The notes beneath the pieces were generated by a model that did no database searches, was not told where the DNA came from, and saw nothing but the letters and a program-made list of their open reading frames with translations. From the NCBI GenBank assembly GCA_024697825.1, contig JAILEP010000142.1, positions 1-34,667 of the forward strand: a stretch of DNA of 34,667 nt. The letters run 5' to 3'. Positions 1 through 34,667 of the stretch are shown here, piece by piece (within the stretch, counting starts at the first letter, position 1; every line of letters begins with the position of its first letter). The position numbers and the translations under genes are program-made. The stretch is from Acholeplasmatales bacterium. Its GTDB lineage: Bacteria > Bacillota_I > Bacilli_A > Acholeplasmatales > Anaeroplasmataceae.

Positions 1-212
1 TCCTCATTACCTGCATAAGCTACATAATCCCATACTTCTCCAGCTTGAACGCCCTGAGATACATAATTTAAATAGTCGTTGTCATTATCTTTATTGCTTG
101 TATAGAAATTCCTAGCTTTGATACTATTTGCAACTGACTTATTGGATTTATCTGCAGTTTCTGGCACAGGTTTATAATATTTAATTCTTACTAATACATT
201 AGGACTATCCAC
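1..212 (-). CDS. Putative relaxase, N-terminal fragment (cut by window edge)
   Basis: The frame is open from a GTG at 212-210 to the window edge, giving 70 residues with no stop. The GTG overlaps the stop codon of the upstream gene (TAGTG), and a GAGG lies 9-12 nt before it, so the two genes look translationally coupled. The start reads VDSPNVLVRIKYYKP and later YLNYVSQGVQ. Relaxases of Firmicutes mobilizable elements often have a comparable basic N-terminal strand followed by a Y-x-NY segment, but no His-triad motif falls within the visible part. The call therefore leans on the neighbour: a ribbon-helix-helix protein directly upstream is the usual partner of a relaxase. Another element-encoded protein is possible. 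Confidence 0.4.
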   Translation of the reverse strand, partial: MDSPNVLVRIKYYKPVPETADKSNKSVANSIKARNFYTSNKDNDNDYLNYVSQGVQAGEVWDYVAYAGNE

Positions 213-664
213 TACTTAGAAGCCTCAAGAATCATTTTCTTAATCTTCTCTGGAATGTCATCATAGAATCCAGAAGCAATATCTTCTTTATCTACTGGCA
301 CACCAAGTGAAATATCCAATACTACACCTAATATTTCAGACCCTAATAATAACAATGCATCATTATAAGATTTATTAGTTCTATCTTTACTTAATAAGTA
401 TGCTATTAATCTATCTACACTTTCTTTTAAAGACACAATATGTGTGTTTATAGTTGTAATACTAGAATTAATATTATTAGATTCAGTAGAATCAGAATGA
501 GTTTTCTTATATTCATCTAATCCTGAACGAATCATTTGTTGAACAAAATCATTTTTGCTCATTGCATCACCATTAAATATTGCAAGTCTAGACATCTTAT
601 TAATGTCTTCATTGAACTTAGAGTCTGAAATACGAATTGTTAATTTATTCTTATCAATTCCCAT
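212..664 (-). CDS. Ribbon-helix-helix relaxosome accessory-type protein
   Basis: 150 residues. The N-terminus (KLTIRISDSKFNEDINKMSR, then SKNDFVQQMIRSGLDEYKK, residues about 7-55) has the beta-strand plus two-helix pattern of a ribbon-helix-helix DNA-binding domain. A Ser/Thr/Asn-rich linker and a helical, probably coiled-coil segment (about 65-95) follow. The start is supported by AAAGGAG 9 nt before ATG 664. In mobilizable elements such proteins (MobC/relaxosome type) bind oriT and recruit the relaxase. Here the coupled downstream gene is the candidate relaxase and the upstream non-coding DNA holds iteron-like repeats that could be its target. The specific family was not identified; an autoregulator is the alternative. 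Confidence 0.6.
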   Translation of the reverse strand: MGIDKNKLTIRISDSKFNEDINKMSRLAIFNGDAMSKNDFVQQMIRSGLDEYKKTHSDSTESNNINSSITTINTHIVSLKESVDRLIAYLLSKDRTNKSYNDALLLLGSEILGVVLDISLGVPVDKEDIASGFYDDIPEKIKKMILEASK

Positions 665-824
665 ATCTTATCTCTCCTTTACATTTTTCTTCTTTAATCT
701 ACCCTTATGGGCTTCAAACAATCATATTAAATCACCATCCTTTGAAGAGAGATTTAAACGAACTATAACGAACGAAATTTATCTCCCTTCACTATATGGA
801 GAAATGAAGGCCATTTTGGGGACC
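665..824. other. Candidate origin of transfer / iteron region
   Basis: This 160-bp gap between the sigma-like and ribbon-helix-helix genes has dense repeats. On the minus strand GTTCGTT occurs twice with a 3-nt spacer (10-bp period, within 752-775). Inverted pairs include CTTCAAA/TTTGAAG (from about 710 to 747) and CCTTCA/TGAAGG (from about 784 to 810). A GGGGACCC block lies near 818-825. Iterons next to inverted repeats beside relaxosome genes are typical of oriT, but no published nic consensus was matched, so this is inference from layout. Confidence 0.35.
752..768 (+). repeat. 17-bp direct repeat, left copy
   Basis: The sequence ATTTAAACGAACTATAA is identical to 9692-9708 in the same orientation, 8.9 kb away. 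In this copy it overlaps two full GTTCGTT (minus strand) iterons. It may be an attachment-site core, an oriT element, or a binding site shared by two regulatory regions. Confidence 0.6.
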
Positions 825-1223
825 CTATTTTGAAAAAAATTTTAAATATTTATTTTTTATTTGATTAAAAGTTTTTGTTATTGCCTTGTGTTCTACGTTT
901 TCGATTCGGGAAATTTCACGAAATGAATATCCTTCCTCTCTTAATTTCAATCTTCGAAGCTGAACTTCTGTAAGTGTCTTATAGAATTCTTCAATTCTTC
1001 TTTTTGATTCATCAAGTATTGCTTTTTCGCAAGGATCTAATGACTCGTCTTGTTCCCAATCGCCTTCATAATCATAATCATCTAGAGATTGTTTAACCCA
1101 ATAACGCCATTTTCTTTCATCATTTTCGAATTCCTTTTCCATTTCTTTGTATTGGTTACCAAATTCTTCAGTTACCTCTACCTCACTAACATCTCCATTA
1201 GCAAATTCATATTTAATAATCAT
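825..1223 (-). CDS. Small sigma-70 region-4-like protein of the mobile element
   Basis: 132 residues. The N-terminal 65 residues are acidic and aromatic (DDYDYEGDWEQDESLDP). The C-terminal part (about residues 85-130, LTEVQLRRLKLREEGYSFRE, then SRIENVEHKAITKTFNQI) has the helix-turn-helix spacing of sigma-70 region 4, with no region 2. AGGAG 6-7 nt before ATG 1223 supports the start. Short region-4-only proteins are common in ICE, IME and phage modules, for example Orf7 of the Tn916 type, where they take part in transfer-gene control. The gene sits just downstream of an intrinsic terminator at 1272-1320, so its expression probably depends on read-through. Its role as a true sigma factor is inferred. 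Confidence 0.65.
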   Translation of the reverse strand: MIIKYEFANGDVSEVEVTEEFGNQYKEMEKEFENDERKWRYWVKQSLDDYDYEGDWEQDESLDPCEKAILDESKRRIEEFYKTLTEVQLRRLKLREEGYSFREISRIENVEHKAITKTFNQIKNKYLKFFSK

Positions 1224-1262
1224 TTTTTCTCCTAAAGAAATAATCCTTAGGAGAAGCTATAT

Positions 1263-1340
1263 CCTTAAATGAAAATAAAAAGACGAGCTAAAAAATAGAT
1301 ATACTATTTCCTGCCCGTCTTGCGGTTCACCTAAGGACAT
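1263..1340 (-). CDS. Candidate 25-codon leader peptide overlapping a terminator
   Basis: A 25-residue frame starts at ATG 1340-1338 (MSLGEPQDGQEIVYIYFL...) and ends in TAA at 1263. CAGGAAA precedes the ATG with about 6 nt spacing. The 3' half of the frame runs through both arms of the 1281-1320 terminator hairpin, so a translating ribosome would melt it. Too short to judge as a protein; proposed only because of this geometry. Confidence 0.35.
1272..1320 (-). terminator. Intrinsic terminator / attenuator before the sigma-like gene
   Basis: On the minus strand AGACGGGC...GCTCGTCT forms an 8-bp stem with one G-U pair. GAAATAG/CTATTTT extends it inward, and a T-rich tail lies at 1272-1280. It lies 48 nt upstream of the sigma-like start and within the candidate leader peptide, so it would limit read-through into the mobilization genes. 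Confidence 0.65.
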
Positions 1341-1381
1341 ATTAAATTTCCTGCGTATTCTCTTCGTCCGCCGACTGAATA

Positions 1382-1540
1382 TTATTGTATAATTTCTTCT
1401 CTTACTACTTGGTATGTTTCCATTGATATATAAATCTTTACACCTTTAAACTGTGTAATAATCAGCTTATTTACAACATCAATTTCACAAGCTAGTTTCC
1501 CTGTGGCATTTCCACAGGAGTATCTTATTTTTGTGGTCAT
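1382..1540 (-). CDS. Small hypothetical protein (52 aa)
   Basis: The start is the ATG at 1540 (MTTKIRYSCGNATGKLACEI), because AAAGGAG lies 8 nt upstream; a longer in-frame reading from 1597 has no ribosome binding site. The product is 52 residues of mixed strand and helix with two Cys (Cys9, Cys17) and no membrane segment or recognisable motif. It lies between the two candidate attenuators, downstream of the zinc-ribbon gene and upstream of the sigma-like gene, so it belongs to the mobilization transcript. Function unknown; a regulatory role is plausible only from position. Confidence 0.55.
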   Translation of the reverse strand: MTTKIRYSCGNATGKLACEIDVVNKLIITQFKGVKIYISMETYQVVREEIIQ

Positions 1541-1558
1541 GAGTATTTCTCCTTTCTT

Positions 1559-1682
1559 GAAAAATAAAAACCCTACAAATAACAACAAATAAAACATGAA
1601 TTACGAAATAAAACCTGTATTACTGTCATTACTTGTAGGGCCTAGATAACTTTATTATCATAATAGTTTCCGTTCCTACAAC
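1559..1682 (-). promoter_or_regulatory. Three-segment transcription attenuator
   Basis: Three complementary segments lie in the minus-strand leader: A GTTGTAGG (1682-1675), B CCCTACAAGTAATGAC (1640-1625) and C GTTGTTATTTGTAGGG (1586-1571). B and C pair over 16 positions with three or four G-U pairs and are followed by a T-rich run (1570-1559), making a terminator. A can instead pair with B, aided by CATTA/TAATG, making an antiterminator. A 32-codon frame (1740-1642) runs over A and stops 1 nt before B, but it has no convincing ribosome binding site. Confidence 0.65.
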
Positions 1683-1758
1683 TTATTAATGCATCAAGTG
1701 CCGGACTTATGATTAAAACTGCCTCAATCCTTAAAAGCATAAACGTTGTATATTAAAT

Positions 1759-1998
1759 TTAATCTAAGCATCTTTCATGCTTATTCTTCTCTTTCTGGAC
1801 ACATAAATTATATGACCATACGCTTAATTGCGTCGAACCATTTTCGGTTCTTGTGGCTAGAATGCTTGCTCCGCAATTATTACATTTAAAGGTTACTTTA
1901 ACAAATTGTTTACCGTTTCCTAGAAATGCACCACATTCTGGACACATTAAATTAGAATTATTAACATTTCCCGTATAGAGCTCCTTTCTCATGACCAC
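1759..1998 (-). CDS. Zinc-ribbon protein (CPECG...CNNCG)
   Basis: 79 residues. Two knuckles, CPECG (residues 19-23) and CNNCG (39-43), form a four-Cys zinc ribbon; the flanking segments are short and polar. The start is taken as GTG 1998 because GGAG lies 8 nt upstream; the ATG two codons later lacks a good site. Small Cys-rich zinc-ribbon proteins occupy the same place in Tn916-like elements (Orf6, the cysteine-rich KTR type), but sequence identity to those is not evident. It is the first gene of the mobilization transcript, and its 5' end faces the promoter of a rightward RNA. Function unknown; nucleic-acid binding is possible. Confidence 0.55.
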   Translation of the reverse strand: MVMRKELYTGNVNNSNLMCPECGAFLGNGKQFVKVTFKCNNCGASILATRTENGSTQLSVWSYNLCVQKEKNKHERCLD

Positions 1999-2027
1999 TT
2001 GTCAAACTCCAACTAAAATGCTATAAT
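1999..2027 (+). promoter_or_regulatory. Promoter of the rightward short RNA
   Basis: TTGTCA at 1999-2004, a 17-nt spacer, then a perfect TATAAT at 2022-2027. The -35 box abuts the start codon of the leftward zinc-ribbon gene, and no rightward protein gene follows. Confidence 0.65.
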
Positions 2028-2033
2028 AATAAT

Positions 2034-2088
2034 TGGTTATAGTGTATATAGCACTTATTAGAGGTATGACAAAGTCATGCCTTTTTTA
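2034..2088 (+). ncRNA. Candidate short antisense RNA with its own terminator
   Basis: The promoter at 1999-2027 predicts a start near 2034. The transcript would end after a 9-bp hairpin (AGGTATGAC-AAA-GTCATGCC, 2062-2079/2080) followed by six T's, about 55 nt in all. It contains no open frame worth naming. It would be antisense to the promoter and far 5' leader of the zinc-ribbon operon. Promoter and terminator are seen directly; the RNA is inferred. Confidence 0.5.
2045..2072 (-). promoter_or_regulatory. Possible leftward promoter of the mobilization operon
   Basis: On the minus strand TTGTCA (2072-2067), a 16-nt spacer and TATATA (2050-2045) predict a start near 2038. Its -35 box lies inside the terminator hairpin of the rightward RNA, so the two promoters face each other with nearly abutting start points. 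Confidence 0.4.
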
Positions 2089-2122
2089 TTTTTCAAATGC
2101 AATTATAATTACATTTAAAATC

Positions 2123-3376
2123 TTATTGTGATATTACATCAATATAATAACTAGGTGATTTACCTGATAAAAACTTTTCAAGATTTGGGTCTTCAATGGC
2201 TTCTTTTTCAACAAAATCACTATATGATTCCAATCCATAATAATTCATTATTTTAATTAGATTTAGTGCATCAGGTTTCCCATCACCAATTTCAATTCTT
2301 TGGTATGTTCTAAGGTTAATATCCATAGCTTCAGCAGCATCTTTTTGAGAGATACCCATTTGTTCTCTTTTGCTAATTATATTAGAGTAATCAAATTTCA
2401 TACACTTAGGACCTGTATATTCCTCTATCCAAAGTATTGTTTTTTCATCATCAAACAAATCATCATCAACAGTAGTTTCATTAGCTAAAAATACTCTAGA
2501 GTCATTTTTTAACTCAATCACAATAGAACCTTCAATTGATGAATTAAATTGATTTGCAACAAAATCAGGAACTGTATTTAGATCAACTGTTGGTCTTCGT
2601 CTCTTAATTTCACCAATGTTCTCGCACCATACTCCAATCCATTTTAAAATTGGATCTCCATTTTCATCAAATGGAAATTCTCCAAGTAAAATCATTCTTT
2701 TATTTCCTTTTTTAGTAGTAACAACCCTATAATCCTCAGCAAAATAAATATATGGCTTTTGTTGTGTTGCAACAAGTTCATTATTCAATGCTGTAAGAAT
2801 ATTTTTGGGAAATACATTACTTTCTTCAACAGTGTTCAATAAGCCAATATATTGGAACCATTTAGCGAACACTTCAAAATTTTTTGTATCTCCACATTGT
2901 GACATAATATAACCAGTCATTTTTTCAAATGGAATTTCAAAATCATAATAAACTCGTTCAAGCATCTTATATAAAGGCTCAAAATCTATATTCTTGTACC
3001 ACTCAATAGCTTGTCCGTACCAATCATCTTCTTCATCTAATACGCCTTGTTTCTTATTTATATATTTGGCATATCCATAAAAAATATCTGTTACTGTTCC
3101 ATATGTACCATCATTCTTTAATGTAACATCATTAAAATAAATAGGAACACGTCTAATAAACCCTGCTTTATTAATAGGTTTAAACTCATTCAAATAAGAG
3201 AAATTAATACTTTGCTTCCCTTTTTCTGTTAAGAAATTAACAAACACATCAAAAGTAATAATCTCGTTATCATTTACATAACCAATTATTCCTTCTACGT
3301 TAAAATAGTTTGGATTGATTATTTTTCTTAATGTTAACTCATCAATTTGTGTCATTTCACTTTTTAAATTAAACAT
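2123..3376 (-). CDS. XRE-family helix-turn-helix protein with a long unidentified N-terminal region
   Basis: 417 residues from ATG 3376, chosen because AAAGGAGG lies 8 nt before it; a longer reading from 3397 would place the ribosome binding site inside the coding sequence. The first 330 residues are soluble, rich in Asp, Tyr and Asn, and match no family I recognise. Residues about 331-382 (ISKREQMGISQKDAAEAMDI, then RTYQRIEIGDGKP) form a typical XRE helix-turn-helix, and a short acidic tail follows. A consensus promoter lies upstream amid several TGTCA half-sites, suggesting autoregulation. The type III R-M operon ends just upstream, and the mobilization operon follows downstream, so it could control either. 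The N-terminal part may be a sensor or effector domain. Confidence 0.65.
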   Translation of the reverse strand: MFNLKSEMTQIDELTLRKIINPNYFNVEGIIGYVNDNEIITFDVFVNFLTEKGKQSINFSYLNEFKPINKAGFIRRVPIYFNDVTLKNDGTYGTVTDIFYGYAKYINKKQGVLDEEDDWYGQAIEWYKNIDFEPLYKMLERVYYDFEIPFEKMTGYIMSQCGDTKNFEVFAKWFQYIGLLNTVEESNVFPKNILTALNNELVATQQKPYIYFAEDYRVVTTKKGNKRMILLGEFPFDENGDPILKWIGVWCENIGEIKRRRPTVDLNTVPDFVANQFNSSIEGSIVIELKNDSRVFLANETTVDDDLFDDEKTILWIEEYTGPKCMKFDYSNIISKREQMGISQKDAAEAMDINLRTYQRIEIGDGKPDALNLIKIMNYYGLESYSDFVEKEAIEDPNLEKFLSGKSPSYYIDVISQ

Positions 3377-3408
3377 ATAAAAAACCTCCTTTTTCAATGT
3401 TCAAACAC

Positions 3409-3437
3409 ATTATATATGTTTTTTATGTCACTGTCAA
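3409..3437 (-). promoter_or_regulatory. Promoter of the XRE gene
   Basis: Perfect TTGACA (3437-3432), 17-nt spacer and perfect TATAAT (3414-3409), predicting a start near 3402. The -35 box lies within the GTCA-A-TGAC palindrome at 3433-3441. Confidence 0.8.
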
Positions 3438-3525
3438 TGACTTTTATATATTTTTTGTCATTTTCTACGACAGTTTTGACGCTGATTGTCAAAATTTCAT
3501 CTTAAAATAGACGACAATTTTGTCG
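3426..3525. promoter_or_regulatory. Operator-like array of TGTCA half-sites
   Basis: About eight TGTCA/TGACA-like half-sites occur in 100 bp. Inverted pairs include GTCA-A-TGAC (3433-3441), TTTTGAC-N7-GTCAAAA (3474-3494) and CGACAA-TT-TTGTCG (3512-3525). The spacing varies, as in phage-type operators. The likely binder is the XRE protein encoded next to it. Confidence 0.5.
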
Positions 3526-3528
3526 AAT

Positions 3529-3564
3529 AAAAAAATAGATACTATACAAAAATGTATAGTATCT
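3529..3564 (-). terminator. Terminator of the mod-res operon
   Basis: A perfect 11-bp inverted repeat (AGATACTATAC, 3537-3547 with 3554-3564, 6-nt loop) is followed on the minus strand by seven T's in an AT-rich tail. It lies 23 bp after the res stop codon. Confidence 0.85.
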
Positions 3565-3587
3565 AAAAATTTTTTAATTTTATATAT

Positions 3588-6257
3588 TTATTCTTGAATA
3601 AATCTTTGCATTAAGTTATTGAAACTTGAATTAGATGCTACTTCATTATCTGGTATAAATAGATATTTAAAAGGCTTATGCCCATTTGCAATATTATATT
3701 CACTAGCTACTTTACAGTAAGCAATTGCACGTTCCTTTTTAGCAACGACATCTGGATCAGTTAGTTTTCTTCTATCCTTTACTTCTACCAAATAATACAT
3801 ATCAGATGTTTCAACCACAAAATCAGGTTCATATCTATGTCCACGATTGTAAGTAATATTAAATTGACGTGAACTAGGTCTAAGCCACTGAATAACTTCT
3901 GGAGAATTTTCGCAGGCTATTGCAAATAGTCTTTCTGGATTACTATCAAACTTATATGGTGTCGTTACAGATTTTCTTGCTCCATCATAAGTAATAGAAC
4001 GAATGTCACCTTCTGGCTCTTCATTAATGTTTTTGATATCTCCAGATACATCCACTAAGTAATTTGATATAACAGTTTCAATGCCAGATACAACTTCCAC
4101 AATACCATTATACTTTACAGCTAGATGCTGTAATAATTGATTTTTAAATTTATTTGTTATATCTCTTTTATACATTAAAATAATGTTTCTTACTTCTTCT
4201 TCATTGAATCTTTCTCTATAATACTTCAAAAATTGAATAACAACTTTTTGAATGATTTTAGGACATTTTTCATAGTCAATCTCGCTGATTTCTCTTATTC
4301 CATCAACTAGTACTTTTTCAGGTTTTATCGTGTTAAAATCAATGACGCTTCCCTTAATAATTTGAGTTTCTTCTCTTGAATCTAAAAGATTTTTAATTAA
4401 AATTTCATTCGCAATTGGTACATAATTCATTTGAGATAAATCTAAATCAAAATCTTGAATTATATATTCTTCATCACCAAACTCTTCAGTTCTTATCTTT
4501 GGAATAAACATTTGTCTTTCTTGAACATTATTTATAATATTTTCGCCAACACGTGTTACTCCAAACATAGCGTCAATTATTCTTTGAACATCAGTATTGT
4601 CTGTAAATCTTTCACCTAAATCTTTTTCTGTTTGCTCTATAACTTGTTGAGTACTTACTATTTGTCCAGGATTTTGTCTAACTTGGTTATTAGTTGCTTG
4701 AGTAACAGCAGATACAATTTCATTATAGATATCTCTATGCTCTTGATTATTGTGATCTAATCCAGCCTCTGATAATACTTCTTGTCTTTGCTCATTATCA
4801 TCGAATAATGTTTGGATTACTGGAACAACATGACGTTCTCTTTCTGTCTCGGCATAAATTACACCTTCAGCATTAAAAATAGAATCTCCTCTTTGAGCTT
4901 CAGCAATAATTTCATCAAACTTATCATGAGCAGTTATCGTAACTGAGTCAATCATTTTTTCTCCAGTACGTTTACCATATGGCAATCTTAGACCTCTACC
5001 TACAGTTTGCTCTCTAAGTGTTTTACTTGTCGCTGTTCTTAAAGGAACTATTGTATATAGATTATTAACATCCCATCCTTCTTTTAAAATATTGACATGA
5101 ATAACAATCTCGATTGGATTATCAACCTTTTCAACATCCAATAACAACTTGATATTTTCCTCTTTTTCTGCACCTTTTTGATTAGAGTGCACCATGATAA
5201 CCTTATTCTTATATAAACCATTTCTAAAGGCATCAGATTGAATATATTCTAATACCTGTTGTGCATGTGTTGTGTCTTTACAAACAATCAACATAAAAGG
5301 TTTTACCAATTTAACACCATTATTAACAGAGTACTTTTTTAATTCTAATTTCATATTTTCGTGATGCCTTATGCCATCATTAATCATAGTCTTATCAAGC
5401 TCTTCAGAAGTAAAATTATAACTATTTATATCTCTTCTAGTCAAAGCATAAGGAGTTCTCGTGTATCCATCTTTAATTGCTTTACTTAAAGGATATTCAT
5501 AAACAACATTTTTAAACAATATTGTCTTACTTCCATCTTGAACTTGAGGTGTAGCAGTCAATTCCAATCCTAAAACAGGATTTAAATCATTTATTGCCTT
5601 TGCACTTGACTTAGCTCTATAATGATGTGATTCATCCATTATCAAAACCAAATCATCTAAAGATTTCAAATAATCAAAGAAACTTTGACCCAAATACTCA
5701 TTTATACTTAACATATTTCTTTCATCAGAATTAAATTTAGAAATATTAAAAATAAAAATATTTATTGATTCAGAATCTCCAATTGCATGTGCAGGTCTAT
5801 TTCTATAGTCATCATCAGCCCATATATTAGGTGTCTGAGTAGTAAAACAACTTACTCCTCTGAACACATACTTTTCATTATCAGAAGCTGGATTACCTAA
5901 ATCATTTTTAAGTTTGTTATAAATTGTTAAATTAGGTGCTACCACAAAAAAGTTTCTTATTCCTTTATTTGTATATAGATATGTCATAAATGCACCCATT
6001 AATTTAGTTTTTCCTACACCTGTAGCAAGTGCAAATGTCATAGACATAAATGAATGCTCAAATTCTTTAAAAATTGGATAGACATCATGAATGGAATCAG
6101 CAGCATTTTGTAAATTAGTCTCTTTTCCCAATTGTATTTCATCTAAAATAGAATCTAATATTTTTACACTTTGTTTCTGCGGCTTTCTCAATGACATCAC
6201 ATTAGAAATAGTATCAATATTAAATTCTGGATATAAAGGATAATTAATATTATTCAT
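3588..6257 (-). CDS. res: Type III restriction enzyme, Res (helicase-nuclease) subunit
   Basis: 889 residues from ATG 6257, with GAGGAGG 9 nt upstream inside the end of mod. The Res subunit, in complex with Mod, uses ATP to communicate along DNA and cuts near unmethylated sites. Superfamily-2 motifs are visible: Walker A ATGVGKT (78-84), DESH (208-211), TATP (234-237) and QTVGRGLR (417-424). The C-terminal PD-(D/E)xK nuclease core is YEPDF (Asp812) followed by EVK (825-827). All catalytic residues are present, so the enzyme looks intact. The gene overlaps mod by 8 nt (ATGAATAA) and is followed by a strong terminator. It is AT-rich like the rest of the island, which fits horizontal transfer. 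Confidence 0.93.
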   Translation of the reverse strand: MNNINYPLYPEFNIDTISNVMSLRKPQKQSVKILDSILDEIQLGKETNLQNAADSIHDVYPIFKEFEHSFMSMTFALATGVGKTKLMGAFMTYLYTNKGIRNFFVVAPNLTIYNKLKNDLGNPASDNEKYVFRGVSCFTTQTPNIWADDDYRNRPAHAIGDSESINIFIFNISKFNSDERNMLSINEYLGQSFFDYLKSLDDLVLIMDESHHYRAKSSAKAINDLNPVLGLELTATPQVQDGSKTILFKNVVYEYPLSKAIKDGYTRTPYALTRRDINSYNFTSEELDKTMINDGIRHHENMKLELKKYSVNNGVKLVKPFMLIVCKDTTHAQQVLEYIQSDAFRNGLYKNKVIMVHSNQKGAEKEENIKLLLDVEKVDNPIEIVIHVNILKEGWDVNNLYTIVPLRTATSKTLREQTVGRGLRLPYGKRTGEKMIDSVTITAHDKFDEIIAEAQRGDSIFNAEGVIYAETERERHVVPVIQTLFDDNEQRQEVLSEAGLDHNNQEHRDIYNEIVSAVTQATNNQVRQNPGQIVSTQQVIEQTEKDLGERFTDNTDVQRIIDAMFGVTRVGENIINNVQERQMFIPKIRTEEFGDEEYIIQDFDLDLSQMNYVPIANEILIKNLLDSREETQIIKGSVIDFNTIKPEKVLVDGIREISEIDYEKCPKIIQKVVIQFLKYYRERFNEEEVRNIILMYKRDITNKFKNQLLQHLAVKYNGIVEVVSGIETVISNYLVDVSGDIKNINEEPEGDIRSITYDGARKSVTTPYKFDSNPERLFAIACENSPEVIQWLRPSSRQFNITYNRGHRYEPDFVVETSDMYYLVEVKDRRKLTDPDVVAKKERAIAYCKVASEYNIANGHKPFKYLFIPDNEVASNSSFNNLMQRFIQE

Positions 6258-7983
6258 CTTCTTCATCCTCCTCATAAACTGGTGGACAAATTATATTAAG
6301 ATTGTAATTATCTTTCCCGAATTCACAGTTTTTTAATAAAGACTGGGGTATCTTCTTAATAGATATATTTTTAATTCCAGCAATGACATTAGTATCATAA
6401 GACTTACAACTAATTAAAAGATGCTCATCTTCTTTTAAATCAACTAAAATAGAATCAATCATTTGTTTTGTAACATGGGTTGTTGTTACAAATAAATATG
6501 AATTGTTTTCGTTTAAAGATTGTTTCCAAAAACAATCTTTACTTGGTGAATAGTTGTATCCTTCATGTAAAGCAATAGCGGCTGCAAGCATTACTGGATT
6601 GTATTGTGGATTTATAATGGCTTGTCCAAATTCGTCCTCGTTTATCAAAGTTGGGGCCAATTCAAAAAACTTATATCCACCACCAGAAGTCCACCCACAC
6701 GACTTTGTAACGCCAATCGGGTCTTGTCCGTCAATTATCCTATCCAGTCTATACTTAGCATGTGAATATGCATGTTCACCCATTTCTATACCAATCCATT
6801 TTCTTTTCATTTTGTGAGCAACTGCGGCTGTTGTTCCAGAACCTAAGAACGAATCCAAAACCCAATCACCAGGATTAGTAGCGATTTCCAAAATACGCTT
6901 TATTAATTGTTCTGGTTTTTTACTTCTTGGAAAATCAACTCCACCTTCATTAGCTAAATCGGCTTTAGGTATTTCTTCGTGTCTCCATACAGTAGTTAAT
7001 TTATTTGTTTTTACAATATTTCCATCTTCAATATATGCTGTATCCTTCAACCATGCAAACAATTCAGAATTGTAATAATAAAGAGTTGTTTTTTGATTTT
7101 TATATTTCCCTCTACTCGGAACATAATCAACTGTATATAAAGATGTTTTTTCCATTCTTGACATTAAATCATTTTGGAACTCATTTTCTTTTTGAACATT
7201 ATTCGTTCTAAATAAATGTTCAAAATTATCTAAAAATTCTTTTCTTATTTCTTTCTCGTTCTTCTCAAAATTTTTTAAAGAAATACTCTCGATTTGAAAA
7301 TTACTATGTTTATAGATTTTTACTATTGACCCATTGGATTTTGATTCAAACTCATCTATCAATTCTCTTTGTCCTTCTGATTTAAGTACCTTATTATATC
7401 TTTTCATAGTTTTCAATTCTAATAAGGAACTACCTAAAACTGGATTATATTGAAAAACACCTTTTGAATAGACTAAAATATGTTCGCTATTGTTTACAAA
7501 TAAACCCCCTTGCCCTAAACCAGCACTTCCTGAACGTTCATAAGTAATATCTGCAACGAAGCCAGTCACTCCAAAAATCTCATCCATAATTAATCTTAAC
7601 CTATGAGATTCAATATCATCAATACTTACCCAAATACTTCCTCCATCTTTCAATAGATTAAATAAAATTTTAAGTCTGGGATACATCAAATTAAGCCAAG
7701 TGCTATGCTCCCTATTATCATCGTAATACTCTAAAGCGTTACGTGTATTATATGGCGGATCAATATATATGCATTTAATTCTATTTGCAAATTTTTGTTC
7801 AATAGCTTTCAAAGCTAGTAAATTATCTCCATGAATTAATAAATTGTCATAAATTCCATTATCGAAAAGACCTTCCTCGTTTTTTTTATAACTTTTACTA
7901 ATATCTTCCATTAATATGCGTGGTTCAATCTTCTCTTCTTTATCTTTATCCAACCATTTTAATTCCAGTTTTGACAAACTCAT
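6250..7983 (-). CDS. mod: Type III DNA adenine N6-methyltransferase, Mod subunit
   Basis: 577 residues. Mod carries site recognition for the type III complex and transfers methyl from S-adenosylmethionine to adenine N6. The order is that of the beta class: the catalytic DPPY (75-78, DPPYNT) comes first and the cofactor motif FLGSGTT (379-385) later. The stretch between them (about 160-340), without these motifs, should be the target-recognition domain. GAGGG precedes ATG 7983. The C-terminus ends in an acidic run (EEDEEDE) whose codons also supply the ribosome binding site of res. I see no simple-sequence tract that would suggest phase variation. The target sequence cannot be read from the protein. 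Confidence 0.93.
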   Translation of the reverse strand: MSLSKLELKWLDKDKEEKIEPRILMEDISKSYKKNEEGLFDNGIYDNLLIHGDNLLALKAIEQKFANRIKCIYIDPPYNTRNALEYYDDNREHSTWLNLMYPRLKILFNLLKDGGSIWVSIDDIESHRLRLIMDEIFGVTGFVADITYERSGSAGLGQGGLFVNNSEHILVYSKGVFQYNPVLGSSLLELKTMKRYNKVLKSEGQRELIDEFESKSNGSIVKIYKHSNFQIESISLKNFEKNEKEIRKEFLDNFEHLFRTNNVQKENEFQNDLMSRMEKTSLYTVDYVPSRGKYKNQKTTLYYYNSELFAWLKDTAYIEDGNIVKTNKLTTVWRHEEIPKADLANEGGVDFPRSKKPEQLIKRILEIATNPGDWVLDSFLGSGTTAAVAHKMKRKWIGIEMGEHAYSHAKYRLDRIIDGQDPIGVTKSCGWTSGGGYKFFELAPTLINEDEFGQAIINPQYNPVMLAAAIALHEGYNYSPSKDCFWKQSLNENNSYLFVTTTHVTKQMIDSILVDLKEDEHLLISCKSYDTNVIAGIKNISIKKIPQSLLKNCEFGKDNYNLNIICPPVYEEDEEDE

Positions 7984-8015
7984 AGATATCCCTCAATTCT
8001 AATTAAAAAATTATT

Positions 8016-8051
8016 TTATAATAGAACATTTTTCAATATGTTCTATTATAA
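8016..8051. promoter_or_regulatory. Perfect 14-bp inverted repeat upstream of mod
   Basis: TTATAATAGAACAT (8016-8029) and its exact complement (8038-8051) are separated by 8 nt. The upstream arm contains a minus-strand TATAAT (8050-8045), so it could be an operator on a mod promoter. A T-rich run follows on the minus strand at about 8003-8010, so it could also be a terminator of the 53-aa gene upstream. Confidence 0.5.
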
Positions 8052-8122
8052 TTAGTCATTACTCTGCAATCGCAAAACTTAACTATTATTATTTTATCAA
8101 AATAATAGAAATTTGAAAACTA

Positions 8123-8284
8123 TTATAATTTAATAATTACATTTTTCATTATCTTGACTTGACCATTTAATTCTTTAGCATCATTCCTATTAACTTCTTT
8201 AATAAGTTGATTGATAGTTTCAACTTCTTCTGACAAAAGCATCTTAACAAGCTTAGCTTCTTTTTCAGTTAATTCAATAATCAT
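8123..8284 (-). CDS. Small helical hypothetical protein (53 aa)
   Basis: Start at ATG 8284 (MIIELTEKEAKLVKMLLSEE), supported by AGAGG about 8 nt upstream; an in-frame extension to 8335 would begin inside the predicted promoter transcript start. The 53 residues are a charged amphipathic helix pair, with no Cys or membrane segment. A consensus promoter stands at 8340-8367. The gene is read towards mod and ends 139 bp before it. It could be a small regulator of the R-M operon, in the manner of controller proteins, but it has no clear helix-turn-helix. Function not recognised. Confidence 0.55.
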   Translation of the reverse strand: MIIELTEKEAKLVKMLLSEEVETINQLIKEVNRNDAKELNGQVKIMKNVIIKL

Positions 8285-8339
8285 TCTTTTGACCTCTTTC
8301 CTTTTCATTAAAATTAATCGCGCTCTTAATTTCACATGA

Positions 8340-8367
8340 ATTATAGCAAATTAAAAATATCTGTCAA
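8340..8367 (-). promoter_or_regulatory. Promoter of the 53-aa gene
   Basis: TTGACA (8367-8362), 16-nt spacer and TATAAT (8345-8340) on the minus strand. It predicts a start near 8333 and a leader of about 50 nt. Confidence 0.7.
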
Positions 8368-8388
8368 ACGACCTCGAACGGACAACCA

Positions 8389-8570
8389 ATTTTTTCTCAA
8401 ATAAAAATTTATAAAAATCTTGATGTTTTGGTTTTATATTAAGAAATAAAAGAGATGATTTATTTATTTTTTCTCAAATGTCCGTATTATAAAAACAAAA
8501 AGTGTCTTTCAAAACGAAAAAAACTTTTTTTAAATTTTTTTATTTTTAATTTTTAGAAAATTTTCTCAAA
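8389..8570 (+). repeat. Three TTTTCTCAAA direct repeats
   Basis: TTCTCAAA preceded by a T-run occurs at 8394-8401, 8473-8480 and 8563-8570, at intervals of 79 and 90 bp. The stretch is extremely AT-rich and has no gene. The first two copies also lie next to CGGACA and TGTCCG, which are complementary (about 8379 and 8481). These may be binding sites for an unknown protein or only low-complexity sequence. Confidence 0.35.
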
Positions 8571-8582
8571 TATAATGTAAGC

Positions 8583-8690
8583 ATCAAAAATACCACGTTA
8601 CTATGTTGTAGCATAACAACTGTAAAATAATAAAAGCCCTGGATTTACCAAGGCAACACTAAGGCATCCTCCTAGCTTTGGTGTTTTTTG
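8583..8690 (+). ncRNA. Candidate structured RNA ending in a CCUCC-loop terminator
   Basis: A TATAAT at 8571-8576 with a poor -35 box suggests a start near 8583. The 3' end is an 11-bp stem (AACACTAAGGC 8655-8665 with GCTTTGGTGTT 8675-8685, with G-U pairs) followed by six T's. Its 9-nt loop is ATCCTCCTA, complementary to AGGAGG. An upstream segment ACCAAGGC (8647-8654) can compete for the same 3' arm, and AAAGCCCT (8633-8640) matches AGGGCTTT beyond the terminator (8722-8729). These alternatives fit a regulated leader; an independent small RNA is also possible. Confidence 0.5.
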
Positions 8691-8726
8691 ATCTGTTCGC
8701 TAATCAAACATAGACAATATAAGGGC

Positions 8727-8755
8727 TTTATAGTAAAATTAAACTATATTATAAT
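8727..8755 (+). promoter_or_regulatory. Possible promoter of the 132-aa gene
   Basis: TTTATA (8727-8732), a 17-nt spacer and a perfect TATAAT (8750-8755). The -35 match is 4 of 6. If used, the gene at 8811 can be transcribed without the upstream RNA. Confidence 0.45.
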
Positions 8756-8810
8756 GGATGTGGATTATTCAGAATTTAAATTTAACTAAAAAAGAAAGGG
8801 ATGATTATAC

Positions 8811-9209
8811 ATGGCAGAAAAGAAAATAGTTTATAGTGAACCGAAAGAATATTTTACACCTGAGCAACGTAGAGTATTTGAAGAGGCACCAAGAACTACC
8901 AAATTATTATCATGGTTCTTTAAAAACAAGAATTACTATATTCATGATACAGAAGTAGATTCATTACTAGAGTTTATTGATATTGTAGAACTTGATGAAT
9001 ATGTTCTTGATGGGCCAAGAAAGAAGACATATATCATTTATCTAACAAATGAACATAAGAGAGAATATGATGTTACAATCAGCAAAAAAGAATGCAATAA
9101 ACTTTTGAAATTAGATGAGGATGAATTGTTAAAGGCTGTTGCTGATATTATTAATGCGAAAGAGCCAGAGATAAATAAACCTATTATAAAGCTCATAAAG
9201 AAAGACTAA
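8811..9209 (+). CDS. Hypothetical protein (132 aa)
   Basis: 132 residues, soluble, acidic and Lys-rich, with no signal peptide. The middle (about residues 40-95) alternates predicted strands and charged turns, and the last 45 residues look helical. No family recognised. The start ATG 8811 has AAAGGG about 10 nt upstream. It is one of the few rightward genes of the island and stands alone between the CCUCC-loop RNA and a good terminator at 9296-9331. Base use is AT-rich like the rest of the island. An anti-restriction or defence role would be a guess from location only. Confidence 0.6.
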   Translation: MAEKKIVYSEPKEYFTPEQRRVFEEAPRTTKLLSWFFKNKNYYIHDTEVDSLLEFIDIVELDEYVLDGPRKKTYIIYLTNEHKREYDVTISKKECNKLLKLDEDELLKAVADIINAKEPEINKPIIKLIKKD

Positions 9210-9295
9210 ATTAGGGGGTTAAATTTTTACACGATTTGACCTAAGGGTGCTAAAATTGTATTAAAACATTTCTACTTAGACATTAAAGAACAATA

Positions 9296-9331
9296 GGTTT
9301 GATACAATAATGTATTAAGCCTTTTTTCTTT
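9296..9331 (+). terminator. Terminator of the 132-aa gene
   Basis: An 11-bp stem (GGTTTGATACA 9296-9306 with TGTATTAAGCC 9311-9321, two G-U pairs, 4-nt loop) followed by TTTTTTCTTT. Confidence 0.75.
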
Positions 9332-9379
9332 TACTTTTAATAAATGTTTAAATCAAGTATTTATTATTTAATTTAATAG

Positions 9380-9486
9380 TATAATTACTCTTGTAGGGAA
9401 TGATTGTCTCCCTTGCAAAATTGCTAAACCGCTTATTTAAGCTGATGATGTCTATGATTTTTTGTCATGGATAAATCAGCTTTTTT
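9380..9486 (+). ncRNA. Candidate leader RNA with competing hairpins and a terminator
   Basis: TATAAT at 9380-9385 suggests a start near 9392, though no good -35 box is seen. The RNA would hold AGGGA/TCCCT (9395-9399/9409-9413), the perfect hairpin GCTTA-TT-TAAGC (9431-9442), and a terminator: AAGCTGAT/ATCAGCTT (9439-9446/9475-9482) with inner stem 9452-9457/9465-9470 and six T's. The second hairpin uses the first bases of the terminator stem, so the two exclude each other. A small membrane-peptide frame follows at 9502. Confidence 0.4.
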
Positions 9487-9501
9487 ATGATTTAAGAAAT
9501 T

Positions 9502-9633
9502 ATGAAAATATTTTTATCTTTATTTATTATTTTTACTTGTGGAATATTAGGTGGATTTATATTTGACGCTTACAATATAATTATTTTTCAAAAAATATTG
9601 CTTACCACACAAAATTTGGAAATACCTCTTTAA
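9502..9633 (+). pseudogene. Small membrane peptide, possibly the 5' part of a frameshifted gene
   Basis: The frame gives 43 residues starting MKIFLSLFIIFTCGILGGFI, a clear membrane segment or signal-like N-terminus with a GxLGG stretch. The ribosome binding site is weak. After the T- and A-runs at about 9585-9597 a different frame stays open to about 9741 with a Gln/Arg-rich, protein-like sequence (KFGNTSLNQFGQQRRQQRYQ). One added base would join the two into a protein of about 78 residues. I therefore suspect a frameshifted small membrane-protein gene at the island edge, though a genuine 43-aa peptide or chance frame is possible. Confidence 0.3.
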
Positions 9634-9691
9634 ATCAATTTGGACAACAACGCAGGCAACAACGATATCAAATTCTAATGATTTTTACCGA

Positions 9692-9708
9692 ATTTAAACG
9701 AACTATAA
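9692..9708 (+). repeat. 17-bp direct repeat, right copy
   Basis: Identical to 752-768. Here the neighbouring iteron is degenerate (GTTTATT rather than GTTCGTT on the minus strand). It lies 26 bp from the terminator of the rplM-rpsI operon, close to where the core chromosome resumes. Confidence 0.6.
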
Positions 9709-9724
9709 TAAACTATCAAAAAAT

Positions 9725-9759
9725 AAAAAAAACGGCTTGAATTCGAGAATATTCAAGCC
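9725..9759 (-). terminator. Terminator of rplM-rpsI
   Basis: A 9-bp stem (GGCTTGAAT 9734-9742 with ATTCAAGCC 9751-9759) followed on the minus strand by G and eight T's in an AT-rich tail. It marks the start of the core chromosome. Confidence 0.85.
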
Positions 9760-9799
9760 TGTTCTTCTTTTTTTGCAATTATTAAAATCAAACAAATTC

Positions 9800-10198
9800 C
9801 TAACGCTTAGAGAACTGTGGAGCACGACGTGCCTTCTTTAAACCATACTTCTTACGTTCCTTAGCACGTGGATCACGTGTTACTAAACCAGCTGGCTTTA
9901 AGATTGCGCGGTAGTCTGGATTAACTTCCATTAATGCACGAGTAATACCTAAACGGATTGCTCCTGCCTGACCAGTGATACCACCACCGAATACGTTAAC
10001 TAAGATGTCAAACTTTTCAGTTGTTTCAGTTAACTCAAGTGGCTGTAATACATCTAGACGAACTGCTGCAGATGGAATATAGTCTTCAAAAGCACGACCA
10101 TTAATAGTGATTGTACCCTTACCTGGACGTAAGTAAACTCTTGCAACAGAACTCTTACGACGTCCTGTTCCTAAATACTGAACTAATTTCTTTGCCAT
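9800..10198 (-). CDS. rpsI: 30S ribosomal protein S9
   Basis: 132 residues, the normal length for S9. It opens [20 protein letters not shown], keeps [19 protein letters not shown] and ends in the basic tail [12 protein letters not shown] that reaches the decoding centre in the ribosome. GGGAGG precedes ATG 10198. It follows rplM by 13 bp and is the second gene of the conserved rplM-rpsI operon, ending in the terminator at 9725-9759. The codons are richer in G and C than those of the island. The 3' end of rpsI is a known integration target of streptococcal mobile elements, but no copy of its 3' end was seen elsewhere in the window. Confidence 0.98.
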
Positions 10199-10211
10199 AT
10201 TTACTTCCTCC

Positions 10212-10649
10212 CTATGCCTTTACTACAAATTCTACTGGCTTCTGAGCTGCATGTGGATGTTCTGCTGTTGCATAAACATATAACTGCTTTCTCATCTGAT
10301 CGCCTAACTTAGTATGAGGTAACATACCTGAAATAGCCTCTTCTACAATTCTTGTAGGATACTTAGCCATTACTTCCTTTGCAGTTAAAGTTCTTAGACC
10401 ACCAGAATACTCTGAGTGATGACGATATAACTTGTCATCCCACTTAGATCCAGTTAAAACGATTTTGTCTGCGTTGATAATGATAACATTATCACCACAA
10501 TTTACATGTGGAGTATAAATTGGCTTATTCTTACCTCTTAATAAGATAGCTGCCTGAGTAGCTAATCTACCAAGTGTAAGACCAGTTGCATCAATTACAT
10601 ACCAGCCATGTGTTACTGTTTGATTGTTTGCCATGAAAGTCTTATTCAT
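10212..10649 (-). CDS. rplM: 50S ribosomal protein L13
   Basis: 145 residues, full length. Family landmarks are [20 protein letters not shown], then [22 protein letters not shown] and the C-terminal [15 protein letters not shown]13 is an early-assembly protein of the large subunit. AGGAGG lies about 8 nt before ATG 10649. It is the first gene of the operon with rpsI, transcribed from a strong promoter at 10727-10755. Its leader of about 70 nt folds into two hairpins and probably gives feedback control by L13 as in other Firmicutes. Confidence 0.98.
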
Positions 10650-10720
10650 GTTAATTTCCTCCTAAATATTTTAAAAATATAATTTAGGGCAATTGTGGAT
10701 AATTGCTTTAAAATGTACCA
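10650..10720 (-). promoter_or_regulatory. L13-type ribosomal protein leader
   Basis: Two stems are seen on the minus strand: GCAATT-N6-AATTGC (10712-10695) and CCTAAAT...ATTTAGG (about 10693-10664), the second ending near the rplM ribosome binding site. The position and two-hairpin form fit the Firmicutes L13 leader; the consensus was not checked. The loop of the first stem holds a perfect DnaA-box sequence, TTATCCACA. Confidence 0.5.
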
Positions 10721-10726
10721 GTTGAT

Positions 10727-10755
10727 ATTGTACGATAATAGAGAGCCAGTGTCAA
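10727..10755 (-). promoter_or_regulatory. Promoter of rplM-rpsI
   Basis: Perfect TTGACA (10755-10750), 17-nt spacer and TACAAT (10732-10727), predicting a start near 10720. Confidence 0.8.
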
Positions 10756-10764
10756 GTTTAAATT

Positions 10765-10795
10765 TAAAAAAAGGCTCTCTCTAAAAGAGAGAACC
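10765..10795 (-). terminator. Terminator of the XRE/membrane-protein gene
   Basis: A 9-bp stem (GGTTCTCTC with GAGAGAGCC, one G-U pair, 5-nt loop; 10795-10773) and seven T's on the minus strand. It stands between this gene and the rplM promoter. Confidence 0.85.
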
Positions 10796-10804
10796 TATAA
10801 AATA

Positions 10805-11506
10805 TTAATCATCATCCTCATCTAATGGCTTAGTTTTAAAAACATATTTGTCAAATACATCACCAATAATATAGAAAAATGGAATTGTAACAAATAAGAA
10901 CCAAAATGGATGCCATAACCCAAATTCAAGTCCTAAGAAACAATATATTGCAGTTACTAAGCATGGATATACAAATTTTGTTATCTGCTTTTTGTAAATA
11001 GCTTCAAAGATAGACATTAATGCAGGCATTAATACCCAAAGAACCCAAGAAACATACCAAGCATTAAAAACAAATGACCAAATGAGATAACCAGTTAATG
11101 TTAATAATAGGATAATTGCGTCTGTAATAGTTAAAAATACTGACTTCTTTTCTCTTTTTTCCTCTGTTCCATCAGGATTAATAAATTTAACATGACCATT
11201 TTCAATTCTAACAGTTTGTCCTTCATCATCAGTAATAGAAATACTATCAGGCTTTCTTTCCTCTTCCTTATCGATATTTCTATCTCTAATTTCTTCATTA
11301 GATTCATTATCATATAATAGATCATCTAAGGACATATTATATAGTCTTGCTAGAATAATTAAATTATCAGTATCTGGTGAAGATTCAGCTCTTTCCCATT
11401 TAGATACTGCCTGTCTAGATATGCCAAGCTTATCTGCTAATTCTTCCTGTGAATAACCATTTTCTTTTCTTAATTTTTGTAATCTGTTTGCAATCTCAAT
11501 ATTCAT
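10805..11506 (-). CDS. XRE-family regulator with a C-terminal membrane domain
   Basis: 233 residues from ATG 11506, chosen because GGGAGG lies 8 nt upstream; an extension to 11536 would include that site. Residues 5-60 are a classical XRE helix-turn-helix (ANRLQKLRKENGYSQEELAD, then KLGISRQAVSKWERAESSPD). A charged linker (about 70-125) includes an EGQTVRIENGHVKFINPDG hairpin. Four hydrophobic segments follow (about 130-215), and the tail is acidic (DEDDD). Such membrane-anchored one-component regulators are common in Firmicutes and usually act on nearby or own genes. It is monocistronic with its own terminator; a TATAAT at about 11665-11670 may be its promoter. The signal sensed is unknown. 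Confidence 0.85.
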   Translation of the reverse strand: MNIEIANRLQKLRKENGYSQEELADKLGISRQAVSKWERAESSPDTDNLIILARLYNMSLDDLLYDNESNEEIRDRNIDKEEERKPDSISITDDEGQTVRIENGHVKFINPDGTEEKREKKSVFLTITDAIILLLTLTGYLIWSFVFNAWYVSWVLWVLMPALMSIFEAIYKKQITKFVYPCLVTAIYCFLGLEFGLWHPFWFLFVTIPFFYIIGDVFDKYVFKTKPLDEDDD

Positions 11507-11685
11507 AAACATTTCCTCCCTAACTTGCAACTTCAATTTAACAAAATTAGCAGTTGCAGGCTACCAAATCTAGTTTGAATTTACGCAACTATTGGTTTCA
11601 TACCACGAAAAATAGCCATTTTTGCGCATATTTCAGACTATTTGTGAATATTAATATATTTTTATTATACATTCTTTTAAGTGAA

Positions 11686-11708
11686 AGAAAAACCAGCAAA
11701 TGCTGGTT
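11686..11708 (-). terminator. Terminator of the giant helicase gene
   Basis: A perfect 7-bp stem (AACCAGC/GCTGGTT, 4-nt loop; 11708-11691) overlaps the stop codon and is followed by TTTTTCTTT on the minus strand. Confidence 0.8.
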
Positions 11709-14700
11709 AATCAATCATTCTTTCCTTTAAGCCAAAGTGATATGCAAACTCAAGTCGTTCACGACATCTCTTATTCAATGTCTTAGACTCAAAATTAAAT
11801 GCCTCTAGTACAGCACGGAATAAATCTTCCTCATCTACCATACCACCCTGCATATTAATGATTTGCTTCATACATGCAATAAGCTCTTCCTTTGCGACAT
11901 CCTGGATATCTCTTCCACCGGCAACACGGAAATTAGACATATAGTTATCCTGATTATGCCAATAGAATTTATCGAACTGATCAATTGTATAGCTAAAGCT
12001 TGCCAATGTCATTTCAATTTCATTACTCATTCTAGGGCTTAGTGCCTTAATATGGCACATTTCTCTAATCTTAGCCTTAATACGGTTAAGAGAGATAGGA
12101 CCTTCCATATTAATAACAAGCTTCAAGCCTCCCTCTAAATTGATGAAGCCTGCCTCCTTGTCATATCTAACTCCAAGTAATGGAGCTTGAGTATATTCAT
12201 CTGGAGTAAGCTTAATTTCCTTCTTTTCCTTAACAAGGATTTCAGGCTTAAGCTCAATGCTCTTTTTAATATATGGATCATCAATCGCATCAACAATTCT
12301 TGCAAGAACTGCTTTCTTATTCTTAAAGTACTCAATTGAATATATATTAATAATCTTCCACTTTAAATTATTAAGCATATAATCATTAACATATAAACGG
12401 TCTCTTAATGATAATCCATCCATATTAGCTGAATTATCAACAATAATACCTAATTCATAATTCTCAGAATTTGGTCTCTTTATTGCAACATCAACTCTAA
12501 GTCTACCAGAACCTACACCAGTATTAACCTCATAGCCCATTTGCTTTAAATCATCAGCTAAAATCATTGCAAATTCATCATTGTAACCAATGTTTTGATT
12601 AGATACATAAGTGTTTCTTTCTGCATATGATAAGAAATACTTAAGCTTCTTAGCACCTAAGCTTGTTATTCTTTCATCATCCTCAAAATCACTAGATTTA
12701 ATTGTTGATATAACAATCATCTGTTCCTTAGATCTTGATACTGCAACATTTAATCTCTTTTCACCATTGATTCTTACTAAAGGTCCATTTACATAAGGAC
12801 GACCTAAAGAATTCTTTCTAAAGCCTACAGATAGGATAATAATATCTCTTTCATCACCCTGAACATTTTCTAAGGACTTAACAAATAAAGGCTCACCGCT
12901 TGCCTCTGCGGCATAGTTAATCTTATCTCTTAATTCCTTATTAGTACTCATAAGAGTCTGAAGCTTAGCCTCTAAAGCCTCCTCCTGCTTGATATTAAAT
13001 ACAATAATACCAAGTGATCTATCCTTATTATCAGGATTATCATAGATTTCCTTTATTGTATTAATAATCTCATCAGATTCCTCCTTAGAAAGGTTAGTAT
13101 TCTTCTTTTCCTCCTTAAGATATACATATTTAAATGCAACCTTAAAGCTATCTGAATCACTAGATGGGAATGTATATAATGAAGAATTATAATAATTTCT
13201 ATTAGAGAATTCAATTAAAGATTCATGATGACTTCTATAATGGAACTTTAGCTGATGTCTTGGCATATCAATAGATAAGCATTCATTTAATAATGAATCA
13301 GCATCCTCAAATTCAATATCATCCTCACTATAATTAATTCCAGCCTGGAAATATGAAGATGGTGGCATCTGCATAGGGTCTCCTGCAACAATTAAGCTCT
13401 TACCTCTTGCGATAGGACCAATAGCCTCGTGTGTTGGAATCTGTGATGCCTCATCAAAGATAACAATATCAAACTTAGAAACACCCTTACCATCACTATT
13501 ATCAACAGATAAATACTGAGCTGCAGATAAAGGTGACATTAAAAATACTGGGAAGTAGCTCTTCATAATTGAATCATAATTTAATAATGTTTCTCTTATT
13601 GTAGTACCACGTCCTGATGACTGAATTGCCTTCTTAAGTCTACCAATTGGAGATGATTCTAAATAATCAATACTGTTATGATTTAATCTAGCAGTAAGCT
13701 TAGCTGAAACCTCTTCTATAACAATATTATTATATTCATTAATTAATTCTCTATAACGCTTAATCTCATTTTCAAAATATGAAGGATTAAAATAATTAAT
13801 CTCTTCATCTAAGAAATATAATCTAATAATATTTTCCGCAATGCTCTTATCAAATACAGGACCTAAATCCTTAGCCTTAACACTACCAGATAAAATAGCC
13901 TCACTAACAACATTTAAGCCCATTGAATCAAGCTCTGCTAAAATATTATTGATTCTAGCCTGAGCAGTCAATTCATTAATATCTACCATAGACATATATT
14001 CATTAAATCTTCTAAATGAATGAATATCAAGAGACTTATATCTAACTGCATATTTTTCTGTAACAGCTGCCTCTGAATCCTTATAAGAAGCTAGCTCCTT
14101 ATTAACCTTAGCTAAGGAATTTCTTAAATTATCAGACTTAGCCTCATATATATCTGCGAATAAATATGATAAATCATCAAAGCCTAATAAATCCATATGC
14201 TTACATAATCTTACTAATTCCTTAGTATTTAAATAAGCATCCTTAACTCTATCAACCTCACCTAAATGATTTTTAATATCATCACCAATTAGATTGTTGA
14301 TATCCTTCTTATTTAAATCAATGTAGCTACTACATTCGTTATATTTACCAATAAATTCAAAATAGCCTACTAAATTCTTTTTAGGCTTAACATTAAGTAC
14401 AGGCTCAAGAACCTTCTTATATTTACCCTTAACCTTAAGCTTCTTAAAGAATCCAGTTGTATTATTAATTTCATCAATTGCGCTCTTATAATCAATATCC
14501 TTAATTAAATCAAGCTTATAATCACTACCTGCTTTAGTTAAGTCATTTAGCTTTTTAGCAGAAGCTAATACAGAATTAATTAATTCCTCATCATAATCCT
14601 CATAATAAGCAATTCTTTCCTTCATATATAGCTCTTTATTTAAAGCTAAATCTAAAAGTAATAATAGATCAGCTATTGCCGGCTGATTAAGCTCTGCCTC

Positions 14701-17601
14701 AAGGCCTGATGCCTTAACAAGCTTTTCGATATCATAATATAAATCATCAAATTCAGCTGCTAGCTTCTTAAAATCATTATGAATATTATCGGCATCATAG
14801 AATGATACCTTATCTAAGCCTACATATTTAGCTAAGGAATCATCATAATTACGGATTTCTCTAGTATGAGATAATAATTCTCTTATTAGATTTAAAGCCT
14901 TATAATTATCCTCTTCAGTATATTTAATTAATACACTATCTGGAATATTTAATGTTTCTTCAGTATTCTTATGATTTTCTAAATCAATAATTGCATCATA
15001 TAAAGATAAGAAATATCTCTTTTCATGCATCTTATTGATGATTCTAGATAATTCATCCTTTTTAACTAATAAATCCCTGCATTTTGCGTTAAATTCTGGG
15101 TCTTGGGCTGTTTCACCTATTTCCATAGAACTCTTTAATTTCGCAAAGAAATCAGCTTTATTTGCCTTGTTAGAATGTAGCTCAAGCGCAAATCTACCAA
15201 GCTTGATCTTTTCAAGTCTTTCCGCAACTACATCTAAGGCTGCCTTCTTTTCTGCAACGAATAAAACAGTCTTGCCATTATAGAAGGCATTAACAATCAT
15301 ATTAACGATAGTCTGAGACTTACCTGTACCTGGAGGACCATCAAGTATAAATGATTTGCCCTTAGCACAATCCTTAATTGCCTCAAGCTGAGTTGAATCA
15401 TATGGAAGTGGTGCTGCAAATGTAGAATAATCCTCAGGATCCATCTCTGTATCTAAATCAGGAACCTCATCTAGCATATTCTTATTTTCTAGAATACTTA
15501 GGACAACCTTATTCTTCTTTAATTCATCATGACGCTTCTTCATATCTAACCACATAATGTAGTGAGAGAATGTAAGATTTGCAATCATAAAGACATTTTC
15601 ATTTAAGGTAATATCACCATTATTTAGCATCTTAAAGGTATGACAAATATCTCTATATTTATCACTTGCATTAACACCATATAATGATGAATAATCGGCA
15701 TCGTCATGGAATAATGAATAATACTCAAAGAATGTCTGATTGATCATGACATCCTCATAATCATAAGCCATTGTATAGCCTGGCTTATTCTTATTCTTAG
15801 TAATCTTAACAGGAAGTACCATAAATGGTGCCATACCCTGCTGTCTATTCATTCTTTCATATTTAAGCATACCCATAATTAAATATAGAGTAGGCGCACC
15901 AGTTTCATCTGTTGCAGACTTAGATTTATTAATAATGCTCTTTAAAGTCTTATCAATACCAAATGTATAAACCTTAGAAGAATCATAATCTAATAATAAA
16001 TCCTTAGGCTTATAATCTCTTCTAATAACCTCATCTAAATCCTCAACCTTTTCAGCCTTAATAGGATCTAAAAGCTTAATCTTGTCTTCATTTAGCATTT
16101 CAGTAAAATCACCATCGTAGGCAATTCTTACCGAATTATTAGAATTAGGATTAAAATTAACTAAGACATTAGCCTCTGTTAAATCTAAAAGCTTCTTTTC
16201 CCAGAATGTAAATCTATCCTTATCCTCAGCCTTATTAACCTCAATATATTGGATATTTTCAACAGGTGAAATATCACCCTTAATTCTAGTTGCCTTAATC
16301 TCAGCCTCAATATTATCATCATCTGATTCTGGAATAGGTCTAAAGATTCCTCTATGAAGGAATTCTACATCATAGGCAAAGAATAAATCATCATAGCCAT
16401 TGATTAATTCAGTACCTGATTCAATGGCATCAGTAAATGATGCATTATTCAGTGATGTAACCATTACAGAATTAATAACTAATATTTCATCACTACCAGT
16501 TGTGTAATTATATAAATGAGTTGGATTAGTTAAAATACCATTATCAAAGATATCCTTAGCTAAATCCTCTCTATCCTTTGTATAAACACCAATAAAGGCA
16601 TGAGTTCTATTAACAATAAAAATAGGATTATAGCCAACACTTTCAAGTACTGCACAATAAAGCATGGCAATATCTAAGCATGTGCCTGAATGGCCCTTAA
16701 TAATTTCACTCGCTCTTCTTATTCTTTGGGAATATGGAGCGTCTGGCTCACCCTCATCATAATATAAGCCGCCTGCAGGTGGGTTTTGATATGCAATACC
16801 TGCATTATGAATAGCTAAATAAATAGCATTTAGCTCACGTCTTATATCATTCATATCAGCATTTTGATATGCGACAATTTCCTTATTATCATTATATTTA
16901 ATAGCCTCAAGTGCTAAAGCTCTAACATCCTTATTATTAGGAGTTATATATTTTAAATAATGTCTAAAATCATATCTAGCCTCAATAGATGGCACTGAAA
17001 GTGGTAATAAATAATAAATATGATGGAAGTCTGCAATGACATCCTCTCCACTTCTAAGTACGATATCTAATGACTGGGCTGTTATTTCATTAATAGCCTC
17101 TAAATTCTTAAGTGATACATAGATAAATGGCACATGAACAGTCTCTTTAGAAAAGGCAGTTAATGCAGGAAGATTAATTGTCTCTGCATTAAAGGCACCA
17201 TTTGAAAAATGGAATTCAAGGGTTAAATTGTCATATACCTTATTTCCTTCATTGACAAGCATTAAGCCCTTAATGAATGAAATACCTGTTGGATTACCAT
17301 CTCCTCCAACTCTTGATAATGTATCAACATGATAATCGGCATAAGAAAAAACATTGTCGATTTTAGCGTCAATTCTTACTCTTTCACCCTGAGGCTTATA
17401 TCCAACTATTTTCTTTAAATGTGTAACGTTATATGGCATATTATGATCATCATATTCCACTGTCTTCGCTACTGTTAATTCTCCTACTATTCCCTCAGCC
17501 TCAACAACATCACCTACATGTAGGATTTCATCACTTAAAAATGGAATCTCCTGAATGACATTGTCCTTGACTATATTTACGTATACTACGTAATATTTCA
17601 T
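11707..17601 (-). CDS. Giant transglutaminase-like / DUF4011 / SF1 helicase / nuclease protein
   Basis: 1,964 residues, by far the largest gene here. In order: an N-terminal beta-rich region; a transglutaminase-like core (about 290-400) with Cys308 in SGTCLDIAMLYC and His334 in RTHAFIGVY; a DUF4011-type segment (about 463-490, FTFWEKKLLDLTEANVLVNF); a superfamily-1 helicase of the Dna2/Upf1 (COG1112) type with Walker A GPPGTGKSQT (755-764), a helical insert of about 500 residues, DEAS (1383-1386), QGDERD (1581-1586) and NVAVSRS (1618-1624); and a PD-(D/E)xK nuclease-like domain (about 1675-1760, Asp1704, Glu1716) of the MTES_1575 type. The last 150 residues resemble the usual DUF3320-like end. 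It stands alone between rpsT and a regulator, with no partner gene. Relatives are seen among DNA-repair and phage-defence helicases; the role here is inferred. Confidence 0.85.
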   Translation of the reverse strand: MKYYVVYVNIVKDNVIQEIPFLSDEILHVGDVVEAEGIVGELTVAKTVEYDDHNMPYNVTHLKKIVGYKPQGERVRIDAKIDNVFSYADYHVDTLSRVGGDGNPTGISFIKGLMLVNEGNKVYDNLTLEFHFSNGAFNAETINLPALTAFSKETVHVPFIYVSLKNLEAINEITAQSLDIVLRSGEDVIADFHHIYYLLPLSVPSIEARYDFRHYLKYITPNNKDVRALALEAIKYNDNKEIVAYQNADMNDIRRELNAIYLAIHNAGIAYQNPPAGGLYYDEGEPDAPYSQRIRRASEIIKGHSGTCLDIAMLYCAVLESVGYNPIFIVNRTHAFIGVYTKDREDLAKDIFDNGILTNPTHLYNYTTGSDEILVINSVMVTSLNNASFTDAIESGTELINGYDDLFFAYDVEFLHRGIFRPIPESDDDNIEAEIKATRIKGDISPVENIQYIEVNKAEDKDRFTFWEKKLLDLTEANVLVNFNPNSNNSVRIAYDGDFTEMLNEDKIKLLDPIKAEKVEDLDEVIRRDYKPKDLLLDYDSSKVYTFGIDKTLKSIINKSKSATDETGAPTLYLIMGMLKYERMNRQQGMAPFMVLPVKITKNKNKPGYTMAYDYEDVMINQTFFEYYSLFHDDADYSSLYGVNASDKYRDICHTFKMLNNGDITLNENVFMIANLTFSHYIMWLDMKKRHDELKKNKVVLSILENKNMLDEVPDLDTEMDPEDYSTFAAPLPYDSTQLEAIKDCAKGKSFILDGPPGTGKSQTIVNMIVNAFYNGKTVLFVAEKKAALDVVAERLEKIKLGRFALELHSNKANKADFFAKLKSSMEIGETAQDPEFNAKCRDLLVKKDELSRIINKMHEKRYFLSLYDAIIDLENHKNTEETLNIPDSVLIKYTEEDNYKALNLIRELLSHTREIRNYDDSLAKYVGLDKVSFYDADNIHNDFKKLAAEFDDLYYDIEKLVKASGLEAELNQPAIADLLLLLDLALNKELYMKERIAYYEDYDEELINSVLASAKKLNDLTKAGSDYKLDLIKDIDYKSAIDEINNTTGFFKKLKVKGKYKKVLEPVLNVKPKKNLVGYFEFIGKYNECSSYIDLNKKDINNLIGDDIKNHLGEVDRVKDAYLNTKELVRLCKHMDLLGFDDLSYLFADIYEAKSDNLRNSLAKVNKELASYKDSEAAVTEKYAVRYKSLDIHSFRRFNEYMSMVDINELTAQARINNILAELDSMGLNVVSEAILSGSVKAKDLGPVFDKSIAENIIRLYFLDEEINYFNPSYFENEIKRYRELINEYNNIVIEEVSAKLTARLNHNSIDYLESSPIGRLKKAIQSSGRGTTIRETLLNYDSIMKSYFPVFLMSPLSAAQYLSVDNSDGKGVSKFDIVIFDEASQIPTHEAIGPIARGKSLIVAGDPMQMPPSSYFQAGINYSEDDIEFEDADSLLNECLSIDMPRHQLKFHYRSHHESLIEFSNRNYYNSSLYTFPSSDSDSFKVAFKYVYLKEEKKNTNLSKEESDEIINTIKEIYDNPDNKDRSLGIIVFNIKQEEALEAKLQTLMSTNKELRDKINYAAEASGEPLFVKSLENVQGDERDIIILSVGFRKNSLGRPYVNGPLVRINGEKRLNVAVSRSKEQMIVISTIKSSDFEDDERITSLGAKKLKYFLSYAERNTYVSNQNIGYNDEFAMILADDLKQMGYEVNTGVGSGRLRVDVAIKRPNSENYELGIIVDNSANMDGLSLRDRLYVNDYMLNNLKWKIINIYSIEYFKNKKAVLARIVDAIDDPYIKKSIELKPEILVKEKKEIKLTPDEYTQAPLLGVRYDKEAGFINLEGGLKLVINMEGPISLNRIKAKIREMCHIKALSPRMSNEIEMTLASFSYTIDQFDKFYWHNQDNYMSNFRVAGGRDIQDVAKEELIACMKQIINMQGGMVDEEDLFRAVLEAFNFESKTLNKRCRERLEFAYHFGLKERMID

Positions 17602-17710
17602 AAAAACATCAGCTCCCTAAAAAAGTAAATTAATTATATCACTAGAAGAAATTTAAATATAGGTATTGACAGCCTATTTTGGAAATAATTTTTTTAAAAA
17701 AATTTTTTTC

Positions 17711-17739
17711 TTGATTTAACTTTTCTGTAATGATATAAT
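17711..17739 (+). promoter_or_regulatory. Promoter of rpsT
   Basis: TTGATT (17711-17716), 17-nt spacer and perfect TATAAT (17734-17739). The leader of about 40 nt can fold TGCATG with CATGTA just before the GGAGG ribosome binding site, a possible S20 feedback site. Confidence 0.75.
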
Positions 17740-17787
17740 TGTGGTTGCATGTGGTATTGGCATGTAATCTAATGGAGGTGAAAACTC

Positions 17788-18048
17788 ATGGCAAACATTA
17801 AGCAGCAGATCAAGCGTATCCGCACTAATGAAAAGGCAAGACAGGCTAACGTTTCATACAAGTCAGGTCTAAAGACAGCTATTAAGAATGTATACGCTGC
17901 AGTTGAAGCAAAGAACGCTGAAGAAGCAAAGGCAGCATTAAGCTTAGCTTATAAGAAGCTTGACAAGGCACAGGCTAAGGGCATCGTTCATAAGAACTAT
18001 GTAGCTAGACAGAAGGCCGAGTTAGCAAAGGCAGTTAATACATTATAA
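17788..18048 (+). CDS. rpsT: 30S ribosomal protein S20
   Basis: 86 residues, normal for S20. It opens MANIKQQIKRIRTNEKARQ, and the long Ala/Lys-rich helices (YAAVEAKNAEEAKAALSLAY) and the C-terminal GIVHKNYVARQKAELAKAV are those of the family. S20 is a primary 16S rRNA binder needed early in small-subunit assembly. GGAGG lies 9 nt before the ATG. It is transcribed alone from its own promoter, convergent with holA; the rpsT/holA neighbourhood is conserved in Firmicutes. Confidence 0.98.
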   Translation: MANIKQQIKRIRTNEKARQANVSYKSGLKTAIKNVYAAVEAKNAEEAKAALSLAYKKLDKAQAKGIVHKNYVARQKAELAKAVNTL

Positions 18049-18075
18049 TTTTATAAATTAATGTAAATAAAAAAT

Positions 18076-18097
18076 ACACCCTTTGAGGTGTTTTTTT
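18076..18097. terminator. Bidirectional terminator between rpsT and holA
   Basis: ACACC-CTTTGA-GGTGT (18076-18091) is followed by seven T's on the plus strand and preceded by an A-run that gives a T-run on the minus strand, so it can end both convergent transcripts. Confidence 0.85.
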
Positions 18098-18103
18098 ATT
18101 TGC

Positions 18104-19036
18104 TTATCTTAGGAAATATAGCTGAAGTCCAAGCTCATAATCAATCTTACCAGTCTTGATATCATAATCAAGCTTGTTAAGATATTCGATATTTCTTTTA
18201 ATATCGACAACTGATCTAGACTTAGCACCCTTAATTATATAATAAGCCTGGCCCTTACTTACATTTAGGAGTGTTGCGATAACCTCCTGTGGAGTTTGGG
18301 CTTTATTTAATATATAAGCATTATACAGCTGCTGGAATTTATTTAATAGCATTGGAATAACATTACCAGCAGCGTTCATAATCTTAAAGTCCTCATAAAT
18401 TTCAAAGACTCTCTTCTTCTCACCTGCAAGTAAGGCATTAGTTAATTCATAGCCCTTATCCTCTAAAGGCTTAGGTATCATTAGATTAATATCCTCTGAT
18501 GTAATAGACTTAGTATCAGCCTTATAGCATTTTAAGATTTCAATAGATGAATTAATTTGAGTTAATGATTCAGTATATTGCTTAAGGGTATTAACTACAT
18601 CTGGTGTAATTGAATAGCCCTCACTCTTAAAGCTCTTTTCAATATATTCATCAACTGGAATATTCTTAACCTGAATATCAATGAATGAGGCATTCTTTTT
18701 AATACGATTTAAAATATCGCCCTTATTCTTAAAATCATAGTCCTTAACTGTTATACCAATTAAGATATTTTCTGAATCATAATTACCCATAGCTGATAAT
18801 AGCTCATTTAAGGCATTATCAGATATTTCAGTAATTAGCTCAGCTGATTTAATAGTAATAAGCTTAGGCTCCTCAAATAAAGAGATTGTGGTAAGATCAT
18901 TTATAACCTCATAGATGGAATCCTCATCTAAATCATATGAGATTTCCTCAAATGACTTACTCAAGCTTCTTCTTATTTCTTCAATTTTATTAGAGGCAGC
19001 TGAATAATCATCAGTTGAAAGAAAATAGCTTACCAT
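18104..19036 (-). CDS. holA: DNA polymerase III delta subunit
   Basis: 310 residues, slightly shorter than the usual 330-345. The delta subunit opens the beta sliding clamp as part of the clamp loader. It has the divergent AAA+ fold without a Walker A motif, as expected. Family features include the N-terminal acidic strand (LITIKSAELITEI), the middle segment PVDEYIEKSFKSEGYSITPD and the C-terminal helical collar (LLNKFQQLYNAYILNKAQTP and GAKSRSVVDIKRNIEYLNKL). AAGGAG precedes ATG 19036, and it follows malQ by 9 bp as the last gene of the rimM operon. The short C-terminus is typical of small-genome Firmicutes and does not look truncated. Confidence 0.9.
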   Translation of the reverse strand: MVSYFLSTDDYSAASNKIEEIRRSLSKSFEEISYDLDEDSIYEVINDLTTISLFEEPKLITIKSAELITEISDNALNELLSAMGNYDSENILIGITVKDYDFKNKGDILNRIKKNASFIDIQVKNIPVDEYIEKSFKSEGYSITPDVVNTLKQYTESLTQINSSIEILKCYKADTKSITSEDINLMIPKPLEDKGYELTNALLAGEKKRVFEIYEDFKIMNAAGNVIPMLLNKFQQLYNAYILNKAQTPQEVIATLLNVSKGQAYYIIKGAKSRSVVDIKRNIEYLNKLDYDIKTGKIDYELGLQLYFLR

Positions 19037-19045
19037 ATTTACTCC

Positions 19046-20515
19046 TTATCTTCCGCCTTCTTCTGTAATCTTCTTTATAAAAGCGGATAATTCCTTAGTA
19101 TAATCTGATTTTTTAGATATATAGCTCCAATTAGAATTAGATACTGTCGATGGAAGATTCATTCTTCCACAGTCATCAGGTAAACCTAAATAATCCTGAA
19201 TTGGAATAATGACCATATCACAATCTGTCTTCATTGCGAATTCACAAATCTTAAGATTAGGTCGATCATAGAATTTTATATTACATAAATTATCAATGAT
19301 CTTTTTATAATTTTCTGGCTGTTGATAATAAAATGATGTAATAGTTTGATTATCATGAGTTCCTGTATAGAACACATTATTAGGCTTAAAGCCTTTTTTT
19401 AGTGGTACATTCTTCTTACCATCACCAAGCTCAAACTGGAAAATACACATTCCAGGATAATTGCATTTATCAAGTAGCTTAAAAACATCCTTAGTAAGGA
19501 AGCCTAAATTTTCAGCCACAATTCTAGCATTTGGAATCTCCTTATTAATAGCCTTAAATAAATCATAGCCTGGTCCCTTTAGCCAGCTACCATTTCTAGC
19601 AGTTGTATCACCATAAGGAATTGAATAATATCCTGCAAAGCCTCTAAAGTGATCAATTCTTAAAATATCTAATAGCTCAAAGGAATGCTTAACCCTTTTA
19701 ACCCAGAATGAATATTTATCCTTCTTCATATAATCCCAGTCATATAAAGGATTTCCCCAAAGCTGTCCATCAGCTGAGAAAAAATCAGGTGGGCATCCAG
19801 CAACAGCCTTAGGTGTTAGGTCTGGATTTAATTGGAAATATTTAGGGTTAGCCCAAACATCACTTGAATCATATGCACAATATATTGGCATATCACCCAT
19901 AATTAATATGCCTTTTTTATTAGCATATTTTTTTAATTTAATAAATTGCTTATAGAATAGGAAATTATAAAATTTAAATTCCTTAACTCGCTCTGGGCTA
20001 AATTCTTCCTTTAGCCATTTTAATGATTCAGCTCTTCTAGTTCTTTCGTTATCATACCATTCAGACCAAGGCTTATCATCCATCCATTCCTTAATAGTCA
20101 TAAACATAGCATAATCATCTAGCCAGTAATCATTCTTTTTACAATATTCATCAAAATCATGAGCATAAAGCTTATAATTTAAAAATGCCTTATGAAGAAT
20201 TGGAAATCTAGTTTCCTTTAAATAATTATAATTTACTCTATTTGCCAAAAAAGGCTCTGGTAAATCTTCCTTATTAATTAGCTTATCCTTAACTAATAAA
20301 TCTAAGTCGATAAAATATGGATTGTACGCAAAGGCACTCGTTGAAGAATAGGGGCTATCACCAAATGAGGTAGGACCAAGTGGTAATATTTGCCATATTT
20401 TTTGGCCAGATGCGCTTAAAAAATCTACAAAGTCGTAAGCACACTGCCCAAGACTTCCAACACCATATTTACCTGGCAAAGATGAAATGTGAAGTAATAC
20501 TCCGGCTTCCTTCAT
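19046..20515 (-). CDS. malQ: 4-alpha-glucanotransferase (amylomaltase, GH77)
   Basis: 489 residues, full length. The enzyme moves alpha-1,4-glucan chains between donors and acceptors, releasing glucose in maltodextrin or glycogen use. It opens GVLLHISSLPGKYGVGSLG. The substrate loop is GDSPYSSTSAFAYNPYFIDL, the nucleophile Asp lies in LRIDHFRGFAGYY, the acid/base Glu in RIVAENLGFLT and the third acid in YTGTHDNQT. AAAGGAGG lies about 9 nt before ATG 20515. It follows the trmD stop by one base and precedes holA by 9 bp, an unusual place for a sugar enzyme; the other genes of a glycogen or maltose pathway are absent. Confidence 0.96.
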   Translation of the reverse strand: MKEAGVLLHISSLPGKYGVGSLGQCAYDFVDFLSASGQKIWQILPLGPTSFGDSPYSSTSAFAYNPYFIDLDLLVKDKLINKEDLPEPFLANRVNYNYLKETRFPILHKAFLNYKLYAHDFDEYCKKNDYWLDDYAMFMTIKEWMDDKPWSEWYDNERTRRAESLKWLKEEFSPERVKEFKFYNFLFYKQFIKLKKYANKKGILIMGDMPIYCAYDSSDVWANPKYFQLNPDLTPKAVAGCPPDFFSADGQLWGNPLYDWDYMKKDKYSFWVKRVKHSFELLDILRIDHFRGFAGYYSIPYGDTTARNGSWLKGPGYDLFKAINKEIPNARIVAENLGFLTKDVFKLLDKCNYPGMCIFQFELGDGKKNVPLKKGFKPNNVFYTGTHDNQTITSFYYQQPENYKKIIDNLCNIKFYDRPNLKICEFAMKTDCDMVIIPIQDYLGLPDDCGRMNLPSTVSNSNWSYISKKSDYTKELSAFIKKITEEGGR

Positions 20516-20516
20516 T

Positions 20517-21239
20517 TTACGCTTCCTCCTTTTTTATCTCCTCAAGCATCTTAAGCTCTTCCTTAGTAAAATCCCTATTTTCTAATAAATCAGGTCTTCT
20601 TAAATAGGTTTTTCTTAAGGCTTCCTTTAAATGAAATTCTCTAATAAGCTTATGATTACCATTTAATAAGACCTCAGGTACCTTCATACCCTTATATTCA
20701 ACAGGTCTTGTATATTGTGGATATTCAAGTAATCCATAAGAGAATGAATCATCCTCATGTGATTCTGTAGTAATGGCATCATCTAATAATCTAATGATTG
20801 AATCAGATACTGCCATCGCAGGAATTTCACCACCAGTTAATACGAAATCTCCAACAGAAATTTCATCATCAACCATTGATCTAACTCTTTCATCAAATCC
20901 CTCATAATGACCACAAATTAGGATTATCTCATCCTTTTTGGCAAGCTCATAAGCCATTTCCTGCTTATAAGGCTTTCCCTGAGGTGTCATAAGACAAACA
21001 TATGATTTATCTGTCTTATTAGCCTCTAAGGCTCTATCGATGACATCACATTTAATAACCATACCTGCTCCACCACCACATGGTGTATCATCAACATGGT
21101 TATGCTTATCATTACTATATTCTCTATAATCAATTAATTCAATTTCTACTACACCCTTATCAATACTTCTCTTAATAATAGATTCAGAAATAAATCCTGA
21201 AAACATATTAGGGAATAGGGTAAGAATTTTTATTTTCAA
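20517..21239 (-). CDS. trmD: tRNA (guanine37-N1)-methyltransferase
   Basis: 240 residues. TrmD methylates G37 next to the anticodon using S-adenosylmethionine and prevents +1 frameshifting. The SPOUT trefoil knot is recognisable: LICGHYEGFDERV and GDFVLTGGEIPAM, with the N-terminal KILTLFPNMFSGF and YSNDKHNHVDDTPCGGGAGM. The start codon is TTG at 21239, overlapping the rimM stop (TTGA), with GAGGG 7 nt upstream. It is translationally coupled to rimM and followed at once by malQ. The C-terminal DNA-binding-like domain (YLRRPDLLENRDFTKEELKM) is complete. Confidence 0.97.
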   Translation of the reverse strand: MKIKILTLFPNMFSGFISESIIKRSIDKGVVEIELIDYREYSNDKHNHVDDTPCGGGAGMVIKCDVIDRALEANKTDKSYVCLMTPQGKPYKQEMAYELAKKDEIILICGHYEGFDERVRSMVDDEISVGDFVLTGGEIPAMAVSDSIIRLLDDAITTESHEDDSFSYGLLEYPQYTRPVEYKGMKVPEVLLNGNHKLIREFHLKEALRKTYLRRPDLLENRDFTKEELKMLEEIKKEEA

Positions 21240-21730
21240 AATAATCCCTCAATTTCATTAATAATAATCTTAGTATCAGTTACATCCTTAACAAATCTTT
21301 CCTGGAAAGGAATTAAGCTATCCTTATCATTATATCTAACAACTAAATAATGACATACTGGATATTCTCTTACCTCTTTAACTATACCACGAGCCTCACC
21401 ATTTTGGTTTTCAACCTCTTTACCAATTAGGTCACTGAAATAATATTCATTTTCAGATAGCTCATTAGCTCGATCTAGCTCGCTTACATAAATATCAGTA
21501 TTACGATATTTTTCTACTAGATTAATATCCTCTAAATTCTCAAATGTAACAAGTAAATGAGCATCCTGTGTAGATACTGATTTAACCTTAACCATTACAT
21601 AATCATCATTATATAAAATATAAAGACGGCTCCCCTTAAAGAATCTATCAAAATCAGAAAGATTCTTAATCTTTAGAGCACCTCTTATACCATGTGTTGT
21701 CATAATATGTCCACATTTATAAAATTTCAT
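21236..21730 (-). CDS. rimM: 16S rRNA processing protein RimM
   Basis: 164 residues from ATG 21730, the start reached from AGGAG 11 nt upstream; an in-frame GTG at 21739 is too close to that site. RimM helps 30S head assembly and binds S19. The N-terminal domain opens KFYKCGHIMTTHGIRGALKI, and the C-terminal PRC-barrel begins YYFSDLIGKEVENQNGEARG and ends PFQERFVKDVTDTK. It is the first gene of rimM-trmD-malQ-holA. A TATAAT on the minus strand (21763-21758) lies just downstream of the khpA terminator and is probably its promoter, although the -35 box is poor. Confidence 0.95.
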   Translation of the reverse strand: MKFYKCGHIMTTHGIRGALKIKNLSDFDRFFKGSRLYILYNDDYVMVKVKSVSTQDAHLLVTFENLEDINLVEKYRNTDIYVSELDRANELSENEYYFSDLIGKEVENQNGEARGIVKEVREYPVCHYLVVRYNDKDSLIPFQERFVKDVTDTKIIINEIEGLF

Positions 21731-21779
21731 AATAATCACAACTCCTAATTTAATCTAATTATATCATTAATAAAGGAAT

Positions 21780-21810
21780 AAGAAAAATAAAAAAGAGGAT
21801 TTCTCCTCTT
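21780..21810 (-). terminator. Terminator of rpsP-khpA
   Basis: AAGAGGA-GAAA-TCCTCTT (21810-21793) with a GAAA tetraloop is followed by TTTTATTTTTC on the minus strand. It separates rpsP-khpA from rimM-trmD, which are one operon in many relatives. Confidence 0.85.
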
Positions 21811-21817
21811 AATTATC

Positions 21818-22063
21818 TTACTTGCCATCGATATCTAGGTGTATTCTTTTTCCTTCCTTAGAGGCACCGGCATATAAAACAGTTCTAATTGCCTTAGCCA
21901 GGCTGCCGCCCTTACCGATTACTCGGCCAAGGTCTTCAGAGTTGACTAGAGCCTTATATTCAAGACTATTTCCCTCTTCCTTAACCTTTATAATCTCAAC
22001 ATCTTCTGGATAAGCGACTAAAGGAAGAATTAAGCTTTTGATTAATTCTTCAAACTTTATCAT
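21818..22063 (-). CDS. khpA: KH-domain RNA-binding protein KhpA
   Basis: 81 residues with one KH domain. The nucleic-acid-binding GxxG loop is GKGG in LGRVIGKGGSLAKAIRTVL (about residues 48-66). KhpA usually works with KhpB as a global RNA chaperone that affects cell division and elongation in Firmicutes. The gene follows rpsP by 12 bp, the standard location, and its product ends GKRIHLDIDGK. Length and motif are normal. Confidence 0.93.
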   Translation of the reverse strand: MIKFEELIKSLILPLVAYPEDVEIIKVKEEGNSLEYKALVNSEDLGRVIGKGGSLAKAIRTVLYAGASKEGKRIHLDIDGK

Positions 22064-22075
22064 TGCTTACACCTC

Positions 22076-22321
22076 TTACTTAGAAATAACGTTGTTAGCA
22101 ACTAAAATGTTCTTTACAGTAACTGTTGGCTGTGCACCATTCTTGATCCATGCCTGAATCTTTTCTGCATCTAATGTAACAGTTGCAGGATTTGTCTTAG
22201 GATTATAAGTACCTAAAATCTCTAAGAACTTACCATCTCTAGGGCTTCTAGAATCAGCAGCAACAATACGGTACTTTGGAGCCTTGTGAGCACCAAATCT
22301 CTGTAATCTAATCTTTACCAT
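22076..22321 (-). CDS. rpsP: 30S ribosomal protein S16
   Basis: 81 residues. It opens [20 protein letters not shown] and contains [20 protein letters not shown], both hallmarks of S16. S16 stabilises the 16S rRNA 5' and central domains. GGAGTG about 8 nt upstream supports ATG 22321. The promoter at 22362-22389 drives it with khpA. Normal length and no oddities. Confidence 0.98.
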
Positions 22322-22361
22322 AGTTTAAAACACTCCTTTTCAATAAATCATTACGATAAGT

Positions 22362-22389
22362 ATTATATCATATAAAAATTGGGTGTCAA
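22362..22389 (-). promoter_or_regulatory. Promoter of rpsP-khpA, -35 box within a palindrome
   Basis: TTGACA (22389-22384), 16-nt spacer and TATAAT (22367-22362). The -35 box lies in a perfect 8-bp inverted repeat GTGTCAAG-N8-CTTGACAC (22383-22406), which could be an operator or a weak terminator after purE. Confidence 0.7.
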
Positions 22390-22429
22390 GTATTTTTTCT
22401 TGACACTTTATATTATTTTTTAAGGTTTT

Positions 22430-22454
22430 AAAAAAGCCTATATTTCTACAGGCT
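22430..22454 (-). terminator. Terminator of purE
   Basis: AGCCTGTA-GAAA-TATAGGCT (22454-22435, one G-U pair) followed by about six T's on the minus strand, 11 bp after the purE stop. Confidence 0.85.
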
Positions 22455-22464
22455 CTTTAATATA

Positions 22465-22938
22465 TTATAATTCAATCTTTAGAACTGTTTCAGTCTGATT
22501 CTTACGGAATTCCTCATACTTCTTTGATAATTCCTCATCATTAGTTGCAAGAATAGCAATTGCAGATAAAGCTGCATTCTTTGCTTGATCAATAGCAACT
22601 GTAAGTACTGGAACACCACCAGGCATCTGAACGATTGATAGTAATGAATCTAGGCCGCTTAGCTTAGAGCTCTTAACAGGCACACCAATTACAGGTAAGC
22701 TTGTCATAGCAGCAACCATACCAGGTAGGTGAGCTGCGCCTCCGGCACCAGCAATGATAACCTTAAGGCCTCTTTCCTTTGCAGAATGAGCATATTCATA
22801 CATTAAATCTGGAGTTCTATGAGCAGAAACTACTCTCTTTTCATATTCAACACCGAACTGTTCTAATATATCACAGGCATCCTTCATGACATTGTAGTCA
22901 GAATTTGAGCCCATAATTACGCCAACCTTAACTGCCAT
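22465..22938 (-). CDS. purE: N5-carboxyaminoimidazole ribonucleotide mutase
   Basis: 157 residues, class I PurE. It converts N5-CAIR to CAIR in purine synthesis, usually with PurK, which is not in this window. Motifs: [33 protein letters not shown] with the substrate-binding His, [14 protein letters not shown] and [20 protein letters not shown]. It follows the HPr-kinase/PEPCK-like gene by 20 bp and is the last gene before a terminator. No other pur genes accompany it, so its link is to the nearby fhs, which supplies 10-formyl-tetrahydrofolate for two purine steps. Confidence 0.97.
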
Positions 22939-22958
22939 AATTCACACTCTCTTTTCTT

Positions 22959-24680
22959 TTACTTTTCTAATAATTCGAATAAAGTCTTAGCTGCAGCTGC
23001 AGGACCTTCATGCTCCATACCAGGAACAGCAAGTCTAGTGTGTAATACACCAACCTTAGTACCGTTCTTAATTAAAGCTTCGAATACCTTGTCAATAATT
23101 TCTCTAGTCTGAGCTTCTCTCTGTACAGGACCGAATGGATTAGCAAAGAATGACTCTGTCATACCTGTTTCCTGAGTTGTACCCTTAGCACGTCTAGCAC
23201 CACGGATGAAGATTGGCTTAGCCTCTTCTGCATTCTCATAGAATTCTACTGGAGACTTGCATTCAGGATCATAGTTGTTTGCATATAAATACATATCAAC
23301 CTCATAACCCTTCATAATCTGTGGATATGTAGCTACTGGAATAACTAAACGAGAGTTAATCTTATCAGGGTTCATGAAGATTGCTCTATCCATTTCTCTA
23401 TATGCATAACCTGAAGTCATATCATCAAGACGAACGAATGCACCAATTTCAGTACCATAAGCCTTAACCTTACCATTTTCAACCTTGAATGTACCCATAT
23501 CATCGAATACAGTTAACTGAGCAGAGATATTGTCTCCTGCCATTTCTGATAAAGCCTCTAATGATTCAGACTTACCAGCACCTGAGTCACCCATGATTAC
23601 AACATTCTTAGTTCTACCATCCTTCATAGTGATGTGTACACATGCACCATGGATAGGTAAGAAGCCCTGATCAATCATAGAAGTATTATATAATGTTAAT
23701 AACATCTTCTTCATATATCCGAAGTAGTCAATTGAATCATTATGTGGAGCGATACCAACATAGATACCATTTTCTTCATCATGGAAGAATTCTGATTCAC
23801 CATCATATTCAGCACCGAATACGTATAATAAATCTGGCTTTACATTCTTGCAAGCAGAAAGTGGTACGAATTCGAATAGGTTACCAATTGTGATACCATG
23901 AGCTAAATAATCTCTGTGGAAATATACATAAGCAAGTGCTGAACCAACTCTTGCAGCATAGCAATAATATTCGTTAGCCTTGAATGTATCCTTAATTCTA
24001 TTAATAGGGTTAGCCTTAGCCTCTGGATAAGTACCAGTTCTCTTATTCTTTGCAGAATATGAGATGAATGGTGGACGAATAACGATCTGCTCGATAGCGT
24101 CACACTTAGCTAAGAAATAATAAGGAGAATCCTTCTTCATCCATTCATTTCTAGATAATAATAAAGCTGCATTTACACCAGCTGGAAGCTGACGGTAAAT
24201 AGGGAAGTTAGAACCAAATAGCTTTTCGCAAATTGCTCTATATGTAGATAATACTACATCATTGAATTCAGTCTGAGCCTGGATGAATGATGAAGATTCA
24301 ACGCCATCCTTAGTAGCTCTATTTAATACAACTGCATAACGCTCTAAACGTCTCCAGTAATCATAGAAATTCTGAACTAAATCATATAAAACATCTCTGT
24401 GCTCTAAAGCCTGAGCATAGAATGGGTTAATATCCTGAATCTCATCGATTTCGAAGCATAATAATAACTTGAATAAATCGATAGTATAAGATACTAGCTT
24501 CTTCTTAGGGAAGATATTTAATACTGGTAAGAAGCTCTGGTTCTCAGCAGCATATAATCCCTTTAAATACTTTGACCATACTTCCTTAAAGCAGTCAGAG
24601 TTTAAAATTTCATTTCCAGTCTTACAGAACTTCTCTGAGAAGTTAAGTACTACCTGTCTTTTTCCTGTAACGTATTCCAT
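22959..24680 (-). CDS. HPr-kinase / PEP-carboxykinase-like P-loop protein
   Basis: 573 residues from ATG 24680, with AAGGAG 8 nt upstream. The N-terminal 330 residues are helical and not recognised. From about 340 the sequence reads LPIHGACVHI, then GDSGAGKSES (364-373), matching the His-Gly strand and P-loop of HPr kinase/phosphorylase (GDSGxGKSE) and, more loosely, ATP-dependent PEP carboxykinase. An acidic LTVFDDMGTF follows. Related proteins of this size are often named PEP carboxykinase. A decarboxylating activity cannot be concluded; a kinase or phosphate-sensing role is equally possible. It lies between fhs and purE in a tight cluster, and codon use is like the core genes. No truncation seen. 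Confidence 0.65.
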   Translation of the reverse strand: MEYVTGKRQVVLNFSEKFCKTGNEILNSDCFKEVWSKYLKGLYAAENQSFLPVLNIFPKKKLVSYTIDLFKLLLCFEIDEIQDINPFYAQALEHRDVLYDLVQNFYDYWRRLERYAVVLNRATKDGVESSSFIQAQTEFNDVVLSTYRAICEKLFGSNFPIYRQLPAGVNAALLLSRNEWMKKDSPYYFLAKCDAIEQIVIRPPFISYSAKNKRTGTYPEAKANPINRIKDTFKANEYYCYAARVGSALAYVYFHRDYLAHGITIGNLFEFVPLSACKNVKPDLLYVFGAEYDGESEFFHDEENGIYVGIAPHNDSIDYFGYMKKMLLTLYNTSMIDQGFLPIHGACVHITMKDGRTKNVVIMGDSGAGKSESLEALSEMAGDNISAQLTVFDDMGTFKVENGKVKAYGTEIGAFVRLDDMTSGYAYREMDRAIFMNPDKINSRLVIPVATYPQIMKGYEVDMYLYANNYDPECKSPVEFYENAEEAKPIFIRGARRAKGTTQETGMTESFFANPFGPVQREAQTREIIDKVFEALIKNGTKVGVLHTRLAVPGMEHEGPAAAAKTLFELLEK

Positions 24681-24705
24681 TTTCAATTCTCCTTCAAATT
24701 CTCTC

Positions 24706-26361
24706 TTAGAATAATCCTACGATTTTTCCATCAACAATATCCATCTTTTCAGCAGCAGGTACCTTAGGTAAACCAGGCATACGCATAATATCACCTGATA
24801 AGGCAACTACGAATCCTGCACCAATTGATGGTGTAACCCCACGGATTGTAACAGTAAAGTCCTCAGGTCTTCCTAATAGCTTAGGATTATCTGATAACGA
24901 ATACTGAGTCTTTGCCATACATACAAGCTGATCACCAAAGCCTAGCTTTGTAAGTCTTGCCATCTGGTTCTTTGCATCCTGTGTAAATTCAACATTAGCT
25001 GCACCATAGATTTCCTTACAAATCTTAGTAATCTTAGTCTTGATTGTATCCTCTGCATCATAAATGAACTTGAATTCATTTTTATTATTTTCGATTTCAG
25101 CAATAACCTTCTTAGCAAGGTCTACTGCACCTTCGCCACCCTTAGCCCATACCTCAGATAAGCTTACTGGATGACCATTTTCTACTGACCAATCCTCTAA
25201 AGCCTTTAATTCAGCTTCAGTATCAGAAGAGAAACGGTTGATTGCAACAACGTAAGGTAAACCGAATTTCTTTACATTTTCGATATGCTTCTCAAGGTTC
25301 TTAAAGCCGTCCTTTAATGCATCAACATTCTCAACACCAAGGTCTTCCTTCTTAACGCCACCATGCATCTTAAGAGCACGGATAGTAGCAACGATTACTA
25401 CTGCAGATGGCTGAATACCAGCCTGACGACACTTGATATCAATGAACTTTTCAGCACCTAAGTCACAGCCGAAGCCAGCCTCTGTTACTGCATAATCTGC
25501 ATAGCTCATTGCCTTCTTTGTAGCAATTACTGAGTTACAGCCATGTGCAATATTAGCGAATGGTCCACCATGAATGAAGCAAGGTGTATGTTCAAGTGTT
25601 TGAACAAGGTTAGGACAGATTGCATCCTTTAAAATCATCATTAAGGCACCTGTAATATTTAAGTCCTTAATAGTGACAGGCATTCTGTCATATGTATAAG
25701 CTACTACTGTACGGTCTAATCTAGCTCTTAAATCATCCATATCAGATGCAAGACATAGAATAGCCATAATTTCAGAAGCAACAACAATATCAAAATGGTC
25801 CTCTCTAACTACACCATTTGTTGGGCCACCCATACCGATTACACAATTTCTTAAAGCACGGTCATTCATATCGATAACTCTGTGCCAAATTACTCTTGTT
25901 GGATCAATATGTAATTCGTTTCCCTGATAAATATGGTTATCAAGTACTGCAGATACAGTATTGTTAGCAGCTTCGATAGCATGGAAATCACCAGTGAAGT
26001 GTAAATTAATATCCTCCATTGGAACAACCTGAGCATATCCTCCACCTGCTGCACCACCCTTAACACCAAGTACTGGTCCAAATGATGGCTCACGTAATGC
26101 AATACAGCTCTTGTAACCTAATCTTGAAAATGCATCTCCAAGACCAATTGTAGTAGTTGACTTGCCTTCTCCTGCTGGAGTTGGGTTAATAGCAGTAACT
26201 AATACAAGCTTAGCATTTTTATTCCCCTTAGCATTTAATGCTACCTTAGCCTTGTACTTACCATAAGTTTCAAGATCGTCTTCTGCGATGCCTAATGAAG
26301 CAGCAATTTCAGTAATATTCTTCATTTCTGCTTTCTGAGCAATTTCTAGATCACTTAACAT
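24706..26361 (-). CDS. fhs: Formate-tetrahydrofolate ligase
   Basis: 551 residues, full length. It makes 10-formyl-tetrahydrofolate from formate, ATP and tetrahydrofolate, feeding purines and formyl-methionine. The ATP motif is [20 protein letters not shown]. Other family blocks are [54 protein letters not shown] and [14 protein letters not shown], and the C-terminus has [23 protein letters not shown] lies 8 nt before ATG 26361. Its own promoter at 26425-26452 gives a leader with a hairpin, so it can be expressed apart from pyrR. The downstream genes probably share this transcript. Confidence 0.98.
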
Positions 26362-26377
26362 GTTTTCTACCCCTCTT

Positions 26378-26412
26378 CGTGTTTTTCTAACAAAATCATT
26401 TGTTTTTTCACG
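26378..26412 (-). promoter_or_regulatory. Hairpin in the fhs leader
   Basis: An inner perfect stem AACAAA-TGAT-TTTGTT (26404-26389) is enclosed by CGTG/CACG (26412-26409 with 26381-26378), just before the fhs ribosome binding site. It could affect translation. No tetrahydrofolate-riboswitch consensus was seen. Confidence 0.35.
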
Positions 26413-26424
26413 ATATACAAATCG

Positions 26425-26452
26425 AGTATATCACAAATGAAGGTTAGAACAA
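26425..26452 (-). promoter_or_regulatory. Promoter of fhs
   Basis: TTGTTC (26452-26447), 16-nt spacer and TATACT (26430-26425), predicting a start near 26418. Confidence 0.6.
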
Positions 26453-26469
26453 ACTAATATCTTTAAGAA

Positions 26470-26487
26470 AGCGTTTTTATAAACGCT
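26470..26487 (-). terminator. Weak terminator-like hairpin after pyrR
   Basis: AGCGTTT-N4-AAACGCT, perfect 7-bp stem, 8 bp after the pyrR stop. The following TTCTTAAAG is a poor T-run, so termination would be partial. Confidence 0.4.
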
Positions 26488-26494
26488 ATACTAC

Positions 26495-26992
26495 TTATTT
26501 TAAAATAACTTCCTTGTTTTCTGAGTCACAGATGATCATTTCATCACGACTAGTAGGAATACTCTTGCCTACAAAGTCAGCACGAATAGGTAATTCTCTG
26601 TGTCCTCTGTCTACAAATACAGCAAGCTCTATCTTAGATGGACGACCTAAATCCATAATGGCATCCATTGCAGCTCTTACTGTACGTCCTGTATATAAAA
26701 CATCATCAACTAAAATAATAATCTTATCATTGATGTCGTTTTTAAATTCTATTTTTACATCAGAAACTCTTTTAAGGTCATCTCTATGTGAAGATATATC
26801 AATAGTTTCAAGTGGAATATCTACTCCCTCAAAGCTTTTAATTAAAGCCTGAATCTCTTTAGCTATTGGTGTACCCTTCTTCTCAATACCCACTAAAATG
26901 ATTTTATCAAGCTCCTCATTACGCTCGATAACCTCATGAGTCATTCTTTTTAAGGTTCTAATAAAATGATCTTTTTCAATTATTACTTTCAT
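26495..26992 (-). CDS. pyrR: Pyrimidine operon regulator / uracil phosphoribosyltransferase PyrR
   Basis: 165 residues, slightly short of the usual 175-180. PyrR binds pyr mRNA leaders in response to UMP and has weak uracil phosphoribosyltransferase activity. The PRPP loop is VDDVLYTGRTVRAAMDAI; LVGIEKKGTPIAKEI and ELPIRADFVGKSIPTSRDE are also family blocks. AAGGTGA precedes ATG 26992. No pyrimidine biosynthesis genes lie beside it, so it probably acts in trans. A stable hairpin at 27022-27049 stands in its leader and could serve autoregulation, although the PyrR-binding consensus is not matched exactly. Confidence 0.93.
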   Translation of the reverse strand: MKVIIEKDHFIRTLKRMTHEVIERNEELDKIILVGIEKKGTPIAKEIQALIKSFEGVDIPLETIDISSHRDDLKRVSDVKIEFKNDINDKIIILVDDVLYTGRTVRAAMDAIMDLGRPSKIELAVFVDRGHRELPIRADFVGKSIPTSRDEMIICDSENKEVILK

Positions 26993-27021
26993 GGATTAAT
27001 CACCTTATAAATAGCAATTTA

Positions 27022-27049
27022 AGGGAAGTACCTCTACAAGCACTTCCCT
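27022..27049 (-). promoter_or_regulatory. Stable hairpin between yebC and pyrR
   Basis: AGGGAAGTGC...GTACTTCCCT pairs over 10 positions (8 perfect, one G-U) with an 8-nt loop containing GTAGAG. It has no good T-run. It may be a weak terminator of yebC, or a leader structure of pyrR whose AGAGG loop recalls a PyrR-binding loop. Confidence 0.4.
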
Positions 27050-27068
27050 AATTACAAATTACAAATTT

Positions 27069-27803
27069 TTACTCTGCATCATCATCTTCAGAGATGTTAG
27101 CGTTATGATAGATTTCATTTACATCATCATATTCTCTTAATAGAGATAACATTCTTCTGAACTTTTCTTCATGATCAGCATCAAGATCAACCTTTGTAGA
27201 AGGAACTAATGTTACTTCTGCAGTATCGAAGTCGATATCTTCCTTAGCAGCCTCAAGTGCATTCTTAATTGCCTCGAACTGTGAAGGATCAGCAGTAATA
27301 TTTACGAAACCGTCCTCATCAGTAGATAAATCCTCGAAATCTGCATCGCCTTCCATTAAAGCTTCCATAGCCTCATCCTCAGATAAGCCTTCGAATGAGA
27401 ATACTGCCTTACGGCTGAAGATATAGCTTACAGCAGTACCGATTGTACCACCTGTCTTATTAAATGCTGTACGAACCTCTGTGAAAGTACGGTTATCATT
27501 GTCAGTTAAGCACTCAACGATAACTGCTACCTGTCCAGGACCGTAGCCTTCATAAACTTTTTCCTTTGTAGCACCAGAGTTAACACCCTGAGCCTTTGCA
27601 ATTGCACGCTTAATAACGTCTGCAGGACACTGGTCCTTCTTTGCACGCTCGATAACCTTCTTTAAGCTCTGATTCATTTCTGGATCAGGAACACCAGCCT
27701 TAGCAGCCTGGAAAATTTCCTTTCCCCATTTAGCATATTTTGATGACTTCATAGCAGCAGTCTTAGCCATAGATGCTGCACGAACCTCGTGGGCTCTTCC
27801 CAT
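27069..27803 (-). CDS. YebC/PmpR family translation-associated regulator
   Basis: 244 residues from ATG 27803 (GRAHEVRAASMAKTAAMKSS), preceded by AAAGG 10 nt upstream; an in-frame TTG at 27821 is less likely. The family blocks are KYAKWGKEIFQAAKAGVPDP, AIAKAQGVNSGATKEKVYEGY, GPGQVAVIVECLTDNDNRT and GGTIGTAVSYIFSRKAVF. YebC-like proteins have been described as transcriptional regulators and, more recently, as factors that help ribosomes through proline stretches. The opening GRAHEVR, where many relatives have GHSKW, marks the subtype often named YebC2 (assignment from memory). An acidic C-terminus (ISEDDDAE) is usual. It leads the yebC-pyrR-fhs group under its own promoter. Confidence 0.93.
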   Translation of the reverse strand: MGRAHEVRAASMAKTAAMKSSKYAKWGKEIFQAAKAGVPDPEMNQSLKKVIERAKKDQCPADVIKRAIAKAQGVNSGATKEKVYEGYGPGQVAVIVECLTDNDNRTFTEVRTAFNKTGGTIGTAVSYIFSRKAVFSFEGLSEDEAMEALMEGDADFEDLSTDEDGFVNITADPSQFEAIKNALEAAKEDIDFDTAEVTLVPSTKVDLDADHEEKFRRMLSLLREYDDVNEIYHNANISEDDDAE

Positions 27804-27852
27804 AATTACACAACCTTTCAAGTTTAAAAATTTTTAAAACATTTACTTTAAC

Positions 27853-27881
27853 ATTATATTAAAAAAGTCACTATGTTTCAA
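27853..27881 (-). promoter_or_regulatory. Promoter of yebC
   Basis: TTGAAA (27881-27876), 17-nt spacer and perfect TATAAT (27858-27853), predicting a start near 27846. Confidence 0.75.
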
Positions 27882-27909
27882 GATTTTTAGTAAAAAAATT
27901 ATGAAAAGA

Positions 27910-27931
27910 AAATGGCTTATCCTAGCCATTT
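27910..27931. other. Orphan inverted repeat between yebC and hflX
   Basis: AAATGGCT-N6-AGCCATTT, a perfect 8-bp stem in the divergent intergenic region. A T-rich run follows on the minus strand, but no gene is upstream on that strand. Possible operator for one of the flanking genes. Confidence 0.35.
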
Positions 27932-28032
27932 AACGAATAATAATAATTTGTTACTATCCTATTTAATATAAATATATGAAAATAATTAAGCTATTTTACT
28001 TCTTTTTTGGTACAATATTACTGGTGATTTTA

Positions 28033-29295
28033 GTGAGAGCATTATTAATAGGTGTTACAACTAAATATGATAGATATAATATTGATTATTCATTAAAGGA
28101 GCTTAAAAGCTTAGCTGAGGTTTTAAATTACGAGGTTATTGATAGCATTACCCAAAACCTAGAAAAGCCTGTAGCTGCTACATATATTGGAAGCGGTAAG
28201 CTTGCTGAGGCTGAAATATTAGTTCATGCCTTAGATATCGATACAGTTATCTTTAATGATGAATTATCCCCAGCTCAGCTTAGAAATGTAGCTGAAATCT
28301 TAAAGGTTGAGGTAATAGATAGAAGCTATCTAATTCTTCAAATCTTTGATTTACGTGCTTCTTCATCTGAGGCAAAGCTTGAAATAAAGCTTGCTAGAGA
28401 TTTATATATGCTACCACGTATAGCCTATATGAAGGGTGAGCAATCAAGAATCGGTGGTGGTGCCGGCACAGCAACAAGAGGTGCAGGTGAAACCCAGCGA
28501 GAAATGGATAGACGTCATTTAATTACTGAAATAACAAGATTAAGGCGTGAAATCGAGGATTCTAAAAGAGTTAAGGAAAATCAGCTTGCAAGAGTTAAAA
28601 GAAATGATTTACCAATCGTTGCACTTGTAGGCTATACAAATGCTGGTAAATCAACAACAATGAATACAATCCTTGAGGCAACTGGTGCTAATTCAGATAA
28701 GCAGGTCTTTGCTAAGGATCAGCTATTTGCGACCCTTTCTACTTTTAATAGAAAGGTAACATATAATAAAACTGAATTTATGCTAGTAGATACAATTGGA
28801 TTTGTATCTAAGCTACCTCATAATTTAGTTAATAGCTTCTACCAAACCCTACAAGAGGTAAAGAATGCTGATTTAATTATTCATGTAGTTGATTCCTCAT
28901 CTGAATATTTATCAGAACAATCAAGAGTTGTTAATGAGGTATTATTTTCACTTGAATGTGAAAAAATCCCAACTATTTATTTATTAAATAAGTGGGATAA
29001 AACAATAAGTGAAAATATTACAGTAATGGGAAAGAAATCAATTAATTTCTCTAATAAAACTAAGCTTGGCTTAAATGAATTATTTGATGCTATTTTAGAG
29101 GAGGTTTCTAAATCCTCTGTCCATGCCAGAATCATTCTTCCTTATTCAAAGGGTGATATTTCTGCAATAATTGAAAAGAACGCAATTATTAATAATAGAG
29201 AATATCAGGAAGCTGGTATTTATTATGATATAGATATTCCTTCTAGATTTTATTATCTAATCAAGGAATATGATTTAGATATGATGGTAAGTTAA
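28033..29295 (+). CDS. hflX: Ribosome-associated GTPase HflX
   Basis: 420 residues from GTG 28033, which follows GGTGA by about 5 nt. An in-frame ATG at 27976 has no ribosome binding site and would add a hydrophobic stretch that HflX proteins lack. HflX splits stalled or idle 70S ribosomes. The N-terminal domain has the glycine-rich loop RIGGGAGTATRGAGETQREM and a helical linker. The G domain has G1 GYTNAGKST, G3 DTIGF and G4 NKWD. A C-terminal KH-like tail of about 70 residues follows. It is monocistronic and ends in a bidirectional terminator. Confidence 0.95.
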   Translation: MRALLIGVTTKYDRYNIDYSLKELKSLAEVLNYEVIDSITQNLEKPVAATYIGSGKLAEAEILVHALDIDTVIFNDELSPAQLRNVAEILKVEVIDRSYLILQIFDLRASSSEAKLEIKLARDLYMLPRIAYMKGEQSRIGGGAGTATRGAGETQREMDRRHLITEITRLRREIEDSKRVKENQLARVKRNDLPIVALVGYTNAGKSTTMNTILEATGANSDKQVFAKDQLFATLSTFNRKVTYNKTEFMLVDTIGFVSKLPHNLVNSFYQTLQEVKNADLIIHVVDSSSEYLSEQSRVVNEVLFSLECEKIPTIYLLNKWDKTISENITVMGKKSINFSNKTKLGLNELFDAILEEVSKSSVHARIILPYSKGDISAIIEKNAIINNREYQEAGIYYDIDIPSRFYYLIKEYDLDMMVS

Positions 29296-29321
29296 AAATA
29301 CCCGGTGTGAGCCGGGTATTT
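29296..29321. terminator. Bidirectional terminator between hflX and the GTPase operon
   Basis: AAATACCCGG-N6-CCGGGTATTT, a perfect 10-bp stem, followed by a T-run on the plus strand and by TTAAC on the minus strand. It serves hflX certainly and the convergent operon probably. Confidence 0.85.
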
Positions 29322-29323
29322 TT

Positions 29324-30259
29324 TTACTGTAATGATAAAGTTTTCATTTCTTCTGGTGGAAGGATTGTAATATTCTTTGCATGTAATATTACTACCTCTT
29401 CACCTGCAAGCTTAGAGAATTCTCTATGAACTGTACACTCAAGTAAAATACAATCTCCAACCTTAGGATTAACCTTTGTTTCATTAACAACCTCATATCC
29501 TAAGAACTGGATATCTGCACTACAGCAAGTCATAACATCATGACCAATTACTAGTGTATCCTTAGTTTTATCTCTTACAAATGCTTTAAATTTAAATGTC
29601 TTATTGAAATATTTTTGATAATTATCAAATACATCAACATACCAAGTAGGATAAACATCCTCTTCAAAATAGATTTCATCCTTCTTTAAATCATAAGGTA
29701 AATCCTCATCAAGCATAGTAGTTAGATTACCATTTTGATCCTCAAACGCAATCTGTGCCTGCTGAGTCATACCTCTAATCCATCTTCTATATGTTCCTAA
29801 TTCCTTAATACCACCGCATCTATTAAAAATAACAAGTGCAGAATACTGAACCATAGATTGGAAAATCTGCTTCATATTGTTGAACATAACATTGAACTTA
29901 GATGCATCAATTAGAGTAATCTGCTGGTAAATAACCATATATTCAGGGAACTCCTGAGCATCCCAGTCAAAGAATGCATTATATTCAACTACAATTCTAT
30001 CTGGTGCATAATCATGGTCAAGCTTTTCTAAATATTCAGGAGTTAATTGTTCCTGATCATCGATATACTCAACCGCAACCCCAAACTTCTGGCACCATTC
30101 CTCATCGTATTCTACTTCGCCTTCCTCACAAACGACAATAAGAGTTGTATCATTATGATACTGCTCATTATTTTCAACAATTTCCTTAATTAAGGAAGTC
30201 TTACCACTTTCAAGGAAACCATTAAGTAGAAATACTGGTAATTCCTTTTTCTTTTTCAT
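29324..30259 (-). CDS. G3E (CobW-like) GTPase with a TIGR03943/DUF1980-like C-terminal part
   Basis: 311 residues. The N-terminal G domain has Walker A GFLESGKTS (14-22), but the CxCC metal motif of CobW/ZNG1 proteins is missing, and the G4 position reads NRCG (146-149) rather than NKxD, so guanine specificity may be altered. The C-terminal part (about 220-300, GHDVMTCCSADIQFLGYEVV, then VGDCILLECTVHREF) resembles the second half of YcgR/TIGR03943 proteins, which accompany YcgQ-type permeases and metal-linked GTPases in Firmicutes. The gene follows the His-rich GTPase by 16 bp as an operon. It may deliver or sense metal together with that protein. No permease gene is seen nearby. Confidence 0.75.
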   Translation of the reverse strand: MKKKKELPVFLLNGFLESGKTSLIKEIVENNEQYHNDTTLIVVCEEGEVEYDEEWCQKFGVAVEYIDDQEQLTPEYLEKLDHDYAPDRIVVEYNAFFDWDAQEFPEYMVIYQQITLIDASKFNVMFNNMKQIFQSMVQYSALVIFNRCGGIKELGTYRRWIRGMTQQAQIAFEDQNGNLTTMLDEDLPYDLKKDEIYFEEDVYPTWYVDVFDNYQKYFNKTFKFKAFVRDKTKDTLVIGHDVMTCCSADIQFLGYEVVNETKVNPKVGDCILLECTVHREFSKLAGEEVVILHAKNITILPPEEMKTLSLQ

Positions 30260-30275
30260 TTAAAATCAATCCTTA

Positions 30276-31430
30276 TTAAAATAAATTCTTAAAGGCATCC
30301 TCATCGATATGAGAACCAATTACAACAATCTTACCCATAGGGATAGCCTTATTATCAACAATTTCAACCTCTTCTGGAGTTAGGTTGAATGCATACCACT
30401 TTCCATCAGTACCACAAACGATACCCTTAGAACGTACAACCATACCATACTCACCAGCAGCAATCTTATCTAATGTAGCCTTAAGTGCAGTCATATCATA
30501 CTTCTTAGCTGTTTCAAAGCCAATTGAGTTAAATACCTCATCTGCATCATGGCCATGGTGATGGTGATGATGGTGGTGATGACATTCACAATTTGGATCA
30601 TCGCACTCTTCGCCTTCATGGTGATGGTGATGCTCATGCTCTTCATCTTCATCCTCATGATGGTGGTGATGATGGCACTCATGCTCCTCATCCTCGTCGT
30701 CATGGTGATGGTGGTGACATTCACACTCAGGATCGTCACATTCTTCTCCATCGTGGTGATGGTGATGATGACAGCTACAATTTGGATCATCACATTCCTC
30801 ATCCTCATGCATATCTAAATCCATGCCCTCAAGTAAATCAGTATTAAAGCCCTCATAAGCCTTAACTAATTCCTCATCAGATAATGTTGCGATTGGAGTT
30901 GTAACTAAAACTGCATCAGCATTATGCTTTCTTACAATTTCAATTGCCTGTGCAACAGTTTCATCCTTAGCTACATCAGTACGGCTTAGAATTACAGTAT
31001 GAGCAGACTTAATCTGGTCAACGAAGAATTCACCGAAATTCTTATCATACATCTTAGCTTTCTTAGCATCTACCATACAAACTAATGAATTAATTTCATC
31101 CTTAAAGCCTGCATCAGCAACTGCAGCGATAATATCAGTAAGCTTACCAACTCCTGATGGTTCAATAATAATTCTATCAGGATTGAACTTATCTACTACA
31201 TCCTTAAGTGACTTAGAAAAGTCACCTGCAAGGCTACAGCAGATACAACCCTGGCTTAATTCTCTAATCTTAATGTTTTCATCACTTAAAAAGTCGCTAT
31301 CAACTGAAATTTCACCATATTCATTTTCAATTAATACAACATTTTCATTCTTTAAATTTGTTTCTAATAATCTCTTAATAAACGTAGTTTTACCTGCGCC
31401 TAAGAAACCGGAAATAATGTCAATTCTCAT
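30276..31430 (-). CDS. CobW/ZNG1-type GTPase with a long His/Cys metal-binding linker
   Basis: 384 residues. Walker A GFLGAGKTT (8-16), the metal-site GCICC (61-65), EPSGVGK (90-96) and the G4-like SRTD (149-152) define a COG0523 metallochaperone GTPase, which loads zinc or another metal into client proteins using GTP. Residues about 208-294 are a low-complexity linker with 35 His and 10 Cys, built from repeats of ECDDPNCxCHHHHH and acidic DEDEEHE blocks. This is far longer than usual and probably a metal store or sensor. The remaining 90 residues form a short CobW C-terminal domain (MVVRSKGIVCGTDGKWYAFN). The promoter at 31457-31484 overlaps a TTGCAA pair. First gene of the operon. Confidence 0.93.
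   Translation of the reverse strand: MRIDIISGFLGAGKTTFIKRLLETNLKNENVVLIENEYGEISVDSDFLSDENIKIRELSQGCICCSLAGDFSKSLKDVVDKFNPDRIIIEPSGVGKLTDIIAAVADAGFKDEINSLVCMVDAKKAKMYDKNFGEFFVDQIKSAHTVILSRTDVAKDETVAQAIEIVRKHNADAVLVTTPIATLSDEELVKAYEGFNTDLLEGMDLDMHEDEECDDPNCSCHHHHHHDGEECDDPECECHHHHHDDEDEEHECHHHHHHEDEDEEHEHHHHHEGEECDDPNCECHHHHHHHHHGHDADEVFNSIGFETAKKYDMTALKATLDKIAAGEYGMVVRSKGIVCGTDGKWYAFNLTPEEVEIVDNKAIPMGKIVVIGSHIDEDAFKNLF
30555..30812 (-). repeat. Internal His/Cys/Asp/Glu-coding repeat tract
   Basis: Degenerate repeats encode the block ECDDPxCxCH(5-9), three clear copies plus variants, separated by acidic spacers. The DNA is a run of CAT/CAC codons, which makes the opposite strand look like Met-rich or His-rich frames. 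Confidence 0.8.
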
Positions 31431-31456
31431 ATTTATTTACCTTCTTTCATAATAAT

Positions 31457-31484
31457 ATTATAGTCAATAAGATCGTTTTTGCAA
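31457..31484 (-). promoter_or_regulatory. Promoter of the GTPase operon with TTGCAA pair
   Basis: TTGCAA (31484-31479), 16-nt spacer and TATAAT (31462-31457). A second TTGCAA at 31490-31495 makes TTGCAA-N5-TTGCAA, a candidate operator over the -35 region. It does not match the Zur box I know. Confidence 0.65.
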
Positions 31485-31504
31485 GTTATTTGCAATTGTA
31501 GAAC

Positions 31505-31530
31505 AAAAAGAAAGAGACACTATGTGTCTC
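31505..31530 (-). terminator. Terminator of the TIR-TPR gene
   Basis: GAGACAC-ATA-GTGTCTC (31530-31514) followed by TTTCTTTTTG on the minus strand, 11 bp after the stop codon. Confidence 0.85.
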
Positions 31531-31541
31531 CTTCGTGTTTT

Positions 31542-32699
31542 TTATTTTTCAGTGTTTTCAGTTGTAGAAGCAACTGGCTTTGGAGCTGGCTTTACTGTAG
31601 TTGCAGTAGCAGCTGGAACAGCCTTCTTTGCAGGAATACCCTTCTGAGCAGCGCTCTGACGGTTCTTTCTTTCTTCATATAACTGACGGATACGCTTAAT
31701 ATTTCTGATACATTCAGCAGCTCTAGGACCATCACCGATAGCCTTATAGTACTGAAGCGCTGCAGCATAGTTCTTTCTCTTTAATAATCTATCAGCCGCA
31801 GTCTTAAGCTTCTCCTTAGCTCTTTCCTTAGAAGCATCAGAAGTATACTTTTCACTTAATACCTTACAATATAAGTCATAGCCTTCCTTAGTTCTTCTCA
31901 TCTTAGAATCATATGCCCAAGATGTTTCATATAGATAACCTAAGTTATATAATGCATCTGGATTCTTTAAAGCGATTGCCTGCTTTAAATATCTTTCTGC
32001 GAATTCAAGGTTCTTAGTCTGAGTATATAAGTAACCTAAGTTGTTACAAATTAAGCCCTGAGAATCATCATCTGAATTACCGATAATCTTAACCTCACCC
32101 TTGCTATTTAATTCACTAATAGGTAAACAAATAGAATAGTAGTTAATAGCCTTATCGTTATCCATAATTGTCTGATATGCATCAGCGATTCTTTCCTTAA
32201 CCTCTACATCATGAATCTTAAATACCTTTAATAATAGGCATAGTGACCATACATAGTCCTCATTCTGGAAATACTGGAAAGCAAGCTTTCTATATTTCTT
32301 ACGGTTAAATGCATTAACACTAACCTTCATGTAACCACCAACAACAATTGAACAGATATCGTTAACTAAAGCCTCAATAGGGTAGCCTTCTACTAATTCA
32401 ATCTCGTTTAATGGATACTTATTCTGATATGTAGATTTATCAGTATAACAACAAATGATCTGACACTTGTTGTTTGCCTTTACAATTTCATGTAAATAAT
32501 CTCTGTAATCAAATGAATCAGAGATATGAAGGATGATTAAACCTGCTGAGTTTGCAATATCCTTCTGACAATCAGCCATCTTCTCGCTTGTCTTTTCGAA
32601 TGTGTGAACTTCCACATGTTTTTGTTCGAATACTTCCTGGACGTAATTAGCAATCTCTTCATCGTCAGGTAAATATACCAATGTTAAATAATTCTTCAT
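31542..32699 (-). CDS. TIR-like domain protein with TPR/Sel1 repeats
   Basis: 385 residues from ATG 32699, with AGGAGG 7 nt upstream. Residues 1 to about 125 alternate strands and helices like a TIR domain: YLTLVYLPDDEEIANYVQEV, then NSAGLIILHIS, then DYRDYLHEIVKA. Glu71 in LHEIVKA aligns by eye with the catalytic Glu of NAD-cleaving TIR domains such as SARM1 (HKEIVTA). From about 140 to 330 come helical repeats with TPR/Sel1 signatures (CNNLGYLYTQTKNLEFAERY and ALYNLGYLYETS). The last 35 residues are an Ala/Pro/Lys/Thr tail. TIR plus TPR is a layout found in bacterial signalling and phage-defence effectors; it stands alone, so neither role is proved. NAD hydrolysis is inference. Confidence 0.65.
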   Translation of the reverse strand: MKNYLTLVYLPDDEEIANYVQEVFEQKHVEVHTFEKTSEKMADCQKDIANSAGLIILHISDSFDYRDYLHEIVKANNKCQIICCYTDKSTYQNKYPLNEIELVEGYPIEALVNDICSIVVGGYMKVSVNAFNRKKYRKLAFQYFQNEDYVWSLCLLLKVFKIHDVEVKERIADAYQTIMDNDKAINYYSICLPISELNSKGEVKIIGNSDDDSQGLICNNLGYLYTQTKNLEFAERYLKQAIALKNPDALYNLGYLYETSWAYDSKMRRTKEGYDLYCKVLSEKYTSDASKERAKEKLKTAADRLLKRKNYAAALQYYKAIGDGPRAAECIRNIKRIRQLYEERKNRQSAAQKGIPAKKAVPAATATTVKPAPKPVASTTENTEK

Positions 32700-32753
32700 A
32701 ATACTTCCTCCTAACATGCAGTTAAATTATCGAGTAGCACTTTACTTTATTTG

Positions 32754-32783
32754 ATTATATCACATTTAACTTAAATATTTCAA
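32754..32783 (-). promoter_or_regulatory. Promoter of the TIR-TPR gene
   Basis: TTGAAA (32783-32778), 18-nt spacer and TATAAT (32759-32754). The leader is about 50 nt. Confidence 0.7.
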
Positions 32784-32812
32784 TGGGATTTCAAACTAAT
32801 TTCCAACATAAG

Positions 32813-32854
32813 TTTTCCACATTATACGAAGTTATCCACATTTTTTGTGGAAAA
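32813..32854. other. Cluster of three DnaA boxes
   Basis: TTTTCCACA (32813-32821, plus), the perfect box TTATCCACA (32832-32840, plus) and TGTGGAAAA (32846-32854, minus orientation of TTTTCCACA) lie within 42 bp, ending at the MATE stop codon. Boxes 2 and 3 also form an imperfect hairpin, but without a T-run, so it is not a normal terminator. Confidence 0.65.
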
Positions 32855-34228
32855 CTATCTATTTTCTATAATTTCATTACTTTCGCTTCCATCATTTGGA
32901 GTTTTGTATATGAAATACAAAAGAAATGGTAAGCTTATAATTCCAGCTGCTATATGAGATATAGGCATTGAGATTTCAATTGCCAAAAAACCTATTGCTG
33001 GTTCTAAAATTAAAATAAGAGGAATAAATACTAAGCCAGATCTAAGTAAGGCTAAAAAGCTTGCGATTTCTGCTTGTCTTGTGCTTTGGTAAAGCATATT
33101 TGTCGAAACACAAATTGGGACAAATATAATACCAATAGACATATATCTCATTGCCTTTGTACCTGCATTAATAACTGCCTCATTTGAATTAAACAAATAT
33201 ACAAGCTTATCAGGGATAATTAAACCAAATACTGCAAGCACTGCAACCGCAATAGTTGAGCATACTGTTGTAAAAATTAAACCCTTCTTAACTCGATTGT
33301 ATTTCTTAATTCGATAATTATATGCCGCAACAGGCTGGAAGCCCTGTCCAATACCAATACCAACACATAATATGAAATTAGAATATCTGTTAACAATGCC
33401 CATAGCCGCTACTGCCGCATCATCATATGGCTTACATAAATTATTTAATATACCATTAGAAATGGCAGTTAAGCCCTGTCTAATTAGGCTTGGGAAGCCT
33501 GCTCTACATATTTGAAAATATGTTTTAAGCTCTCTTGCTATATATTTAGGATGAAGCTTTGACTGGCAATATTTAATAAATAGAATTAATAAAATAGCAA
33601 AGCTAATTACCTGTGATATAGCAGTTGAAAGGCCTGCACCACGTGTACCCATTCCCATAATCATAATGAATACATAATCACCAAATATATTTAATAAACC
33701 ACCCGTTACTAGACCAATCATCGAAAACATGGCCTTACCCTCAAATCTTAAAACATTATTTAAGACTATTGAACCAATTAAAAATGGTGCAGAAAGTAAA
33801 ATCCACATTCCGTATTCCTTAGAATCGGCAAGGGCATTCTTACTAGACCCTAGCATTTCTACAAATGGGCCTAAAAAAATTAGACCAAATGTTAATAAAA
33901 TAATTCCAAGCACAATTCCTAAATAAAAGGCAGTCGCAGTATATTCTGATGCCTTTTTAGTATCATTATCCGCTAAGCTTTTAGCTACATGCGTACCTGC
34001 ACCCTGGCCAAACATAAATGAAACAGCCTGAATAATACACTGCAATGTGAATAGCACTGATGTTGCAGCCTGAGCCTCAATAGAAATTGTTCCAACAAAA
34101 TATGTATCCGCAAGATTATATATATTTGTTATAAGCATTGAAATTGTTGTTGGAATACCAAGCATTAATATTAGCTTACCAACTGGCGTTTCAGTCATCT
34201 TCTTATGATTAGCTGCTGCTTTATCCAT
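32855..34228 (-). CDS. MATE-family multidrug/cation antiporter
   Basis: 457 residues from ATG 34228, reached from GGGGGGTGA about 6 nt upstream; a GTG at 34237 lies within that site. About twelve membrane segments in two halves are visible. The first MatE block opens PVGKLILMLGIPTTISMLIT and NIYNLADTYFVGTIS, and the second includes GFPSLIRQGLTAISNGILNN and GIGIGQGFQPVAAYNYRIKK. Such exporters use a Na+ or H+ gradient to expel organic cations or metabolites; the substrate cannot be read. It lies 33 bp after the ABC-permease gene, separated by a terminator, and upstream of the DnaA-box cluster. Intact. Confidence 0.93.
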   Translation of the reverse strand: MDKAAANHKKMTETPVGKLILMLGIPTTISMLITNIYNLADTYFVGTISIEAQAATSVLFTLQCIIQAVSFMFGQGAGTHVAKSLADNDTKKASEYTATAFYLGIVLGIILLTFGLIFLGPFVEMLGSSKNALADSKEYGMWILLSAPFLIGSIVLNNVLRFEGKAMFSMIGLVTGGLLNIFGDYVFIMIMGMGTRGAGLSTAISQVISFAILLILFIKYCQSKLHPKYIARELKTYFQICRAGFPSLIRQGLTAISNGILNNLCKPYDDAAVAAMGIVNRYSNFILCVGIGIGQGFQPVAAYNYRIKKYNRVKKGLIFTTVCSTIAVAVLAVFGLIIPDKLVYLFNSNEAVINAGTKAMRYMSIGIIFVPICVSTNMLYQSTRQAEIASFLALLRSGLVFIPLILILEPAIGFLAIEISMPISHIAAGIISLPFLLYFIYKTPNDGSESNEIIENR

Positions 34229-34248
34229 ACTATTCACCCCCCTTATAC

Positions 34249-34272
34249 TAAAAACAAGGCACTACGCCTTGT
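34249..34272 (-). terminator. Terminator overlapping the ABC-permease stop codon
   Basis: ACAAGGC-GTAGT-GCCTTGT (34272-34254), with the TAG stop in the loop, followed by five T's on the minus strand. Confidence 0.75.
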
Positions 34273-34667
34273 CTTTAAAAAACATTCTTCTATAACCATA
34301 GCCTATTAAGGTTGGAATAGCTTCAAATACTAAAACAATAATAATCAAAATTATTGCCCATGCATATATTTCAGCATATTCAACCTCTGTCTTAGCATTA
34401 AATATTGCAACACCAAGTGTATTTCTAACACTTGCAATATATTCAGTAGTTACAATTATTTTAATACCCATACCAATTGCATTAACAATTGCTTGCTTAA
34501 TATAGCCTGCACATAGTGGGTAATATACCTTAAATACTACACGTGGACTCATATTAGAATTCATCTTGTAAACATCAATATAGGTCTTATCAACTCTAGC
34601 CATACCCTCAGCTATCGCTTCTGCAGTTATAGGTACAAGCGCAATTGTAGTTGCGATTATAGGAACA
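34262..34667 (-). CDS. ABC-transporter permease, C-terminal part (NitT/TauT-like), cut by window edge
   Basis: The frame stays open to the window edge, giving about 135 residues. An internal ATG at 34603 is not the true start, since the coding sequence upstream of it (VPIIATTIALVPITAEAIAE) is membrane-like. The cytoplasmic coupling loop AEAIAEGMARVDKTYIDVYK, followed by PRVVFKVYYPLCAGYIKQAI, corresponds to the EAA loop of binding-protein-dependent permeases. Two membrane segments follow, and the tail is basic (YGYRRMFFKDKA). The short spacing and loop fit the SsuC/TauC/ThiX-like group that imports sulfonates or thiamine precursors. ATPase and binding-protein genes should lie to the right, outside the window. 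Substrate unknown. Confidence 0.75.
   Translation of the reverse strand, partial: VPIIATTIALVPITAEAIAEGMARVDKTYIDVYKMNSNMSPRVVFKVYYPLCAGYIKQAIVNAIGMGIKIIVTTEYIASVRNTLGVAIFNAKTEVEYAEIYAWAIILIIIVLVFEAIPTLIGYGYRRMFFKDKA

What the first reader, a model, noticed from the sequence alone, without database searches (positions are those of the whole stretch)
11707..17601. 1,964-residue transglutaminase-like/helicase/nuclease protein standing alone
One polypeptide joins a Cys308/His334 transglutaminase-like core, a DUF4011 segment, a complete superfamily-1 helicase with a 500-residue insert, and a PD-(D/E)xK-like nuclease. All key helicase motifs are intact. COG1112-type helicases with nucleases occur in several phage-defence systems, and a papain-like protease domain beside them could regulate activity. 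Here it lies in core surroundings with its own terminator and no partner, so it may be a single-gene defence or repair system.
Basis: partly seen in the sequence, partly recalled or inferred. Interest (0 to 1): 0.6.

Follow-up and report, generated by a model that had tools for sequence, protein, structure and literature searches.

The report
Divergent ProA-type giant antiphage helicase
This rumen Acholeplasmatales genome encodes a giant single protein (transglutaminase-like fold, DNA/RNA helicase, nuclease fold and DNA-binding tail) of an already catalogued anti-phage family; the new detail is that the helicase is unvarying across relatives while the transglutaminase catalytic residues have been lost repeatedly, even in sister species, and the nuclease active site is incomplete in most members, this one included.

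Summary
The open reading frame is real: 1,964 aa on the minus strand, intact, with its own terminator. The architecture is not new. It was described in 2013 (PMC3710099), is catalogued as PADLOC PDC-S37 (E 6e-230), and matches NCBIfam 'anti-phage protein ProA' over its whole length (1,121 bits, below that model's cut-off of 1,500). The family is widespread across bacterial phyla and conjugative plasmids. In 83 full-length relatives every helicase key residue tested is essentially invariant. The TGc Cys/His pair is lost together in 17 of 80, in about eight separate lineages, including both sister species of this genome. Glu1716, the proposed nuclease residue, is not conserved, and the Glu and His of the full Vsr-type motif are missing here. 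The gene sits beside rpsT in 6 of 8 species of one clade but is absent from most of the genus. Best reading: a divergent solo ProA-like defence protein working through its helicase, with the TGc and Vsr folds mainly as sensing or binding parts. Defence is inferred from family annotation, not shown for this protein.

The parts
11707..17601 (-). 1,964-aa ProA-like / PDC-S37 protein, intact ORF (ATG start)
   Evidence: PADLOC PDC-S37 E 6.1e-230; NCBIfam NF058533 1,121 bits over profile 8-1902/1903
17386..17601 (-). N-terminal beta-rich module, residues 1-72, present only in the rpsT-linked relatives (G000, G008, G009, G013, G017, G023)
   Evidence: alignment A1, G013 start, G017 translation, predicted strands
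17002..17385 (-). immunoglobulin-like beta-sandwich, residues 73-200
   Evidence: predicted structure; matches to beta-sandwich domains including FXIIIa and HAP2, Z 9-10
16354..16989 (-). transglutaminase-like core, residues 205-416
   Evidence: DUF553 weak hit; Rad4/XPC TGD Z 9.8, BDI_1141 Z 9.4, PNGase Z 9.2
16678..16680 (-). Cys308 codon (TGc nucleophile position)
   Evidence: kept in 62/80 relatives
16600..16602 (-). His334 codon (TGc catalytic His position)
   Evidence: co-lost with Cys308 in 17/80
16471..16473 (-). Asn377 codon, third triad position (Glu in 55/62 relatives that keep the Cys)
15724..16194 (-). DUF4011 domain, residues 470-626
   Evidence: Pfam PF13195, 73.5 bits
12703..15402 (-). 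SF1 (UPF1/IGHMBP2-like) helicase, residues 734-1633, with all motifs
   Evidence: Pfam AAA_11/AAA_12; K761, D1383, E1384, Q1411, R1456, Q1581, G1582, R1616 invariant in 83/83
13492..15129 (-). large variable insert between helicase motifs I/Ia and II, about residues 825-1370
   Evidence: alignment A1, low conservation between columns 901 and 1400
12283..12567 (-). Vsr-like nuclease fold (REase_MTES_1575), residues 1679-1773; D1704 and D1722 kept, Glu replaced by I1720, His replaced by M1727
   Evidence: Pfam PF18741; structure; active-site counts
11710..12165 (-). C-terminal winged-helix-like region (DUF3320-like), residues about 1813-1964
   Evidence: weak DUF3320 hit; predicted helices at pLDDT 90+; wHTH overlapping DUF3320 described in the same architecture
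11691..11708 (-). terminator-like hairpin directly after the stop codon
17788..18048 (+). rpsT, divergent neighbour kept beside this gene in 5 other species of the clade

Best explanation
It is a divergent Bacilli-branch member of the ProA / PDC-S37 family of giant single-gene anti-phage (anti-mobile-element) proteins. Most likely the SF1 helicase engine engages foreign nucleic acid or abnormal replication or transcription intermediates, guided by the C-terminal winged-helix-like region and the Vsr-like fold, and processes or blocks it using ATP. The transglutaminase-like domain acts mainly as a sensing or docking part, as the catalytically dead one in the DNA-repair protein Rad4/XPC does; protein cleavage by it is optional rather than essential. 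Shown here: the ORF, the folds (by prediction), invariance of the helicase, repeated loss of the TGc pair, incomplete nuclease motif, solo gene, patchy distribution. Inferred: anti-phage function (from family annotation), the target, and the direction of the mechanism.
For: PDC-S37 E 6e-230; NCBIfam ProA over profile positions 8-1902 of 1,903, with the same architecture in P. fluorescens, R. albus, Apibacter and Eisenbergiella scoring 1,961-2,190 bits, over the cut-off, and one same-order genome just over it (1,505). Helicase residues K761, D1383, E1384, Q1411, R1456, Q1581, G1582 and R1616 invariant in 83 of 83. TGc Cys/His both lost in 17 of 80 in about 8 clades, including G008 (Q/Q) and G009 (Q/E), the closest relatives at 51-52% identity at the same rpsT site. 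Among the best TGc fold matches is Rad4/XPC. Patchy in the genus, on 331 plasmid records of which 203 are conjugative. No constant neighbour in 41 loci. The 2013 analysis proposes restriction-like defence without a modification partner.
Against: The window protein is below the ProA equivalog cut-off (1,121 against 1,500), so function may not carry over. Immediate neighbours of the family are not enriched for PADLOC hits over genes 5.5-10 kb away. The gene keeps one chromosomal place and core-like GC (0.319; malQ 0.324) in its clade. In the window protein the TGc Cys/His pair is intact, which suggests selection for catalysis in this species. The paper that defines ProA could not be read.
Confidence: 0.5

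Rival explanations
1. Abortive or direct defence in which the transglutaminase-like domain is the effector: the helicase senses phage nucleic acid and switches on a Cys protease or isopeptidase that cleaves or modifies proteins.
For: Cys308, His334 and Asn377 are intact here; 62 of 80 relatives keep the Cys; Cys and His are lost together and never His alone, as expected of a true catalytic pair; the TGc fold is supported; the 2013 authors suggest protein cleavage as a further line of defence.
Against: The pair is lost in about 8 lineages while the domain and the rest of the protein are kept, including both sister species at the same locus; at least one member with a lost pair passes the NCBIfam ProA cut-off (G026, T/K).
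Confidence: 0.2
2. A housekeeping or genome-maintenance helicase-nuclease (repair, R-loop or replication-transcription conflict) kept at a core locus, not a defence gene.
For: Divergent from rpsT in 6 of 8 species of one clade; core-like GC; large DUF4011 genes can be core: one flanks the P. aeruginosa defence hotspot cDHS1 in every isolate; no defence enrichment among neighbours.
Against: Missing from most of the genus including genomes 94-98% complete; found at other places in other species; plasmid-borne relatives in 331 records; within-genus copies at 41-43% identity are no closer than other-family copies at 45%.
Confidence: 0.22
3. A restriction-like nuclease: the Vsr-like domain cleaves invading DNA after the helicase translocates.
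For: Vsr-like fold; D1704 in 80/82 and D1722 in 76/82 relatives are conserved; family members in another branch have the full D...ExDG..YH motif.
Against: The window protein has Ile1720 and Met1727 where that motif has Glu and His; both are present in only 14 of 82 relatives.
Confidence: 0.08

Closest known systems
NCBIfam NF058533 'anti-phage protein ProA' (equivalog)
   Same: Full-length collinear match, same order of TGc, DUF4011, SF1 helicase, Vsr-like nuclease and C-terminal region
   Different: 1,121 bits against a cut-off of 1,500; extra N-terminal beta module of about 70 aa; TGc third residue Asn instead of Glu; Vsr motif degenerate
PADLOC PDC-S37 (candidate single-gene defence system)
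   Same: E 6.1e-230 over residues 462-1949
   Different: The PADLOC model (1,550 positions) was matched only from residue 462, so it gave no match to the TGc half; status is candidate
HEPN-transglutaminase-SF1 helicase-Vsr-wHTH giant proteins such as MTES_1575 (2013, PMC3710099)
   Same: TGc + SF1 helicase + Vsr-type REase + wHTH/DUF3320 in one polypeptide, no modification partner
   Different: No N-terminal HEPN domain: the N terminus here is predicted beta-rich
Hhe (DUF4011 anti-phage helicase; listed as Gao Hhe)
   Same: Shares the helicase and Vsr-like parts (501 bits)
   Different: Far below the cut-off of 2,000; best Hhe stretch starts inside the helicase region
Rad4/XPC transglutaminase-homology domain
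   Same: Top structural match of residues 205-416 (Z 9.8); shows that this fold can serve a nucleic-acid-binding machine without catalysis (known biology)
   Different: Eukaryotic repair factor, no helicase fusion; a fold resemblance only

Membership tests
NCBIfam NF058533 ProA (equivalog) | Score over the curated cut-off of 1,500 bits | tested here: not met
   1,121.3 bits; hence filed as ProA-like, not as ProA equivalog
NCBIfam NF058533 ProA (equivalog) | Collinear match over nearly the whole model | tested here: met
   profile 8-1902 of 1,903 in one stretch
NCBIfam NF058533 ProA (equivalog) | Anti-phage activity | not testable with these tools
   needs a phage challenge; the primary paper is not in the library
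PADLOC PDC-S37 | HMM match over most of the model | tested here: met
   764.7 bits, profile 8-1525 of 1,550
PADLOC PDC-S37 | Single-gene system without a constant partner | tested here: met
   no neighbour family shared by more than 3 of 41 loci
TGc-SF1-Vsr-wHTH giant proteins (2013) | Transglutaminase-like fold | tested here: met
TGc-SF1-Vsr-wHTH giant proteins (2013) | Complete SF1 helicase | tested here: met
TGc-SF1-Vsr-wHTH giant proteins (2013) | Vsr-type REase fold | tested here: met
   Pfam PF18741; Vsr Z 9.1, NGO0050 Z 10.6
TGc-SF1-Vsr-wHTH giant proteins (2013) | Complete Vsr-type active site (D...ExDG..YH), seen in one branch only | tested here: not met
   D1704 and D1722 kept, Ile1720 and Met1727 in place of Glu and His
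TGc-SF1-Vsr-wHTH giant proteins (2013) | C-terminal wHTH / DUF3320 | tested here: inconclusive
   DUF3320 only at E 0.12, helical C-terminus predicted with high confidence
HEPN fusion subgroup (MTES_1575) | N-terminal HEPN domain | tested here: not met
   N terminus is predicted beta-rich and no HEPN hit was found
Hhe (NF042953) | Score over the cut-off of 2,000 bits | tested here: not met
   501.2 bits
Transglutaminase-like catalytic domain | Cys-His-acidic/Asn triad | tested here: met
   C308, H334, N377; activity itself not testable here

The most novel reading that the evidence does not exclude
ProA-type proteins defend through a helicase motor plus non-catalytic recognition domains. The transglutaminase-like catalytic pair is an accessory activity that is repeatedly switched off in evolution (8 or so independent paired losses, two of them within one set of orthologues beside rpsT), possibly under pressure from phage inhibitors or because of self-toxicity. 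This would make the domain a bacterial counterpart of the dead transglutaminase domain of Rad4/XPC.
Probability: 0.25. Interest if true: 0.5.

Novelty: new member of a known kind. Interest (0 to 1): 0.3.

Why it matters
The gene itself is a further, divergent member of a family already listed as anti-phage. What adds value is the evolutionary pattern. It says which parts of ProA-like proteins must work (the helicase) and which need not (TGc catalysis; the full Vsr-type active site), so mutagenesis can be aimed correctly. Orthologues at one locus with and without the Cys/His pair (G000 and G017 against G008, G009, G013 and G023) are a natural experiment that makes the role of the protease-like domain directly testable.

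Tried and rejected
XRE regulator as partner: rejected, because XRE-rplM-rpsI forms its own unit in G003, G008, G013, G040 and G042, away from this gene. Adjacent type III R-M as functional partner: not supported, as it is not found beside this gene in relatives; the 3' side of rpsI is a recurrent integrase insertion site. Defence-island enrichment of the family: tested with 127 nearest against 127 distant neighbour genes; no clear excess. The output lists only the top 25 models and both sets lie within about 10 kb, so this is a weak null. Origin paper of 'ProA': ten literature searches did not find it. Sequence comparison with solved structures for the N- and C-terminal parts gave only weak hits. 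Phage-borne origin: only 1 of 50,697 phage records matched. Viral-contig hits may be prophage flanks and were not used as evidence for a function. dN/dS was not attempted because the relatives are too diverged.
Full report
What is there. Window 11707-17601, minus strand, is one intact ORF of 1,964 aa starting with ATG, with AGGGAG upstream of the start and a hairpin-plus-T terminator directly after the stop. Its GC (0.319) equals that of core neighbours such as malQ (0.324) and holA (0.312) and lies above that of the type III R-M genes (0.296-0.305). Divergently beside it is rpsT; downstream, after its terminator, come an XRE regulator, rplM and rpsI.

Domains. Pfam finds DUF4011 (470-626), two SF1 helicase halves (734-1633), REase_MTES_1575 (1679-1773) and a borderline TGc hit, DUF553. 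Because the TGc evidence by sequence is thin, residues 1-735 and 1640-1964 were folded with alignments of 49 and 41 sequences. The TGc region has pLDDT above 90 in most blocks and aligns with the Rad4/XPC transglutaminase-homology domain (Z 9.8, 163 residues, rmsd 3.4), BDI_1141 (Z 9.4) and PNGase (Z 9.2); Foldseek's top hits include transglutaminase 2. The nuclease region aligns with NGO0050 (Z 10.6), I-Bth0305I (Z 9.5) and Vsr (Z 9.1). Ahead of the TGc core lie a beta-sandwich (73-200) and a beta-rich module (1-72) that only the rpsT-linked relatives carry.

Known family. PADLOC-DB matches PDC-S37 at E 6e-230. NCBIfam matches 'anti-phage protein ProA' (NF058533) across 8-1902 of 1,903 positions at 1,121 bits, below its 1,500-bit cut-off. 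Proteins with the same architecture from P. fluorescens, Ruminococcus albus, Apibacter and Eisenbergiella score 1,961-2,190, a Bacilli relative scores 1,448, and one genome of the same order just passes (1,505). The window protein is thus a fast-evolving Bacilli branch (tree) of the ProA family. The combination of transglutaminase, SF1 helicase, Vsr-type REase and wHTH overlapping DUF3320 was described in 2013, with the proposals that such proteins act against invading DNA without a modification partner and that the transglutaminase may add protein cleavage (PMC3710099). The paper behind the name ProA could not be found in the library, so its experimental basis is taken from the NCBIfam name only.

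What is conserved. In 83 full-length relatives, K761, D1383, E1384, Q1411, R1456, Q1581, G1582 and R1616 are invariant. Cys308 is kept in 62 of 80; it is lost in 18, and in 17 of those His334 is lost too, while no relative loses His alone. Parsimony on the tree gives about 8 separate losses. The third triad position is Glu in 55 of 62 that keep the Cys, but Asp in 12 of 18 that lost it; the window has Asn377. Association counts ignore relatedness, so the number of lineages is the safer figure. The nearest relatives, G008 (an Acholeplasmatales MAG from goat reticulum, RGIG3211) and G009, at 51-52% identity, have Gln/Gln and Gln/Glu instead of Cys/His.

Nuclease. One branch of the family has a full motif, D...(G)ExDG..YH (for example L163). 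The window keeps D1704 and D1722 but has Ile1720 and Met1727 where that motif has Glu and His; both are present in only 14 of 82 relatives. DNA cleavage by this domain in this protein is therefore doubtful, though not excluded.

Locus history. In the genus (27 genomes, many of them incomplete) about 12 carry a TGc-bearing copy. Six have it beside rpsT: G000, G008, G009, G017, G023, and G013 with one gene between. They all fall in one clade of eight species with support 0.99, so the gene has probably been inherited at this place for a long time and lost in G010 and G012. In G002 and G041 a shorter DUF4011 helicase without the TGc part occupies the same side of rpsT; elsewhere gpr, mutY, pgsA-recA or others do. 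G003, G006, G015, G040 and G042 have it elsewhere. Copies from another family (G024, G028; 45%) are as close as other same-genus copies (41-43%) and sit next to a low-molecular-weight phosphatase and rplM-rpsI. On plasmids, 331 records match, 203 of them conjugative, chiefly Klebsiella. Together: a mobile family with clade-level fixation, neither a universal housekeeping gene nor a recent arrival. A precedent for a fixed DUF4011 gene is the core gene flanking the P. aeruginosa hotspot cDHS1 (PMC10250203); whether that gene is ProA was not tested.

Mechanism. The one part that selection never lets go is the helicase. The TGc domain is kept as a fold even where its catalytic pair is gone, and among its best structural matches is the dead domain of Rad4/XPC, which serves DNA damage recognition (known biology). 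The most economical reading is that nucleic-acid engagement and ATP-driven processing by the helicase is the core activity, that the C-terminal winged-helix-like region and Vsr-like fold help bind nucleic acid, and that the TGc domain senses or docks a trigger, with proteolysis optional. Shown: sequence, predicted folds, conservation pattern, distribution. Inferred: defence, target, order of events. Rivals are a TGc-protease effector, a housekeeping helicase, and a restriction nuclease, each with tests given.

Verdict. Observation largely right, with a wrong nuclease residue and an incomplete view of the surroundings. Interpretation partly supported, but of a known kind. Interest 0.3, mainly for the repeated paired loss of the transglutaminase catalytic residues within orthologues of one locus.

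Noticed in passing
window 3588-7983: Type III restriction-modification pair (Mod 6250-7983, Res 3588-6275, minus strand) on the 3' side of rpsI, with low GC (0.30).
   Followed up: partly
3' side of rpsI: L061:10496-11581, L065:6334-7413, L067:10800-11891, L066:5258-6343: In four other species of the genus a tyrosine integrase (Pfam Phage_integrase) lies within about 2.5 kb downstream of rpsI, so this looks like a recurrent insertion site for mobile elements.
   Followed up: partly
L025:1414-1896 and stand-alone ORFs of about 160-170 aa in other genus genomes (e.g. G003:C1:106673, G008:C56:51753): The C-terminal domain of the giant protein (residues about 1821-1953) has stand-alone homologues in many genomes of the genus; in this genome it lies beside a methyltransferase-like gene. 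No Pfam family matches it.
   Followed up: no
L122:2966-7414 (G002) and L120:5615-10078 (G041): A shorter DUF4011 helicase without the transglutaminase part occupies the same rpsT-adjacent slot in two species, followed by a two-component-system-like gene pair.
   Followed up: no
window 8811-9209 (+): 132-aa ORF without any Pfam or PADLOC match between rpsI and the type III R-M genes.
   Followed up: no
window 30276-31430 (-): CobW-like GTPase with very long His-rich tracts (HHHHHH repeats), probably metal binding.
   Followed up: no
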